Below the pieces are notes generated by a model. The model made no database searches, had not been told where the DNA came from, and saw only the letters and a program-made list of their open reading frames with translations. Shown here one piece after another: positions 1 through 64,000 of a DNA stretch of 64,000 bases. The DNA comes from Altererythrobacter sp. (lineage in GTDB: Bacteria > Pseudomonadota > Alphaproteobacteria > Sphingomonadales > Sphingomonadaceae). The stretch is from positions 1 through 64,000 of the forward strand of contig JAPSJS010000001.1 in NCBI GenBank assembly GCA_031178065.1, given 5' to 3'. Each line of letters opens with the position of its first letter. Position 1 is the stretch's first letter. The position numbers were made by a program, and so were the translations under genes.

Positions 1-1783
1 CGTGCCGACGGGCAACGGCTGGATGCACGAGATCAAGTTCGACGGGTACCGCGCGCTCGTCGCCGCGGCGGGGGAGGACGTGCGCGTCTATACCCGCAGC
101 GGCAAGGACTGGAGCGAGAAGTTCGCCCCGCTGGTCGCGAACTTCGCGGCGCTCGACCTGCCGTCATGCCTGATCGACGGTGAGATCGTCGCTTACGGGA
201 AAGACGGCAATCCCGATTTCTCGTCGCTCCAGAAGGTCCTCAAACGCGGGCACGGCTCCCAAGGGAAAGACGACGCCCTCACCTTCCACGCCTTCGACCT
301 CCTCGAAGTCGATGGAGAGGACCTGGCCAAGCTCCCAAACATCGAGCGCAAGGAACGGCTCGAGGCGCTGCTCAAGAACGCCGAGCCACCGATCCACGTC
401 GCCGACCACGTGATCGGCGCGGGCGAGAAGCTCTACCGCGCGATGTGCCAGGCGAAGCAGGAGGGGATCATCTCCAAGGCGGTGGACTCGCCCTATCGCG
501 GGACGCGCACGCGCAGCTGGGTCAAGGTCAAGTGCACGCTGCGGCAGGAATTCGTGATCATCGGGTGGAAGAAGTCGAGCGCCAAGGCGCGGCCGTTCTC
601 CTCGCTCCTGCTAGCGCAGCACGAGAACGGCGAACTCGTCTACAAAGGCAATGTCGGCACCGGCTTCAACCAGGACACGCTGGCTGACCTGGCGCGGAAA
701 ATGGCGCAACTGGAGCGCAAGAAGGCCCCCGCCGAGGTCGACAGGGTGGCAGCGCGCGGGGTCACCTGGCTCGCGCCCAAACTGGTCGCGGAGATCGCCT
801 TCGCCGAGTTCACCGCCGAAGGGAACGTGCGCCACGCGAGCTTCATCGGCCTGAGAAGCGACAAGCCCGCCGAGGATGTGACGCCGGAAGAGCCGGATGA
901 GGCGCCTCGGGATGAAGTGGCGGACGCGGTGAAGATCTCCAACCGCAGCCGCGTGATCTTTCCCGACAGCGGCCAGACCAAGGGCGATCTCGCCGACTAC
1001 TACGCCAGCATCGCGCCGCTGATGCTTCCCTTCGCCGCACTTCGCCCGGTCAGCCTCGTACGCTGTCCCCAGGGACGGGCGCGAAAGTGCTTTTTCCAGA
1101 AGCACGATTCCGGATCGTTCGGGGAGCACGTCCATCACGTCCCGATCACCGAGAAGAAGGGCGGTACCGAAGACTATCTATACGTCGAGGACGCCGCGGG
1201 CCTGCTCGCCTGCGTGCAGATGGGCACGATCGAATTCCACGGCTGGGGCGCCCGCAGCACCGAGGTGGAGGACCCTGACCGGATGGTGTTCGATCTCGAC
1301 CCCGATGAAGGGCTCGATTTCGGCAACGTCAAACAGGCCGCGAAGGACATTCGCAAGAAGCTCGCCGATCTCGGCCTCACCAGCTTCGCGATGCTTTCGG
1401 GCGGCAAGGGCGTGCACGTCGTGGTCCCCCTCACCCCCGGCCATTCGTGGGAGGAGCACAAGGACTTCTCCAAGCGCTTTGCCGAAGCGCTGAGCATGGC
1501 CGAGCCCGACCGCTTCGTCGCCACGATGAGCAAGGCCAAGCGCAAGGGGAAGATCTTCATCGACTATCTGCGCAACCAGCGCGGCAGCACGGCGGTGGTC
1601 CCCTACTCCGCCCGCGCGCGCAAAGGCGCGCCAGTGGCCGTGCCGATCTCCTGGAAGGAGCTGGACGACTTCGCGAATGCGCAGCCGTTCTCGATCTCCG
1701 ATGCGAAGGCGCTCCACAAGCGGGCGCAATCGAAGGCACTGGCCGGCTGGGGTTTCGCCGAACAACGCTTGCCGGACATCTGA
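1..1783 (+). CDS. ligD: LigD, multifunctional NHEJ DNA ligase/polymerase (5' end cut by window)
   Basis: This is the 3' part of an ATP-dependent DNA ligase D for non-homologous end joining. The visible protein opens at ligase motif I (EIKFDGYR, with the adenylated lysine about residue 12), so the start lies outside the window and the GTG at base 2 is internal. Motif III-like HAFDLLEVDG (about 95-105) and motif V WVKVK (about 175) close the adenylation/OB part. From about residue 305 an archaeo-eukaryotic-primase-type polymerase domain follows, with VFDLDPDEG (metal-binding Asp pair), GGKGVHVVVPL and DYLRNQRGSTAVVPYSARAR. The domain order ligase then polymerase is that of alphaproteobacterial LigD; any N-terminal phosphoesterase domain would be upstream. 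No ku gene is visible here. Confidence 0.95.
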   Translation, partial: VPTGNGWMHEIKFDGYRALVAAAGEDVRVYTRSGKDWSEKFAPLVANFAALDLPSCLIDGEIVAYGKDGNPDFSSLQKVLKRGHGSQGKDDALTFHAFDLLEVDGEDLAKLPNIERKERLEALLKNAEPPIHVADHVIGAGEKLYRAMCQAKQEGIISKAVDSPYRGTRTRSWVKVKCTLRQEFVIIGWKKSSAKARPFSSLLLAQHENGELVYKGNVGTGFNQDTLADLARKMAQLERKKAPAEVDRVAARGVTWLAPKLVAEIAFAEFTAEGNVRHASFIGLRSDKPAEDVTPEEPDEAPRDEVADAVKISNRSRVIFPDSGQTKGDLADYYASIAPLMLPFAALRPVSLVRCPQGRARKCFFQKHDSGSFGEHVHHVPITEKKGGTEDYLYVEDAAGLLACVQMGTIEFHGWGARSTEVEDPDRMVFDLDPDEGLDFGNVKQAAKDIRKKLADLGLTSFAMLSGGKGVHVVVPLTPGHSWEEHKDFSKRFAEALSMAEPDRFVATMSKAKRKGKIFIDYLRNQRGSTAVVPYSARARKGAPVAVPISWKELDDFANAQPFSISDAKALHKRAQSKALAGWGFAEQRLPDI

Positions 1784-1806
1784 GCGGGAAGTAGCGTCGC
1801 TTCCGA

Positions 1807-2958
1807 ATGATCGAACGCAAACTCACCGCCTGGCAAGAGGCCGGGCTGATCGACGCCGGAACGACAGCGTCGATCCGCGCCTACGAAGCGGAGCATTCGC
1901 GGCCCCTCGCGCTGTGGGCCGTGGTTGGGATCGGCGCGCTGGCGATCGGGCTCGGTCTCGTCTCGGTCGTGGCCGCCAACTGGGAGGCGATACCGGGAAC
2001 GGTGCGGCTCGCGGTCCATTTCGCGCTACTGGCGGTGCTTGCCGCCGCGCTCTGGTGGCGAGGCGAGGGGCTGCTGTCGCAGCGGCCCTGGGCACATGAG
2101 GCGCTGCTGTTCGTGTTTGCCGCGCTCGGGCTCACCTTCTTCGGGCATCTGGGCCAGGTCTATCAGACGAGCTCGCCGCTGTGGCAGCCGCTTGCCCTGT
2201 GGCTGGCGCTGTTCGCGCCGGTGATCCTGCTGCGCGGAGCGAGCTGGCTTACCGCAGCCCTGCTCGCCGTCGTGCTCGCCTACGCCTGCTGGGATTTTGC
2301 GGACCCGACGCGGCCGCTGTTCGGTTTCGACCGGGGGGAACGCCCCGCGCTCGTCATGGGCCTTGCGACCGCACTGCCCGTGCTGCTCGCACCGCTGGGC
2401 GCCTGGATGCGCGGGCGCAGCACGCGGATCGATTTCTGGCGCCGCCTCGAACAGCTCGGCTTCGCCTATGCGCTGGGCTGCGCCTCGCTGATCGCAGCCG
2501 CCAGCGGTCTCGACGACTTCGACCGCGACACCGAGCGCTTCCTCGCGTTCGCGACGCAGATCGTGCAGGCCGCCATCGGCCTCGGTGCAGCGGCTCTGGT
2601 TTTCGCCGCCAGGCGCAGCACCTCGGGACGCGCCGCGGCTTGCGTCATCGGCGGGGCAGCGCTCGTGCTGCTCGCCGCCCATCTTGTCGACGGGAGCATG
2701 CTGGGCGGCGCAATCCTGTTCATGGTGCTGTGGGTCGGCGTCGCGCTTGCGGCACTCCACGCGGGATGGCGGCGGATCTTCCAGCTCGCCGTCGCCGTGA
2801 TCGCGGTGCGGCTGGTGATCCTCAGCTTCGAGCTTGCAAGCGATCTGCTGACCAGCGGTGCTGGGCTGATCGTTGCCGGGCTGCTGATCCTCGCCGTGGC
2901 GTGGATCGCGGTACGCGTCTCGCGCCGGCTCGCTCCACCTGAGGAAAGCGCGCCATGA
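1807..2958 (+). CDS. DUF2157 polytopic membrane protein
   Basis: Integral membrane protein of 383 aa with the DUF2157 N-terminus: a short soluble segment (LTAWQEAGLIDAGTTASIRAYE) followed by about ten hydrophobic helices, including GIGALAIGLGLVSVVAANW. The function of the family is unknown. It overlaps the next gene by four bases (ATGA), and that gene encodes a GDYXXLXY protein, the usual partner of DUF2157, so the two are probably co-translated and act together at the inner membrane. It starts 23 bases after ligD and may be read through from it, but nothing links the functions. Confidence 0.8.
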   Translation: MIERKLTAWQEAGLIDAGTTASIRAYEAEHSRPLALWAVVGIGALAIGLGLVSVVAANWEAIPGTVRLAVHFALLAVLAAALWWRGEGLLSQRPWAHEALLFVFAALGLTFFGHLGQVYQTSSPLWQPLALWLALFAPVILLRGASWLTAALLAVVLAYACWDFADPTRPLFGFDRGERPALVMGLATALPVLLAPLGAWMRGRSTRIDFWRRLEQLGFAYALGCASLIAAASGLDDFDRDTERFLAFATQIVQAAIGLGAAALVFAARRSTSGRAAACVIGGAALVLLAAHLVDGSMLGGAILFMVLWVGVALAALHAGWRRIFQLAVAVIAVRLVILSFELASDLLTSGAGLIVAGLLILAVAWIAVRVSRRLAPPEESAP

Positions 2959-3473
2959 ACCGCCGCCTCGCTCTGGTCCTGACCCTGGCGCTCCCGCTCG
3001 CCGGCCTCGCCGCGAGCTGGGCAACGACGCACCGAACGGCACAGCAGGGCACTGAATGGCTCGTACCGATCGGTGGCTACGACCCGCGCGACCTGCTGCG
3101 CGGCCACTACGTGATCTACACCTACGATTGGCCGGGTCTTGAAGGCGGGTCGGCCGACCTCACGAGCGAGCCGATGCTGTGTCTCGAGGGGCAAGCCCCC
3201 AATCTGGCGCGCGCGCATCTGCCCGGCGGCAAGCCCTGCGAGCACCCCGTCCGGGCGAGCGGCGGCTGGAACGACCCCGAAGGCGGACTGGCAAGCGGCC
3301 GCCTCTATGTCTCGCAGGAACGCGCGGCTACGCTTCAGCGTCAGCTCGCGGATCCCAAGCTGCAGGGCATCGTCCGTATCCGCGTGCGCAAGGACGGGCA
3401 CCTGACCCCGCTCGATATCACGTTCCGCCCTCGCCCGGCCGTCCCCGGGGCCCCGGTCGACCCAACCCCGTAA
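2955..3473 (+). CDS. GDYXXLXY domain protein
   Basis: Protein of 172 aa with an N-terminal signal or anchor helix (LALVLTLALPLAGLAASW) and the family signature near residue 35-55 (DPRDLLRGHYVIYTYDW, a variant of GDYxxLxY). Later segments (GRLYVSQERA) fit the extracytoplasmic GDYXXLXY family, whose role is unknown. It is translationally coupled to the DUF2157 gene by an ATGA overlap. Its 3' end overlaps the convergent DUF1289 gene by 56 bp. Confidence 0.75.
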   Translation: MNRRLALVLTLALPLAGLAASWATTHRTAQQGTEWLVPIGGYDPRDLLRGHYVIYTYDWPGLEGGSADLTSEPMLCLEGQAPNLARAHLPGGKPCEHPVRASGGWNDPEGGLASGRLYVSQERAATLQRQLADPKLQGIVRIRVRKDGHLTPLDITFRPRPAVPGAPVDPTP

Positions 3474-3633
3474 GTCGCTCGCGCGCGGCCGCGACGATTC
3501 GCCTCTTTTCCGCGTCGCTTGCCGCCGCCCAGCGGCCGATCTCCTCAAGCGTTCGCCCACACCCTTCGCACAGGTCACCTGCTGCGGAGACGCGGCAGAC
3601 GTTACGGCAGGGGGAGGCGATCTCGTCAGCCAT
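3418..3633 (-). CDS. DUF1289 domain small cysteine protein
   Basis: About 71 aa with the DUF1289 pattern: SPCRNVCRV, then GDLCEGCGRTLEEI, then W and a basic C-terminal helix. The four cysteines suggest a small metal site; biochemical function is unknown. The ORF track begins at an upstream GTG (3726), but the domain starts right after ATG 3633, which I take as the start. The frame stays open upstream of 3633 (GWIEPEERHRQTAVRG...), so a longer form cannot be excluded. Confidence 0.7.
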   Translation of the reverse strand: MADEIASPCRNVCRVSAAGDLCEGCGRTLEEIGRWAAASDAEKRRIVAAARERLTGLGRPGPRGRPGEGGT

Positions 3634-3963
3634 CGCCGCGCGATCGCGGAGCAGCCGGGCAATTGCAAAGGCGTTCTCGTGCGCCGGACGCGCCTCCCGT
3701 GCCGCAAAGCAACGAAGGCCTCGCACGGCGGTCTGGCGGTGGCGCTCCTCAGGCTCTATCCATCCGGCCGGATAGACCAGTCGATGCTGGCGATCGCCCG
3801 TGGCTGAGCGACGGGACGCATCGTCCGCAAGGGAGGCAGCCGCGGGGCAGAGCGCCTACATCTTCGTCTTCGACCACTGCTATCCTGCGGCGCGCGCATG
3901 CGACCTGTGCGCCTTCCGTGCGGGCGAGCGCCCTTCGTGTTCGAAGCTCCGGCGCGAGCTGCG
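3634..3963. other. 330-bp gap without a convincing gene
   Basis: No recognisable gene. A 77-aa plus-strand ORF (3800-4033, GTG start) contains CDLCAFRAGERPSC, but it runs into the esterase on the other strand and matches no family I know. The minus frame open upstream of the DUF1289 start could be a gene remnant. I see no RNA gene or repeat. Confidence 0.4.
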
Positions 3964-4788
3964 TCAGGCGTTCGATCCCCGAAGGACCTCGCCGAAGAAC
4001 AGCAGCGTGTCCGTCAGATGGCGGCGCCAGTAGGGCCAGTCGTGGCCGCCTTCATGCTCGGCGTAGTCGTGGGCGACGCCCGCTGCGGCAAGGGCCGTGT
4101 GCAGGGCTCGGTTTGCCGGGAGGAGATCGTCGTCCCGCCCGCAGTCGAAGCGGAACGGCGGCAGCGGTGCCGATGCGCTGCGAAGGGCGGCTAGGACACT
4201 CGTGTCGGCAGCATTCGTGCTCCAATCCCGGCGCGATCCGGGCGCTATGAGCGTGTCGAGCTGGCTCGCCTCTATGATGGCCGAGTGCGCTGACGCGGCT
4301 CGGAAGCGTTCGGGATACTTACCGAGAAGGCGAAGCGCCGCGAAGCCGCCCATGCTGAGCCCCGCGATCAGCAGCGGCGAGTGTTCGCTGGAGGCGGGCA
4401 CCGCCAATCGGGCGGCCAGCGGGACCTCGTCCACTATCCAGCGCTCGAAGTCCCGGTCGCGGTGCGGGACATAGCCCGATCCGTCGCGCCACAATCCGTC
4501 GGAGGGCATGGCGAGTACCATCGGAGGTACGGCTTCTGAGGCGACCAGCTCGGCCAGGGTTCGATGCGCCGCCCCCTTGAACGCCCATGCCCAATGGGAG
4601 CCGTAGACGCCGTGGAGGAGGAGAACGATCGGCAAGTCCGCGGCGCCCTCCGCACCGGGCGGCGCATAGAGCGTGACATCCGCGCGGTGCCCGAGCGCCG
4701 GGCTGGAGACGGTCATGAAGGTGAAGCCCGGCTCCGTCAGCGCGGGATCAGAACACTCGATCGTTCGGAAAGTCGGCCGGTCAGTCAA
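3964..4788 (-). CDS. Esterase D-family alpha/beta hydrolase
   Basis: Putative serine esterase of the esterase D / S-formylglutathione hydrolase superfamily. Visible features are the oxyanion-side segment LPIVLLLHGVYGSHWAW, nucleophile elbow GLSMGG, acid-side CGRDDDLL and catalytic His in EGGHDWPYW. The ORF track starts at 4872, but the family N-terminus begins at TDRPTFRTIE, directly after a TTG at 4788 that overlaps the end of the dehydrogenase gene by eight bases (TTGACTGA), so I choose the coupled TTG start. No signal peptide is then present and the enzyme would be cytoplasmic. Being coupled to a zinc alcohol dehydrogenase suggests a shared substrate, as in aldehyde or thioester detoxification; the real substrate is unknown. 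Confidence 0.75.
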   Translation of the reverse strand: MTDRPTFRTIECSDPALTEPGFTFMTVSSPALGHRADVTLYAPPGAEGAADLPIVLLLHGVYGSHWAWAFKGAAHRTLAELVASEAVPPMVLAMPSDGLWRDGSGYVPHRDRDFERWIVDEVPLAARLAVPASSEHSPLLIAGLSMGGFAALRLLGKYPERFRAASAHSAIIEASQLDTLIAPGSRRDWSTNAADTSVLAALRSASAPLPPFRFDCGRDDDLLPANRALHTALAAAGVAHDYAEHEGGHDWPYWRRHLTDTLLFFGEVLRGSNA

Positions 4789-5908
4789 GCAGCACGACTC
4801 CCTTCGTGGTTCGGCCGGCGAGCATATCCTCCAGCGCCGCTCCCAGCTCGTGCAGGCGATAGGTGGCATCAACCATCGATGCGAGCTCGAGCGCTCCGGA
4901 CAATGCCCAGTCGATCAGGCGGGGGAAGTCCCGGTCCGGAACGCAGCCGCCGTAGAGCGGCGTGAGATAGCGCTTGTTCCACTGGAACCACGGCATAGGA
5001 ACCGTAACCTCTCCGTGCGAGCCGCTGAGTTGCAGCGCGTTGCCGCCATCGCGCGCCAAGCGCAGCGGCAGGAAGGAAAGCGCGGCCTGCCCGGTCGCCT
5101 CGAAAGCGTGATCGGCGCCGCGCTCTCCGGTCATGGCAATCACGGCCTCAATCAGCGCCCGGTGGCCGGCGTCGTCGCGCGAGGCGAGGAGGCAGTCGGT
5201 GGCGCCGAGCTCCCGCGCACGGTCGAGCTTCGCCGGATGGAGATCGACCGCGATGATCCGCCCGGCGCCGGCCAGGCGCGCACCCTGAATCACACTGAGA
5301 CCGACGCCGCCGCATCCCAGCACGGCGACGCTCTCCCCCGGCTGCACTTCGGCAATGTTGATTGCCGATCCCACGCCCGTCATCACGCCGCAGCCGAGAA
5401 TGCAGGCCTGCGCCAGAGGCAGCTCGGAAGGAAGCGGGGTCAGTGCCTCGGGGCGGACGAGCGCGTACTCGGCGAACGTGCCGAGATTGAACGAGCGCTC
5501 GATCGCGCGCCGGTTCCAGAGGGTGTGGCCAAGGCCGGCCGCACTCGTCCCCAGCGATACGTCCCGCGCCAGCGTCCGTTCGCAGAGCGGAGCATTGCCG
5601 CGGGCGCATTGCGCACAGCGCCCGCAGGGTATCGCCCAGTTGAGCAGGACCGGCTGGCCAACCACGAAGCCCGTGACGGCGTCGCCAACCGCCTCGATCA
5701 CGCCCGCGCCTTCATGGCCCATGACCAGCGGGCCGGGCCAATGCAGCGACGCATGATCGGTATGGCAGACGCCGGCCGCCTTCAGCCGCACGCGCACCTC
5801 GTCCTCCGCCGGTGCGCGAACTTCGACCGGTTCTATGACGAACGCGCCCGCCCCGTCCGCAATCGCGGCGAGGGCCGTGCGCGGCGAAGGCGGTGGCGAC
5901 GTCGACAT
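4781..5908 (-). CDS. Zinc-dependent alcohol dehydrogenase (MDR superfamily)
   Basis: Medium-chain Zn alcohol dehydrogenase of 375 aa. Catalytic zinc ligands are visible as Cys48 (GVCHTD), His65-Glu66 (GHEGAG) and the Cys in ILGCGVMTG. The structural zinc site is Cys95/98/101/109 (CGRCAQCARGNAPLC). The Rossmann motif GCGGVGLS is followed by an acidic residue (AVDLHPAK), which favours NAD over NADP. The lobe resembles class III (glutathione-dependent formaldehyde) dehydrogenases and their relatives. It overlaps the esterase gene and lies downstream of the MFS and TonB receptor genes in the same direction. Substrate not predictable from the sequence. Confidence 0.88.
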   Translation of the reverse strand: MSTSPPPSPRTALAAIADGAGAFVIEPVEVRAPAEDEVRVRLKAAGVCHTDHASLHWPGPLVMGHEGAGVIEAVGDAVTGFVVGQPVLLNWAIPCGRCAQCARGNAPLCERTLARDVSLGTSAAGLGHTLWNRRAIERSFNLGTFAEYALVRPEALTPLPSELPLAQACILGCGVMTGVGSAINIAEVQPGESVAVLGCGGVGLSVIQGARLAGAGRIIAVDLHPAKLDRARELGATDCLLASRDDAGHRALIEAVIAMTGERGADHAFEATGQAALSFLPLRLARDGGNALQLSGSHGEVTVPMPWFQWNKRYLTPLYGGCVPDRDFPRLIDWALSGALELASMVDATYRLHELGAALEDMLAGRTTKGVVLLD

Positions 5909-6003
5909 CGGCGAAGACTAGCGGCCGCGACGCCCGACGTCAGTCACGCACCCTGTCGCGATGGCGGCGGAAAACTGTCATCGGCCGAACTGGCGGAACG
6001 GTC

Positions 6004-7506
6004 CTAGGCCGATCCGCCGCCATGGGGTTCCGTGTGCCGCGGCAGACCGGCGGCAACGACGGCCGCGGCCAGCATGAACGCGGCGGCGATCGGCATCGAC
6101 CAGACGGGCGCGCCGGGGAAGAACGTGCTCGAAATACTGCCCATCACGGTCGAGACGAGGAGCTGCGGCAGCACGATGAAGATGTTGAACAGTCCCATGT
6201 AGATGCCGAGCTTGTTCTGCGGCAGCGCATCGCACAGGATCGCGTAGGGCATGGTGAGGATCGATGCCCAGGCGATGCCAACGCCGATCATAGAGACGAT
6301 CAGCAGGTCCGGGTCGCTGATGAACAGGAACGAGAGATAGCCCGCCGCTCCGGCCGCGAGATTCACCATGTGCGTCGCGGGCCGCCCGACGCGCGCGGCG
6401 ATCCAGGGCAGCACGAATGCGTAGAGGGCAGCAACGCCGTTGTAGACCGCGAAAAGCACGCCCACCCAGTCGGCACCATCGTTGTAAGCCTGGCTGGTCG
6501 GGTCGGAGGCGCCGAACTGGTGCTGCGTCACCACGGGCGTCGCGTAGATCCACATGATGAAGAGCGCGAACCAGGAGAAGAACTGAACCACCGCCAACCG
6601 CTTCATCACCGGCGACATCGAGTGAAGATCGCTCAGGATCTCCGACAGCGCCCCTACCCTCGCGCGCCGTTTGACCCGGGCCGCGCTGACGATCTGTGCC
6701 AGGCCGAACGCGGCGAAGCCGCCGCCGAGAATGTAGAGCGGATTGTCGAGATCGAACAAGGACACCAGTGCGAAGACCAGAACGCCGGCCAGTAGCCACC
6801 ATACCCCGCCCTTCGGCACGGTGAGATCGTCATGCCCCACAGGGCCGCTGATGCGCTGGTAGCCGCCCTGACGCTCCAGCTCGTCGGGGGAATATTCCTT
6901 GGTCGAAACCACCGTCCAGAGGACGGCGAGGAAGAGGGCCGCGCCGCCGGCGTAGAAAGCGTAGCGAACCGAGGGCGGGATCACTCCTTCGGGCGCCGTG
7001 TTGGCGACGCCGAGATATTGCGTGATGACGATCGGCGCGACCGAGGCGACGACGGCGCCGGCCCCGATGAACACGGTCTGGAAGGCATAGCCGGCGGTGC
7101 GCTGCGCACGCCCGAGCATGTCGCCGACGAAGGCCCGGAACGGCTCCATCGAGATATTGATCGAGGCGTCGAGCAGCCACAGAAGCCCCGCCGCGACCCA
7201 CAGGGCGCCTGCATGCGGAAACCAGAAAAGCGCCGCCGTGCTAAGGATCGCGCCCGCCAGGAAGTAGGGCCGGCGGCGGCCGAGCCGGGTCCATGTCCGG
7301 TCGCTCAGATAGCCGACGACGGGCTGAACGAGGAGACCGGTGACCGGCCCTGCGATCCACAGGATCGGCAAGTCGTCGATCGAGGCGCCAAGGGTCTGGA
7401 ATATCCGGCTGACATTGGCGCCCTGCAGCGCAAAGCCGATCTGGATTCCGAAGAAGCCGAACGAAATATTCCAGAGCTGCCAGAAGCCGAGCTTCGGCTT
7501 GTCCAT
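6004..7506 (-). CDS. MFS sugar transporter, SLC45/GPH-like
   Basis: Twelve-helix major facilitator permease of 500 aa. The first loop carries GYLSDRTWTRLGRRRP, the RxGRRRP-type signature shared by sucrose/maltose H+ symporters of the SLC45 type; N-terminal LWNISFGFFGIQIGFALQ is also typical. I start at ATG 7506 (MDKPKLGFW) because GAGGAGG lies six bases before it; the GTG at 7533 has no such site. It sits between the TonB receptor and the dehydrogenase, so it probably moves oligosaccharides released in the periplasm across the inner membrane. Substrate inferred from the glucan-degrading neighbours. Confidence 0.85.
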   Translation of the reverse strand: MDKPKLGFWQLWNISFGFFGIQIGFALQGANVSRIFQTLGASIDDLPILWIAGPVTGLLVQPVVGYLSDRTWTRLGRRRPYFLAGAILSTAALFWFPHAGALWVAAGLLWLLDASINISMEPFRAFVGDMLGRAQRTAGYAFQTVFIGAGAVVASVAPIVITQYLGVANTAPEGVIPPSVRYAFYAGGAALFLAVLWTVVSTKEYSPDELERQGGYQRISGPVGHDDLTVPKGGVWWLLAGVLVFALVSLFDLDNPLYILGGGFAAFGLAQIVSAARVKRRARVGALSEILSDLHSMSPVMKRLAVVQFFSWFALFIMWIYATPVVTQHQFGASDPTSQAYNDGADWVGVLFAVYNGVAALYAFVLPWIAARVGRPATHMVNLAAGAAGYLSFLFISDPDLLIVSMIGVGIAWASILTMPYAILCDALPQNKLGIYMGLFNIFIVLPQLLVSTVMGSISSTFFPGAPVWSMPIAAAFMLAAAVVAAGLPRHTEPHGGGSA

Positions 7507-7553
7507 CCATGCCTCCTCAAAACCGTCCGGCATTCCGGATCGGACAATCCATA

Positions 7554-7586
7554 GGAAAAGAGCGGCGCTCTCGCACCGCTCTTTCC
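7554..7586 (-). terminator. Hairpin between TonB receptor and MFS genes
   Basis: On the minus strand GGAAAGAGCGG pairs with CCGCTCTTTTCC around a 10-base loop (one bulged A), in the gap after the receptor stop. With four T inside the 3' arm it may act as a partial terminator or mRNA-stabilising stem, lowering MFS expression relative to the receptor. Confidence 0.5.
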
Positions 7587-7620
7587 GGTTAGTCGCTTCA
7601 GATCGCAGCCGGTGCCACGA

Positions 7621-10377
7621 TCAGAACTTGTAGCTCAGGCCGAGCAGGTAGCGACGGCCGTAGCGTTGATAGTCGATGACCCGGCGCAGATCGCCGTTCT
7701 CGTACGTGATGAACGGCTCGTCCGTCAGGTTCTGGCCCTGCAGCAGAATGCCGAGACCTTCCAACGGCCCGTCCTGGAACTCGTAGCCGATCTGGGCATC
7801 GATGATCGTTTCGCCCTTGGCCGTGCGGTTCACGCGCGACACGCCGAAACCGACCACTTCGGCCAGGAACTTGGAACGGTGCCGAACGCTCGCGCGTGCG
7901 GAGAAGCCGCTCTTCTCGAAATAGACCGTTCCGTTCGCCACGTGCTTCGACAGGCCCGGCAGCGGCTGCGACGGGTTGTTCGGGTCCGGCTGGATGCTGC
8001 TTTCCGTATAGGAATAGCTGCCCACCACCCCGAAGCCTTCGAGTGCCCCGGTGAACAGGGTGAACGGCAGGGTCCCGGAAAGCTCGAGCCCGTAGATCGT
8101 GCCGCCCGAGCCATTGGCCGGCGCATTCACACGGCCGAGGAAGGTCCCCGGCTCCGGCCCTTCACCCGGCGGCGGCGTGTAATCGAAGCCGGTGAAGTCG
8201 TAGAGGATGTTCTGATTGTAGATGTAGGTCTCGAGGTACTTGTAGAACCCCGCCACGGCGACATAGGCCTCCGGGCTGAAATAGTGTTCGTACGAGATAT
8301 CGACCGAATCCGCGATCCACGGCCGTGCGTTCGGGTTGCCGCCGTCGCCGCTGAAGAATGAATTGGTCGGGTCGGTCGAGTTGTAGAACGCGTCCGTCGT
8401 GCCGAAGTTGAACGAGGCCTTCATCTGCTCCATCCGCGGCCGTGCGAGTGTGCGCGCCAGGCCGAAGCGGAGCACGTTCGAATCGTCGAATCGGAACGAG
8501 AGGTTCATGCTCGGCAGGAGTTCGGTGTACTTCGAGCCCTCGTTCACCGCGATGTTGCCGTTCGCGAAGCCCTCCGAGCTCTGATCGGTGTAGACGACCT
8601 GCAGCCCGATGTTGCCGGTAAGCGAGCCGTTATCGCCGACCGGCTGGTCGATGTTCGCCTTCACCCAGCCCGTCAGCACGTCCTCGTTGACGGACCAGCC
8701 TTTGACGCCGACGTCGTTGTTGGTGTTGCGGATGAGGTCGTAGATGCCGCTGTCGATCAGCTTGATCGGATCGTAGGCGACCATTCCCGGAATGCCGAGA
8801 TAGGCGAGCTCGGTCGGATCGAGCAGCGCGTCCTGCGGAATGGGAACGCTGGTGTTGTGATCCGGATCGGCAACGTTGGCCGCGAGGCTCAGGAAGAACT
8901 CGTCCGGCGTGTAGCTCTTGGAGCGCATCGTGAAGTTGGCGCCGACCTCGATGCTGTCGATGCCGCCGCCGAGCGCGTAATTGGCGCTGCCGCGGAAGGC
9001 GGTGATCTCGTCCTTGATGCTCGGCATGTTGAGGTAGCCGTCCTGGCCGCCGGGGACGATGTCGGCGCCCCAGCCTTGCGGGCTGGTGAGCTGGATCAGG
9101 CCGGGATCGCTGTAGTCGAGATCGGTATCGAAGCGGTAGAAGCCCTCGGGGTCGAACGTGAAGCCGATGGTGTCGTAGGGACCGCTACCTGCGCCGCGCG
9201 ATGTACCGGAATACGTTTCGAGGATCGTATCCGTGCGGTCGACGCGCGAGTAGCTGACATCGCCCACCAGCGTCCAGCGTCCGGTTTCGTATTCCGCATT
9301 CCAGCCGAACGAATATAGATCGGAGTCGCGCGTGTTCGCATCGTTGCGGACGAGGCCCTTGACGCCGGCGAAGGTGCCTTCGGTGACCAGGCCGTCCTCG
9401 ACCGTATAGCCCGGCTGCAGCGCGAGGCCGCCCCAGAGGAGCGGAAGCTCGATCCCGCGCAGGATCTGGTCGTCCTTGAACTTCGAGTAGTACGCATCGA
9501 TGCGCGTGTTGAAGTTGCTGCTGGGCTGGAATTCGATCGAGCCGATCGCGCCAGTGCGGGTGAGCTCGTTCGATTGCACGTAGGGCTTGGAGCCCCCGAT
9601 GACGAGGGGACCGCCGTCGCTGACAGTCGGATAGCCCCAGCTGTTGTAACGCTCGATCTGGCTCGGCGAGACCATGTGGGCGGCGCCCAACATGACGCCG
9701 ATCGTGTCGTTGGCGAACTGGTCGATATACGTCCCGCTGACACGATAGCCGGTGTCGGTGGAGCCCGAATTCAACTCGCCCAGCGAAACCTTCTCGCCCC
9801 GCGCGCTGACGCTGAGCGCCCGGCGCCCGTATTCGAGCGGGCGGATGGTGCGCAGGTCGACCGTGCCCGACAGGCCCTGTCCGATCAGGCCGGAATGGGG
9901 GGTCTTGTAGACATCGACGCGCCCGATCAGTTCGGACGGGTACTGATCGAATTCGATGCCGCGGTTGTCGCCGGTCGTGACCTGTTCCCGCCCGTTGAGC
10001 AGGGTGGTCGAGAAGTCCGGCGCAAGGCCGCGAATACTGATCGCCTGCGCGCGGCCGTCGATGCGCTGCGCGGTGAGGCCCGGAAGGCGGGCGATCGCCT
10101 CGGCGATGCTGTTGTCGGGGAGCTTTCCGATATCCTCGGCAGAGATCGACTCGACGATGACGTCCATCTCGCGCTTGGTCTCGATCGATTCGGCCAGCGC
10201 GGCCCGATAGCCGGAGACGATGATGACATCGTCGGCAGCCTGCGCGTCGGCCTGCTCGCCCCGCTGTTCGGCGGCGGCTTCGTCCTGCGCGAAAGCGGGA
10301 GCGGCACCGGCGGCGGCCAAGGCGAACATGGCCGTGCCGCGCAGCAACAGCTTCCGCATGTCGATGAAATTCGTCAT
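7621..10377 (-). CDS. TonB-dependent outer-membrane receptor (oligosaccharide uptake)
   Basis: TonB-dependent receptor of 918 aa. A signal peptide (LLLRGTAMFALAAAGAAPAFA) is followed by a plug domain (DVIIVSGYRAALAESIETK, IAEAIARLPGLTAQRIDGRA, ISIRGLAPDFSTTLLNGRE, GQGLSGTVDLRT) and a 22-strand barrel ending in an aromatic C-terminus (YLLGLSYKF). The plug pattern is that of the TonB-Xanth-Caul subfamily, which often serves glycan uptake in Caulobacter and sphingomonads. ATG 10377 is chosen because GGAGGGG precedes it. Divergent from the amylase/glucosidase operon across a 417-bp regulatory gap, it is probably induced with it. Confidence 0.9.
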   Translation of the reverse strand: MTNFIDMRKLLLRGTAMFALAAAGAAPAFAQDEAAAEQRGEQADAQAADDVIIVSGYRAALAESIETKREMDVIVESISAEDIGKLPDNSIAEAIARLPGLTAQRIDGRAQAISIRGLAPDFSTTLLNGREQVTTGDNRGIEFDQYPSELIGRVDVYKTPHSGLIGQGLSGTVDLRTIRPLEYGRRALSVSARGEKVSLGELNSGSTDTGYRVSGTYIDQFANDTIGVMLGAAHMVSPSQIERYNSWGYPTVSDGGPLVIGGSKPYVQSNELTRTGAIGSIEFQPSSNFNTRIDAYYSKFKDDQILRGIELPLLWGGLALQPGYTVEDGLVTEGTFAGVKGLVRNDANTRDSDLYSFGWNAEYETGRWTLVGDVSYSRVDRTDTILETYSGTSRGAGSGPYDTIGFTFDPEGFYRFDTDLDYSDPGLIQLTSPQGWGADIVPGGQDGYLNMPSIKDEITAFRGSANYALGGGIDSIEVGANFTMRSKSYTPDEFFLSLAANVADPDHNTSVPIPQDALLDPTELAYLGIPGMVAYDPIKLIDSGIYDLIRNTNNDVGVKGWSVNEDVLTGWVKANIDQPVGDNGSLTGNIGLQVVYTDQSSEGFANGNIAVNEGSKYTELLPSMNLSFRFDDSNVLRFGLARTLARPRMEQMKASFNFGTTDAFYNSTDPTNSFFSGDGGNPNARPWIADSVDISYEHYFSPEAYVAVAGFYKYLETYIYNQNILYDFTGFDYTPPPGEGPEPGTFLGRVNAPANGSGGTIYGLELSGTLPFTLFTGALEGFGVVGSYSYTESSIQPDPNNPSQPLPGLSKHVANGTVYFEKSGFSARASVRHRSKFLAEVVGFGVSRVNRTAKGETIIDAQIGYEFQDGPLEGLGILLQGQNLTDEPFITYENGDLRRVIDYQRYGRRYLLGLSYKF

Positions 10378-10794
10378 TTTATCTACCCCTCCAATACCGG
10401 CCGGGCACCCCACCCGCACGATCTTTGCCTCCAAGCAGCCATTCGGCGCCGGACCGGCGCACAAGGGTGAGAAATGGGCTGCCTCGTCTCTCCACTGCCG
10501 ACCTCAGGTCGAGCTTTTTTGCGTCCGGGGCGCGCGCACTTTTCACACGCCTTCCGATTTCACAAATTAGTGCAAATTTATGACATCAGTGCAAGCTCAA
10601 AATTCGTTTGGCCCTACCAACCTCAGAAACTCGGAAACGCGACTGTTAATATTATCTTTGAAAATCAATTTATTATGAAACCAACCACAGCATCTAACGA
10701 GACGCTTGACGCGCCGCCTCACCTCTGCAAACATTTGCAAAAGAGGGGCGCTGTTCCCTTTAAGCAACATGCACGGACGAGGGAGAGGGCGAAA
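10378..10794. promoter_or_regulatory. Divergent regulatory region of the glucan locus
   Basis: This 417-bp gap separates the leftward TonB receptor from the rightward amylase. It is markedly more AT-rich than its surroundings between about 10540 and 10690 and should hold both promoters. It contains one inverted-repeat operator (10726-10739) and AT-rich half-sites such as TGCAAATTTA near 10571. I see no gene; the track ORF starting at 10474 is an N-terminal over-extension of the amylase. Confidence 0.65.
10726..10739. promoter_or_regulatory. Candidate LacI-family operator TGCAAA-CA-TTTGCA
   Basis: Perfect 6-bp inverted arms TGCAAA/TTTGCA with a 2-bp centre (TGCAAACATTTGCA), 55 bp before the amylase start. 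The shape fits LacI/GalR-family operators, and a LacI gene lies at 14246-15259 in the same locus, so it is the likely binder. Confidence 0.6.
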
Positions 10795-12603
10795 ATGGGG
10801 TCGATTCAGAGGCTGATGTTCAGCGCCGGACTGGCCACGCTCGCCGCGGCACCGCTAGCAGCCGAGTCCTTTCGCGACCGCCCCCCGGAAGAGGAGGTCG
10901 TCTACTTCGTCCTGCCCGATCGCTTCGCAAACGGCGACGAGACGAACGACCGCGGCGGCATCGGCGGCGAGCGGCTCGACCACGGCTTCGACCCGGCTCA
11001 CAAGGGCTTCTATCATGGCGGCGATCTCGCCGGGCTGACGGAGCGGCTGGACTATATCCAGTCGCTCGGCGCGACGGCCATCTGGCTCGGTCCGATCTAC
11101 AAGAACAAGCCGGTCCAGGGTTCGCCCGGCAACGAATCCTCGGGCTACCACGGCTACTGGATTACCGATTTCACGCAGGTCGACCCGCATTTCGGGACGC
11201 GCGAGGATATGAAGCGGTTTGTCGATGCGGCCCATGCCCGGGACATGAAGGTCTACCTCGACATCATCACCAATCACACCGCCGACGTCATCAAGTACCG
11301 GGAATGTCCGCAGAACGACTGCGCCTATCGCAGCCACGCGGACTATCCCTATTCGACGCGCGGCGATGCCGGAGGCCAGCGGATCAACCAGGGCTTCTCG
11401 GGCGTCGAGGAGCAGACGGAAGAGAATTTCGCCAGGCTGACCAGCACCGATCACGCCTACACGCCTTACGTGCCGGAGGGCGAAGAGGACGTGAAGGTCC
11501 CGGCCTGGCTCAACGACCCGATCTATTACCACAACCGCGGCGACACGACCTTCAGCGGCGAGAGCTCGACCTTCGGCGATTTTGCGGGGCTGGACGATCT
11601 CTTCACCGAAAACCCGCACGTCGTGCAGGGCTTCATCGACATCTTCGGCACCTGGATCGACGATTTCGGCATCGACGGCTTCCGCATCGACACCGCGCGG
11701 CACGTAAATCCGGAATTCTGGCAAGCCTTCGTGCCCGCCATGCTGGAGCGAGCCGAGGCGCGCGGCATTCCCAACTTCCATATCTTCGGCGAAGTCTACG
11801 ACGGCGATCCCGGAGCGCTGGCCCGCTTCACCCGCGTCGACGGCTTTCCAAGCGTGCTCGACTTCGCGTTCCAGTCGACCGTGACCGAGGTTGTGGCGAA
11901 AGGCGCGCCGACGGCCGGCCTCGCTCGGCTCTTTACTGCGGATGCGCTCTATGAAGGCGGGGCCGATGCGGCGAAGCGCCTGCCGACTTTCCTCGGCAAT
12001 CACGACATGGGCCGTTTCGCCCGCTTCGTGCGCGAGGCGCACCCCGAAGCTACCGACGAGGAAATGCTGAAGCGCGTGATTCTCGGCCATGCGATGATGT
12101 TCTTCTCGCGCGGCGTGCCGGTGATCTATTATGGCGACGAGCAGGGCTTCGTCGGCGACGGCGGCGATCAGGACGCGCGTGCCGACATGTTCCCGAGCCG
12201 GGTCGCGAGTTATAACGACAACGACCTCGTCGGCACCGATGCCACGACGGCCGAGGCGAACTTCGACATGCGTCACCCGCTCTACGAAGCCATTGCCGGC
12301 ATGGCGAAAGTGCGCGGCTCCGATCCGGCGCTGCGTTCCGGCGACCAGATTATCCGCGCCTATAGCGACGAACCGGGCATCTTCGCCTTCTCCCGCCATA
12401 TCGCCGGCACGCGGGGCGAGACGCTGGCCGTGTTCAACACGAGCGCCAAGCCGATCACCGCGCAGGTGCAGGTTGACGCGGGCTCCCTCGCCTGGACGTC
12501 GCTGCATGGCCAGTGCGCCGCGACCGCGACTGCGCCCGGAAGCTATCGCGTGGAGCTCGCGCCGCTCGAATACCTCGTTTGCAAGTCGGAGGCCGCACAA
12601 TGA
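10795..12603 (+). CDS. Periplasmic GH13 alpha-amylase-family enzyme
   Basis: Glycoside hydrolase family 13 protein of 602 aa with a signal peptide (LMFSAGLATLAAAPLAAES), so probably periplasmic. The (beta/alpha)8 barrel shows the GH13 regions in order: LDIITNHTAD, DGFRIDTARH (nucleophile Asp), IFGEVYDG (acid/base Glu) and FLGNHDMGR (third Asp). It should cleave alpha-1,4 links in starch, maltodextrin or cyclodextrin; the exact subfamily is uncertain. ATG 10795 is chosen since the signal peptide begins there and a GAGGGA site precedes it. It is coupled to the next gene by an ATGA overlap. Confidence 0.9.
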   Translation: MGSIQRLMFSAGLATLAAAPLAAESFRDRPPEEEVVYFVLPDRFANGDETNDRGGIGGERLDHGFDPAHKGFYHGGDLAGLTERLDYIQSLGATAIWLGPIYKNKPVQGSPGNESSGYHGYWITDFTQVDPHFGTREDMKRFVDAAHARDMKVYLDIITNHTADVIKYRECPQNDCAYRSHADYPYSTRGDAGGQRINQGFSGVEEQTEENFARLTSTDHAYTPYVPEGEEDVKVPAWLNDPIYYHNRGDTTFSGESSTFGDFAGLDDLFTENPHVVQGFIDIFGTWIDDFGIDGFRIDTARHVNPEFWQAFVPAMLERAEARGIPNFHIFGEVYDGDPGALARFTRVDGFPSVLDFAFQSTVTEVVAKGAPTAGLARLFTADALYEGGADAAKRLPTFLGNHDMGRFARFVREAHPEATDEEMLKRVILGHAMMFFSRGVPVIYYGDEQGFVGDGGDQDARADMFPSRVASYNDNDLVGTDATTAEANFDMRHPLYEAIAGMAKVRGSDPALRSGDQIIRAYSDEPGIFAFSRHIAGTRGETLAVFNTSAKPITAQVQVDAGSLAWTSLHGQCAATATAPGSYRVELAPLEYLVCKSEAAQ

Positions 12604-14237
12604 TCGGCGGACAGCAGCAGATTCTCGACGCTGTGGCGCCGACCTCGGCGGAGGTCAGGCCCTGGTGGAAAGGCGCCGTGGTCTACCAGATCTACCCGCG
12701 CAGCTTCGCGGATTCGAACGGCGACGGGATCGGCGACCTGCCCGGCATCACCGAACGGCTGGATCACATCGCCTCGCTCGGGGTCGACGCGATCTGGCTG
12801 TCGCCGTTCTTCACCTCGCCGATGAAGGACTTCGGCTACGACATCGCCGATTATTGCGACGTCGATCCGATCTTCGGGACTCTCGCGGATTTCGATCGGA
12901 TGCTCGCCCGCGCGCACGAACTCGGCCTCAAGGTTCTGGTCGATCAGGTCTACTGCCATACCTCGGACCACCACGCCTGGTTCGCGGAGAGCCGGTCCAG
13001 CCGCGACAATCCCAAGGCGGACTGGTACGTCTGGGCCGAAGCGAAAGCGGACGGATCTCCGCCCAACAACTGGCAGTCGGTCTTCCACGGATCGAGCTGG
13101 ACGTGGGACGAACGCCGCGGCCAGTATTACCTGCACAATTTCTTGCCGTCGCAGCCGGACCTCAACGTCCACAATCCGGGGGTGCAGGAAGCCCTGCTCC
13201 AGACCGCCCGCTTCTGGCTCGACCGCGGGGTCGATGGCTTCCGGCTCGATGCGCTCAACTTCCTGATGCACGACCCTGCGCTGACCGACAATCCGCCGGT
13301 CGAGAACGCGCCGGAACGGGCGCGCCCCTTCGACCGGCAGCATCATTTCCATAACCAGTCGCACCCGGACATCCCCGAGTTCCTGACCCGGCTGCGCAAG
13401 GTCATCGACGGCTACGGCGCCGACTTGTTCACCGTGGCCGAAGTCGGCGGCGAGCAGGCGGACCGGGAGATGAAGCTGTTCACGCAAGGGCCGGGTCGGC
13501 TGAACAGCGCTTACGGCTTCAACTTCCTCTACGAGAAGACCCTGACGCCGGAACTGATCGAGCGGACGATCGGCCTCTGGCCAGGAGACGAGGGCGAGGG
13601 ATGGCCGAGCTGGGCCTTCTCCAACCACGACGCTCCCCGCGGCGTATCCCGCTGGCTCGCCGCACGGGACCGCGACGCCCTTGCCCGCTTACTTCTGCTG
13701 CTATTGCTGACGCTGCGCGGGAACGTGTTCCTCTATCAGGGCGAGGAACTGGGCCTGCCCCAGGCCGAGGTTCCCTTCGAACGCCTCCAGGATCCCGAGG
13801 CGATTGCCAACTGGCCGAACGGGCAGGGCCGCGACGGCGCCCGCACCCCCATGCCCTGGACGGGTGACGCGCTGCACGCCGGCTTTTCGGCCGTCGAGCC
13901 GTGGCTTCCGGTCGATCCGGAGCACGTGCCCCTGGCGGTAGACCGACAGGAAGCGCGGGCGGACTCCATCCTCAACCTTACGCGTCGCCTGGTGACGTTC
14001 CGCAAACGCCACTCAGCCCTGAAGGTCGGAGATTTCCGTCCGGTCGCCGTTCCGCGTCCCTTGCTCGCCTTCGAGCGCAGCGACGACAGCGAGCGCCTGC
14101 TGTGCGTCTTCAACCTCGCGGACGAGCCAGTGCAATGGACCTTGCCTGAGGGCTGGCATGTCATCGAACGCACGGGCGGTGAGGCCGATGGAGCGATGCC
14201 GCCGCTCTCCGGCTTGGTGGCGCAGCGGGTGGTATGA
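12600..14237 (+). CDS. GH13 alpha-glucosidase (oligo-1,6/maltose-type)
   Basis: Glycoside hydrolase of 545 aa. The N-terminus WWKGAVVYQIYPRSF followed by DSNGDGIGDLPGI is the hallmark of the alpha-glucosidase/oligo-1,6-glucosidase group of GH13. Catalytic residues sit in DGFRLDALNF (Asp), FTVAEVGG (Glu) and SNHDAPRG (Asp). There is no signal peptide, so it is cytoplasmic and would hydrolyse imported maltose and maltodextrins to glucose. Its ATG overlaps the amylase stop (ATGA). The 3' end stops eight bases short of the convergent LacI gene. Confidence 0.9.
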   Translation: MIGGQQQILDAVAPTSAEVRPWWKGAVVYQIYPRSFADSNGDGIGDLPGITERLDHIASLGVDAIWLSPFFTSPMKDFGYDIADYCDVDPIFGTLADFDRMLARAHELGLKVLVDQVYCHTSDHHAWFAESRSSRDNPKADWYVWAEAKADGSPPNNWQSVFHGSSWTWDERRGQYYLHNFLPSQPDLNVHNPGVQEALLQTARFWLDRGVDGFRLDALNFLMHDPALTDNPPVENAPERARPFDRQHHFHNQSHPDIPEFLTRLRKVIDGYGADLFTVAEVGGEQADREMKLFTQGPGRLNSAYGFNFLYEKTLTPELIERTIGLWPGDEGEGWPSWAFSNHDAPRGVSRWLAARDRDALARLLLLLLLTLRGNVFLYQGEELGLPQAEVPFERLQDPEAIANWPNGQGRDGARTPMPWTGDALHAGFSAVEPWLPVDPEHVPLAVDRQEARADSILNLTRRLVTFRKRHSALKVGDFRPVAVPRPLLAFERSDDSERLLCVFNLADEPVQWTLPEGWHVIERTGGEADGAMPPLSGLVAQRVV

Positions 14238-14245
14238 CCGGCGCG

Positions 14246-15259
14246 TCAGCCGCCGCAGGATTCCCGCACGATCAGATCGGTCGGCATGCGCTCCGACCGC
14301 ATGTCGCCGACGCTGCTCGAATCGAGCAGCTTGGACACGAGCAGGCGGCCCGCGCGCGCAGTGTCCTGCGATACGGTGGTGAGCGCGGGGCGGCTGTAGC
14401 GGGCGAACGGCACGTCGTCGTAGCCGACGACCGACACGTCGCCCGGAACGTCGCGCCCCGCCCGCTGAAGCGCGCGTATCGCGCCGAGCGCGATCAGGTC
14501 GCTCGCGGCCACGATGCCGTCGAAGTCGAGCCCGCGGCTGATCAGCGCATCGACGGTCGCTTCGGAGGACTCGACCGTGAAATGGGCGGGCACCATCAGC
14601 GCCCGATCCTGCGGCAGCCCGGCCTGATCCAGGGCCTCGAGATAGCCGCGCAGCCGCTGCGTGACCTCCGGCGCCTCGCTGTCGCCGAGAAAGATGATGC
14701 GCCGGCGACCCAGGCGGATCAGGTGCATCGTGGCGCGACGGCCGCCCACCAGATTGTCGCTCCCGACGGAGCAGTATTGTTGGTCCGGAAGCTTGGCCCC
14801 CCAGACGACGAAGCGGTCGTCGCGCTCCATCAGCCGGTTCAGCGAGTGGTGCAGCGTGCTCTGACCGAGGAAGACCGCGCCGTCGGCCCGGCTGGTGTTC
14901 ATCGCCTTCGAAAGATCGTCGAAGCTGGTCGGCGTGAAATGGCTGACCAGCACGTCGCAGCCGCGAGCGCGGGCGGCATCGCTGACGCCAGCGAACAACT
15001 CGAGAAAGAACGGGTCGTCGATCTGCCCTTCCCGCCCCTGCGGGCGCGGAATGATGATGGCGATGGTGCCGTTCGCGCCGATCGGACCTGCCGGCATGTA
15101 GCGGCGGAACGGGTAGTCATGCTCGCGCGCCAGCTTCCAGATGAGCTGCTTGGTGCGCGCATTGACCGAAGGGCTGTCGTTGAGAGCCCGGCTGGCGGTG
15201 GAGATCGACACTCCTGCCAGCTTGGCGATATCCTCCAGCCTCGTGCTGCGTCCGGCCAT
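14246..15259 (-). CDS. LacI-family transcriptional regulator
   Basis: Regulator of 337 aa with an N-terminal LacI helix-turn-helix (RLEDIAKLAGVSISTASRAL) and a periplasmic-binding-protein-like sensor domain (GTIAIIIPRP, FVVWGAKLPDQQYCSVGSDN, DGIVAASDLIALGAI). It lies inside the glucan locus, convergent with the glucosidase and divergent from GH97. The most likely role is repression of the TonB receptor, amylase and GH97 promoters until a maltodextrin or glucose signal binds. TGCAAA/TTTGCA-type sites occur in both flanking promoter regions. Confidence 0.88.
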   Translation of the reverse strand: MAGRSTRLEDIAKLAGVSISTASRALNDSPSVNARTKQLIWKLAREHDYPFRRYMPAGPIGANGTIAIIIPRPQGREGQIDDPFFLELFAGVSDAARARGCDVLVSHFTPTSFDDLSKAMNTSRADGAVFLGQSTLHHSLNRLMERDDRFVVWGAKLPDQQYCSVGSDNLVGGRRATMHLIRLGRRRIIFLGDSEAPEVTQRLRGYLEALDQAGLPQDRALMVPAHFTVESSEATVDALISRGLDFDGIVAASDLIALGAIRALQRAGRDVPGDVSVVGYDDVPFARYSRPALTTVSQDTARAGRLLVSKLLDSSSVGDMRSERMPTDLIVRESCGG

Positions 15260-15348
15260 TATGCAAATTTTGCCACAAACATTTTCATAAGCCGAATTGC
15301 GCAGCGTCGCGCGGATTTTGCAACCCGGATTTTGCAGGGAGCCGAGCC
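15260..15348. promoter_or_regulatory. lacI-GH97 divergent promoter with TTTGCA repeats
   Basis: This 89-bp divergent gap holds GCAAATTTTGC (15263-15273) just before the LacI start. Two direct copies of GGATTTTGCA (15313-15322 and 15327-15336) with 14-bp periodicity lie just before the GH97 start. The shared TTTGCA core matches half of the operator at 10726, pointing to autoregulation and GH97 control by the LacI protein. Confidence 0.5.
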
Positions 15349-17367
15349 ATGTTTGGACGCCTGATTGCCCTCATCGCCTTCCTTTCCGCCGCGCCCGCCT
15401 ATGCCGAGGTCGTGGCCGAGGTCAGTTCACCCGGCGAGGTGCTGACCGTGGAGATCGACATCAACCCCGCAGGCCACGCCACTTACTCGGTGGAGCGCAA
15501 TGGTGAAGCCGTGATTGAGCCGTCGCGCCTCGGGTTCCTCTTCACCGACGCCAAGAAGCTCGACCGCTATTTCGAGCTCGGCGGCACCTGGACGCGCAGC
15601 TTCGACGAGACCTGGGAGCAGCCCTGGGGCGAGCGCCGCTTCATCCGCAACCATTACAACGAGCTCCGAGTCCGCCTGACCGAGCGGTCGCACGCCCAGC
15701 GCAGCGTGGACGTGGTCTTTCGCGTCTACGACGACGGTGTCGGCTTCCGCTACGAATTTCCCGAGCAGGTCTCGCTCGGGACCATCAATATCGCCGAGGA
15801 GCTGACCGAATTCGTGATCGCCGATCCCGGCACGGCCTGGTGGATCCCGGCGGGCGAATGGAACCGCTACGAATATCTCTACCACGAAACGCCGCTGAAC
15901 GAGGTGACGCAGGCGCATACGCCGATCACGATCCGCACCGAGGACGGGCTGCACATCTCGTTCCACGAGGCGGCGCTGGTGGATTATTCCGGAATGTGGC
16001 TCCGCAGGGTCGAGGGCCGCCGATTCCGCGCCGAGCTCGCCCCCTCCTCCCACGGCCCGAAGGTCAGCCGCACCGCGCCGTTCCACACGCCCTGGCGGAC
16101 GATCCAGATTTCGGAGACGGCCGGCGGCCTCGCCGGATCCGACCTGATCCTCAACCTCAACGAGCCGAACAAGCTCGGCGACGTCTCATGGGTCGAGCCC
16201 TTCAAGTATGTCGGCGTCTGGTGGGGCATGCATCTCGAGACGGAGACCTGGGGTTCCGGCCCGAAGCACGGCGCGAACACCGAGAACGTCAAGCGCTACA
16301 TCGATTTCGCGGCCGAGCACGGCTTCCGCGGAGTTCTCGTCGAAGGCTGGAATCAGGGCTGGGACGGCGACTGGTACAACAACGGCGCGGTGTTCAGCTT
16401 CACCGAGCCCTATCCCGATTTCGATATCGAGGAACTGGCCGCCTATGCCCGCGAGAAAGGCGTGCGGCTGATCGGCCACCACGAAACCTCCGGCCACGTC
16501 GCCAACTACGAAAGCCAGCTCCAGGACGCGCTCGACCTATATGCGCGGCTCGGCGTCGACGCGATCAAGACCGGCTATGTTGCCGATACCGGCGGCATCC
16601 AGGCGCTCGGCCCGGACGGCGAGATCCGCTTCGAGTGGCACGATGGCCAGTTGATGTCGAACCATCACCTGAAGGTCGTGAAGGAAGCGGCCGAGCGGCA
16701 CATCACGATCAATCCGCATGAGCCGATCAAGGACACCGGCCTGCGCCGCACCTATCCCAACTGGGTCTCGCGCGAGGGCGCCCGGGGCATGGAATACAAC
16801 GCCTGGGGCGATCCCCCGAACGACCCCGCGCATGTGCCCGAGCTGGTCTTCACCCGCATGCTGTCGGGGCCGATGGACTATACCCCAGGCATTCTCAGCC
16901 TGCATGGCCGCGGCCAGAAGCTGCAGTCGACCATCGCCCGGCAGCTCGCGCTCTACGTGGTCATCTACAGCCCGATTCAGATGGCGGCCGACCTGCCCGA
17001 GAACTACGAAAAGCACATGCCGGCGTTCCAGTTCATCAAGGACGTGCCGGTCGACTGGGCGGACAGCCGCGTGCTCAACGGCGAGATCGGCGAGTACGTG
17101 ACCTTCGCCCGCAAGGACCGGAACAGCGAGGACTGGTATCTCGGCGCCGTCACCAACGAGGAGGCGCGCGAGCTGACGGTCACGCTCGACTTCCTCGAAC
17201 CGGGTCACACCTATACCGCGCAGATCTACCGCGACGGCCCCGATGCCGACTGGAAGACGAACGGCCACGATATCGTCATCGAGGAGCGCGAGGTCGGCGC
17301 GGGCGACGCCCTGACCTTGCGGCTGGCTTCCGGCGGCGGGCAGGCGATCCGCTTCGTCGCGGAATGA
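15349..17367 (+). CDS. GH97 alpha-glucosidase (SusB-like)
   Basis: Family GH97 enzyme of 672 aa with a signal peptide (LIALIAFLSAAPAYA), so periplasmic. The N-terminal beta-sandwich domain (SRLGFLF, RSFDETWEQPWGE) leads into the barrel with VEGWNQGWDGDWYN, GHHETSGHVANYE, KTGYVADTGG, NPHEPIKDTGLRRTYPN and SREGARGMEYNAWG. These carboxylate-bearing segments are typical of GH97; the Glu-rich set resembles the inverting SusB group more than the retaining galactosidase group. It would release glucose from the non-reducing ends of maltodextrins. The stop overlaps the following esterase start (ATGA). Confidence 0.9.
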   Translation: MFGRLIALIAFLSAAPAYAEVVAEVSSPGEVLTVEIDINPAGHATYSVERNGEAVIEPSRLGFLFTDAKKLDRYFELGGTWTRSFDETWEQPWGERRFIRNHYNELRVRLTERSHAQRSVDVVFRVYDDGVGFRYEFPEQVSLGTINIAEELTEFVIADPGTAWWIPAGEWNRYEYLYHETPLNEVTQAHTPITIRTEDGLHISFHEAALVDYSGMWLRRVEGRRFRAELAPSSHGPKVSRTAPFHTPWRTIQISETAGGLAGSDLILNLNEPNKLGDVSWVEPFKYVGVWWGMHLETETWGSGPKHGANTENVKRYIDFAAEHGFRGVLVEGWNQGWDGDWYNNGAVFSFTEPYPDFDIEELAAYAREKGVRLIGHHETSGHVANYESQLQDALDLYARLGVDAIKTGYVADTGGIQALGPDGEIRFEWHDGQLMSNHHLKVVKEAAERHITINPHEPIKDTGLRRTYPNWVSREGARGMEYNAWGDPPNDPAHVPELVFTRMLSGPMDYTPGILSLHGRGQKLQSTIARQLALYVVIYSPIQMAADLPENYEKHMPAFQFIKDVPVDWADSRVLNGEIGEYVTFARKDRNSEDWYLGAVTNEEARELTVTLDFLEPGHTYTAQIYRDGPDADWKTNGHDIVIEEREVGAGDALTLRLASGGGQAIRFVAE

Positions 17368-18301
17368 AGCTCGTCGCCATCCTCACCGCCCTGCTGCTGG
17401 CCTTCACGCCGGCGGTAGCGGCGGCTGAGGGCGCGGGTCCGGGCCGCCTGATCCGCTACGACGCCTTGCCGTCCGCCCATGTCGATCCGCGCGGCGTCAC
17501 GATCTGGCTTCCCGAGGGCTACGATGGATCGAGCGCGCGCTATCCCGCGCTCTACATGCACGACGGGCAGAACCTGTTCGACCCCGCCATCGCGGGGGAC
17601 AAAGGCGAATGGGGCGTGGACGAAGCGCTTTCGCGGCTCGTCGAGGCCGGACAAGCGCGGCCCGCTATCTCGTCGGCGTCTGGAACACGCCCAAGCGGCT
17701 TCTCGAATATATGCCCGCCGAGGTCTTCGCCGCGCTGCCGCCGCCTTACGAAAGGCAACTGGCGGAGCTCTATCAGGGTACTCCGGTTTCGGACGATTAC
17801 CTCCGCTTTCTGGTGGAGGAGCTGAAGCCGTGGGTGGACGAGAACTTCCGCACGCTCACCGGCCGCGAGGATACCTTTATCGCCGGATCGAGCATGGGCG
17901 GGCTGATCTCGCTCTACGCGATCAGCGAATATCCCGAAGTTTACGGCGGCGCGGCGATGATCTCGACGCACTGGCCGCTGTTCCTGAGTTGGCCCGTCGA
18001 GCCGCGCCCCGCGGCGGAGTGGGCAGCCGTGATCGTGACCTTCGAGGACTGGCTGCGAACCACCCTCCCCGCGCCAGAAAACCATCGCCTGTGGTTCGAC
18101 TACGGCTCGGAGACGATCGACGCGCTTTACGAGCCCTATCAGCTCAGGATGGACGAGGTCGTCGCCGCCCGAGGTTATGAGCGCGGCCGCAACTGGAGCA
18201 CCGAGTCCTTCCCCGGTGCCGCGCATGACGAGCGCGCCTGGCGCGAGCGTATCCACCTGCCGCTCGCCTTACTCCTCGGGCCCGGCGACACGGAAGACTG
18301 A
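17364..18301 (+). pseudogene. Secreted esterase-like hydrolase, frameshifted
   Basis: Two overlapping frames together encode one esterase of about 310 aa. The first (from ATG 17364) gives a signal peptide (LVAILTALLLAFTPAVAAAE) and YPALYMHDGQNLFDP...GVDEALSRL. The second continues with LVGVWNTPKRLLEYMP, nucleophile elbow AGSSMGGL and the C-terminal PGAAHDERAW. The frame changes near 17665-17675: after the codons for RPAI only two bases precede GTCGGCGTCTGGAAC, so one base seems missing. Either the gene is newly broken or the sequence has a one-base error; the downstream half shows no decay. Position in the GH97 operon suggests de-esterification of a decorated glycan. Confidence 0.75.
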
Positions 18302-18307
18302 GAAGCA

Positions 18308-18334
18308 GGCGGCAGGGCGCAAGACCTTGCCGCC
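18308..18334. terminator. Bidirectional hairpin between convergent genes
   Basis: GGCGGCAGGG pairs with CCTTGCCGCC (one mismatch) around a short loop, in the 45-bp gap between the rightward esterase and the leftward amylase. No T-run is present, so its strength as a terminator is uncertain. Confidence 0.4.
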
Positions 18335-18346
18335 CGCCTCGGCGGC

Positions 18347-19891
18347 TCAGTTCAGCCTGAACAACGCGGTTTCGTAGGGCGCCAGCCGCGTGCCCGTGCC
18401 GCCCAGCAGGTCCGTGGCTCCGGGCCCGCCATAAGTCACCGGCTGGTCGGACAGGTTCGAGACCAGGCGGAACCGTGCGCCGTCCAGCGCACGCTCCACG
18501 ACCAGCAGCTCCGGCGCGCTTTCGACGACGGTGAGCGAACCGCGTGACAGCGCCGGATTCTGGTCGCGCAAGTCGAGCAGGCGCCGGTAGTAGTTGAGCA
18601 GCGAGTCCGGATCGCCGTCCTGCTCCTCGACCGAAATGCCGTCATGGCTCTGGGAATACTTGTCCGTCCAATAGCTCTTGGCCGGATCGCGATACCAGTT
18701 GGCGTGGATCGGCGCCTCGACCTCGGCCTTCCATTCGAAGGCTTCGCGGATGCCGATATCCTTCTCGTCGGTTTCGAAACGCATATCCTGCGCCCCGCGC
18801 ATGCCCAGCTCCTGGCCGTAGTAGAGCAGCGGCGTGCCTTTCAGCAGGATGCCGAGCGCCGCCGCGGTGCGCAGCCGCGTGGGCGTCATGCCCGGATCGG
18901 AGGCGACCCGGTTCATGTCGTGGTTCTCGATGAAGATGAGCTGGTGCTTGCCCTGCGGCGTCGCCTCGGCCGTGCCCCGGATCGCCTCGACGACCTTGGC
19001 CTTGTCGAAGCTGCGGATGGCCTCGCGTAGCGGGAAGGCGAAGACGTAATCGGCGTCGCCGCGGGTCAGGAAATCGTCGCCGTAGCCCCAGTCGGACTGT
19101 TCGGCGATGAAAGTCACCTGCGGATTGACGGCTCGCACCTTGTCGAACAGCGGCCGCCAGAACTCGGCGAACAGGTTGGTGTGCATGCCCCGATCGTCGA
19201 GGTTGTCCATCATGTGGTCGATCCGGAAACCGTCCACGCCGTCGCTGAAATCGCTGTCGCCGTTGGGATCGACCCAGCTCACGAAATAGCGGTCGAAGTA
19301 CGACTTGAGCTCGGGCGATTTCATGTTGAGCGTAGTGATGCCGGTCTCGAGATCCGGCCAGTGCTTCGCCACCACGATCGCGAACGGGCCCTCGTCGGGC
19401 TTGGTGTTGTTCGGCCCGTGCCAGACCAGATAGTCGCTGTAGGGCGACGACGGGTTGCCAAGCGACTGCGTGTACCAGGGATGGTCGTAGGCGACGTACT
19501 GGATCTCCTGATCCAGGTAGATCTTCATGCCGCGCTTGTGCACCTCCGCCACGAGGCGGTGGTAGTCCCCCATCGTGCCGTATTCGGGATCGATGCCTTC
19601 GAAATCGGACGCGAAATAGTTGTGATAGAAGGCCGAAGGATAGAGCGGCGTCAGCAGGATCGACGTGACGCCAAGGTCCTTCAGGTAATCGAGGCTGTCG
19701 ATGATCCCCTGAAGGTCGCCGTGCCCGTCGCCGTCGCTGTCGCGCAGGCTGCGGTTGAAGACGTGGTAGAACACCTCGTCCGACGGCGCGAGGGCCGCCG
19801 ATGCTTGCGGCGCGGGCGCGGGGACGCTTGCGCAGGACGCGAGCAGGGCGGCAGCGGCGGCGAGCGGCCAGGCGCGTGTCAGGCCGCTCAT
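18347..19891 (-). CDS. GH13 alpha-amylase-family lipoprotein
   Basis: GH13 enzyme of 514 aa. The N-terminus is a lipoprotein signal (WPLAAAAALLASC, lipobox LASC), so it is anchored to a membrane on the periplasmic or outer face. DEVFYHVFNRSLRDSDGDG opens the barrel; catalytic residues are in DGFRIDHMMDN (Asp), FIAEQSDW (Glu) and FIENHDMNR (Asp), and GTPLLYYGQELGM is a usual late barrel segment. ATG 19891 is preferred over the track start at 20443 because it begins the lipoprotein signal and overlaps the preceding stop (ATGA). Third GH13 enzyme of the locus, probably the outermost-acting amylase. Confidence 0.88.
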   Translation of the reverse strand: MSGLTRAWPLAAAAALLASCASVPAPAPQASAALAPSDEVFYHVFNRSLRDSDGDGHGDLQGIIDSLDYLKDLGVTSILLTPLYPSAFYHNYFASDFEGIDPEYGTMGDYHRLVAEVHKRGMKIYLDQEIQYVAYDHPWYTQSLGNPSSPYSDYLVWHGPNNTKPDEGPFAIVVAKHWPDLETGITTLNMKSPELKSYFDRYFVSWVDPNGDSDFSDGVDGFRIDHMMDNLDDRGMHTNLFAEFWRPLFDKVRAVNPQVTFIAEQSDWGYGDDFLTRGDADYVFAFPLREAIRSFDKAKVVEAIRGTAEATPQGKHQLIFIENHDMNRVASDPGMTPTRLRTAAALGILLKGTPLLYYGQELGMRGAQDMRFETDEKDIGIREAFEWKAEVEAPIHANWYRDPAKSYWTDKYSQSHDGISVEEQDGDPDSLLNYYRRLLDLRDQNPALSRGSLTVVESAPELLVVERALDGARFRLVSNLSDQPVTYGGPGATDLLGGTGTRLAPYETALFRLN

Positions 19892-20802
19892 GCCGGGATC
19901 AACCGGCTGGTGTCGGGAGTGCGGTGCCATGGCACGGGTGGTTCGGAGTCCTCGTAAGTCGGCAGCACCGCCTCGACCCGCTGGCGCAATACCGGTGTCC
20001 AGTCGAGGGGCGTGAGCGGCCGCGCGACGCTGGTGCGGATGTCGTCGCGGCGGAGGTAATTCTCCATCCCGCGGGCGCGCATGCCGGGCGACATGCTGCT
20101 CCAGTGCGGCATGTACCACAGCGTGAGCAGCGGGCGCTCCTCGTCCGTCCGGTTGGCATAGGCGCCGTGGATCAGGCGGGAATCGCCGATCAGCACATCG
20201 CCGGCTTTCACCGGCACCGCCACTTCGTCGGGATGCGCGGCGTAATCGACCGCGTCCGGGTTCTTGAAGCCTTGCAGCCCTTCGGAATGCGCCGTCTCCA
20301 GATGGTGCAGCGGATGATCGCGCAGGTGCGTGCCGGGGATGACGCGCAGGCAGCCGTTCTCTGGCGTCGTATCGGTCAGGTAGATCATCACGAAAAGCTG
20401 ATGCGCGCGGACATCGTAGCTTTCCGGCTCGGTCCAGCCCCACCAGTCCTGATGCCAGAACAGCGGCGGGCCACCGGCGGGCTTGGAAATAAGGAAGCCG
20501 CCGGTCCAGCGCGGATCGGTCGCGCCGACTTCGCGGAGCAGTTCGGCGATCTTCGGCGATCCGATAACATCGGCATATTCAGGATTGTCGCTCAAGTGAA
20601 TGAGTGAACCGTTCGACTTCACCGCCTCGCGCGCCGCTTCCTTCTCGCGCAGCAGCGTCGCGTGGGCGCGCAGCAGCAAGGTGTCCATGGTGACGGGATC
20701 GAGCACGTCGGTGAAACGGACGAAGCCGTTCTGCTCGAGCTGCTCGGCGGGCGAGAGGACGGCCGGGGCCGCCGCGGAAGGAGCGCTTGTCATGCCGGTC
20801 AT
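19888..20802 (-). CDS. Phytanoyl-CoA dioxygenase (PhyH)-family oxygenase
   Basis: Fe(II)/2-oxoglutarate-dependent oxygenase-like protein of about 304 aa. The N-terminus EQLEQNGFVRFTDVLDP, the metal motif HxD in FWHQDWWGW, the second His in DSRLIHGAYANRT and the 2-oxoglutarate-binding Arg next to it are all present, so it should be active. CLRVIPGTHLRDH is the classic strand of the family. No signal peptide. It sits between an MFS sugar permease (23-bp gap) and an amylase lipoprotein (ATGA overlap), an unusual place for an oxygenase; the substrate is unknown. Starts at 20802 and 20793 are both possible. Confidence 0.85.
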   Translation of the reverse strand: MTGMTSAPSAAAPAVLSPAEQLEQNGFVRFTDVLDPVTMDTLLLRAHATLLREKEAAREAVKSNGSLIHLSDNPEYADVIGSPKIAELLREVGATDPRWTGGFLISKPAGGPPLFWHQDWWGWTEPESYDVRAHQLFVMIYLTDTTPENGCLRVIPGTHLRDHPLHHLETAHSEGLQGFKNPDAVDYAAHPDEVAVPVKAGDVLIGDSRLIHGAYANRTDEERPLLTLWYMPHWSSMSPGMRARGMENYLRRDDIRTSVARPLTPLDWTPVLRQRVEAVLPTYEDSEPPVPWHRTPDTSRLIPA

Positions 20803-20825
20803 GATAAGCTGCCTGTCTTGCCTCG

Positions 20826-22358
20826 TCAGCCGGCCACACTGTTGCTGCCGGGTGAATAAACTATCGCGGATTTGTCCTTGAGGGCTGGCGAGGGAATGTC
20901 GCCGGTCGGCACCGGCCCGCTGTCGAACCGTGTCGATTTGCCCTCGTTCTCGACCTGCCTCGGGTGAAGGAACAGCCATGCGATCGCGGAGAGGCCGATC
21001 GCAACCGCGCCGACAAGGAATAGCGCTCCCTTGTCCTCGACCCGGCTCATGAAAGCGCCCACGCCGAAGCTCGCGACGAGCTGCGGCAGGACGACCGACA
21101 GATTGAACAGCCCCATGAACAGGCCCATGCGGCGCCCGTCGACGCGCTCCGACATGATCGCGAAGGGCAGGCTCACCATCGCGCCCCAGCCCACGCCGGC
21201 GATGGCCATCAGCGCATAGAGCAGCGGTTCTGCGCGCGCGAACGTCCACGCCGCAAGGAACGCCGCCGCCATCAGCGCCAGTGCGCCGGCGTGGACGTGC
21301 GCGCGGCGGAACCTGCGGGCGAGCGGCGCGAGAAGCAGCGTCGGCGCCAGCGCCGCCACGGCGTTGAGCGCGAGAAAGGCGAGCGCGGCCGTCCGCCCCA
21401 GCCCATCCGTATCGAGCGAAGGCATGCGGTACTGCAGGAACGACACGAGGTAGATGAAGAGCGACTGGATGCCGATCCAGCTCAGCGAATGCGCGGCGAG
21501 AACCTTGCGGAACTCGGGCACCGTGCTCCCGTCGGACCGGGACAGCAGCGCATGTCCGATGAGCAGCGCCGTCGCCGCCGCGCAGGCGATCTCCGCGCCG
21601 TATCCGGCAGGCGTCGTCCCCGCCAACCGCACGGCCATGGCGTAGACGTCGTAGATCGCGATCGCCCAAAGCGGCGACAGCATCAGCATCACGCCGGCAA
21701 AGCTCACCTTGTCGCCAGACGCCGCCGGGCCGCCGGTTGCCTCATCGGGTCGCGGCTCCGCGATCAGCAGGGCGGGAACGACGGCGAAAAGCAGGACGAG
21801 CCCCACCGCGAAATAGATCAGCGCCATGTTCCCGAGCAGAGCACCGATCGCATAGGCGAGCAGGCTGAAACTGCCCGACACCGTCTGCATCCAGCTATAG
21901 CCGCGCGAGCGCTCGGCACCGCCTTCGGTCACGTCGGCAATGATCGAGCGCGTCGGATTGAAGCCAACGTTGACCGCGAGATCGAGCGCCAGCGCGACGG
22001 CGATCGCCACGCCCATCACGCTCTCCAGCCCCAACGCGGTGGAAATCAGTCCCATCGCGGGAAGCGCCAGGATCATCAGCGCCGCCAGCACCCCGCCGAC
22101 GATGATGAAGAACCGCCGCCGTCCGTTCCAGATCCATAGCCGGTCGCTGATCAGCCCGATGGCGACCTGCCCGATGATGCCCGCCATCGGACCCGCCGCC
22201 CAGACGAGACCGATCTCGTGAATGTCGAGGCCGTATTGCGTCGCGAGAATCCAGCTCAGCACCGAGATCTGCACCGACAAGGCGAAGCCCATCGCGGTGG
22301 CAGGAAGCGTCAGCAGAAAATAGAATGACGGCGTCCGCCGGCGCTGGATGTCGAGCAT
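20826..22358 (-). CDS. MFS sugar transporter, second copy of SLC45-like type
   Basis: Twelve-helix permease of 510 aa with the loop motif GLISDRLWIWNGRRR between helices 2 and 3 and SWILATQYGLDIHEIGLVWAAGPMAGIIGQ at the start, close in design to the MFS at 6004 and to SLC45-type sugar/H+ symporters. First gene of a three-gene leftward operon (permease, PhyH-like oxygenase, amylase lipoprotein), divergent from an AraC-type regulator 75 bp away that probably controls it. Likely substrate: maltose or a maltodextrin. Confidence 0.85.
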   Translation of the reverse strand: MLDIQRRRTPSFYFLLTLPATAMGFALSVQISVLSWILATQYGLDIHEIGLVWAAGPMAGIIGQVAIGLISDRLWIWNGRRRFFIIVGGVLAALMILALPAMGLISTALGLESVMGVAIAVALALDLAVNVGFNPTRSIIADVTEGGAERSRGYSWMQTVSGSFSLLAYAIGALLGNMALIYFAVGLVLLFAVVPALLIAEPRPDEATGGPAASGDKVSFAGVMLMLSPLWAIAIYDVYAMAVRLAGTTPAGYGAEIACAAATALLIGHALLSRSDGSTVPEFRKVLAAHSLSWIGIQSLFIYLVSFLQYRMPSLDTDGLGRTAALAFLALNAVAALAPTLLLAPLARRFRRAHVHAGALALMAAAFLAAWTFARAEPLLYALMAIAGVGWGAMVSLPFAIMSERVDGRRMGLFMGLFNLSVVLPQLVASFGVGAFMSRVEDKGALFLVGAVAIGLSAIAWLFLHPRQVENEGKSTRFDSGPVPTGDIPSPALKDKSAIVYSPGSNSVAG

Positions 22359-22433
22359 TTGATCCTCTCGAAATCACGTCAACATCAGCAGGGCCTTGCG
22401 CACAACGGGAAAAACTATCACCCTGTTGCCCTC

Positions 22434-23279
22434 ATGACTCTCCGCCCTATCTGCGAGCCGGTCGAGCTGCCGCTCGGCGCGAGCGTGATCGCCGAGCGCG
22501 TCGTCTCGGCGGTCGATGCGCCCGCGTCGGGGCAGTTCCTCCATTTCCACGACGTCAGCGAACTGGTGCTGTTCGGCCGCGTGGAGGGCGCCTTCATCGC
22601 CGACGGCCGGCAGCATCCGCTGAGCGACGGCGCGGTGGCCTTCTCGCCTTCCATGCGCCACCACGACTTCGCTCTGGCGCCGGGCCGGAAGGACTGGGCG
22701 CTGATCCAGATCGACCCCTACATCGTCGAGAGCCTCGCGCACCAGCCGTCGCTGTCGCGGCTGAACCGACCCTTCTGCGCCATGCCCGACGCCGCCGCGC
22801 GCCGCCGCATCGATGTCCTGGGCGACTGGCTGATCGACGTGGCCGCTACGGACCCGTTCGATCCGCTGATCGGGCGCATCGTCGAGCTCTTGCTCTGCCA
22901 GATCGCCGCAGCTCCGGAGGTTGCGGGGAGCGAGGCAAACAACGACACGACGCAGGTCGAGCGACTGCTGCCCGCGGTGGAGCAATTGCGCCGGGATCCC
23001 TCCGCCGCGATCTCGCTCGAGAACGCCGCCGCCTCGTGCAACCTGTCGCCCGCCTATTTCTCCCGCCGCTTCAAACGCGTCTTCGGGATGAACTTCACCG
23101 ATTATGCGCGGGTCTACCGCCTCCATCTCGCCGCGCGCCGGATCGCCACCTCGGGCGCATCGCTGTCGGAGATCGCCTACGGCCTGGGCTTCTCAAGCCC
23201 CTCGCACTTCAGCGCCCGTTTCCACGAGCGCTTCGGCATGACCCCGCGTCAGTATCGCCGCGCAGCGCAGGCACGGTAG
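22434..23279 (+). CDS. AraC-family transcriptional regulator
   Basis: Regulator of about 281 aa. The N-terminal half is a cupin-like sensor (FLHFHDVSELVLFGRVEGAF). The C-terminal third carries the double helix-turn-helix of AraC (ISLENAAASCNLSPAYFSRRFKRVFG and SEIAYGLGFSSPSHFSARFHERFGMTPRQYR). ATG 22434 is preferred because the upstream start at 22359 abuts the divergent MFS start. Adjacent and divergent to the MFS/PhyH/amylase operon, it is the obvious candidate to activate it with sugar. Confidence 0.85.
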   Translation: MTLRPICEPVELPLGASVIAERVVSAVDAPASGQFLHFHDVSELVLFGRVEGAFIADGRQHPLSDGAVAFSPSMRHHDFALAPGRKDWALIQIDPYIVESLAHQPSLSRLNRPFCAMPDAAARRRIDVLGDWLIDVAATDPFDPLIGRIVELLLCQIAAAPEVAGSEANNDTTQVERLLPAVEQLRRDPSAAISLENAAASCNLSPAYFSRRFKRVFGMNFTDYARVYRLHLAARRIATSGASLSEIAYGLGFSSPSHFSARFHERFGMTPRQYRRAAQAR

Positions 23280-23319
23280 CTCCTTCAAGCAACCTGAAAA
23301 TATCTCCCCGGGCTGGTTC

Positions 23320-23357
23320 GCCCTTTTCTAGTTCGTTCGAACGAACTAGAAAAGGGC
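23320..23357. promoter_or_regulatory. Perfect 38-bp palindrome, candidate TetR/CecR operator
   Basis: An uninterrupted inverted repeat whose centre reads TAGTTCGTTCGAACGAACTA and whose outer arms are GCCCTTTTC/GAAAAGGGC. It ends two bases before the ATG of the TetR-family gene, so it covers the ribosome-binding region. Position and symmetry fit autorepression; as RNA it could also fold into a hairpin hiding the start. Confidence 0.75.
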
Positions 23358-23359
23358 TC

Positions 23360-23980
23360 ATGGCCATGCCCTCGATTCTCGAAGCCGCTATCGATCAGTT
23401 CGGCCGCAAGGGCTTCGAGGGGGCGAGCACCCGGGCGATCGCTGCAGCTGCCGGAACCACGATGTCGTCGATCACCTACCACTTCGGCAGCAAGCACGGG
23501 CTCTATCTGGCCGCTGCGGACCATATCGCGCAGCGCATCGCGGAAATGCAGGCGCCGACGGTGGAGCGGATGCACGAACTGGCCGACGGTTCGCGCGAAG
23601 GCGCCATCGCCGCGCTGCTGGGCCTCTTCGACAGCTTCGCTCTGATGATGCTCTGTGCGGAATCGGCGCCCTGGGCCCGGTTCATCCTGCGCGAACAGCA
23701 GGAACCGACCGAGGCTTTCGAGCGGCTCTATGGCGGAGTGATGCGCCGCATGTCCGAACAAGTGGTCGAGTGGCTGCGCCTCGCCCGGCCCGATCTGTCG
23801 GAACGCGAGGCACGCGCGACTGCCATCGTGATGTTCGGCCAGACGATGATCCTGCGCGCCGGCCGCGCCACCGTCTGCCGCGTCATCGGCGTGGAGACGA
23901 TCGACGACGAGGTCGCCGCCCTGCTGCGGGCCCGTCTGCGCAGCAATCTGCTCGCCATCCTGCGGGAGGAACCTACATGA
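23360..23980 (+). CDS. cecR: TetR-family repressor, CecR (YbiH)-like
   Basis: Repressor of 206 aa with an N-terminal TetR helix-turn-helix (STRAIAAAAGTTMSSITYHFGSKHGLYLAA) and the C-terminal ligand domain of the CecR/YbiH group (ESAPWARFILREQQEPTEAF is characteristic). In E. coli CecR controls the ybhGFSR exporter; here the same genes follow at once, each overlapping the next, so this is the operon's own regulator. The start at 23360 lies just after the 38-bp palindrome. The track ORF beginning at 22325 is an over-extension through the AraC gene. Its stop overlaps the next start (ATGA). Confidence 0.88.
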   Translation: MAMPSILEAAIDQFGRKGFEGASTRAIAAAAGTTMSSITYHFGSKHGLYLAAADHIAQRIAEMQAPTVERMHELADGSREGAIAALLGLFDSFALMMLCAESAPWARFILREQQEPTEAFERLYGGVMRRMSEQVVEWLRLARPDLSEREARATAIVMFGQTMILRAGRATVCRVIGVETIDDEVAALLRARLRSNLLAILREEPT

Positions 23981-24981
23981 ACCGCCGCCGCCTCATCGCC
24001 ATTGCAGCGCTTCTCGCCCTCGTTGCCGTCGCCGTCGCAACCCGCGGGTTCGGCCTGTTGGGAAGCGACCGCGACGAAACGCTGACGCTCTACGGCAACG
24101 TCGACGTGCGCGAGGTCGATCTGGCCTTCCGCGTCCCCGGCCGGATCGACAGCATCGCGGTCGAGGAAGGGGCAAAGGTCAAACGCGGGCAGCGCCTCGC
24201 AGCGCTCGACACCGCGAGCCTCGATGCGCAGATCGCGCGCGCCGATGCCGACGTCGCCCGAGCCGAGGCCGAACTGGCTCGTCTGACCAACGGCAGCAGG
24301 CCGCAGGAAATCGCCCAGACCCGCGCGCAGCTCGCCGCGGCGCAGGCCGCTCTCGTCAACGCCGAACGCGACTACGCACGGCGCCAACCGCTCGTCGAGC
24401 CCGGCGCGATCAGCGCGGCCGTGTGGGCCCAGACCGTCGCCGCCCGCGACCAGGCGCGGGCCCAGGTGGCCGAGGCACGCCAGGCGCTCTCGCTCGCACA
24501 GGATGGCGCCCGCGCGGAGGACATCCGCGCCGCCGGCGCCCAGGTCGCCGCGGCCCGCGCGGCGCGCCAGAGCGCATCTGTCGACCGCGGGGACGGGGTC
24601 CTGACCGCCTCGGTCGACGGCACCGTCGTCACCCGCGCACGCGAACCCGGCGCGATCGTCCAGCCGGGCGAGACGGTGCTCACGCTGTCGATCGACCGGC
24701 CCTTGCGCGTCCGCGCCTATGTCGGCGAGCCGGACCTCAGCCGGGTGCGACCGGGCATGCGCGTGACAATCAAGGCGGACGGCAATCCGAAGGCCTATCG
24801 CGGCACGATCGGCTACATCTCGCCGCGCAGCGAGTTCACGCCCAAGTCGGTCGAGACCGAGGACCTGCGCACCGACCTCGTCTACCGCCTGCGCATCAAT
24901 GTCGAGGACGCCGACGACACACTGCGGCAAGGCCAGCCGGTGACGGTGACCATCCCCACCACCGCCGCCGCGGAGGACTGA
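23977..24981 (+). CDS. ybhG: HlyD-type membrane fusion protein, YbhG-like
   Basis: Periplasmic adaptor of 334 aa with a single N-terminal anchor (LIAIAALLALVAVAVATRGF). A lipoyl/barrel-sandwich half motif (GNVDVREVDLAFRVPGRIDSIAVEEGAKVKRGQ), a long alanine/arginine coiled coil (about residues 85-205) and a second half-motif (LTASVDGTVVTRAREPGAIVQPGE) follow in order. It would join the inner-membrane ABC parts to the outer-membrane channel gene at the end of this operon. ATGA overlap with cecR. Confidence 0.9.
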   Translation: MNRRRLIAIAALLALVAVAVATRGFGLLGSDRDETLTLYGNVDVREVDLAFRVPGRIDSIAVEEGAKVKRGQRLAALDTASLDAQIARADADVARAEAELARLTNGSRPQEIAQTRAQLAAAQAALVNAERDYARRQPLVEPGAISAAVWAQTVAARDQARAQVAEARQALSLAQDGARAEDIRAAGAQVAAARAARQSASVDRGDGVLTASVDGTVVTRAREPGAIVQPGETVLTLSIDRPLRVRAYVGEPDLSRVRPGMRVTIKADGNPKAYRGTIGYISPRSEFTPKSVETEDLRTDLVYRLRINVEDADDTLRQGQPVTVTIPTTAAAED

Positions 24982-24985
24982 TCCG

Positions 24986-26713
24986 GTGAGCGCGGCCATC
25001 GCCAGCGCGAAGGGGGTGGTCAAGCGCTTCGAAGGCCTGACGGCGCTCGATGGCGTGGCGATCGATGTCGCGCCCGGCCGGATCACGGGACTGGTCGGCC
25101 CGGACGGCGCGGGCAAGACCACACTGATCCGCATCCTCGCCGGGCTGATGAAGGCCGACGAAGGCGAGATCGCGGTGCTCGGCGGGCCGCCCGGCGCTGC
25201 GCTCGACGATCTCGGCTACATGCCGCAGCGCTTCGGCCTCTACGAGGATCTGACGGTCGCCGAGAACCTGACGCTCTACGCCGAACTGCGCGGTCTATCG
25301 CGCGGCGAGCGGCAGGCGGTGTTCGAGCGGCTGCTGGACTTCACCGATCTCAAGCGGTTCCAGGCCCGCCTCGCCGGCAAGCTCTCGGGCGGCATGAAGC
25401 AGAAGCTCGGCCTCGCCTGCGCGCTGGTGAAGACGCCAAAGCTGCTCCTGCTCGACGAGCCGGGCGTCGGCGTGGACCCGATCTCGCGCCGCGAGCTCTG
25501 GGCCATGGTCGGCGAGCTCACCGGCGAAGGCATCGGCGTGCTGTGGTCGACCGCTTATCTCGATGAGGCCGAGAAGTGCGACACCGTCTACCTGCTGAGC
25601 GAAGGCAAGTTGCTGTTCGAAGGCCCGCCGGGCGACCTGACCAGTCCCGTCGCCGATCGTGTCATCCGGGTGAGCGGGTTCGAGGCGCGGCGGCGGCGGT
25701 TCCTGACTGAGGCGCTCGACCGCGAGGAGGTGATCGACGGGACCATCCAGGGCCGCTCGGTCCGGCTTCTGATCCGCGGCGGCCGCGAGGTTCCCGATGC
25801 CGCCATGTTCGACGCAGGGCCTGACACCTGCGTCGAGCCCGCCAGCCCGCGCTTCGAGGACGGCTTCATCGAACGGCTGGGCGGCGGGCCGCGCGGCACG
25901 AGCGCGCTTGCCGAGCGCTACCGCGAGATCCCGCCCAGCGACGCGCCGATGATCGAGGCGCACGGGCTGACCCGCCGCTTCGGCGACTTCACCGCGGCGC
26001 GCGACATGAACTTCTCGATTCCGCGCGGGCAGATCTTCGGCCTGCTCGGCCCCAACGGTGCGGGCAAGTCGACCACTTTCAAGATGCTGTGCGGCTTGCT
26101 CACGCCCAGCGAAGGGACGGGCGCCGTGGCCGGGAACGACCTGCGGCGCGCGGCCGCCGACGCCCGCGCGTCGCTCGGCTACATGGCGCAGAAGTTCTCG
26201 CTCTACGGCGACCTGTCGGTGCGCCAGAATCTCGACTTCTTCGCCGGCGCCTACGGCCTCGGCCGGGAGGAAGCCGCGCGCGCGATCGAGGCGATGGCCG
26301 AGATCTTCGAGCTGGGCGAGCGGATGAACGTCAACGCCGGCACGCTCCCGCTCGGCTTCAAGCAACGCCTCGCGCTCGCCTGCGCGGTCCTGCACGAGCC
26401 GCCGGTGCTGTTTCTCGACGAGCCGACATCGGGCGTCGACCCGGTGACGCGGCGCGAATTCTGGACCCATATCAATGGCCTCGTCGAGAAAGGCGTGACC
26501 GTGCTCGTCACCACGCACTTCATGGACGAGGCCGAATACTGCGACGAGGTCACGCTGATCTATCGCGCGGAGCAGATCGCCAGCGGCACGCCCGACGCGC
26601 TGAAGGCCCAGGCGGCGGAGCTCTCCGGCGCCTCCGACCCGACGATGGAAGACGCCTTCATCGCCCTGATCGAACAGAGCGACCGCGCGCGCGAACTGGA
26701 GGCGGCGGCATGA
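24986..26713 (+). CDS. ybhF: ABC transporter ATPase with two fused nucleotide-binding domains, YbhF-like
   Basis: Tandem ATPase of 575 aa. Domain 1 has Walker A GPDGAGKTT, signature LSGGMKQKL and Walker B LLLLDEPGVGVD. Domain 2 has Walker A GPNGAGKST, a degenerate signature LPLGFKQRL and Walker B VLFLDEPTSGVD. The double-domain form and altered second signature fit YbhF and related multidrug exporters. GTG start four bases after the adaptor stop. It powers the two ABC-2 permeases encoded next. Confidence 0.92.
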   Translation: MSAAIASAKGVVKRFEGLTALDGVAIDVAPGRITGLVGPDGAGKTTLIRILAGLMKADEGEIAVLGGPPGAALDDLGYMPQRFGLYEDLTVAENLTLYAELRGLSRGERQAVFERLLDFTDLKRFQARLAGKLSGGMKQKLGLACALVKTPKLLLLDEPGVGVDPISRRELWAMVGELTGEGIGVLWSTAYLDEAEKCDTVYLLSEGKLLFEGPPGDLTSPVADRVIRVSGFEARRRRFLTEALDREEVIDGTIQGRSVRLLIRGGREVPDAAMFDAGPDTCVEPASPRFEDGFIERLGGGPRGTSALAERYREIPPSDAPMIEAHGLTRRFGDFTAARDMNFSIPRGQIFGLLGPNGAGKSTTFKMLCGLLTPSEGTGAVAGNDLRRAAADARASLGYMAQKFSLYGDLSVRQNLDFFAGAYGLGREEAARAIEAMAEIFELGERMNVNAGTLPLGFKQRLALACAVLHEPPVLFLDEPTSGVDPVTRREFWTHINGLVEKGVTVLVTTHFMDEAEYCDEVTLIYRAEQIASGTPDALKAQAAELSGASDPTMEDAFIALIEQSDRARELEAAA

Positions 26714-27831
26714 GCGCGCATTTCGACCGCCGCCGGGTGATCGCCCTGTCGGTCAAGGAATTCGCGCAGATCATGCGCGATCCCTCTACCTTTCTGATCG
26801 CCTTCCTGCTGCCGCTGATCCTGCTGTTCCTGTTCGGCTACGCGGTGTCGCTCGATTCGTCCCGCACGCGGATCGCGCTGGTGGTGGAGGACAGCTCGGC
26901 GCAGGCGCTCGACCTCGCCAGCGCCTATGCCCATTCCGACTATTTCGAGGTGATCCCGGCGCACAGCGTGGCCCAGGTGCGGGATACGCTTATCGACGGG
27001 ACCGCGCGCGCCATCATCGTCATTCCGCAGGGCTTCGGCGAAGGCATGGTCGCGGGCAAGCCGCCGCCGATCCAGATCGTGACCGACGGGTCGCAGCCCA
27101 ACACCGCCAACTTCGCCGCCGCCTATGGCGAAGGCGTGCGGGCGGCATGGATGGCGGCGGAGACGGGCCGGGGCGCCGCCGCACCGCCGATCGCCCTGTC
27201 GCCCCGCTACTGGTACAACCCGGGCCTCCAGAGCCGCTACTTCCTCGTTCCCGGCTCGATCGCCATCGTCATGACGATGATCGGCACCTTGCTGACCGCG
27301 CTGGTCGTCGCGCGCGAATGGGAACGCGGGACGATGGAAGCGATGATGGCGACGCCCATGCGCATGGCGGAATTCATCGCCAGCAAGGTCGTACCCTACT
27401 TCCTGCTCGGCATCGGATCGATGACGCTGTGCACGCTGATCGCGGTGTTCGTCTTCGGTGTGCCGTTTCGCGGATCGCCGCTGGCGCTCGCGGCCATCGC
27501 GGCCGCCTTCCTGATGCCCGCGCTGGGGCTCGGTCTGTTCATATCGGCAGCGACCAAGAACCAGTTCGTCGCCAGCCAAATCGCATTGCTGACCGCCTTC
27601 CTGCCGACCTTCCTCCTCTCCGGCTTTCTATACGAGATCGCCTCGATGCCCTGGCCGATCCAGGCGCTGACCTACATCGTGCCGGCGCGCTACCTGATCC
27701 CGCCCCTGCAAACGGTGTTCCTGGCCGGCGATCTGTGGGGCCTGATCCTGCCCAACATCGCCATCATGCTGGGCTTCGGCGCACTGTTCTTCTTCCTCTC
27801 GTTCCGGGTGACGAAGCGGAGCCTCGATTGA
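26710..27831 (+). CDS. ybhS: ABC-2 permease, YbhS-like
   Basis: Inner-membrane permease of 373 aa: an N-terminal helix (FLIAFLLPLILLFLFGYAVSLD), a large extracytoplasmic domain (to about residue 170) and five C-terminal helices, with the ABC-2 hallmark VAREWERGTMEAMMATPM. It overlaps the ATPase gene (ATGA). The track ORF from 26089 is over-extended. It pairs with the next permease as a heterodimer exporting drugs or cations; substrate unknown. Confidence 0.9.
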   Translation: MSAHFDRRRVIALSVKEFAQIMRDPSTFLIAFLLPLILLFLFGYAVSLDSSRTRIALVVEDSSAQALDLASAYAHSDYFEVIPAHSVAQVRDTLIDGTARAIIVIPQGFGEGMVAGKPPPIQIVTDGSQPNTANFAAAYGEGVRAAWMAAETGRGAAAPPIALSPRYWYNPGLQSRYFLVPGSIAIVMTMIGTLLTALVVAREWERGTMEAMMATPMRMAEFIASKVVPYFLLGIGSMTLCTLIAVFVFGVPFRGSPLALAAIAAAFLMPALGLGLFISAATKNQFVASQIALLTAFLPTFLLSGFLYEIASMPWPIQALTYIVPARYLIPPLQTVFLAGDLWGLILPNIAIMLGFGALFFFLSFRVTKRSLD

Positions 27832-28937
27832 TGCGCCGCCTGCTTGCCATGATCGTCAAGGAGATGTGGGCGCTGCTGCGCGATCCGAAGTCGCGCATCG
27901 TGCTGGTGGTCCCGCCGCTGCTGCAACTCTTCATCTTCTCCTACGCGACGACGCTGGACGTGCGGAACGTCGACGTCGCGGTGCTCGACCGTTCCGGCGG
28001 CGTCCATGCGGCGGAATTCATGGCGCGGGTCGCCGGCAGCCCCAATTTCCGCGACATCCGCCGTCTGTCCTCCACCGACGAGCTGGAGCAGGCGATCGAC
28101 GGGCAGGAGGTGATCGCCGCGCTCGTGTTCGACCCCGACTTCGATGCCCGGGTCACGCGCGGCGAGCCCGCCACGATCGGCGTGGTGCTGGACGGGCGGC
28201 GTTCGAACGCGGCGCAGATCGTGTCCGGCTATCTCAGCGCCATCGCCGGTGGCTACGGGGCCGAACTGCTGCCGCGCCGCGTGGCGGAGGCCGGCACGGC
28301 CGGCTCGGTCGTGACCAACTGGTACAATCCCAGTCTCGACTACATCTGGTTCACCCTCCCCTCCCTCGTCGCGATCATCGTCGCGGTGGCGGGTATCGCC
28401 ATCACCTCGCAGAGCGTGGCGCGCGAGCGGGAGCTGGGGACGTTCGACCAGCTCATGGTTTCGCCCTTGCGCGTTCACGAGATTCTGATCGGCAAGATGG
28501 TGCCGCCGTTCCTGGTCGGCATGTTCAACGGGTCGCTCTATCTGATCATCGCGCCGCTGGTGTTCGGCGTGCCGTTCACCGGCTCATACCTGCTCTTCTT
28601 CCTCGCGCTGGCGATCTATCTGCTCGCGCTAATCGGCGTCGGCATGCTGGTGTCGGCGGCGTCCGCGACCCAGCAGCAGGCCTTCCTCGGCTCGTTCCTC
28701 GCGACCGTGCCGCTGATCCTGCTGTCGGGCTATGCCGCGCCGATCGACAACATGCCGGGCTGGCTCCAGACCGTCACCTACACCGATCCGGCACGCTATT
28801 TCCTGATCCTCGTCCAGGGTCTGTTCCTCAAGGCGATGCCTGCCGCGCAGGTGTTCGAACAGCTCTGGCCGCTCGTCGTGATCGCCTGCGCGACCCTGGC
28901 CGCATCGGCCTGGCTGTTCCGCGCCCGCATGGAGTGA
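27831..28937 (+). CDS. ybhR: ABC-2 permease, YbhR-like
   Basis: Second permease half, 368 aa, with the same architecture as its neighbour: helix LVVPPLLQLFIFSYATTLDV, extracytoplasmic domain, then ABC-2 motif VARERELGTFDQLMVSPL and C-terminal helices ending ACATLAASAWLFRARME. TGATG overlap with ybhS and with the following outer-membrane gene, so all are translated from one message. Confidence 0.9.
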   Translation: MRRLLAMIVKEMWALLRDPKSRIVLVVPPLLQLFIFSYATTLDVRNVDVAVLDRSGGVHAAEFMARVAGSPNFRDIRRLSSTDELEQAIDGQEVIAALVFDPDFDARVTRGEPATIGVVLDGRRSNAAQIVSGYLSAIAGGYGAELLPRRVAEAGTAGSVVTNWYNPSLDYIWFTLPSLVAIIVAVAGIAITSQSVARERELGTFDQLMVSPLRVHEILIGKMVPPFLVGMFNGSLYLIIAPLVFGVPFTGSYLLFFLALAIYLLALIGVGMLVSAASATQQQAFLGSFLATVPLILLSGYAAPIDNMPGWLQTVTYTDPARYFLILVQGLFLKAMPAAQVFEQLWPLVVIACATLAASAWLFRARME

Positions 28938-30349
28938 TGCCCGTGACCGCTCGTATTTTCCCTCTCGCTGCGCTTCTCCTCGCCGGTTGTACCGTCGGCC
29001 CCGATTACACGCCGCCGCAGACTGCGGTCGCGCCCGAATGGGTCGAAGGCGGCGTTCCCGGTGAAGTCGATCTGGAATGGTGGCGCGGGTTCGGCGATCC
29101 GCAGCTCACCGCGCTGATCGAGCGTGCCTTCGCTGATGGCCCCGATCTCGCCGAAGCGACCGCGCGCCTCGCCGAAGCACGCGCCAACCGCGACGCGGCG
29201 GCGGGCGGGCGCTTGCCCGCCGTCAACGCCACCGGCTCAGCCACCGAGAACGTCCTGAGCGAGGAAGGCCAGTTGCCGGTCGGCCAGATCCCGGGCTTCG
29301 AGCGCGATTTCCCGCTGTTCGACCTAGGCTTCGACGCAAGCTGGGAAATCGACCTGTGGGGCCGCCGCACGCGCGAGGTCGAGGCGGCCGCAGCGCGCGC
29401 GGACGCTGCGCTCGCCGGGCGGCGCGACGTCATGCTGACGCTCGCCGCCGAAGTCGCGCGCAACTATCTCGATCTGCGCGCCGCCCAGACGGATGCGGCG
29501 ACGCTGCAGACTCTCGCGGAGACCGATGCCGAGGCCGAACGGCTGACCCGCCTGCGGGTCGAGGCGGGCGAGGACCCGCGCGACACGCTCGACCGCGCGG
29601 CCGCGGCGGCGCAGGCGAGCCAGGCAGCAGTCGGGAACGCCCGCGCGCAGGCGACGGCAGCCGCCTATCGCATCGCGGTGCTCGTCGGCGCCCAGCCGGA
29701 GGATATGGCGCCGCTGCTCTCCCAGCCTGCCCCTCTGCCTCTCGGTCCGGAGGTCATCGCCGCCGGCATCCGCTCGGACCTGCTGACCCGCCGGCCGGAT
29801 GTCCGCGCGGCCGAACGCCGCCTCGCGGCCGCCACCGCCGACATCGGCGTCGCGACCGCAGACCTCTTTCCCCGCCTCTCCCTGCTGGGCAGCATCGGTC
29901 AGCAGGCGCGGAGCGTGGACGACCTGTTCACGGGCGGAGCGACGCGGCTGCAGGTGGGCCCCAGCGTGTCCTGGCCGATCTTCGCCGGCGGCACGATCCG
30001 CGCCCGCATCCGCGCAGCCGACGCCCGGGCGGAAGCCGCCGCGGCAGTCTACGAGAAGGCGGTGTTGACCGCCCTCGCCGACAGCGAGACGGCGCTCAAT
30101 CGCTTCGCCGCCGCACAAGCAATGGCGAACGCCCAGGCCGCCGCACTGGAGCGTCAGGAGAGCGCGCTGGCGCTTGCAAGGCTGCGCGCGGCATCGGGCG
30201 AGACGGACCGCCTCATGCTGGCGCAAAGCCGCCGCGCGATGCTCAACCAGGCACGGGCTGCCACCGATGCCCGGCGCGAGCGTGCGCAGGCCGCGGTGGC
30301 ATTGTTCAAGGCGCTCGGCGGCGGGTGGCGGGATCCGCCAGCGAATTGA
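28937..30349 (+). CDS. Outer-membrane efflux lipoprotein, NodT/OprM family
   Basis: TolC-like channel of 470 aa. Lipoprotein signal IFPLAALLLAGC followed by TVGPDYTPPQ is the standard NodT/OprM opening, and FDLGFDASWEIDLWGRRTREVEAA plus LTRRPDVRAAERRLAAATADIGVA are conserved family segments. ATG 28937 overlaps the permease stop (TGATG). Including its own outer-membrane factor makes this operon a self-sufficient tripartite exporter, unlike E. coli, where ybhGFSR has none. Confidence 0.9.
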   Translation: MPVTARIFPLAALLLAGCTVGPDYTPPQTAVAPEWVEGGVPGEVDLEWWRGFGDPQLTALIERAFADGPDLAEATARLAEARANRDAAAGGRLPAVNATGSATENVLSEEGQLPVGQIPGFERDFPLFDLGFDASWEIDLWGRRTREVEAAAARADAALAGRRDVMLTLAAEVARNYLDLRAAQTDAATLQTLAETDAEAERLTRLRVEAGEDPRDTLDRAAAAAQASQAAVGNARAQATAAAYRIAVLVGAQPEDMAPLLSQPAPLPLGPEVIAAGIRSDLLTRRPDVRAAERRLAAATADIGVATADLFPRLSLLGSIGQQARSVDDLFTGGATRLQVGPSVSWPIFAGGTIRARIRAADARAEAAAAVYEKAVLTALADSETALNRFAAAQAMANAQAAALERQESALALARLRAASGETDRLMLAQSRRAMLNQARAATDARRERAQAAVALFKALGGGWRDPPAN

Positions 30350-30376
30350 CCGTCGCGGTTCGCGGGGGCCGTCGGC

Positions 30377-31429
30377 CTAGAACCAGCTTCGGATGCCGAA
30401 CAGCACGCTCCAGCCGCCCACGGCTTCTCCGTCCGCACGCCTGAAATCTGCGGTGTCGCCGAACGCCCGTTCGTATTGAACGCCGACGTAGGGCGCGAAC
30501 TCGGGCACGAATTCGTAACGCAGGCGCAAACCGACCTCCGCCGCCGAGAGACCGGAGCCGACACCGATTTCCGGCACGTCCTGCGCCGAGATCTCCAGTT
30601 CCACCGACGGTTGAAGGACGAGCTTCTGCGTAATGCGCTGGTCGTACTCCGCTTCGAAGCGGGCTGCGAGTTCGCCCTTGTCCGAGAAGAACATCGAGCC
30701 GCCGACTTCGAACCAGTGGGGGGCGAGGCCCTCGATGCCGAGCACCAGGTACGTTCGCTCGGGATCGGGCCGGAAGTCGTGGCGAAGGCCCGCCTGGAGA
30801 TTGAACCAGGGATCGATCGCGCGGCTGTAGAGCGCCTGGACTTCGGCCTGTTCCGGACTCTCGCCGAACGCACCTTCGCCCTCACTTTTCAGCCAGAGCT
30901 TGTCGTAGTCGCCGCCGTACCAGGCCTGGACATCCCACGCGTATCCGTCGCTTCCGTCGCGGGCACGGTATTCGAGCTGGTCGGCAAGGAACGTTCCGGT
31001 GACGTAGCCGCCATGCTCCTCGATCAGCCTCGCCTGTCGCTTTCGTTCGAACAGCTCGGGATCGAAGATTGTCGCGGCGGCGTGTTCCGGGCCGGAGAAG
31101 GCTTCGGCTGGCGGCGGCGCGACGGGCGGCGCGTTACCCGCTTCCGGCATGGCGTGGCCGACGTGGGGATCGGCCGATTGCTCGTGCGTCCTGTGCCCGG
31201 CATGCGGGTCGGGCGTGGGGGCGGCCGGAGCCATCGTGCAATGGCCCATCGCCGCGTGCTCCGGCGTGCAGCCCGAGCTTGCCGGGGCCGACGGGGGCGA
31301 GGGCTCGCTTCGATGGTCGGCATGGGCGTCCTGGCTGGCCGCTGGCGGCGAATGGCCGGCGTGCTGGGCGAAGGCCGCTCCTGGGAAAACGAGCGCAGAA
31401 GCGCCAAGCGCGATCAGGAGCGGCCTCAC
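30377..31429 (-). CDS. copB: Copper resistance protein CopB (outer membrane)
   Basis: CopB of 350 aa: signal peptide (LLIALGASALVFPGAAFA), a His/Met-rich segment (HAGHSPP, DPHAGHRTHE, DPHVGHAMPE) that would bind copper, and the conserved barrel domain beginning about residue 120 (LIEEHGGYVTGTFLADQLEYR) and ending in aromatic VLFGIRSWF. Known CopB proteins bind copper at the outer membrane alongside CopA. It overlaps the CopA stop (ATGA) and is convergent with the efflux gene 27 bp away. Confidence 0.92.
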   Translation of the reverse strand: MRPLLIALGASALVFPGAAFAQHAGHSPPAASQDAHADHRSEPSPPSAPASSGCTPEHAAMGHCTMAPAAPTPDPHAGHRTHEQSADPHVGHAMPEAGNAPPVAPPPAEAFSGPEHAAATIFDPELFERKRQARLIEEHGGYVTGTFLADQLEYRARDGSDGYAWDVQAWYGGDYDKLWLKSEGEGAFGESPEQAEVQALYSRAIDPWFNLQAGLRHDFRPDPERTYLVLGIEGLAPHWFEVGGSMFFSDKGELAARFEAEYDQRITQKLVLQPSVELEISAQDVPEIGVGSGLSAAEVGLRLRYEFVPEFAPYVGVQYERAFGDTADFRRADGEAVGGWSVLFGIRSWF

Positions 31430-33174
31430 GCACCCTCTCCTTCGTCGTCCATCGGCCGGACCTTGACCACGTTCATCATACCGGCGTGCATGTGGTAGAG
31501 AAGGTGGCAGTGGAACGCCCAGTCCCCCGGCGCATCCGCCGTGAGATCGAAGCTCGCCTTGCCGCCGGGCATGACGTTCACCGTATGCTTGATCGGGTTA
31601 CCGTGCGGCATTCCGGTTACCAGCTCGAAGAAGTGGCCGTGAATGTGGATCGGATGGCTCATCATGCTGTTGTTGATGAGGTTGACCCGGACGCGTTCGT
31701 TCCGCGCGAAGCGGATCGGCTCGCCGCCTTCGTTGAGCTTCTTGCCATCGAACGACCACATGAAGCGTTCCATGTTGCCGGTCAGATGGATGTCGACACT
31801 GCGGGTCGGTTGCCGCTTGTCGTGAAACGGCGTCAGCGGCGCGAGATCGTGATAGGTGAGCACACGGTGGGGCTCGTCTTCCAGGCCCAGCGGTTTGTCG
31901 CCGGTGCGATCGACCGGCATCGGCGCGATCATGTCGACCCCGACCCCGACCTCGACACTGGACGGAACGAGCGACTTGTCGCGCATGTCGTGGCTCATCG
32001 ACCCGGCGCCATGATCCATGCCGGACATTACCCCGTGGTTCATTCCGCCCATGCCCATGTCCTTCATGCCCAGCACCGGCTTGGGGCGGAGCGGCGGAGC
32101 CGGCGCCTGCATGCCCATACGCGGTGCCAGCGTCGCAAGGCCCAAGCCCGAGCGATCGATCGATTCCGCGATGAGCGCGAAAGCCCTGTCCTCGGCAGGG
32201 GTAACGATCGCGTCAGAGGTCTCGGCGACCGAGATCTGGAATTCGTCGGTCTCCACCGGCTGCACGTTCTGCCCGTCCGCGCTAACGATCGTCATCGGCA
32301 GGCCCGGAATCCGGATGTTGAAGATCGTCATTGCAGAGGCATTGATGAACCGCAGCCGCACCCGTTCGCCGGGGCGGAACAGGCCCGTCCAATTCTCCCG
32401 AGGGCCATGACCGTTGACGAGAAAGGTATAGGTGGCGCCGGTCACATCCGCGATGTCGGTGGGGTCCATCCGCATCTTGCCCCACATCGCCCGTTCCTCG
32501 AGCGGCATCGTACGCGCCAGATCGTCCTCGCCGCCGACCAGCCCTGCGAACGTCTGCCGCTGGCGATTGAAATAGCCGCCCTGCTGCTTGAGCTTTCCGA
32601 ACAGCTCGTGCGGATGCATGAACGTCCAGTCCGACAGGACGATCACGTGCTCGCGATCGTAAGCGACAGGATCGCTGCCGGCGGGGTCGATCACGATCGG
32701 CCCATAGTGGCCGCTCTGTTCCTGCAATCCAGAGTGGCTGTGGTACCAGTAGGTGCCGTTCTGGACGATCGGAAACTCGTAGGTGAACGTCGTCCTGGGA
32801 AGGATTCCGGGGAAGCTGATGCCGGGCACCCCGTCCATGTGAAACGGCAGAATCAAGCCGTGCCAATGGATCGACGTGTCCTCATCGAGCGTGTTCTCGA
32901 CATGGATGCGGACGTTCTGCCCTTCGCGCAGCCGGATGAGCGGGGCCGGCAGCACGCCGTTCAGGGTGATGGCGTGCCCGGTACGGCCTCCCACGGTGAA
33001 GGGGCTGTGCCCCGCCGTCAGGCGGATGTCCTCGCCGGAAAGGGTCGGCATCTGCGGGGTAAGCCCGCGCGAGCCGGTCTGCGCCCAGGCAGGGAACAGG
33101 CCGGAGCAGCCAAGCCCGGCGGCTCCCACCGCGCCCGCGCGCAGCAGCGATCGGCGGTCGATCATCGGTGTCAT
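31426..33174 (-). CDS. copA: Copper-tolerance multicopper oxidase CopA
   Basis: Periplasmic multicopper oxidase of about 582 aa with a twin-arginine signal (IDRRSLLRAGAVGAAGLGC). Copper ligands sit in HWHGLILP, WYHSHSGLQ, HPIHIHGHFFE and WAFHCHLLYHMHAGMM. A Met/His-rich insert near residue 380 (GMKDMGMGGMNHGVMSGMDH) marks the CopA/PcoA group that binds extra copper. Two ATGs are possible (33180, 33174); the GAGGA site sits seven bases before 33174 but only one before 33180, so I choose 33174. Preceded by a short Met-rich ORF that overlaps this start region. Confidence 0.93.
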   Translation of the reverse strand: MTPMIDRRSLLRAGAVGAAGLGCSGLFPAWAQTGSRGLTPQMPTLSGEDIRLTAGHSPFTVGGRTGHAITLNGVLPAPLIRLREGQNVRIHVENTLDEDTSIHWHGLILPFHMDGVPGISFPGILPRTTFTYEFPIVQNGTYWYHSHSGLQEQSGHYGPIVIDPAGSDPVAYDREHVIVLSDWTFMHPHELFGKLKQQGGYFNRQRQTFAGLVGGEDDLARTMPLEERAMWGKMRMDPTDIADVTGATYTFLVNGHGPRENWTGLFRPGERVRLRFINASAMTIFNIRIPGLPMTIVSADGQNVQPVETDEFQISVAETSDAIVTPAEDRAFALIAESIDRSGLGLATLAPRMGMQAPAPPLRPKPVLGMKDMGMGGMNHGVMSGMDHGAGSMSHDMRDKSLVPSSVEVGVGVDMIAPMPVDRTGDKPLGLEDEPHRVLTYHDLAPLTPFHDKRQPTRSVDIHLTGNMERFMWSFDGKKLNEGGEPIRFARNERVRVNLINNSMMSHPIHIHGHFFELVTGMPHGNPIKHTVNVMPGGKASFDLTADAPGDWAFHCHLLYHMHAGMMNVVKVRPMDDEGEGA

Positions 33175-33176
33175 CG

Positions 33177-33257
33177 TCATTTCCTCGGGCTCAGTGCGCG
33201 CTCGGCCAATACGGGCATGGCGATCGTCATCGCCATCACGGCAGTCATCGATGTCAT
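33177..33257 (-). CDS. Short Met-rich upstream ORF overlapping copA
   Basis: A 26-codon ORF with a GGAG site nine bases before its ATG. The peptide MTSMTAVMAMTIAMP... has five Met in its first 14 residues, is hydrophobic, then ends basic. Its stop overlaps the first copA ATG (ATGA) and lies three bases before the preferred start. It could be a copper-responsive leader peptide, a small membrane peptide or a chance ORF; too short for the ORF track. Confidence 0.4.
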   Translation of the reverse strand: MTSMTAVMAMTIAMPVLAERALSPRK

Positions 33258-33350
33258 GGATGGAACTCCGGGAGTGAGGTGGTGCCAGATCCTTCCGTTC
33301 ATACGCAGGCGGGGCGACCAGCCCTCAACCGCGACCGCGCAAACCGCCAG

Positions 33351-34073
33351 TCAGAAATCCGCCGCGCGCTTGGCCGGGCCGAAACGGGCGACGAGGCTGT
33401 AGGCGGAGCCGACGAAATGCTGGCGCACCTGCGTGATCCCCTCATCCCCGCGCCAGGTGCGCCGCTCGACGAAGAGGCAGGGCGCTCCGGCTGGCAACTG
33501 CAACTGCGCGGCCACGCCGGCGTTGGCCGCGACCGAGGCGATCCGCGTCTCCGCCTCGGTCCAGGGAACGTGCTTGAGAAGCCATGCGCCCGGCGAATCG
33601 TCGCTGAACGGCTGGGCGGCCATCTCCGGCACCGCCGAGAGGCTCACCAGCCGCGCCTCGCAGGCGAGCGGCACGTCATCGGCAAAATGGACGCCCTCAA
33701 TCATCAGCAGCTCGCCATCTTCCGCCAGCCCGGCCTCGCGCGCTTGCGGCGTGCCCGGCGGCACGATCGTCCGCTCGGATAATTCGAAACGATAGCGCTG
33801 GCCCCGCTGCACGATCTCCAGCTCGAGATCGGGAATGTCGAGCATCATCGAATGGACTTTCGGACGAGCGACGAACGATCCCGCGCGCTTGCGCCGTTCG
33901 ATCAGTCCCCCGCCAGCAAGCGCCGAGAGCGCCTTGCTCACCGTCATTCGCGAGCAGCCGTAATGCTGCATCAGGTCGTGTTCGGTCGGCAGCCGCGAGC
34001 CGGGTGTGCGTACGCCGGTCAGGATGTCCGCCTCGATCTCGCTGCGGATCTTCTCGTGCAGTGGCAGGCTCAC
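33351..34073 (-). CDS. hutC: Histidine utilisation repressor HutC (GntR family)
   Basis: GntR/HutC regulator of 240 aa: winged helix-turn-helix (LHEKIRSEIEADILTGVRTPGSRLPTEHDLMQHYGCSRMTVSKALSAL) and a UTRA ligand domain (from about residue 80: GEQLLMIEGVHFADDVP-like segment, then WTEAETRIASV). In known systems HutC binds urocanate and releases hut promoters. GTG 34073 overlaps the HutF stop (GTGA); the track start at 34703 is an over-extension. Co-transcribed with hutF, so autoregulated. Confidence 0.93.
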   Translation of the reverse strand: MSLPLHEKIRSEIEADILTGVRTPGSRLPTEHDLMQHYGCSRMTVSKALSALAGGGLIERRKRAGSFVARPKVHSMMLDIPDLELEIVQRGQRYRFELSERTIVPPGTPQAREAGLAEDGELLMIEGVHFADDVPLACEARLVSLSAVPEMAAQPFSDDSPGAWLLKHVPWTEAETRIASVAANAGVAAQLQLPAGAPCLFVERRTWRGDEGITQVRQHFVGSAYSLVARFGPAKRAADF

Positions 34074-35452
34074 GCGATCAGCGCCCCGATCGCCTTGCGG
34101 TAGCGGGCCGCGACCGCGTCGCGCGCAACATGCCGGCCGCCGCTGACGAGCTTGTCGCCGCGCCGCCATACGCAATCGACAGCACCACGGCCGGCGGCAA
34201 ACAGGAATCCGTCGAGGATCGACGCGGCGGGCCGATCGGCAAGCGAGGGATGATCCGCGTCGAGGCTGACGAAGTCGGCTGCATTCCCGGCAGTCAGCCC
34301 GGCGGGTGCGCCTAGCGCCTGCGCCCCGCCTGCCAACGCTGCATCGAACAATGTCTGCCCGGTCGACCGATTGGCGCCCGACGCCATGACATTGCGCGAG
34401 CGCGCGGTCAGGCGCTGGCCATACTCGAGCCAGCGAAGCTCCTCCGTCATATCGATCAGCACGTTCGAATCCGACCCGATACCGATCCGCCCGCCAGCCG
34501 CGAGGAAAGCCGGAGCGGAAAACAGCCCGTCGCCCAGGTTGGCCTCGGTCACCGGACACAGGCCCGCGACGGCGCCGGTGGCCGCCAGGGCCGTCACCTC
34601 CGCCGGATCCATATGCGTCGCATGGATGAGGCACCAACGTGCATCGACTTCCGCATTGTCGAGCAGCCATTCCACGGGCCGCCGCCCGCTCCACGCCAGA
34701 CAATCGTCCACCTCGCGCACTTGCTCCGCGATGTGGATATGGACAGGCGCGGACCCGGCCATTTCCTGCAGCAGCCGCAACTCTTCCGCGGTGACCGCGC
34801 GAAGGCTGTGCGGCGCAATGCCGACGAGTGCATCGGGGAGCGCCGCTGCGGCTTCCCGAGCGGCTTCGAGCAGACGCGCGAAGCTGTCGGGATCATGGAC
34901 GAAGCGGCGCTGTCCCTCGCTCGCGGGAAGGCCACCAAATCCGCCGCGGGCGTAGAACACCGGCAGATGCGTCAGGGCGATGCCGGTCTCGGCGGCAGCC
35001 GCGACGATCCCATGCGTCAGCTCCGCGGGGTCGGCATAGGGTGCTCCGGCCGGGTCGTGATGGAGATAATGGAACTCGCCGACGCGGACGAAGCCGGTTT
35101 CCAGCATTTCGACGTAGGCGAGTGCGGCAATCGCGTGCAGCGCCTCGGCATCGATCCGGTCGACGAAGCGATACATGATCTCGCGCCAGGTCCAGAAGCT
35201 GTCGTCCCCCGCGCCGCGTGTCTCCGCCAGCCCGGCCATGCCGCGCTGGAAAGCATGGCTGTGGACATTGGGCATGCCGGGGATGCCGATCGCGTGGCGC
35301 TCGTCGGCCGGAGCCGGATCGGCCGCGGCTTCGACTGCCGCGATAACCCCATCCTCGACGGCAAGGCGCACGTTCTCGGCCCAGCCGCCGGGCAGCAGGG
35401 CGCGGCCGAAATGTATCGTGTGCCGGCGTGCAGGGGGTGCGTCGTGGCTCAT
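34070..35452 (-). CDS. hutF: Formimidoylglutamate deiminase HutF
   Basis: Amidohydrolase of 460 aa that converts N-formimidoyl-L-glutamate to N-formyl-L-glutamate and ammonia. Metal-site segments include [19 protein letters not shown], then [28 protein letters not shown] and [16 protein letters not shown] 35452 (MSHDAPPAR) is preferred over 35476. With HutG in the opposite operon it forms the two-step route from formimidoylglutamate to glutamate. Confidence 0.94.
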
Positions 35453-35535
35453 TCGCGGGCCTCTCGAAGTCGTCAATTATGTCTATACATTATGGACGAT
35501 CAATGCAATCTATTGCCGCGAAGGAGACTCGGGCA
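35453..35535. promoter_or_regulatory. Divergent hut promoter with candidate HutC operator
   Basis: This 83-bp gap between hutF and hutI contains the near-palindrome ATGTCTATACAT (35479-35490) inside an AT-rich stretch. TGTxTATACA-like inverted repeats are the usual form of HutC sites, so one bound repressor could close both hut arms. AAGGAG lies 10 bases before the hutI ATG. Confidence 0.6.
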
Positions 35536-36744
35536 ATGCGATGCGACAGGTTGTGGCGCAATGCACGGCTGGCCACGATGGCGGGGCCCGGCCTCGGGCT
35601 GGTGGAGGCCGGCCTCGTCGCTTCGTGCGATGGCACGATCGTTTACGCCGGAGCGGAGCAGGACGCGCCCTCGTTCGAAGCCGATGAGACGATCGACTGC
35701 GAAGGCCGCTGGATCACGCCGGGCCTGATCGACTGCCACACGCATCTGGTTCACGGCGGAAACCGCGCGCGCGAATTCGAAATGCGGCTGGCGGGCGCGT
35801 CGTACGAGGAGATCGCCCGCGCAGGCGGCGGTATCGTCTCCACCATGCAGGCGACCCGCGCCGCCAGCGAGGACGAGCTCGTCGACAGCGCCCTCCCCCG
35901 CCTCGACGCCATGATCGCCGAGGGCGTGACCACGGTCGAGATCAAGTCGGGTTACGGCCTTAATACCGACAGCGAAATCCGCATGCTGCGCGCCGCACGC
36001 CGGCTGGGCGAAGTGCGCCCGGTACGCGTCGCCGCGACATTCCTGGGAGCTCACGCGCTGCCGCCCGAACATGCCGATGATGCGGATGAGTATATCGCGC
36101 GGGTCGCCAATGAGATGATCCCTGAAATCGCGCGCCTGGGCCTTGCCGATGCCGTCGACGCCTTCTGCGAAGGGATCGGCTTCACGGCCGAGCAGACAGC
36201 CCGTGTGTTCGACGCTGCAGCCCGCGCGGGCCTGCGAGTGAAACTCCATGCAGAGCAGCTTTCGAACCAGCACGGCGCGGCGCTGGCGGCGCAGTACGGC
36301 GCGCTCTCCGCCGATCATCTCGAGCACCTCGACGAAGCTGGCGTCGCTGCGATGGCGCGCGCAGGGACGGTCGCGACCCTGCTTCCCGGTGCGTTCTATT
36401 TCATGCGCGAGACCCGCCTGCCGCCGGTCGACGCCTTGCGCGCGGCGGGGGTGAAGATCGCTCTCGCGACCGACTGCAATCCCGGCACCTCGCCGCTCAC
36501 CTCGCCGCTGCTGGCGATGAACATGGGGGCGACGATGTTCCGCCTGACGGTCGAGGAATGTCTGCTCGGCATGACGCGTCACGCCGCCACCGCGCTCGGC
36601 CTTTCGCACGAAGTCGGAACGCTCGACGCGGGAAAGCGCTGCGACCTCGCGATCTGGGACGTCGAGCATCCGGCCGAGCTTGTCTATCGCATGGGGTTCA
36701 ATCCGCTTCATGCCCGCATCTGGAGTGGCCGATGGCCGATCTGA
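35536..36744 (+). CDS. hutI: Imidazolonepropionase HutI
   Basis: Third enzyme of histidine degradation: hydrolyses 4-imidazolone-5-propionate to N-formimidoyl-L-glutamate. 402 aa, amidohydrolase fold with metal motif [18 protein letters not shown], then [28 protein letters not shown] and [15 protein letters not shown] 35536 is chosen because a Shine-Dalgarno AAGGAG precedes it and the family starts there. It overlaps hutH by 13 bases. Confidence 0.95.
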
Positions 36745-38261
36745 TTCTCGTCCCCGGCGCGGTTTCGCTCGCCGACTGGCGCGCCATCTATCGCGGCGCC
36801 GCCCCCAAGCTCGATTCCGCCTGCGCGCCGCGCATTGCCGAAAGCGCCGCGGCGGTGGGGCGCATTCTCGCGCACGGCGATCCGGTCTACGGCATCAACA
36901 CCGGCTTCGGGAAGCTGGCGAGCGTGCGCATCGGCGACAGCGATCTCGCGGCGCTCCAGCGCAATATCGTCCTCAGTCACGCCGCAGGCACTGGCGCGCC
37001 TTCGCCGGTGCCGGTGGTGCGGCTGATGATGGCGCTCAAGCTTGCGAGCCTCGCACAAGGCGCGTCGGGCGTGCGGCCCGAGACGGTGACGCTGCTCGAA
37101 ACGATGCTCGTGAAGGGGCTGACGCCGGTGATCCCGTCGCAGGGCTCGGTCGGCGCAAGTGGCGATCTCGCGCCGCTCGCGCATATGGCCGCGGCGATGA
37201 TCGGCGTGGGCGAGATCGCACTGGCGGGCGAGCGCCTGCCTGCCGTCGAAGCCCTCGCCCGCGCCGGGCTTGCCCCGCTGGAGCTTGCGGCGAAGGAAGG
37301 GCTGGCGCTGCTCAACGGCACGCAGTTCTCGACCGCCAATGCGCTCGCCGCGCTATTCGAGGCGGAGACGCTGTTCACCGCAGCGCTCGTTACCGGCGCG
37401 CTCTCCACAGAAGCGGCGAAAGGCTCCGACACTCCTTTCGATCGGCGTATTCACGAGCTGCGGCAGCATCGCGGACAGATCGAGGTCGCGGCCGCGCTGC
37501 GCGGCCTGATGGCCGGGTCCGCGATCCGCGCCAGCCATCTCGAAGGCGATACGCGCGTGCAGGACCCTTACTGCCTGCGCTGCCAGCCGCAGGTGATGGG
37601 CGCCGCGCTCGACCTGCTGCGCCAGGCCGCGGCGACGCTGGAGATCGAGGCCAATGGCGTCTCCGACAATCCGCTGATCTTCCCCGATTCCGACGAGGCG
37701 CTGTCGGGCGGCAATTTTCACGCCGAGCCGGTCGCCTTCGCTGCCGACATGATCGCGCTCGCGCTGTGCGAGATCGGCTCGATCGCCGAGCGGCGGATCG
37801 CGATGCTCGTCGATCCGACGCTGTCGGGCCTGCCCGCCTTCCTGACGCCGCAGCCCGGGCTCAACTCGGGCTTCATGATTCCGCAGGTGACCGCCGCGGC
37901 GCTGGTCAGCGAGAACAAGCAGCGCGCCTATCCGGCGAGTGTAGATTCGATCCCCACTTCGGCCAATCAGGAGGATCACGTGTCGATGGCGGCACATGGC
38001 GCGCGGCGGCTTCTCGCGATGGCGGAGAATGCCAGCGCGGTGATCGGCATCGAGCTGCTCGCGGCGGCGCAGGGGTGCGATTTCCACGCCAGCCTGACCT
38101 CGTCCGACGCACTCGAGGCCGTGCGCGCCCTGCTGCGCGCGAAAGTGCCGATGCTCGACCACGACCGGCATTTCCACCCCGACATCGAAGCGGCCAACGC
38201 GCTGGTCCGGAGCGGCGCGGTGGCCGAGGCGGCGGGGCTGCCGCTGCCGGGGATCGCCTGA
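36732..38261 (+). CDS. hutH: Histidine ammonia-lyase HutH
   Basis: 509 aa; removes ammonia from L-histidine to give trans-urocanate, the first step. The self-made MIO cofactor motif Ala-Ser-Gly is present ([14 protein letters not shown], about residue 142), with NTGFGKLA early and the substrate-binding region [11 protein letters not shown] late. Start ATG 36732 is inside the hutI 3' end; the track start at 36558 is over-extended. TGATG overlap with hutG. Confidence 0.95.
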
Positions 38262-39060
38262 TGGATTGGCTCAGCGTGCATCGCGGCGATGCGCCGCTGG
38301 TCGTCGCCTTTCCGCACGGCGGCACCGGACTGGCCGGGCTCTATGACACCTTCGTCTCGCCCTGGCGTGCGCGGCTCGACACCGACTGGTGGGTAGAGGA
38401 CCTCTACGCCTTCGTGCGCGTCCTCGGGGCAACCACGGTGGCGACCAGCATCTCGCGCAGCGTGATCGACATGAACCGCGACCCGTCGGGCGCCTCGCTC
38501 TATCCAGGGCAGGCGACGACCGAGCTTTGTCCGACCACGACCTTCGACGGCGACCCGCTCTATCGCGACGGCGGCCCGGATGCGGCGGAGATCGAGCGAC
38601 GCAAGCAAACCTTCTTCGAACCCTATCACGCGGCGCTGACCGCCGAGATCGAGCGGCTGGGCGCCTTGCACGGCCGCGTCGTTCTCTACGACGCTCACTC
38701 GATCCGCAGCCGTGTGCCGCGCCTGTTCTACGGCGAACTGCCGCAGTTCAACATCGGCACCAATGGCGGCACGACCTGCGCGAGCGAACTCGAAGCCGCC
38801 GTAACCGCGATCTGCGCATCGAGCGGCGAGAGCCATATCGTCAACGGCCGCTTCAAGGGCGGCTGGACAACGCGCCACTACGGCTGCCCCGAAGCCGGCG
38901 TCCATGCGATCCAGATGGAGCTCGCGATGCGCGGCTATATGGCCGAACCGCCCGCCCCTGATGAAACCAACTGGCCGAGCCCGCTCGACCCCGCGCCCGC
39001 GATCCTGCCGACGCTGCGGCAGGTGATCGCCGCCGCGCTCGACTTTGCGAAAGGACGACC

Positions 39061-39064
<4 letters not shown>
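38261..39064 (+). CDS. hutG: N-formylglutamate deformylase HutG
   Basis: 267 aa; hydrolyses N-formyl-L-glutamate to glutamate and formate, the last step of this branch. Family features: [11 protein letters not shown] near the start, [29 protein letters not shown] and [16 protein letters not shown]. Translationally coupled on both sides (TGATG with hutH, ATGA with hutU). Confidence 0.94.
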
Positions 39065-40743
<1,679 letters not shown>

Positions 40744-40755
40744 GAAGGGCGGCTC

Positions 40756-41322
40756 TCACCCCCCGCCCAATACCGCGCGCAGCCGCTGGCGTGCGCGGTA
40801 TAGCCGCGTCTCCACCGTCTTGACGGTGACGCCGAGCGCATCGGCAGCCTCCTGCTGCGACATCTCCTCCACGCCGCACAGCACGATAGCTTCGCGCAAC
40901 TTCGCGGGCAGTGCCGCCATCGCCGTCCGCACGCGCGACAACTCGTCCGCATCGATGGCATTCCGGTCGGGAGCGGGGATGTCGCCGGCGACGTGACTCG
41001 CGCTTTCGAGCGGCAAGGCCGAGGAGAAGAAGGCGCGCACCTTGCGCCGGCGCGCCCAGTCACGGCACTTATTGAGCGCGATCCGCGCGATCCACACGCG
41101 GAAGGGCCGCACTCCGTCATAGCGGCCGATCGCCTGGAATGCCGCGACGAAGGTTTCCTGGGTGAGATCGAGCGCTTCCGCCTCGTCGCCGATAGTGCTG
41201 CGGATCAACCGGAAGACCGGCGCCTTGTAGCGGCGGAGGAACTCCCGATAGGCGGACTGATCGTGGGATTTCGCCAGCGCGGCAAGTTCCCGGTCGCTAA
41301 GCTGGTCTAATGCGCGGTTCAC
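40756..41322 (-). CDS. ECF sigma factor, CnrH-like
   Basis: Extracytoplasmic-function sigma factor of 188 aa with region 2 (YREFLRRYKAPVFRLIRSTIGDEAEALDLTQETFVAAFQAI, then RVWIARIALNKCRDWAR) and region 4 (LPAKLREAIVLCGVEEMSQQEAADALGVTVKTVETRLYRARQRL). Last of three overlapping genes in the order small membrane protein, metal sensor, sigma, the same order as cnrYXH of Cupriavidus. It would be released when the periplasmic sensor meets metal; copAB is the nearest metal target in the window. Confidence 0.9.
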   Translation of the reverse strand: MNRALDQLSDRELAALAKSHDQSAYREFLRRYKAPVFRLIRSTIGDEAEALDLTQETFVAAFQAIGRYDGVRPFRVWIARIALNKCRDWARRRKVRAFFSSALPLESASHVAGDIPAPDRNAIDADELSRVRTAMAALPAKLREAIVLCGVEEMSQQEAADALGVTVKTVETRLYRARQRLRAVLGGG

Positions 41323-41759
41323 CGCGCGTCGGCGGTCAGCGCCTTGACCACGATGCCGTCGAACACTTTCGCCTGCTCCGGGTCCAGCACGTCGCGCATG
41401 GCAAAGAGGTGCTGCAGCGTTTCCTTCTGCAAAGCCCCCATCACCTGATGCGAATGGTCGATCGCCGAGGTGACTTCAGGGCCATAGCCGTGTTCGGCCT
41501 GTATCGCCTTCGCGAGCCGCACGTTGGCCGCGCGCATTTCCTGCTCGAGCGCTCGGTGGCGGGCGGCAAAGTCCGTCTCGATCTGCTCGAGCCGCGCCTG
41601 CTGCTCGGCCGTCAGCTCAAGCCGTTCGTGCAACTGAGCGTGAAGCTCGGTTTCGCTCGCCCGCGGTTGGTCGACGATCACCTGGCCGATAAACACGCCG
41701 GCCACCGCAGATACGAAGGCGACCAGTCCAACCACGAGCACCCGCTGAAACGATGTCAT
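41319..41759 (-). CDS. Periplasmic heavy-metal sensor, CnrX/Spy-like
   Basis: 146 aa, anchored by one N-terminal helix (VLVVGLVAFVSAVAGVFIG) with a periplasmic all-helical domain (LELTAEQQARLEQIETDFAARHRALEQEM). His40 and His44 (LHAQLH, H-x3-H) match the first metal-ligand pair of CnrX, and a later HSHQVM may supply others. ATG 41759 (MTSFQRV) overlaps the preceding stop (ATGA), and its own stop overlaps the sigma start. It should sense a divalent or copper ion and pass the signal to the small membrane protein. Confidence 0.8.
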   Translation of the reverse strand: MTSFQRVLVVGLVAFVSAVAGVFIGQVIVDQPRASETELHAQLHERLELTAEQQARLEQIETDFAARHRALEQEMRAANVRLAKAIQAEHGYGPEVTSAIDHSHQVMGALQKETLQHLFAMRDVLDPEQAKVFDGIVVKALTADAR

Positions 41760-42025
41760 CCGCGCGGTCCCATCGGTGCACAACATGCAAGTGGACTGTC
41801 CGGCACCAGCGGACTGAGCGAACTGGCGGCAATGGCAGGCTCCGGCATCGCAGCGCTCGCGAAGATGCCCCCGCCGAGCGAGGCGAACGCCGCCAGCAAC
41901 ACCAGCCGCCGCGTGAGCGCCGCCTCTTGCCTCCGCGTCAGGAGCCGATCGAGGATCGGCTGGTCGATCATGTCGAGCTGCGCCGGCAGCTCAGCAGTGC
42001 TCAAGATACGAACACGTTCTTCCAT
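41756..42025 (-). CDS. Small single-span membrane protein, candidate CnrY-like anti-sigma factor
   Basis: 89 aa: a soluble N-terminal stretch of about 40 residues (ERVRILSTAELPAQLDMIDQPILDRLLTRRQ), one transmembrane helix (LVLLAAFASLGGGIFASAAM) and a short periplasmic tail ending in LACCAPMG. Size, topology and position before the sensor and sigma genes match CnrY, which holds the sigma factor at the membrane. Sequence similarity to known anti-sigma families is not obvious by eye, so the call rests on context. Confidence 0.6.
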   Translation of the reverse strand: MEERVRILSTAELPAQLDMIDQPILDRLLTRRQEAALTRRLVLLAAFASLGGGIFASAAMPEPAIAASSLSPLVPDSPLACCAPMGPRG

Positions 42026-42213
42026 CGCACCTTCGCCCTTGCCTCAGTGCCTATACGCGCTGGCCAGCATGTCCCCTCGGGATCGGCACATTGGAATTAT
42101 GCAGTCATAACACATCGCTCGTCTACTCGAGCGCCGATCTGTCGAGACTTCGTACCGGAAAAGGGCTCATACAGATGCCCGCAGAACGCTCGGGCACCAC
42201 AGGCGCAGCCTGC
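42026..42213. other. Gap between metal-sensing operon and tRNA-Gly
   Basis: Contains no gene I can support. It should hold the leftward promoter of the sigma operon and the 3' end of the tRNA transcript. A self-complementary GCTCGTCTACTCGAGC stretch (near 42118-42133) is the only structure noticed. Confidence 0.4.
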
Positions 42214-42287
42214 TGGAGCGGGTGAAGGGAATCGAACCCTCGTCGTCAGCTTGGGAAGCTGCTGCTCTACCATTGAGCTACACCCGC
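42214..42287 (-). tRNA. tRNA-Gly(CCC)
   Basis: On the minus strand a 74-nt tRNA with acceptor GCGGGTG pairing with CACCCGC, D-arm GCTCAATGGTAGAGC, anticodon loop TTCCCAA (anticodon CCC, glycine), T-arm GAGGGTTCGATTCCCTTC and an encoded CCA end. The outermost anticodon-stem pair is G-A. No duplicate of its 3' end is visible at the phage side. Confidence 0.93.
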
Positions 42288-42311
42288 AAAGCGCTGATTT
42301 TCCGCGCTAAA

Positions 42312-42327
42312 TGTTCCACGTGGAGCA
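42312..42327. promoter_or_regulatory. parS-like site, one mismatch
   Basis: TGTTCCACGTGGAGCA differs by one base from the palindromic ParB site form TGTTCCACGTGGAACA seen in many bacteria. It lies in a gene-free stretch upstream of tRNA-Gly, where nothing would require it. A real parS would place this region toward the chromosome origin. Confidence 0.5.
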
Positions 42328-42331
42328 ATCC

Positions 42332-42363
42332 TTCCAACATTCTCAAAGTTGGAATTCCAACAT
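42332..42363. repeat. TTCCAACAT direct repeat with 14-bp palindrome
   Basis: Two copies of TTCCAACAT (42332-42340, 42355-42363) flank an inverted copy, giving the perfect palindrome GTTGGAATTCCAAC (42348-42361). It sits five bases from the parS-like site, upstream of the tRNA and downstream of the zinc-ribbon gene; regulatory or terminator function unknown. Confidence 0.6.
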
Positions 42364-42418
42364 GGATCCGCGCCAATCGTCCGAAAGGGCCGATCTGTCA
42401 AGGCAGCCGCGGCGAGAT

Positions 42419-42640
42419 CTAGCGTGGCAATGGCCCGATCCACTGCGCGCAGCTGCCGCACTTCGTGCAGCGGAAGTGGTCGAGCGCCGAATGCAGGTTC
42501 TTCGGCCATCCTTTATCGATGAAGCGGCAGAGCACCGGCCAATAAGGCAGCGTGTTCTTGTGTCCGCAGTAACAACGGACATCGATGTCCACGCGGAACC
42601 GCGAGAAGTCGCTCATCGACCGGATGACTTTGGTGCTCAT
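42419..42640 (-). CDS. Small zinc-ribbon-like protein
   Basis: 73 aa with two Cys knuckles, RCYCGH near residue 23 and CTKCGSC near residue 58, the layout of a small zinc ribbon; the middle (YWPVLCRFIDKGW) is otherwise unremarkable. No family recognised. It is divergent from the SRAP gene, and the 75-bp gap between them holds an SOS box 45 bp from its start, so it may be damage-inducible too. Confidence 0.55.
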   Translation of the reverse strand: MSTKVIRSMSDFSRFRVDIDVRCYCGHKNTLPYWPVLCRFIDKGWPKNLHSALDHFRCTKCGSCAQWIGPLPR

Positions 42641-42684
42641 GCCGCCATATTGAGAGCATCAACGCGAGTCGGCGCAAGCGGTTT

Positions 42685-42699
42685 GTTCCGCATTCGTTC
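42685..42699. promoter_or_regulatory. lexA box: Alphaproteobacterial LexA (SOS) box
   Basis: GTTCCGCATTCGTTC is an exact GTTC-N7-GTTC direct repeat, the LexA-binding form of alphaproteobacteria. It lies 17 bp before the apparent start of the SRAP gene, a family tied to the SOS response, and 45 bp from the divergent zinc-ribbon gene. Confidence 0.75.
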
Positions 42700-42715
42700 T
42701 CAAAGGAGCTCCGCC

Positions 42716-43321
42716 ATCTGTAACCTTTATCGCGCCTCCCGCTCGGTCGAGGAGATCGCCCGCCTCTTTCGCGTCGAGAGCACGATCGGCAATGCGGCCG
42801 AGGAGGTCTATCCGAAGTACTCGGGTTTGGTGATTGCCGAAGGACGGCTCCGCACCATGACGTGGGGATTCCCGCGCGAGCAGATCAGCAAAAAGACCGG
42901 CAAGCTGCTTAAGCCCACCGCCGTCAACAACGCCCGTTCGGACCAGCTCGTGAATCCATACGGCATGTGGCGCGACAGTTTCGAGCGCCGGCGTTGCCTG
43001 ATCCCGCTCACCGCATGGGCCGAAGCCGAGGGGTCCAGTGGTTCCATGACCCGCACCTGGCTAAGCCTGCCCGATCAGCCGATCTTCGCCTGCGCCGGGA
43101 TCTGGCGCGGCAGCGACGAGTGGGGCGACTGCTATTCGATGGTCATGACCGACGCGGTCGGGCCTGCGGCCGAGGTCCACGACCGAATGCCTGTCATCCT
43201 TCGGCCGGAGGATTACGACGTCTGGCAACATGCCGCGCCCGACGACGCACGCTCCCTTTGCGTCGGCTACACCGGCGACCTCGCAATCGACCGCACCAGC
43301 GCGCCCTGGCGGCCACGCTAG
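42716..43321 (+). CDS. SRAP (SOS response-associated peptidase, HMCES/YedK family), apparent AUC start
   Basis: 201 aa. The family acts on abasic sites in single-stranded DNA through an N-terminal Cys at position 2. Here CNLYRASRS is preceded by ATC, not ATG, yet AAAGGAG lies seven to eight bases before that ATC, exactly where a start is expected. Other active-site segments are intact: NNARSD (Asn/Arg), TAWAEAEG (Glu) and VHDRMPVIL (His). In-frame TTG further upstream would bury the Cys internally. So either AUC is used, with low efficiency, or the start codon is mutated or misread. An SOS box lies just upstream. Confidence 0.8.
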   Translation: MCNLYRASRSVEEIARLFRVESTIGNAAEEVYPKYSGLVIAEGRLRTMTWGFPREQISKKTGKLLKPTAVNNARSDQLVNPYGMWRDSFERRRCLIPLTAWAEAEGSSGSMTRTWLSLPDQPIFACAGIWRGSDEWGDCYSMVMTDAVGPAAEVHDRMPVILRPEDYDVWQHAAPDDARSLCVGYTGDLAIDRTSAPWRPR

Positions 43322-43339
43322 CCGCCGCCGCCCCAAGAC

Positions 43340-43374
43340 AGCGGGGCAGGCCGCATTGCGCTTCCTGCCCCGCT
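43340..43374. terminator. Bidirectional terminator-like hairpin
   Basis: AGCGGGGCAGG pairs perfectly with CCTGCCCCGCT around a 13-base loop between the rightward SRAP gene and the leftward phage lysis genes. Strong 11-bp stem, only two T after it; likely ends transcripts from both sides. Confidence 0.6.
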
Positions 43375-43392
43375 TCCCGGCCAGATTTCGGC

Positions 43393-43659
43393 CTATTCCG
43401 CTGCCGACTTAGGGCAGGCCGCGTGATAGCGGGCGTTGTGCTCGAGCTTCTCCTCGGTGCTCACGTCCGCGTCGTAGCGATTGCCCGGATCGTCAAGGTC
43501 CGCCGCCGGCGCCGCCCGGATCGGCAGCGGCCGGTCGACCAGGCACAGGCTCGACCGGGCGATATCGCTCGCAGCTGCTTTCGTATCCTGGTGCGCTGTC
43601 GTGCATGCACTGGCGATACTTGCGATCGCCAGTATCGTTGCGAATCTCATTGCCCGCAT
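43393..43659 (-). CDS. Small lipoprotein, candidate outer spanin (Rz1-like)
   Basis: About 88 aa with a lipoprotein signal (MRFATILAIASIASAC, lipobox ASAC) and a short periplasmic part with two further Cys. ATG 43659 has GGAG nine bases before it; 43668 and 43650 are alternatives. Most of it lies inside the 3' part of the preceding membrane-protein gene in another frame, the classic layout of Rz/Rz1 spanins, which fuse the two membranes at the last step of lysis. Confidence 0.6.
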   Translation of the reverse strand: MRAMRFATILAIASIASACTTAHQDTKAAASDIARSSLCLVDRPLPIRAAPAADLDDPGNRYDADVSTEEKLEHNARYHAACPKSAAE

Positions 43660-43864
43660 CGTTCGCATCTCCAATCTGATCGAGCGTGGTTTCCTGCCCG
43701 GCGGCGACCGCGTCGGCCGCACCGGCTTCTCTCGAGGTGTCGATCACGTCCTCGAATGCGTTGTCGGCAACGACGATCGCGATCGCGACCAGCACGCCGA
43801 TGAACACGATCCATGCCAGGCGCGAAAATCCGGCCGCGCCCTTACCTGCTAGCCAAGTCCACAT
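43493..43864 (-). CDS. Small inner-membrane protein, candidate inner spanin (Rz-like)
   Basis: 123 aa with one N-terminal helix (LAWIVFIGVLVAIAIVVA) and a charged periplasmic domain ending in a Pro/Gly-rich tail. GAGGAGG lies seven bases before ATG 43864. It overlaps the holin 3' end by 23 bp and contains most of the outer-spanin gene in a second frame. Topology and place fit Rz; no clear coiled coil is visible, so it is a context call. Confidence 0.55.
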   Translation of the reverse strand: MWTWLAGKGAAGFSRLAWIVFIGVLVAIAIVVADNAFEDVIDTSREAGAADAVAAGQETTLDQIGDANDAGNEIRNDTGDRKYRQCMHDSAPGYESSCERYRPVEPVPGRPAAADPGGAGGGP

Positions 43865-44177
43865 CAGCTTCCTCCTCGACCGGCACCGGCTTATCCGGCG
43901 CGTTGGTGATTTCGGTCTCGAGGGGGCGCTCATCGCCGCGCGCGGTCGAGCCGAAGTAGTAGTTGAAGGCGATCGTCGCGAGCGCGAACAGCTGGCCCAG
44001 CGCGAACACGACGGCGTCTTTCGCATCGGGCGTCGTCTTGCCCGCCATCAGGAAGAACGCCCCGCCGGCCGCGAACCCCAGGGCCAGCAACGCGAGGATG
44101 AATCGCGCCGTGGTCGGCGACAGCAGCCGGCGGAACAGCTCGCGCCAGAACTCGCCGGAGGGGAGAAGCCGCCTCAT
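43842..44177 (-). CDS. Holin-like protein, two transmembrane helices
   Basis: 111 aa: helix 1 (ARFILALLALGFAAGGAFFLMAG), helix 2 (AVVFALGQLFALATIAFNYYFGS) and an acidic C-terminal tail. FNYYFGSTARG matches a common two-helix phage holin or holin-like motif. It overlaps the endolysin stop (ATGA); it would time pore opening for the endolysin. Confidence 0.75.
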   Translation of the reverse strand: MRRLLPSGEFWRELFRRLLSPTTARFILALLALGFAAGGAFFLMAGKTTPDAKDAVVFALGQLFALATIAFNYYFGSTARGDERPLETEITNAPDKPVPVEEEADVDLASR

Positions 44178-44797
44178 GCTTCGTTCCTCGAGACAGTGCC
44201 GCCGCTCATCTTGGGCAGCGGCACGTTCGTCGCCGGCAGCGACGCCGGCCAGCGGCAGCCGAGCGCGCGGCTCTTGGCGATCGGCATGATATTGACCGCG
44301 TTCGACTGATTGCCGCCGAGCACGTAGTAGTTGGTCGCGCTCTCGCCGACGAGGAACCCGACGTGGCCGCCGCCGTTCCGGCCAAACACGACGATCGCGC
44401 CCAGCACCGCCTTCGACGTCTTGCCCCAGTCAAGCCAGGCCTTCGCCCGCGCGAACAGTCCGCCCTTCGGATAGGGCAGGCCGGCCGCGTCGATGCAATG
44501 CGCCACGAAGAAGCCGCACCAGGGTGTTTCGTCATCGTTGAACCAACCCGCGCCGAGCCGCGCCCAGCCCTTCGAGATCCAGCTGTTATGCTTCGGCCCC
44601 ACGATCTCGCGCTGCCCGATCAGCTGCCGCCCGATCGCCACCCACACCGGTTCCGGCCCCGCGGCCGCCGGCGGCGACCAGGTGCCATCGATCGCCGCCA
44701 TGACGAGCTCGTATTCGCTCTGGCCGATCTTGCTCCCGTCGGTCAGCCGGGCACCACGCCAGGCGCGCATGAATGCATCGTGGTCGATCTTGCTCAT
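44174..44797 (-). CDS. Phage endolysin, CHAP/NlpC-P60-like (TIGR02594 type)
   Basis: 207 aa cysteine peptidoglycan hydrolase. The core runs from residue 50: WVAIGRQLIGQREI, NDDETPWCGFFVAHCI (catalytic Cys), GAIVVFGRNGGGHVGFLVGE (catalytic His). An N-terminal helix-rich part (about 1-48) resembles a small binding domain. No signal peptide, so release depends on the holin encoded next. ATGA overlaps on both sides. Confidence 0.82.
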   Translation of the reverse strand: MSKIDHDAFMRAWRGARLTDGSKIGQSEYELVMAAIDGTWSPPAAAGPEPVWVAIGRQLIGQREIVGPKHNSWISKGWARLGAGWFNDDETPWCGFFVAHCIDAAGLPYPKGGLFARAKAWLDWGKTSKAVLGAIVVFGRNGGGHVGFLVGESATNYYVLGGNQSNAVNIMPIAKSRALGCRWPASLPATNVPLPKMSGGTVSRNEA

Positions 44798-45225
44798 CGG
44801 CCCTCTCCCTCATCGTCGTCGAGCATGCGGGCGAGCTCGGCCAGATCCTCGGGCACATCGAAATCGAGCGTCTCGGCCCAGGCACTCCGCAGCATGCTTT
44901 CGGCGCGATCGGCCGCGGCGCTGTCAGGCGCATGGACGCGGAGCTCCGTGGTCACTTCCTGCAGGCACTCGCGCATCGCCCAGGTGCGGCGGCGGAGCTT
45001 GATGACCGCGACCTCGAGACCGCGGAAGCGCAGCTCCATTGCAGCCCGCGCTTCCCTCTCGCGCCGGTCGAGCGAATCCTCCCACGCGCGCAGCCGCGCC
45101 GCCTTCGCGTCGCTCCGCTCCCCCTGCCAGTTGAGCAGCCAGGCGAGCCCCTTGCCGGCCGCCGCAAGCAGAGCGATCGCACCAGCGAAGATCCCGCCGA
45201 CCTCGCCGGCGCTGAAATTGTCCAT
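44794..45225 (-). CDS. Phage membrane-anchored coiled-coil protein
   Basis: About 143 aa from ATG 45225 (MDNFSAGEV): an N-terminal hydrophobic helix (GGIFAGAIALLAAAGKGLAWLL) and a long charged helix (SDAKAARLRAWEDSLDRREREARAAM). Common in lysis regions of podoviruses; possible roles are a second holin or a spanin-like anchor, but I assign none. Confidence 0.65.
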   Translation of the reverse strand: MDNFSAGEVGGIFAGAIALLAAAGKGLAWLLNWQGERSDAKAARLRAWEDSLDRREREARAAMELRFRGLEVAVIKLRRRTWAMRECLQEVTTELRVHAPDSAAADRAESMLRSAWAETLDFDVPEDLAELARMLDDDEGEGR

Positions 45226-45262
45226 TGATGCGCCCCCAGCTCGAGTCATAACCGCCTCCGGC

Positions 45263-45670
45263 TCACGCCTCTTCTTCGGGCGCCGGCAGCATCGTGCCGC
45301 CGCGCCGGGTCAGCGTCTCGTCGAATGGCTCCTCCACCGGCCCGTCTTCCGGGGGCGGCGGGTAGAGCGCGGCGAGATGCATCGTGAGATCCGTGGGCGC
45401 GACGTCGTCCTCCGCGTCGGCGAATTCGGGCAGGGCCTTCAAGGCGGCGTAGGCCTGCCCCCAGAGCGGCTCGGAAACGTTGGCTTCGAACGTCACCGTC
45501 ACTTCGACGACGAAGGCCTTCAGCCCTTCGAACGCTTCCTTGGAACTGTAGCCGCGGAAAACCGCGATCGACTCCACCCCGTGGTTTGAGGTCTCCGTGT
45601 GATTGAGCCGGAAATACAGTCGGCGCGGCTGCTCCTCGTAGGGGGTGACCACGGTGGCGAAAATACCCAT
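45263..45670 (-). CDS. Phage hypothetical protein between fibre and lysis genes
   Basis: 135 aa, no family recognised. It has a beta-rich N-terminus (IFATVVTPYEEQPRRLYFRLNHTE) and an acidic, proline-rich C-terminus (YPPPPEDGPVEEPFDE). It lies right after the fibre gene (12-bp gap), so it could be a fibre chaperone or accessory protein; that is inference only. Confidence 0.6.
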   Translation of the reverse strand: MGIFATVVTPYEEQPRRLYFRLNHTETSNHGVESIAVFRGYSSKEAFEGLKAFVVEVTVTFEANVSEPLWGQAYAALKALPEFADAEDDVAPTDLTMHLAALYPPPPEDGPVEEPFDETLTRRGGTMLPAPEEEA

Positions 45671-45682
45671 TCCTCGATCCTC

Positions 45683-47635
45683 CTATGCGTCGATCGGATT
45701 GGCGTCTTTGATGACTGCCGTGCTGCCGGCGATCCCGCTGGCAGTGACGATGTATTGCGCCTTGCCGCCGCTGGAGGGGCTGGCGTACCAGCCCTGGTCG
45801 CCGCGGGTGACCGCGCCGCTCACCGGATGAACTGCCTCGGACCAGCGGACCTTTTTCGTACCGTTGTAGACGGTCCATTCGCCGGCGGCCGGGATTGCGA
45901 CGCCTACGCTTCCGTCCGGCCTCAAGCCGAGCAGGCTGGGGGCACTGGCCGTGTTGGTGTTCTGGCCGGCGACACCGCCGCCCGTCACGTTTTCGGAAAC
46001 GCCCATCACGCCGTAGCCGTTCGAGCCGTTGATGCCCTTGTACGCGGGCCGGTTGGCGCTAAGCGGCGTCTGCACCCGCGTGATCTGCGATCCCGTACCA
46101 CCGGAATCGCGATAGCCTTGGTGGCCAATGATGGTCGGGCGCGTCGCTCCCGACGCGTCGACACGGCGGGCCGTGCCGACCGCATTTGGATCGTAGCCGA
46201 TGATGTATGGCACGCCGTTGCAGTCGATCGAGTTCTCTACGCCGGTATCGGAGATCCACGTGTCGTCGCCGGTATCCATCTCCGCATAGAGCGGGGTCAG
46301 TCGATTACGCAGGCCTCCCATACGGGCGAGCTTGAAGCCGGCGCCCACCCACTCGAGCGCCTGGTGCAACAGCACGATACCGTTCGAGCGGTACACGCTG
46401 TCGTCGAAGTAGATATGGCTGGCCTCGGCCTCGTAGAGAGTGCCTGCCACTTCGCCGCCGCCATAGAGCCGGCCGCCGACGATCCGGTTCGCGTTGGACC
46501 ATCCCGCGGCGCTCCCGCTCGAGAACCACATGCCGACCAGCGCGCGGAAGCATTCGTCCAGGTAGATCGAGTTGTAGACGCAGCCGCGCTCGGTCCCGTG
46601 GAAGCGCAGGCCCCGGGTCGGGTTGTACCAGCCCAGCTCGAAGTGCCCGAAATAGATGTTCTGCAGGTAGAACGCGAGACGGTCCTTGGTCCAGTCGTAG
46701 GTGTCCCAGGCAACGCGTAACCGTCCCGAGAGCCTCGGCCTGGCGAGCAAGGTCCCGACGGGCGCCACGTACTGCACACCGATCCCGTCATGATGAGGCA
46801 CGATCGTCGCCTCGCGGGAAACCGTCTCGCGCACGGCCGACAGGTCGAGCACGCCCGTCGTCCCGTATTCGCGGCGGTTGAACAGCAGCCAGGTGCCCTC
46901 GCGGGCAAGCACTTGCGCTTTGGCCTCCTCGATCGATTCCATCGTGGGCGCGCCGCCGACGGGGAAATCGTCGGGCGAGATGCCGATTTCGTGCATCTTG
47001 AGATAGGCCGAGCGGCCTTCGTATCGCGAAAGCCTGGTGCCCGCGGCCGGGTTCGCCAGATCCTCGCGCAGCTTTGCATCGCCGCCGCCCGTCCCATTCG
47101 CGGGAACGGGCTTACCGTCGGCATCGCCCGCGTAGAACTTGCCCGCAAAGGGCTCGCTAACAAACCTCTGCAGCTTCCCGCCGCGAAATTCGAGCAGATC
47201 GCCATCCTGCAGGTCGCGAAGGCTCGCGAACTGCGGCGCCGTCTCGCCTTCGGGCACCTTCGGCGCGCGGCCGATATCGTCGTCCTGCTCCTGCGCGATC
47301 ATCGCGTAGCGGTCGAGTGCCTGCTCGTGACTTTGCGCGGTGAACTTGCCGAGCGTCTCGTAGTCGGTCGGCTGCACCCGCGGTGTAAACCGGCGAATCG
47401 CCAGCAGCGTCTCCGCCACAGCGGGCGCCGTCACGGTCAGGGTCCCGCCGGTGTCGCCAACGCCCACGCTGACCGAGTAATCCACTCCATAGAGAAGCGT
47501 CGTGACGGTCCCATCAGGGGCAATGCGCGATGCCCGGATGAACTGCGGGCTGTTGTAGCGGAACGGCACCGGGAATTCGGTGGTGACGCCGTCCTCGATA
47601 TAATCGACCGAGGGATTCTGTGCGGGGACGGTCAT
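45683..47635 (-). CDS. Phage tail fibre/tailspike protein
   Basis: 650 aa. The first 150 residues are the T7 tail-fibre-type attachment domain (SVDYIEDGVTTEFPVPFRYNSPQFIRAS, IRRFTPRVQPTDYETLGKFTAQSHEQALDR). From about residue 230 the protein is beta-rich with repeats of Gly/Asn turns (NANRIVGGRLYGGGEVAGT), likely a beta-helix receptor-binding or depolymerase body. Such proteins determine host recognition. A 22-bp repeat lies just before its start. Confidence 0.8.
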   Translation of the reverse strand: MTVPAQNPSVDYIEDGVTTEFPVPFRYNSPQFIRASRIAPDGTVTTLLYGVDYSVSVGVGDTGGTLTVTAPAVAETLLAIRRFTPRVQPTDYETLGKFTAQSHEQALDRYAMIAQEQDDDIGRAPKVPEGETAPQFASLRDLQDGDLLEFRGGKLQRFVSEPFAGKFYAGDADGKPVPANGTGGGDAKLREDLANPAAGTRLSRYEGRSAYLKMHEIGISPDDFPVGGAPTMESIEEAKAQVLAREGTWLLFNRREYGTTGVLDLSAVRETVSREATIVPHHDGIGVQYVAPVGTLLARPRLSGRLRVAWDTYDWTKDRLAFYLQNIYFGHFELGWYNPTRGLRFHGTERGCVYNSIYLDECFRALVGMWFSSGSAAGWSNANRIVGGRLYGGGEVAGTLYEAEASHIYFDDSVYRSNGIVLLHQALEWVGAGFKLARMGGLRNRLTPLYAEMDTGDDTWISDTGVENSIDCNGVPYIIGYDPNAVGTARRVDASGATRPTIIGHQGYRDSGGTGSQITRVQTPLSANRPAYKGINGSNGYGVMGVSENVTGGGVAGQNTNTASAPSLLGLRPDGSVGVAIPAAGEWTVYNGTKKVRWSEAVHPVSGAVTRGDQGWYASPSSGGKAQYIVTASGIAGSTAVIKDANPIDA

Positions 47636-47643
47636 TGCCCTGT

Positions 47644-47665
47644 CCTCATGTAGCGAAGCGGTAGG
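47644..47665 (-). promoter_or_regulatory. Phage 22-bp repeat, copy A (candidate promoter)
   Basis: Minus strand core CTACCGCTTCGCTACATGAG, in the 34-bp gap between the internal virion gene and the tail fibre gene, nine bases before the fibre ATG. One of three near-identical copies in gene orientation. A copy of AATGACCGTCC lies on each side of it. Confidence 0.6.
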
Positions 47666-47669
47666 ACGG

Positions 47670-50090
47670 TCATTCTTCAGGACCTTCTGCCAGTGCGTTG
47701 CCGAAATCGGGGGCGCGGTCGGGCAGCGCGTCGCCGGGTTGCCAGAAATAGCGGGTGCCCTGCTCGCGCGCGTAGCGCTCCATGCGGGCCCAGCTCTTGC
47801 GGTAGTTGGGATCGATCGCTTCGTAGATCTGGTCCGCGAGCATCCGATCGAAGGCGGCGCGCGCGTACCAGAGGTTGTTGCCGGGGATGAAGCCCTTGGC
47901 CTCGCGCACGATCGCGCGCTCGGGATTGTCGGACGTCAGCAGATTGGCGATCCCCTGCGCGTCGTCGACCAGGGGCCCCGCCAGCGTCTGCGCGAAGCCG
48001 CCGCCGGCGCGGTTCTGCGCACTGTGGAGGAAGTCGCCGAAGATCCCGAAGCCGCCGCCTTGCAGGATCGCCGCGCCCCAGAACGCCGGATCATTCATCG
48101 GGCGCGGATCCTTGCCGCTCGCGATCGCCTTCAGCTGCAACGCCAGTGCGCCGGTCAGCGTCGTCCCGAGGATCAACCCGCCGGCATAGCGCGCCGCCAG
48201 GGCCGGCTGCATGGCGAGGATCTCGGCCGACTGCCGTAGGATGACGGACACGCCGAAGCTCTTGAACAGCAGCGCCGAGCGGCCGATCTCGCCGAGCACC
48301 GTCCCGCGCTCGAGCTTCGTGTTGAACAACGCGCGCGTCGCAAGGTCGGCCGTCGGCACGGCGACGTCGGTTTCCTCGAGGATCATCTCCATGAACCGGC
48401 TCGCCAGTTCCTGATCGTCGAGGTTGTGCGGGCTGATCCATTCGACGCCGCGGTCGACGTCCATTTTCGCGGTGCGCAGCTTGTCCCAGTCGCCGGCATC
48501 GATGCCGTAACGCTGCAGCGCGCCGCGCAGCTTCGGCTCGAGCGCATCGAAGCTCTTGCCTGCCTGTTCGGTATAGGTCGCCAGGCTTTCCATGCCGTAG
48601 ACCCAGCGCATCGCCTGGGTATGGCGCGACAGCAGCGACAGGCGCAGCACGCCGCTGGCGAGCCGGCGCGGGATCTCGCCCGTCAGCTCCTCCATGAGAT
48701 AGCGGCTCTGCGCGGCCGTGCGCCCCGCCCACTCCTCTGCGATCAGCCCGCGCCGCACCGCCAGCTTCTGATCCTCGATCGAGCCGGGTTTCATCAGCTT
48801 GACATAGTCGGGCAGCACGCTCGCGCGGCCGAGACCGTTGAAGGCGCGCCGCGCGTCCTGGAACGCGAAATCCGACGCCGCCGTGAGATACGCCCCGCCC
48901 AGCTTGGTCGCGGTCTGGAATGCCCGCAGGCCCGAGAAGAACAGCGCCATCTTCTCGTTGCGCGGCGCGAGATTGGCGCCGCGATATTCGTCCCACAGAT
49001 CATCGATATCGTCGGATGCGGCTTCGGCAGCTTTTACCGCCTTGCTGTCGGGGCTGCGATCGAGCGCGGCCGACTGCTCGATCGTGCCCTTGACCCATTG
49101 CAGCGTGGCGGCGGGATTGGGACCCAAGACCTCGAGCGCCGCGATATCGCGCGCCATGGTCTCCATGTGCCCCATCATCGTGTCGTAGGCGGTGCCGCTG
49201 CCAAACCGCTCGGCATAGGCCATCCAGTCGTCGGCGCTCTTGAACACGAGGAACCGGCCCTCGGCGCGCTGGTTGGCGAGCGCCCGCCCCGCAGCTGCCC
49301 CCGGCGTCCGCTTCGACCACCCGTTCGTGCGGATCGTGTCGTAGACTTCGACCAGCGCCGCCTCGAGGCTTTCGCGCGTGAACGGCCGCCCGGTGCGCTG
49401 GTCGACCATCTTCTCGAGATCGAGCCGCGGCAGGATCTCGGCGCGCCACGCTTCGAACCCGGCCTTTCGCACGCTGCGCCAGTCGTGGCTCTGCGGCAGG
49501 CCCCAGTCGGCACGGAATCCGATATCGCCGCCGGCGCGGTTGAACCGGACCCGCAGGCTCTCGGCCGTGCGCCGCCACGCTTCCGCGAGCTCGCGCGCGG
49601 CATGGTTGCCCGTGTTCTCGCCGAACAGCTCGCGCACCATGTCCGTCAGCTGCGCGCGCTTGCGCACCTGGCCGAGCAGGTTGGCCGAATGCTCGGCGAG
49701 CACCTGGTCCATTTGCCGGTGCGCCTGGCCGAGGATTGCCTTGCGCCGCCCCTCAACGTTCGAATAGCGCGCCCGCGGATCGTGATCGATCAGCGCCGGC
49801 CCGGCCTTCGGCGCGATCGGGCCGCCGTCGCCTCCGCCATAGGCCTGCAGGTCCCGCGCGATCCGCGCCCTCGTCTTGATCGTCCGGCCGGCGAGGAATG
49901 CCTTGCGCGTCACTTGCCGCTCGAGCGCCTCGAGCACGGCCGAGGAAGCCAGCGCCTCGGCGCTTTCGCGCGATCCCGTGCGGCCGTACTCCTCGAGCAG
50001 CTCCTCATAGAGGGCGCGCGCCTCCGCCGCCTGCTCGGCGGGGATCTTGCCATCGGCCTCGAGGCCGGGAAGGCACGCGCCCAGCGACAC
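47670..50090 (-). CDS. Large internal virion protein (806 aa)
   Basis: No catalytic motif seen. The protein is helix-rich and charged, with long stretches such as QVTRKAFLAGRTIKTRARIARDLQ and a hydrophobic segment near residue 690 (YAGGLILGTTLTGALALQL). Length, position before the fibre gene and composition match the largest ejected internal proteins of podoviruses. The track ORF begins at 50327, but the 95-aa gene occupies that DNA; GTG 50090 overlaps its stop (TAGTG), so I start there. Confidence 0.7.
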   Translation of the reverse strand: MSLGACLPGLEADGKIPAEQAAEARALYEELLEEYGRTGSRESAEALASSAVLEALERQVTRKAFLAGRTIKTRARIARDLQAYGGGDGGPIAPKAGPALIDHDPRARYSNVEGRRKAILGQAHRQMDQVLAEHSANLLGQVRKRAQLTDMVRELFGENTGNHAARELAEAWRRTAESLRVRFNRAGGDIGFRADWGLPQSHDWRSVRKAGFEAWRAEILPRLDLEKMVDQRTGRPFTRESLEAALVEVYDTIRTNGWSKRTPGAAAGRALANQRAEGRFLVFKSADDWMAYAERFGSGTAYDTMMGHMETMARDIAALEVLGPNPAATLQWVKGTIEQSAALDRSPDSKAVKAAEAASDDIDDLWDEYRGANLAPRNEKMALFFSGLRAFQTATKLGGAYLTAASDFAFQDARRAFNGLGRASVLPDYVKLMKPGSIEDQKLAVRRGLIAEEWAGRTAAQSRYLMEELTGEIPRRLASGVLRLSLLSRHTQAMRWVYGMESLATYTEQAGKSFDALEPKLRGALQRYGIDAGDWDKLRTAKMDVDRGVEWISPHNLDDQELASRFMEMILEETDVAVPTADLATRALFNTKLERGTVLGEIGRSALLFKSFGVSVILRQSAEILAMQPALAARYAGGLILGTTLTGALALQLKAIASGKDPRPMNDPAFWGAAILQGGGFGIFGDFLHSAQNRAGGGFAQTLAGPLVDDAQGIANLLTSDNPERAIVREAKGFIPGNNLWYARAAFDRMLADQIYEAIDPNYRKSWARMERYAREQGTRYFWQPGDALPDRAPDFGNALAEGPEE

Positions 50091-50377
50091 TAAATCACCG
50101 CGTCCACAGCGACCTTCTGGCCCTTGGCGAGCGTGCGCAGCTCGACATGCCCGTCGGGCCAGTATTCGCCGCCTGTGGCATCCGCCGGATCCTCGCCAAT
50201 CCGAACGCGGCATCCGCCGAAAGCGGCAATCCGGTAGACGCCACCGTCGGCGATCGCCGGCGAGATCGCGCCATCGAGAACCACCACCGCGTCGCTCACC
50301 TGCCCGGGCATATACCCGGTGCCCCACCCTGCGGCGTCTTTCGGCCGAAACCCGTGAAACGTCATCTCGATCGCCAT
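50090..50377 (-). CDS. Small phage protein (95 aa)
   Basis: Beta-rich, no family recognised: FHGFRPKDAAGWGTGYMPGQVSDAVVVLDGAI, then a Gly-rich WPDGHVELRTL. AAAGGAAG precedes its ATG. It sits between two internal virion genes and overlaps the following GTG; role unknown. Confidence 0.6.
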   Translation of the reverse strand: MAIEMTFHGFRPKDAAGWGTGYMPGQVSDAVVVLDGAISPAIADGGVYRIAAFGGCRVRIGEDPADATGGEYWPDGHVELRTLAKGQKVAVDAVI

Positions 50378-50395
50378 CGTCAGCTTCCTTTCCGC

Positions 50396-50417
50396 GCTAC
50401 CGCTGCGCTGCTTGAGC
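50396..50417 (+). promoter_or_regulatory. Phage 22-bp repeat, copy D, inverted orientation
   Basis: Plus strand core CTACCGCTGCGCTGCTTGAG matches the other copies at 19 of 22 positions but points against the genes. It lies in the 46-bp gap between the 1043-aa and 95-aa genes. Confidence 0.5.
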
Positions 50418-50423
50418 GCCTGT

Positions 50424-53400
50424 TCACATCAGGCATTTGCGCATCTCCTCGATGCCGGCCCGCTCGGCCGCGAGCTCGGCCTCGATCTCGGCCACGGTGC
50501 GCGGCCCGCGGCCGTCGTCGAGATCGAAGGTCGGTTGGTCGGCTGCATCGAACAGGCCGAGGCCCATCTCGCCGTCTTGCGCCTGGCCGGTCGCATTCTC
50601 GCCGCGAAGCGGAGCATCGGCGCGCAGCTGCGCTTCCTGCCGCCGACGCGCGGCGATCGCCGGATCTTCGGCTTGCGCACGGATATCGTGCCAATCGCTC
50701 TCGGCGACCGCTTTCACGCCTTCGCCGGCATCGGAATCGAAAGCCCGCGCGGCACCTTCATCGGGCGCCGGCGGGCCAAAGAGTCCTGCGGCCTCGGCCG
50801 CGTCGCGTTGTGCTGGGGTTAGTTGAGCGTCTTGAGCATCGTCCGGCCGAGCTCGGCCGCGCGCGCGTTCCGCGCCCGCGTCTCGGCCGTCAGCCGCTCG
50901 TCTTTCGCCGCCTTCTCCGCCCGCTCGACCTTCGCGGTCAGTAAGCTCGCGGAACTCGGCTTCGAGGAGATCATAGTATTCGTCCTCAACTTCGAAGAAC
51001 GCATCGGCGCGCGCCTCGTCGAGCTCGCGGCTTACCACGTCGAGCAGGTAGGGCACAAGCGACGCCGGATCTTCCGGCATGGCAGCGAGATCGATCGGCG
51101 GCAGCGCGCCGTCGCCATCGGCATAGCGCGCGACGATATCCTCGATCTCGCTCATCAGCAGCGGCGGCAGCCCGAGGTTCTCCGCGGCGCTGTCCCATTG
51201 CGCGCGCATTGCGTTCCACCTGGTCGCGGCGGCCGCTTCGTCGATTGCCGCCAGCTCGCCACCATTCGGACCGCCGGTTCGCGGAGCGGGGCCCGCGTCG
51301 AAGCTGGACAGAACGCGCTCGCCCCGCGTCGCGCGATCCATGGCCTGCAGGAAGTCGGTCTCGCTCGGCCGCGGCGTGGTTTCGGGCGACCCGAAGTATC
51401 CGGCTTCCCAAGCCAGCTCCGCCGCTTCGTCGAGCGACCGGCCGCTCGGCCGCAACAGCGGACCCACCCCCGGCACGAACCGCGCCATCGCCCCGGTATT
51501 CCGTAGATCGTGCCCCTTGGTGCCGAGCTTGCGGCCGCCTTCGTCAAGCCCGTCATAGGCGAGGCCGCCATTGCGAGCGACGAAGCGCACCAGGTCTTCC
51601 GGCTCCCGCGCCGTCGCGGCGCGCGGCAGCCTGGCGAAGCGCCCCCGCGCCGTCCGCCGCAGCTCGCCGAGATCCGCAAGCCGGTGGAGCCCTTCCCGCA
51701 GCGCCGCCGGACTGGTGCCCAGCTCCCGCGCCAACTCGTCGACGCGATTGAGCGAAGGCCCAGCCTCGCGATCGGCGACGGCGACACGCAACCGATAGAG
51801 CAGGTCTTCCGCCGGGTCGCGGCCGACTGCCTCCGCGGCAAGCCGCGCCTGTTCGATCCGCCATTCGGTGTCGCTGGCGAACAGGTCGCGCTTGAGCTCC
51901 GGCGGGTCGGGCTCGAACCGCACCGGCAGCGAATCCTCGCCGGCAAGCCGCGCTTCCTCCACGCCGATCAGGATCTCTTCCGCGTCGAGTGCATCGTCGA
52001 TCGCTGATCGCGCACCGGCCGCGGGGCTCGGCGCGGCGCCGGCAACCGTGCGCGATCCCATCTTGCGGTCTGCCCAGCGCACCAGCTCGGCCGCCGTCAC
52101 CACATCGTCGAACACGGCGCGGTTCGCCCGCACCGATGCGCGCGAGACGAGCGATCCGATCGGCGTCTCGCCGGTCGCGCGCAGCACTTTGACCGCGTCG
52201 CGCAGGCCGAGGAAGTGCGCGAGGTAGACCGTGCCATCGCTGACCGGCACGCCGGCCTCGCGCAGCGCAGTTGCGTTTGCCTGGGTGAAGGTCTGCATCA
52301 CCCGGTCCTGCACCGCGCCGTCGGCGCGCTTGGCGAGGATCGCCGCACGGCTCTCGCCCGTGTTGCCGAACGTGCGCTTGTAGAACTCGACCCACGTATC
52401 CTTGACGAACTGGTACCGGCCGTAGGCGCTCGACGTCGCCGCCGCGGCCGTATCGTCGCCGCCGCTCTCCGCCACCCGGTTGCGGGCGAGATAGCGCCCC
52501 ATGTCGAAATCGCCTGTAACGGCCGCAGAGGCAACGTCAGCCGGCCGCGTGGGGGCGAGTGCCGCCAAACGGGCCGCTTCGCGCTCCACGGGCACGATAC
52601 GGCCGTTATCGAGTGCTTCCATGGCTTCCGCCAACCTCGCCGCGTGCGCGTCGCGGGCGGCATAGGTATCGACGAACGGGCTCGCCGCGTCGATCTCCTC
52701 GGCGCGGGTCAGCACGTTCACCGCGGCCTGTTGATTGGGCGTCAGCGTGCCGGCCGGGTTGGCCTCGGCCAGGGCGCGGGCGACGTCGCGGGTGACAAGC
52801 CGGCCGTCGATCGCATCGCGCAGCGGCGCGGCAGCGCGATAGGCGGCGCTGTCGATCTTCGGAGCGATCTCGACACCACCCCGGATGACGCCAGCGCCGA
52901 CGCCGGCGAGCGCAATGTCCTGCGCGGCTTCAGCAACGCCGTATTCCTCACCCATCCGCGCGTAGGCCCGGCGGTTGTCGAGCGCCTGTAAGCCCTCGAC
53001 CGTGGCGCCCAAGGCGGCTTCTGTCAGCACGCGCTCTGCGATCGTTTTACCCCACCCGCCGAAAAGCAGCGTGTAGGCATTGATCGGATCGGCGAGGCTC
53101 CCCGCAGTCCCGCCTGCGAACTGCGCCACAACCGAAGTGGCGCCACGCGCGCGCGCAAGTGTGGCCTGATCCTCGTCGCGGCCGCCGTTGCGACGATAGG
53201 CCTCGCGCTCGAACTCTTCCCGCGTCGCCGGCAAGCCTTCGATGCCGAGCCGCTGCGCCTCGCGCCACACCTTGTCCCAATCGGGCATGCCGAGCGTTTG
53301 CGGGCCGATCCCGAACACGCCGGGCGCCCCGTGGTGCAGCGCGCGCCGATCGACACCCCGCTCGACCAGTGCCTCGATCACCGGGCGATATGCCTCGGCT

Positions 53401-53555
53401 TTACGCAAAAGCTGGACGTCCTCGACCCGATCGACCTCGACCCGCGTGCTCGCGGCAAACTGGTCCCACAGCGACGGCTCCGGCCGCGTGTCGGCCGCCG
53501 GCGCATTCTCGCCTGCAATGATTGCGTTGCGCTGAAAGCGATGATGCTCGCTCAT
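50424..53555 (-). CDS. Internal virion protein with transglycosylase-like domain (1043 aa)
   Basis: Very long helix-rich protein. Around residues 360-400 (RNRVAESGGDDTAAAATSSAYGRYQFVKDTW) it has the Glu-Ser and GRYQF segments of phage SLT-type lytic transglycosylases, which open peptidoglycan during DNA ejection. Later parts include a winged-helix-like stretch (LNRVDELARELGTSPAALREGLHRLADLGELRR, about 650) and a long charged C-terminus. ATG 53555 overlaps the previous stop (ATGA). Best compared with the muralytic ejection proteins of T7- or BPP-1-like phages. Confidence 0.72.
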   Translation of the reverse strand: MSEHHRFQRNAIIAGENAPAADTRPEPSLWDQFAASTRVEVDRVEDVQLLRKAEAYRPVIEALVERGVDRRALHHGAPGVFGIGPQTLGMPDWDKVWREAQRLGIEGLPATREEFEREAYRRNGGRDEDQATLARARGATSVVAQFAGGTAGSLADPINAYTLLFGGWGKTIAERVLTEAALGATVEGLQALDNRRAYARMGEEYGVAEAAQDIALAGVGAGVIRGGVEIAPKIDSAAYRAAAPLRDAIDGRLVTRDVARALAEANPAGTLTPNQQAAVNVLTRAEEIDAASPFVDTYAARDAHAARLAEAMEALDNGRIVPVEREAARLAALAPTRPADVASAAVTGDFDMGRYLARNRVAESGGDDTAAAATSSAYGRYQFVKDTWVEFYKRTFGNTGESRAAILAKRADGAVQDRVMQTFTQANATALREAGVPVSDGTVYLAHFLGLRDAVKVLRATGETPIGSLVSRASVRANRAVFDDVVTAAELVRWADRKMGSRTVAGAAPSPAAGARSAIDDALDAEEILIGVEEARLAGEDSLPVRFEPDPPELKRDLFASDTEWRIEQARLAAEAVGRDPAEDLLYRLRVAVADREAGPSLNRVDELARELGTSPAALREGLHRLADLGELRRTARGRFARLPRAATAREPEDLVRFVARNGGLAYDGLDEGGRKLGTKGHDLRNTGAMARFVPGVGPLLRPSGRSLDEAAELAWEAGYFGSPETTPRPSETDFLQAMDRATRGERVLSSFDAGPAPRTGGPNGGELAAIDEAAAATRWNAMRAQWDSAAENLGLPPLLMSEIEDIVARYADGDGALPPIDLAAMPEDPASLVPYLLDVVSRELDEARADAFFEVEDEYYDLLEAEFRELTDREGRAGGEGGERRAADGRDAGAERARGRARPDDAQDAQLTPAQRDAAEAAGLFGPPAPDEGAARAFDSDAGEGVKAVAESDWHDIRAQAEDPAIAARRRQEAQLRADAPLRGENATGQAQDGEMGLGLFDAADQPTFDLDDGRGPRTVAEIEAELAAERAGIEEMRKCLM

Positions 53556-55492
53556 CGCGTATCACGCACGCGGATGCGATAGGTGCGCCCGTCCTTCCGC
53601 TTCGCCACTTCGCCGGATCCGCTGAAGAACTCATACCAGCCATCGCCGACTGCCACCGGCGTCAGCCGATCGAGATCCGCCCGGCTCCCATCGGGATTGA
53701 TCGGCGCCTTGTCGGGATTGGCCCTATTGAACCGCGCGACCGCGTTGACGAAGCCGTTCGCCGTCACGCCTCCGGGCAGGAGGAACCACTCGCCCGTGCC
53801 GCCCCAGCGCTTGATCCCGCCGCGCTCCTCCGCGCCGGTGCCGGTCGCGCCCAGCGCCCGCTTGTAGGCTTCGCGCATCGCCTGGTGCGCCAGCGGCATC
53901 TCCCCGCGCGAGATCTGCGCGGCGAGGATGTTGCGCGCGATATCGCGCACCGCGTTGCGCTGGCCCGCGTCCATGAACCGCGTCGCCTGGTCGAACTGCG
54001 CGTCGACGATCAGCATGTTCTCTTCGACGTCGGGATCCTCGGGCTTGAGCATCCGCGGATTGCCCTTGAGAACCTCGCGCCCGTCGAGCGCCAGATCGCG
54101 GTAATAGCGCCGTAGCGGCGCGAGCTCCTGGAACACGACGTCGTCTGGCGCGACCATCTTCGCCACCGCCACCCGGTCGACCGCGCCGAAGTTGTCGAGC
54201 GTATCGAATGCGCCCTTGAGGTTGCGCTGTTCGTAGAGGTCGCGGATCGGACCCGTCTCGGCACGCGTCAGCGGCGGCACATAGCGTCCGGTCGCGCGCG
54301 TCTGCCGCCGCGCCCATTCGGTGCGTGCGGCGATCGTCTGCGGGTCCGACAGGTCGACCGGCGGCGCGCCGGACGTCCGCGCGATCGCGGCCGCCGGATC
54401 GGCCTCGAAGGCGCTGTCGAGCGCTCCGGCATGCGACTGCAGCCAGGCATACTCGCGATCCTCGCTCGCGGTGCGCTTCTCCTTGCCGGCAAGAAAGGCC
54501 GTCCGGTTCTGGCGCTCCAACGGCGTCGCCGCTTCGTAGATCTCCGCGAACCGGTTGTCGGCGCGCATCCCGTCGAGCTTGAGCGCGCGCGATTCGTCGC
54601 CGGCGGCGCGCACGGCCGCGATCGCGGTTTCGAACTGCGCGTCGTCGATATGGATGCCCTGGCTATGCGCTTCCTCGAGCACTTGCACCTGCTCGAGCAG
54701 CGCGGCCTCCGCCTCGGCCACCTCGCGGGCAGCCGCGACCTCCAGCTTGCGGATCCCGACGTCGGCGCCCGACAGCAGCGCTTCCACTTGCCGCGGCTCG
54801 AGCACGTCGTCGAATGTGCCGGCATCGATCAGTGCCCGCGCCGCCACCGGATCGGCGTCGATCCGCCCCTGCAGGAACGACACGGCCAGCGTCTGTTCGG
54901 CTTCCTGCTCGAGCCCGGACTTCACTTCATCCGAAGCGTCCATGCCGGCGATCATATCGAACAGCACCTGCCGCTCGCTCGCGTAATCCCCGGCGTTTTC
55001 GAGGCGGCGCGTCCGGTTCGCCGCGGCGGCGATCGCTTCCTGCGTTCCTTCGACCGCTACTTCGCCCTTGCGCAGATCTTCCCAGTCCGCCTCTCGCGTG
55101 CGGAACGCAGCGCCCCAATTGGCCATTGAAACTTCGAGGCTCTGGCGAACGCGGGGGGACGTGATCCCCTCGAGGAGCTCACGCGACCGCTCTTCATAGG
55201 CCTGCGCCATCCGCTCGGCATGGCCGGGCGCGTCGCTCTTGCGCCCTTCGCGCGCCTCGGCCTCCAATCCCTCGCGCAGACTTGCGAAGCCGACGTGGCC
55301 GCTGGCGTTCTCGGCATTCTCGGCAAGCCGCCGCTCGCTCGTATACTGCTCGACCTCTCGCCGATGCAGCGTGTCGCCGAGCTGCTCGACCGCACGGCCG
55401 ACGCCGGCGCCGAATGCATCGGGGCTGCCCGATGGCATCGGAGCGGCCGGGCCGACGCGCACACGGCGTTCGTATCCGGTCTCGGGCGGCAT
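53552..55492 (-). CDS. Internal virion protein, alpha-helical (646 aa)
   Basis: Alanine/glutamate-rich, helical throughout (EAEAALLEQVQVLEEAHSQGIHIDDAQFETAIAAV), with a small folded C-terminal part (GWYEFFSGSGEVAKRKDGRTYRI). Matches the long helical ejection-core proteins of podoviruses by position. ATG 55492 overlaps the stop of the upstream gene (TAATG); the track start at 55531 is less likely. Confidence 0.68.
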   Translation of the reverse strand: MPPETGYERRVRVGPAAPMPSGSPDAFGAGVGRAVEQLGDTLHRREVEQYTSERRLAENAENASGHVGFASLREGLEAEAREGRKSDAPGHAERMAQAYEERSRELLEGITSPRVRQSLEVSMANWGAAFRTREADWEDLRKGEVAVEGTQEAIAAAANRTRRLENAGDYASERQVLFDMIAGMDASDEVKSGLEQEAEQTLAVSFLQGRIDADPVAARALIDAGTFDDVLEPRQVEALLSGADVGIRKLEVAAAREVAEAEAALLEQVQVLEEAHSQGIHIDDAQFETAIAAVRAAGDESRALKLDGMRADNRFAEIYEAATPLERQNRTAFLAGKEKRTASEDREYAWLQSHAGALDSAFEADPAAAIARTSGAPPVDLSDPQTIAARTEWARRQTRATGRYVPPLTRAETGPIRDLYEQRNLKGAFDTLDNFGAVDRVAVAKMVAPDDVVFQELAPLRRYYRDLALDGREVLKGNPRMLKPEDPDVEENMLIVDAQFDQATRFMDAGQRNAVRDIARNILAAQISRGEMPLAHQAMREAYKRALGATGTGAEERGGIKRWGGTGEWFLLPGGVTANGFVNAVARFNRANPDKAPINPDGSRADLDRLTPVAVGDGWYEFFSGSGEVAKRKDGRTYRIRVRDTR

Positions 55493-55941
55493 TATATCCC
55501 CTCCCCGGCGCCGTCGCGCGCCTGCGCCCAATCGGATTGCTGGCCGAGATACTTGCTGCCCGCACCAAGCACGCCCGAGAGCAGCGCGAACCGCCCCTCT
55601 CGCCGCGCGAGATCACCCTCGCGTTCGAGCGCGCGGCTGCGGCCGATGCCCTGCCGGCGCAGCTCCATGACGTCGAGCGCCGCCTCGATCTGGCTTTGCC
55701 GCAGCGCGTCGAGCGCCGTGCCGCTGCCGCCCTCGAGACCGTTACCGACCTGGCTTGCGAGCTGCTCGCCGATGGCGCTGCGCGCTTCCTCGCGCACTTG
55801 CCGGATATCGGCGGCGGCCGCGCGCCGCTCCTCCTGCGCCTGCGCGTAGGCCGCGTCGCGTCGCGATTCGCCGGCCATCAGGCCGCCGACGCCCTGGACG
55901 AGCGATCCTGCCACCGCGAGGAAGGGAAGCGCTTGCGCCAT
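55492..55941 (-). CDS. Small internal virion/core protein (149 aa)
   Basis: N-terminal hydrophobic Gly-rich segment (LPFLAVAGSLVQGVGGLMAGE), a charged helix (AYAQAQEERRAAAADIRQVREEARSAI), and LLSGVLGAGSKYLGQQ at the C-terminus. This pattern is typical of gp14-like internal virion proteins of T7-group phages. ATGA overlap with the gp13-like gene. Confidence 0.65.
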   Translation of the reverse strand: MAQALPFLAVAGSLVQGVGGLMAGESRRDAAYAQAQEERRAAAADIRQVREEARSAIGEQLASQVGNGLEGGSGTALDALRQSQIEAALDVMELRRQGIGRSRALEREGDLARREGRFALLSGVLGAGSKYLGQQSDWAQARDGAGEGI

Positions 55942-56501
55942 CAGGCGATCCTCTCGAACAGCATGTGCGTCTCGCTCGCGCCGCCGAACTTGCGCAGCAC
56001 GTGCGCCGGCGTCATCCCGAGCAGGATCGCCCAGCGGACTTCGGGCGTGCGGTTGCGCGGCAGAAGCGCCGCCTTGCGCAGCTCCTCGCCCGTCACGTCG
56101 GGCATGGCGTCGATCGCCGGCTCGACGTCGCAACACCGCGCCAGCAGCTCGAGCCGCTCGAGCCCGCATTCACGGATCTCGCCCTGAATGAACCTGGTCA
56201 GCGGCAGGTGCCACTTGCCGAGATCTCGGCCGAGCAGCGCCCAGGCTACCCCCTGCCGATCGGGGAAGGTCTCGTTGATCCCGAAGCACGCAAGGATGCG
56301 CCCGGTGTCGGGCGTGCGCGCGGTCCACGCCACCGGTTGATCGGCCAGATGGCTCGCCTGCGCGTAGTCGCACTCGCCGGAAATACCGAGCCAGAGCCGC
56401 TGGCTCTGCTGCCGCTCGATCGTCGCGAGGTCGATCGGGTCCAGGTGCCGGATATCAAGCGCCTCATGCAGCGAAGCGGTAGGCGGACAAGGATCAAGCA
56501 T
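55941..56501 (-). CDS. gp13-like / GNAT-fold phage protein (DUF2833 type)
   Basis: 186 aa, with FGINETFPDRQGVAWALLGRDLGKWHLPL, the segment typical of T7 gp13-like proteins (DUF2833), which look like degenerate acetyltransferases, and a C-terminal RCCDVEPAIDAM. In T7 it is an accessory internal virion protein. Its first codons lie inside a copy of the 22-bp phage repeat, a double use of the same bases. Confidence 0.7.
   Translation of the reverse strand: MLDPCPPTASLHEALDIRHLDPIDLATIERQQSQRLWLGISGECDYAQASHLADQPVAWTARTPDTGRILACFGINETFPDRQGVAWALLGRDLGKWHLPLTRFIQGEIRECGLERLELLARCCDVEPAIDAMPDVTGEELRKAALLPRNRTPEVRWAILLGMTPAHVLRKFGGASETHMLFERIA
56462..56483 (-). promoter_or_regulatory. Phage 22-bp repeat, copy B (inside gp13-like gene start)
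   Basis: Minus strand core CTACCGCTTCGCTGCATGAG, within codons 7-13 of the gp13-like gene. It differs from copy A at a single position over 22 bases. Confidence 0.55.
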
Positions 56502-58743
56502 CGGCCGAGCTCACGTCGACGCCCAGCACGCCCAGCGTGATCGTCGCCGGCATCGGATCGTCGCTGGTCCAGGTCAGTCGCCCGTCACGGTCGAACTCGG
56601 CCTCGACAAGGCCGTCTGTGTCGCCTGTGTAGAGCGGAATCTGTTCGTCCATGCGCTCGCCGTCGCGGCGCAGGATCACTTCCTCGGTAACGCCGCCGGG
56701 GACGCTGACTTTCAGGCCGAGCGTCTCGAGCACGCGCGTCACCGCCTTCACCAGGCGCTGGCGCAGTCCCGCCGTGCTGCCCTGTCCGTCGCGCAGTTCG
56801 GGCCGCATTGTCGTTGCGGTCGCGGTGTACGGCAGGCCGACCATCACCGTGTAGTCGAACGCCGGCACTACGTCCGCCGGGAGCGTCAACTTGCCGTCGG
56901 CCGAGACCTTCAGCCCTGGTATGACCACACCGTTCGCCAACACCGCTACGTCTTGCCCGGCGAGATGATCGAGGCCGGTGAATTCGCCGTCGTTCGCAGC
57001 CGCGGCGATCCGCACGCCCCCGTCGACGTAGAACGATTCCGCGGGATCGTTGCCGAGCTCGCGCCACGCCGCCTGTTTCCAGATCTCGCGCACCGTCGCG
57101 CCGGCGCCGTTCTCGCGTTCGACCAGCACCCACAGATCGTCCGTCTTGTTGTCCGCGCCGACCACCGCCACTGCCGACAGCACCCGGGCGCCGCCGCCCA
57201 GGCGATAGCGGACGAAACCCTTGATCTCGCCGCGCGTCTTGGGATGAACGATCAGCTGCCCGTCGGCACGCACGCCGAAAACCAGCGAATAGGGATTTCG
57301 CTGATAGGCGAGCTGCAGCACGCCGCCGTGCGTGATATGCCGGCTCGTGGCGTTCAGATCCGGCGCATCGTAGCGATCGCGGCCGAAGTCGTAATCGGCC
57401 GCGCGGCACCGCCGCCCCCCACGCTCGACGAAGATCGTCTCGGTTCCCGTCTGCACCGGAAACACGCGCTCGCTCCCGTAGAAACTCTGCGGCTCGGCCT
57501 CGATGTTGGTGCCGGAAAATGCGCTGCCGGTGTTGAACGGGCCCACGGCCAGCTCCCGGCTCGCCGTGCCGACCAGCATCCGGCGATCGCCGCTAACCCA
57601 CAGCGGAGGATCCTCCAGCCCGATCGTGCGCCGGAAGCCGAGATCGGCTTCGATCCGGCCGCCGGCCGTGTGGGTATCGAAGTTGACCCGACCTCCGCCA
57701 TAATCGCTCGCGACCGAACCGATGATGTCGAGATCCTTAAAGTGGATCAGCCGGCCCTTGTAGAGCGTCACCAGCTGCGGCCATCCTTCGGCGTCCGAGA
57801 ACGCCTGGTGCGCCCACTTGTAGCTGGGTTCGGTCGTCAGGCTGTCCGGCAGGCGGCGCTTGACCGTCGCCGAGACGACGCTCGAGCTGGTGAAGCCGGT
57901 AATCTGCACGACGCCGAAGCGATCGTGGATATAGGTCCACTTGACCCCCCACGGCCCCTTGTCGTTCATCAGGTCGTTGGTCAGCTGCCCGTCGTAATAG
58001 CTGCCTTCGCTGTGCACCGGCTCGACGCTGCCCGTCGTTCCCGCCGTGGCGGCCTGGTACACGCGGCCGCCGTTGCGCACCTTCTCGCCGACCACGACGT
58101 CTTTCATTCCCGGCTCCCACTGGGGAATGTCCGCGAAGTCGATCGCCTCGAGGCGAAACAGCGCGCCGACGTGGCCCTCTTCGAAGATGGGGGAGTTCGC
58201 GGTCAGCGTGATCGCGCCGGTGGCACCGCTGGCACTCACCGTGCGCGCTTCGTCCGAATTCGTGTCGAGGAACGGCCCGTTGAGCAGCTCGATCGTCTCG
58301 AACGTGAAATTGAGCGGTGAATCACGCCGAAGCGCCGCCGGGGCATGCGAACCGTGATCGATATACTGCCGATCGAAGCTCTGCTGCAGCGACAGCTCGG
58401 GCGCTTCGGCCGCAACATACGGCGTCGTCACTTCATAGGCGACGCCGGGGCTCGTCTCGATCCGCGCGCCGTTGGTGAAGAAGCGCACGGCCAGGTCGCT
58501 CCATTCGACGACGTATTCCTGGTCGATCGAGCGGCGGAAGGCGGTCAACCATGCGGCCGTTTCTGCCGACGGCCGGATGAATTCGAAGCCCTGCCGCTTC
58601 ACCAGCGGGCCTTCGTTGATCGCGAGGAAGTTCTCGCAGGCCTTGAGGCCGAACGCGTACTGGTCCGTGTCGACCCGCCCGTCGAGGTGCGGATCGAGCT
58701 CGCCGGCCATGAAGCCCGTCAGAAGGTGGCGCCTCACCACCAT
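56494..58743 (-). CDS. Tail nozzle protein, gp12-like (tail tubular B)
   Basis: 749 aa with the family opening LTGFMAGELDPHLDGRVDTDQYAFGLKACENFL, then GPLVKRQGFEFIRP, and a beta-rich body with GVRADGQLIVHP. It forms the tip of the short tail through which DNA leaves. It overlaps the adaptor gene by 10 bp and the gp13-like gene by 8 bp. Confidence 0.82.
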   Translation of the reverse strand: MVVRRHLLTGFMAGELDPHLDGRVDTDQYAFGLKACENFLAINEGPLVKRQGFEFIRPSAETAAWLTAFRRSIDQEYVVEWSDLAVRFFTNGARIETSPGVAYEVTTPYVAAEAPELSLQQSFDRQYIDHGSHAPAALRRDSPLNFTFETIELLNGPFLDTNSDEARTVSASGATGAITLTANSPIFEEGHVGALFRLEAIDFADIPQWEPGMKDVVVGEKVRNGGRVYQAATAGTTGSVEPVHSEGSYYDGQLTNDLMNDKGPWGVKWTYIHDRFGVVQITGFTSSSVVSATVKRRLPDSLTTEPSYKWAHQAFSDAEGWPQLVTLYKGRLIHFKDLDIIGSVASDYGGGRVNFDTHTAGGRIEADLGFRRTIGLEDPPLWVSGDRRMLVGTASRELAVGPFNTGSAFSGTNIEAEPQSFYGSERVFPVQTGTETIFVERGGRRCRAADYDFGRDRYDAPDLNATSRHITHGGVLQLAYQRNPYSLVFGVRADGQLIVHPKTRGEIKGFVRYRLGGGARVLSAVAVVGADNKTDDLWVLVERENGAGATVREIWKQAAWRELGNDPAESFYVDGGVRIAAAANDGEFTGLDHLAGQDVAVLANGVVIPGLKVSADGKLTLPADVVPAFDYTVMVGLPYTATATTMRPELRDGQGSTAGLRQRLVKAVTRVLETLGLKVSVPGGVTEEVILRRDGERMDEQIPLYTGDTDGLVEAEFDRDGRLTWTSDDPMPATITLGVLGVDVSSADA

Positions 58744-59351
58744 CCGCGGCCACCATCGATCCGGTTGAGGTCAGTCGCCCCGGCGGTGAAACGCGCCGTG
58801 ATCCACTCGCTTTCGTACTGGCGGATGGGCGGATTCTCCATCGCGTCGCTGTTCTTCGCTTCCGCCAGCGCCGCGCGGTACTTGTCCCAGTTGAGCTCTT
58901 CCTTGAAGGTGCTGCCGGCGATCCGGTTGCCGATCGCGCAGGCGATGCGCAGGCTGAAAGCCTTGGTGAAGGCGACGTCGAACTCGGCCGGTTCGGCGAC
59001 GTCGGCGAGGTAGCGGATATCGAGCGGCCCGGTAATGCTCGCCAGCACGTTGCGGCCCTCGAGCTGATAGCATTCGCGCTCGTAGCCGTAGACCTCGATC
59101 AGCCGCAGGCAGTCGGCCGGCAGCTTGTACTGCGCGGTATAGCCGTGCTTGGGAGAGGCTGCGAGGCGCGGCAGGGAGTCGCGCCGCATGGCGAAATTCC
59201 ATGCCCCGTCGCGCAGCGCCGCCTGGCGCTCGACGTCCCACACGGCCGCGACCGCGCGGCCGAGCACCGTGTCGTCGGTCGGATCCGTCAGGCGCGCGCT
59301 CGTGCCCACCGCGATCGCGGCTGCATTGGCGATTTCGACGTAGGATGCCAT
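58734..59351 (-). CDS. Tail adaptor protein, gp11-like (tail tubular A)
   Basis: 205 aa with ANAAAIAVGTSARLTDPTDDTVLGRAVAAVWDVERQAALR and NFAMRR, the typical start of gp11-like adaptors that join portal and nozzle. The C-terminus is helical (KEELNWDKYRAALAEAK). It begins just downstream of the 67-aa gene. Confidence 0.82.
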   Translation of the reverse strand: MASYVEIANAAAIAVGTSARLTDPTDDTVLGRAVAAVWDVERQAALRDGAWNFAMRRDSLPRLAASPKHGYTAQYKLPADCLRLIEVYGYERECYQLEGRNVLASITGPLDIRYLADVAEPAEFDVAFTKAFSLRIACAIGNRIAGSTFKEELNWDKYRAALAEAKNSDAMENPPIRQYESEWITARFTAGATDLNRIDGGRGWW

Positions 59352-59369
59352 GCGGCCCTCCCGCCGCGA

Positions 59370-59573
59370 TCAGACCGCGGGCGGCCAGTCTTCGGCGAGG
59401 ATCTTCGCCTGGATCTTGTCGAGCACATGGATCGCTTCCGCGCGGCCCATGGTGGTCAGGTCGATGTTGACGCTGATCGTGTCGCTCTGCGCCTCGGCCG
59501 AGCCCGCGGCGACCGTGATCTCGCCGCGCTCGGTCGCTCCGTAGCGTGCCGTGTACTTGAACTGCTCGGCCAT
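59370..59573 (-). CDS. Small phage protein (67 aa)
   Basis: FKYTARYGATERGEITVAAGSAEAQSDTISVNIDLTTMG then a C-terminal helix. GAGGAGG before the ATG supports expression. No family recognised. It follows the promoter-like repeat C closely, so it may open a transcription unit with the tail genes. Confidence 0.65.
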   Translation of the reverse strand: MAEQFKYTARYGATERGEITVAAGSAEAQSDTISVNIDLTTMGRAEAIHVLDKIQAKILAEDWPPAV

Positions 59574-59604
59574 AGGGCCCTCCTCATTTCGGATCCGGCC
59601 CTGG

Positions 59605-59626
59605 CCTCAAGTAGCGAAGCGGTAGG
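59605..59626 (-). promoter_or_regulatory. Phage 22-bp repeat, copy C (candidate promoter)
   Basis: Minus strand core CTACCGCTTCGCTACTTGAG, 31 bp before the 67-aa gene. On the minus strand it comes directly after a strong hairpin with a TTT tail (59638-59679), the arrangement of a terminator followed by a new promoter. Confidence 0.65.
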
Positions 59627-59637
59627 CCGAGAGGGGT

Positions 59638-59679
59638 AAAGGGAGGCGGTGAACAGCCCGACGCAGCGCGCCGCCTCCC
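59638..59679 (-). terminator. Hairpin before repeat C
   Basis: Minus strand GGGAGGCGG pairs perfectly with CCGCCTCCC around a 21-base loop and is followed by TTTACC. Likely terminator after the 155-aa gene. Confidence 0.55.
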
Positions 59680-59722
59680 CTGCGACCCGACGGCTGCGCG
59701 GCCGTCAGCCCGCCGAATACCG

Positions 59723-60190
59723 TCAGCTGACGCCGACGGTTTCGATGATGAAGGTCAGCTCGGTCCCGGCCGCGATGTCCGCCACGCCGATCGTCGCGTA
59801 GAGATGCTCGACGTCGCCCGGTTCGTCGTCGAGCGTGCTGGCCTTCAGCGGCAGCTCGGTCGGCGTGTCCACCACGGTCAGGGTCGCGCCATCGACATAC
59901 TTGTCGGCGGTTTCGACCGTGCCGCCGTCGGCGGGATCGCCGCCGACACCGACGTCGATCGTGCTGGTCGCGAGGCTCGCGCCGGCACACAGCTTGATCG
60001 AAGTGATCTTGCGCCCGGCGTGCTTCTTGCCGAGGTAGATCGTGTCGCCGTTGGCCCAGGCCGTACCGGTGACCTTGCTGCCGAGGGTGAGGCGGACGCT
60101 GCCGCCGACTTCGCGGCCGTCCGCCTTGTCCGGCGGCTGCTTGGTCCCGTCGGCGACGCCCACCTGCTGCTTGACGTAATGGTCTGCCAT
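59723..60190 (-). CDS. Phage structural protein, possible head decoration (155 aa)
   Basis: Beta-rich and Gly/Thr/Asp-rich: SVRLTLGSKVTGTAWANGDTIYLGKKHAGRKITSIKL, then TELPLKASTLDDE and ELTFIIETVGVS. Placed directly after the major capsid gene, so a head decoration or head-fibre protein is plausible. No family is certain. Confidence 0.65.
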   Translation of the reverse strand: MADHYVKQQVGVADGTKQPPDKADGREVGGSVRLTLGSKVTGTAWANGDTIYLGKKHAGRKITSIKLCAGASLATSTIDVGVGGDPADGGTVETADKYVDGATLTVVDTPTELPLKASTLDDEPGDVEHLYATIGVADIAAGTELTFIIETVGVS

Positions 60191-60248
60191 CGCTGGCTCC
60201 TTTCGCTTGTCTCTGGCCTGCGCCGTGGCGGCCGGCCGAAGGTGTTAC

Positions 60249-60270
60249 GGGCGGCGCGGGTGCGCCGCCC
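60249..60270 (-). terminator. GC-rich hairpin after the capsid gene
   Basis: GGGCGGCGC and GCGCCGCCC pair perfectly around a four-base loop between the capsid and the 155-aa gene. No T-run; it may terminate partly or protect the capsid message. Confidence 0.5.
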
Positions 60271-60280
60271 GCCAGGCGGA

Positions 60281-61204
60281 TCAGGCCTTGAGGTTGAGCA
60301 CCGTGCCGGCGCGGCCGGCCTGGGTGCGGGTCGCGGCGAGCGTGGTGCCGCCGAGGGTGCCGAGCGAGAACCGCAGCTCGGCGACCTTGCCGACTTCGCT
60401 GCGCAGCCGTTGCCAGTAGTTGGCGACGAGCCCGCCCTGGACCCAGAACGGATTGCGGCGATAGCCGTTGGCGTTGGTCGCGAGATCCGGGATCGTCTCG
60501 AGGAGAGGATCGTCGAGCTCGACGTGGATGAAGTTGAACCCGAGCATGCGGATCAGGTTGCCGTTCTCGTCGACCGACGCGCCGAACGCCTTCTGGAAGT
60601 CCGTGCTGGTCGCCGGCACTTCGTCGAGCAGGGCGTCGTTGTCCTCCTCGGTCAGCACCATCCAGCGCTTGAGCGACTTCGAGTTGAAGTTCTCTCCGAG
60701 GTAGACCTTCGCCTCGCGCAGCTTCTTCGTGTTCATCGGCACGGCGCTGCCGCCGCCGCCTTCGGTCACCGGCACTTCGCCGGTCGTACCGAGCGGCGTG
60801 ACGACGGTGCCTAGCTTTCCGCTGATGATCGGACCGTAGAAGCCCTCGAGCATGCGGCGCAGCCGCGCGCGGTTGAGTGTCGCGGCCGTGATCATCGTCG
60901 CGCCGCCGTTCAGGCTGATCGTGGTCGCCAACTGATCGGCATTGTCGATCAGCATCGCTTCGTAGAGCTCGTTGGGCTTGACGAGCCACACACCGTCCGA
61001 TTCGGGATCATCCCAGTCGGTACGGCCGTGGCGGTTCTCGGCTTCCTTGGCCTTCTTCGGGCCGAAGATATCCTTGACCTTGATCTTCTCGGCACCGTTG
61101 TCGTCCTGGACGACAACCGCCTGCTCGATCGGGTTGGTTTCCTGCTGCAGCTGCAGCTCGACGTGGTTCTGAAACTTGACCTGAAAACTGTTGGGGACGT
61201 CCAT
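60281..61204 (-). CDS. Major capsid protein
   Basis: 307 aa from ATG 61204 (MDVPNSFQ), chosen because GGAGGG lies four to five bases before it; the track start 61234 is less supported. Conserved-looking parts include VKFQNHVELQLQQETNPIEQAVVV, NGGATMITAATLNRARLRRM and YLGENFNSKSLKRWMVL. It follows the scaffold gene and lies before the tail genes, the standard place for the HK97-fold coat of BPP-1-like podoviruses. Confidence 0.8.
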   Translation of the reverse strand: MDVPNSFQVKFQNHVELQLQQETNPIEQAVVVQDDNGAEKIKVKDIFGPKKAKEAENRHGRTDWDDPESDGVWLVKPNELYEAMLIDNADQLATTISLNGGATMITAATLNRARLRRMLEGFYGPIISGKLGTVVTPLGTTGEVPVTEGGGGSAVPMNTKKLREAKVYLGENFNSKSLKRWMVLTEEDNDALLDEVPATSTDFQKAFGASVDENGNLIRMLGFNFIHVELDDPLLETIPDLATNANGYRRNPFWVQGGLVANYWQRLRSEVGKVAELRFSLGTLGGTTLAATRTQAGRAGTVLNLKA

Positions 61205-61354
61205 GGTGCCCTCCGTTTTTGGTGTTGAAGCCAAAAGTCGAAGGGCTTGCCGGTCACCCGGGCCGCTCTATCGTTTTACGCCCGCGATCGGCGGCTGCTC
61301 CGCAGCTGGGCTCCGGGCCGGCGGATCGCACGGCTTGCCAGAGACTTCGATGTC

Positions 61355-61378
61355 GGGGGATCGAAAATGCGACCCCCC
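61355..61378 (-). other. Hairpin in the scaffold-capsid gap
   Basis: In a 225-bp gap without a gene, the minus strand can pair GGGGGTCG with CGATCCCC (one bulge). No T-run. It may be a promoter leader, a processing site or a terminator adjusting capsid to scaffold levels. Confidence 0.4.
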
Positions 61379-61429
61379 GCGCGCATCGGAGACACCAAAA
61401 TGAATCGGCCGCGAATCTCTGTCAATCCC

Positions 61430-62410
61430 CTAACTGGCAGCGACGCGATCGGCGGCGCTGGCGACGATATCGAGCAGCCGGTTGAAGCGCTGATGCTCCG
61501 GCGTTCCGCGCACGACGATCTTGTCGGAGATCGACTTGTCGGCCTTCATCGCGTCGAGTTCCTTCTGCGCCTCCTCGGGTTTCATCCCGAAGCTCTTGCG
61601 GTCGCCCTCGATCAGCGTGTCTTCGTTGTAATTTTCCCCGGCCTTCGCCAGCATGTCGAGCATCTTCGCCGGGCCAAGCGCCGCGCGCAGGTTCGCCAGG
61701 TCGGGCTTCGTCAACCCGAGGGCCTTCGCCGCCGCGTTGACGCTCGCCATCTTCGCCTCGCGATCCGCGCCCCACGATTGCACGTGCGCGTTCGCCTGTT
61801 TGGTCAACTCGGCGACCTGCGCGTCATGCTCCTCGAGCTGGGCCTTGATCTCGCCCTCGAGCAGCTGCTCGAGCGCCGCTTTCGGCACGCCGATCTTGTG
61901 CGCGGCCACGGTGATCCGCTCGGTCATCGCCGTGTTGAGTTCGATCGGGTTGCCGGCCGCATCCTTGAACTCCGGGACGGCATAGTCGGTCGGCTTCTCG
62001 GGCACGCCGATCGCCTTCCGGTATTCGGCAACCTCCGCCTCGCTGGCACCTTCTCCGGGGATCTTAATCCGGCCGCTATCGTGCAGCCCCTTCTCCGCAG
62101 ATCGGTAGGCCTTCACCAGGCCGTCGAGATCCTTGAACCCCTTCGCCTTGACGTAATCGAGGTTCGATGCCGTCTCACCCTCGCCGGTTTCCTGTGAGAG
62201 CGCGCTGTAGAAATCGGGATCTGCTCCGCCACCGCCAGCGCCGGCATCACCGCCTTCGCCGCCTGCACCGTCGCCACCCGCACCAGCATCGCCGCCCTCG
62301 CCGCCGCCGGCGCCGGCGTCACCGCCGCCACCACCGCCGAGGATATCGTCGACCGTGCCGGCCTCGCCGCCATTGCCACCTTCGCCTGCGCCACCACCAT
62401 TAAAGTCCAT
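61430..62410 (-). CDS. Scaffolding protein
   Basis: 326 aa. Residues 1-65 are a Gly/Ala/Asp low-complexity tail, then helices (LVKAYRSAEKGLHDSGRIKIPGEGASEAEVAEYRKAIGVPEKPTDY) and a coiled segment (ALEQLLEGEIKAQLEEHDAQVAELTKQA). The GVPEKPTDY block and position before the capsid gene are typical of podovirus scaffolds, which shape the prohead and then leave. Confidence 0.82.
   Translation of the reverse strand: MDFNGGGAGEGGNGGEAGTVDDILGGGGGGDAGAGGGEGGDAGAGGDGAGGEGGDAGAGGGGADPDFYSALSQETGEGETASNLDYVKAKGFKDLDGLVKAYRSAEKGLHDSGRIKIPGEGASEAEVAEYRKAIGVPEKPTDYAVPEFKDAAGNPIELNTAMTERITVAAHKIGVPKAALEQLLEGEIKAQLEEHDAQVAELTKQANAHVQSWGADREAKMASVNAAAKALGLTKPDLANLRAALGPAKMLDMLAKAGENYNEDTLIEGDRKSFGMKPEEAQKELDAMKADKSISDKIVVRGTPEHQRFNRLLDIVASAADRVAAS
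62220..62395. repeat. Imperfect GGN/GCN repeats encoding the scaffold Gly tail
   Basis: Low-complexity DNA made of short units coding GGGGGDAGAG-like peptides, partly duplicated (GGDAGAGG appears three times). Prone to length change by slippage. Confidence 0.7.
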
Positions 62411-62762
62411 CGTCGAGCTCCATCAGTTTTTGGACGCTGCCTTCGTCCAGGTTGAGGTAGTTGAAAATCATCTGCACCACGGCCCGCTTGCCCTCGCGGA
62501 AGGCCGTCAGCTGCGGATCGGGATCGAAGTTGGTCGCGCGGTTGTATCCCGCCTCGCGCCGCAGCTCGGCGAGCAAGATCTCGCCCGCACGGTGCGGCCG
62601 ACCATCGGGGCCGAGGAACAGCCACCGCAGGATCGCACCGACCAGCCACCGGCGCGCGATCGCCACCGCGAAGCGCTCCGGAACGGCCATGAACAGAGCC
62701 TTCACTTCGCGGCTGACCTTGATCGCGCGCCAGCGCAGCCGGTTCGCTTCGGTGACGGCCAT
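62400..62762 (-). CDS. Bbp19-like phage protein
   Basis: 120 aa with the Bbp19 pattern FLGPDGRPHRAGEILLAELRREAGYN near the middle, followed by AVVQMIFNYLNLDEGSV. Bbp19-type proteins occur between portal and scaffold in BPP-1-like phages; role unknown. ATG 62762 overlaps the preceding stop (TGATG); it overlaps the scaffold start by 11 bp. Confidence 0.7.
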   Translation of the reverse strand: MAVTEANRLRWRAIKVSREVKALFMAVPERFAVAIARRWLVGAILRWLFLGPDGRPHRAGEILLAELRREAGYNRATNFDPDPQLTAFREGKRAVVQMIFNYLNLDEGSVQKLMELDDGL

Positions 62763-63070
62763 CACGCAGGCTCCCGGGACATGTCGACAAAGCCTTCGGA
62801 GACCAGAGCCGCACGGGCGAGCTCGACGTCGCGATCAGACAACCCCGACGGCCAAGTGTCGCGCACAGCGACGTAAAGTTCGCCGCTATCCGTTCCCCGC
62901 TGTCGCTCAATCCGACCAGCAAATTCCCCCAGCGGATGATCCACGGCGAACAGACGGCGCAGACAACTAGCCGCGGACTTCCGCTTGCTCGGCGGCACGA
63001 CGAAGCCAACGAAGCTCCCAGTTGCGCCGCGAAATTCGGGCAAAGGCCCCATGAACATGCGAAACTGCAT
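62762..63070 (-). CDS. Phage hypothetical protein after portal (102 aa)
   Basis: Starts MQFRMFMGPLPEFRGATGSFVGFVVPPSKRKSA, with WPSGLSDRDVELARAALVSEGFVDM at the C-terminus. ATG 63070 overlaps the portal stop (ATGA). The track start at 63403 is an over-extension into the portal gene. No family recognised. Confidence 0.6.
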   Translation of the reverse strand: MQFRMFMGPLPEFRGATGSFVGFVVPPSKRKSAASCLRRLFAVDHPLGEFAGRIERQRGTDSGELYVAVRDTWPSGLSDRDVELARAALVSEGFVDMSREPA

Positions 63071-64000
63071 CACGCCGCCTCCGCGTAGCTGCCCGCCTGG
63101 GCGATATCCTTGACCGCGCCGGCCGACTTCTCGAGCAGCTCGGCGTTGATCGCCGCCGCTTCCTGCTCGGCCCGCTCGGCCTGCTCCTGCGCGATCTGTT
63201 CCTTGCTCAAGACGTACGCCGGGTTGACGCCGATTTCGGCGGCGCCCCCGCGCAGCATCTCGCCGACGTCGACGATCCGCCCCGCCGACGTCTGCTCGAG
63301 CGCGGTCACCTGCGTTGCGTACTCGACGAAGCGCATCGACTTCGCCGTGCTCTCGGCGCGCGCCATCATCGCCAGCGGGTTTTCGTAGTCGATGACCGGC
63401 CACGCCCCGGCCTCACGCACTTCCGGCGGGAAGGGATCGATCTGGCCCTCGCGCAATGCGAGGTCGAGATCCCGCTGGGTCATCGGATCCTGTTTCTCGG
63501 TCGCGTAGCGGCTCGCATAGGGGCGGACGAGCACGCCCTGCTTTGCCATGACCTCGAGCACTTCCGTCGTCGTCATCCGTGAATTCGGATCGGTCAGGAT
63601 CTTGTAGAATTCCTCAAGGAAGGCGACGCGGATCGTGTTCTGTTCGTCCTGGATCATCTCCAGCGCGTAGGGGATGCCGTTCTCGCCGCCCGGCATGCGG
63701 TGGACCATCGGCCGCCCCATTTCGTCGACGAAGCCGGGATTCATGCCCCCGGGCTTGCTCGCGATCGAGGTCGCACCGCCATCGTTGAAGAACAGCAGCG
63801 CCGGGTCGACGGCCTTGTGCGCGGCGCGCAGCGTCGTGTGCTTCATCGCGTTGACGCCCTGAATGTTCGGCATCACCTTGAAGGCGGGCGATCGGCCGTA
63901 ATTCTCGCCGGCGCTGGTCGTGTGGCGGCTGACCGAGACGGGCATCGTGTGGAAGCCCTTGCGCCGCAGGTAGATCTTCTCATCGCACGCGAGATACCGG
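63070..64000 (-). CDS. Portal (head-to-tail connecting) protein, C-terminal part
   Basis: The last 310 or so residues of a podovirus portal; the frame stays open to the window edge (upstream of the track ATG at 63945 it reads YLACDEKIYLRRKGFHT). GENYGRSPAFKVMPNIQGVN is the signature of bacteriophage head-to-tail connecting proteins. A helical C-terminus (EQIAQEQAERAEQEAAAINAEL) follows. It forms the ring at the capsid vertex for DNA packaging and tail attachment. Confidence 0.88.
   Translation of the reverse strand, partial: RYLACDEKIYLRRKGFHTMPVSVSRHTTSAGENYGRSPAFKVMPNIQGVNAMKHTTLRAAHKAVDPALLFFNDGGATSIASKPGGMNPGFVDEMGRPMVHRMPGGENGIPYALEMIQDEQNTIRVAFLEEFYKILTDPNSRMTTTEVLEVMAKQGVLVRPYASRYATEKQDPMTQRDLDLALREGQIDPFPPEVREAGAWPVIDYENPLAMMARAESTAKSMRFVEYATQVTALEQTSAGRIVDVGEMLRGGAAEIGVNPAYVLSKEQIAQEQAERAEQEAAAINAELLEKSAGAVKDIAQAGSYAEAA

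Follow-up and report, generated by a model that had tools for sequence, protein, structure and literature searches.

What does a ribosome do with a gene whose catalytic cysteine must stand at the very N-terminus, when the codon in front of that cysteine is ATC? The question is raised by a SRAP protein gene (P0001, 42716-43321, plus strand, 201 codons, Pfam SRAP match) in the window, by which we mean the whole 64-kb stretch of Altererythrobacter sp. DNA analysed here. The frame from 42716 (ATC TGT AAC CTT TAT CGC) is open until TAG at 43319-43321, and the catalytic Cys codon, TGT at 42719-42721, directly follows the ATC at 42716-42718 (plus strand), as read directly from the sequence. A preliminary description had proposed AUC as a rare non-canonical start, with a newly silenced gene as the alternative. 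We think it likely that the locus is a functional, prophage-borne, SOS-inducible SRAP gene with a genuine AUC start, with transcription gated by LexA and translation throttled by a codon against which initiation factor IF3 discriminates.

The protein is a typical member of its family, matching PF02586 with 88.7 bits (curated cut-off 27.1). AlphaFold models it with confidence (mean pLDDT 92.5), and the best PDB matches of the model are SRAP proteins, among them YedK crosslinked to abasic DNA. Cys2, Asn72, Glu103 and His155 are invariant in a 16-relative alignment; by motif reading they appear to correspond to Cys2, Asn75, Glu105 and His160 of E. coli YedK, the roles of which have been described (PMC9436759). 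The window protein thus shares with YedK and human HMCES the fold, Cys2 and the Asn/Glu/His active site, and differs from them in being encoded by a prophage, in having an apparent AUC instead of AUG start, and in the LexA box directly upstream. The SRAP gene with ATC before its catalytic Cys is real, as first described, with the frame intact and the active-site residues present. SRAP chemistry requires an N-terminal Cys2, so translation must begin at the codon preceding this Cys; the Cys directly after ATC is invariant, and we infer that this ATC is the initiation codon and is read as fMet.

The gene lies in a 41.6-kb prophage of this marine-type bacterium, bounded by 37-bp att repeats in tRNA-Gly. 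The attL core (42251-42287), an exact direct repeat of attR (G000:C81:83856-83892; G000 is the genome of the window), is the 5' half of tRNA-Gly(CCC) (42214-42287, minus strand), and the window part of the prophage (42251-64000) continues to C81:83892. The prophage contains an integrase, a repressor-like regulator, primases, terminase, connector, tail and lysis genes; the window ends before reaching terminase, repressor and integrase. Inside it, all on the minus strand, are an endolysin or tail lysozyme-like gene (44174-44797), a tail fibre gene with a T7-type N-terminus (45683-47635), and virion and tail genes (phrog_684, 4067, 992 and 376; 47670-58743). SRAP shares the interval between the att sites with phage genes; it occupies the attL end, past the lysis genes, and is encoded on the other strand from the late genes. 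Between it and attL there is only a small ORF (42419-42640, minus strand), divergent from and upstream of the SRAP promoter, with paired cysteines of a zinc-ribbon-like kind and no Pfam or PHROG match. This is where a cargo gene with a promoter of its own would sit. Phage and plasmid SRAP genes of the phrog_1599 type are likewise cargo of mobile elements; the ones that protein similarity retrieved from IMG/VR have ATG or GTG starts, unlike the AUC of the window gene. Elsewhere in the same genome, a prophage remnant (L082:3165-3251; G000:C35:27164) contains a truncated N-terminal SRAP fragment starting with ATT TGT. The fragment directly follows a lysin-like gene, and a tail fibre gene nearby is 44% identical to that of the window.

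The SOS (LexA) box, GTTCCGCATTCGTTC at 42685-42699 (plus strand), is identical to the lexA box of the same genome. In the 64-kb window, the pattern GTTC-N7-GTTC by itself is not above chance (one found, 1.67 expected); over the whole genome it occurs 88 times, compared with 32 in a reversed control. The exact 15-mer of the SRAP promoter recurs only once genome-wide, directly 5' of lexA, while recA has a GTTC-N7-GTTC box 77 nt upstream and rmuC is also boxed (lexA, recA and rmuC were recognised from their translations). Two orthologues keep the box, together with about 16 bp on its left side, amid divergent sequence. The position near the SRAP start, the identity with the genome's own lexA operator and the same-place conservation in two orthologues argue that the box is real, and the sequence evidence is strong that SRAP transcription would be gated by LexA. 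The orthologues have TATATT as the spacer, probably a -10 element, from which a leader of some 15 nt, starting with the Shine-Dalgarno (SD) sequence, would result. In the window, the latter is AAAGGAG at 42702-42708 (plus strand), 7 nt before ATC, so that the perfect box and the correctly placed ribosome site of the preliminary description both stand. A counterexample to the idea that SOS control always accompanies AUC is another prophage SRAP gene (L242), whose ordinary ATG is preceded at 30 nt by a perfect SOS box. That idea was dropped, a weak start being no necessity under SOS control. The window's genome has a second SRAP gene (L144, G000:C39:28001-33500), with an ATG start; some 300 nt upstream of it stands a GTTC-N7-GTTC box, and beside it is a small divergent zinc-ribbon-like ORF resembling the one at 42419-42640.

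Judged by sequence, non-canonical starts recur among SRAP genes. We performed an SD-blind census of start codons in 331 genomes of the host family; a hand count among the roughly 165 matches listed gave mostly ATG, six GTG, five clear ATC and three ATT, and no TTG, CTG or ATA. A strict pattern searched at the level of the class was found in 1/385, the window itself, and nowhere outside the host family. Full-length ATT genes with GGAGG close upstream are present in Sphingopyxis 113P3, Novosphingobium silvae, Blastomonas natatoria and Porphyrobacter GA68; a mobile ATT group is made up of four records, three near-identical and the fourth at 87%, and dN/dS between two ATT genes is 0.19 (dS 0.42). 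The Sphingopyxis 113P3 gene sits on a 243-kb mobilizable plasmid, the record of which puts the CDS start at that very ATT. ATT also starts a full-length, divergent SRAP copy (G238), and ATC starts the SRAP gene of Croceicoccus marinus plasmid pCME4A9II, which is annotated from a point 19 codons further 5', as well as an IMG/VR prophage gene from another SRAP subfamily (L188), which has an open frame upstream without a canonical start and was the sole SRAP gene among 63 IMG/VR matches. There are, in addition, broken remnants starting with ATT or ATC (L082, L090). The annotation of NZ_CP019604.1 (L100) places the SRAP start 19 codons before ATC-Cys, where it would bury the catalytic Cys; this is likely an error.

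Several other candidates were rejected: L081, considered as an SOS-boxed ATC SRAP gene, is a BlaI-type promoter region; L077 and the census match G190:C1 are not SRAP; G092 (ACT) lacks the active-site His; G220 (AGG) is truncated; and twelve prophage matches with AUH before Cys-Gly-Arg-Phe were all due to chance.

Genes with AUC or AUU starts (AUH genes) are set apart by their ribosome-binding sites. GGAG at proper spacing a few bases upstream was found in 8/8 AUH against 5/47 ATG/GTG SRAP genes (Fisher p=1e-6), and pairing with the anti-SD has a duplex energy of -11.0 against -4.7 kcal/mol (p=3e-4), both p-values being inflated by relatedness, as the eight AUH genes represent about four lineages. 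Two of the eight first surfaced in an SD-conditioned search, and both are also in the unconditioned census. An N-terminus devoid of canonical starts across species, together with this strong, optimally spaced SD, places the window gene beside infC, the gene of IF3. IF3 acts against initiation at any codon but AUG, GUG and UUG; the initiator of infC itself is AUU in E. coli and AUC in Streptomyces, and Streptomyces sigR, with a GUC start, is repressed by IF3 (PMC5472188). The window gene resembles infC in having an AUH initiator of the kind that IF3 discriminates against; infC is, however, autoregulated by its own product, whereas for SRAP we propose that IF3 would act in trans. sigR belongs to a stress response and is held at a low level by its non-canonical start, as we propose for SRAP, but the codon, the gene and the stress are different, and the evidence is experimental there and inferential here. 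YedK is scarce in E. coli (0.176 ppm in the table of PMC9841429).

In the host genome, the infC region (G000:C37:60220, L145) reads CAGGAG-ACCGCCCC-ATA-GCC-CGT, with a stop 8 codons upstream. GGAG stands eight bases before ATA, the sole other in-frame candidate is a TTG without SD, and host infC thus appears to start with AUA; AUH initiation and its control by IF3 therefore very likely operate in this host. An AUC start is not general for enzymes with N-terminal Cys: in a small sample of 17 genomes, the window's included, the GlmS-type Cys2 pattern was preceded by ATG in 18/18 cases.

AUC might be the start and yet have been selected against start ambiguity, not for throttling. ATG before TGY always makes AUGUG, with an overlapping out-of-frame GUG, which ATC and ATT turn into CUG and UUG; competition at AUGUG has been documented in E. 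coli, with yedK among the AUGUG genes (PMC9841429), and ATA, absent from the census matches listed, may be missing because before TGY it would create an out-of-frame AUG (ATATGY). Most SRAP genes nevertheless keep ATG, UUG is itself a start codon, and AUC should lose more in yield than it gains, so that we regard this explanation as unlikely. The Cys codon after the start is TGT in 6/9 AUH and 7/48 ATG/GTG SRAP genes (p=0.003, inflated by relatedness), and TGTAAY after AUH gives CUG-UAA or UUG-UAA in the overlapping frame.

The alignment of orthologues at the start codon, proposed as a check in the preliminary description, bears on the remaining alternatives. Altererythrobacter sp. C41 (L034/G003) and Pelagerythrobacter aerophilus (L035/G001), which belong with the window's genome to one genus group, share its order of box, strong SD, ATC and Cys. 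In both, an in-frame TAG is found 4 codons upstream of ATC, with no ATG, GTG, TTG or CTG in between, and phage-type genes, though of other kinds, are found near their SRAP genes. Both orthologues are started by a mechanical ORF caller at a TTG encoding Leu4, with loss of the catalytic Cys; the window gene has CTT at this codon. dN/dS is 0.22 between the window gene and L034, and 0.09 between L034 and L035 (both ATC, dS 0.49), i.e., selection on these genes is purifying. Close relatives with GTG or ATG starts (G002, G006 and G001:C1) indicate that AUC is not required for SRAP function.

A dying copy, in which ATG has mutated to ATC, would agree with the GTG or ATG starts of sister copies and with the ATT or ATC carried by the truncated remnants L082 and L090. 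The same ATC, box and SD are nonetheless found in two other species at dS 0.5-0.9, dN/dS is low, the frame and active site are intact, and intact ATT genes reside on plasmids; decay would also produce ATA and ACG at least as often as ATC or ATT, and neither is among the census matches listed. The conserved ATC, box and SD, combined with low dN/dS, make a fresh lesion or an error unlikely, and the suggestion of a newly silenced gene, improbable on this evidence, is not supported. Still less probable is translation from TTG at 42683-42685, giving an 11-residue N-terminal extension. This is an in-frame canonical start in the window, where the other upstream candidates are more distant codons; it overlaps the LexA box, lacks an SD and would bury the catalytic Cys, and the orthologues have TAG between that position and ATC. 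A base-calling or assembly error at 42718, conceivable as one assembly of this strain was read, can practically be dismissed, as ATC is also found in independent assemblies of two other species. What had been put forward as a rare start is thus supported as a working one by orthologue conservation, a strong and well-spaced SD, purifying selection and the existence of other AUC/AUU SRAP genes.

A tree built from 54 SRAP proteins puts the window gene next to the GTG-started G002 as its sister, and the ATC genes of C41 and P. aerophilus with a different GTG copy. The starred branches force at least three changes of the AUH label, five being most parsimonious, and the label is not clustered on this tree beyond shuffles. 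By segment identities the window gene is a mosaic, with codons 16-33 closest to the ATC/GTG copies of C41 and P. aerophilus, and codons 34-90 closest to G002 (0.88-0.90 versus 0.59-0.69), which suggests that recombination may move promoter, ATC and N-terminus together. An alternative history is an ancestral ATC lost twice.

Under the reading that we prefer, a functional gene started by AUC, LexA bound to the box would block SRAP transcription until DNA is damaged. After derepression, the short leader with its strong SD would set AUC in the ribosomal P site, where fMet-tRNA would initiate despite the third-position mismatch; removal of Met would expose Cys2, which would form a thiazolidine crosslink to abasic sites in single-stranded DNA. 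Initiation would be inefficient because IF3 rejects AUC, and SRAP would stay scarce even with the promoter on. The comparative evidence is strong that AUC initiation with a compensating SD would be the sole reading to yield an active SRAP. Removal of Met is expected, and low yield and sensitivity to IF3 would follow from established work on IF3 discrimination. It is plausible that AUC limits the dosage of a reactive DNA-crosslinking protein, and scarcity may be a trait favoured by selection.

Our literature search, mainly of freely readable papers, found none on non-canonical starts in SRAP genes. To our knowledge, experimentally characterised AUC/AUU initiators are very few, infC being the standard case. 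Gene finders usually exclude such starts, and the SRAP case suggests that annotation can miss or misplace the genes that use them. The obligatory N-terminal Cys of SRAP fixes the start position, so the initiator codon can be read without proteomics, and several SRAP lineages appear to pair AUC or AUU with a compensating SD. More tentatively, and with somewhat less than even confidence, we suggest that AUC or AUU, paired with a compensating SD, arises again and again in mobile SRAP genes as an IF3-sensitive translational lock on a DNA-crosslinking protein, to which the host's own lexA operator would be added in this prophage lineage, resulting in two-key control by damage and by initiation fidelity. 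The family would make it possible to test whether selection caps dosage via starts that IF3 discriminates against.
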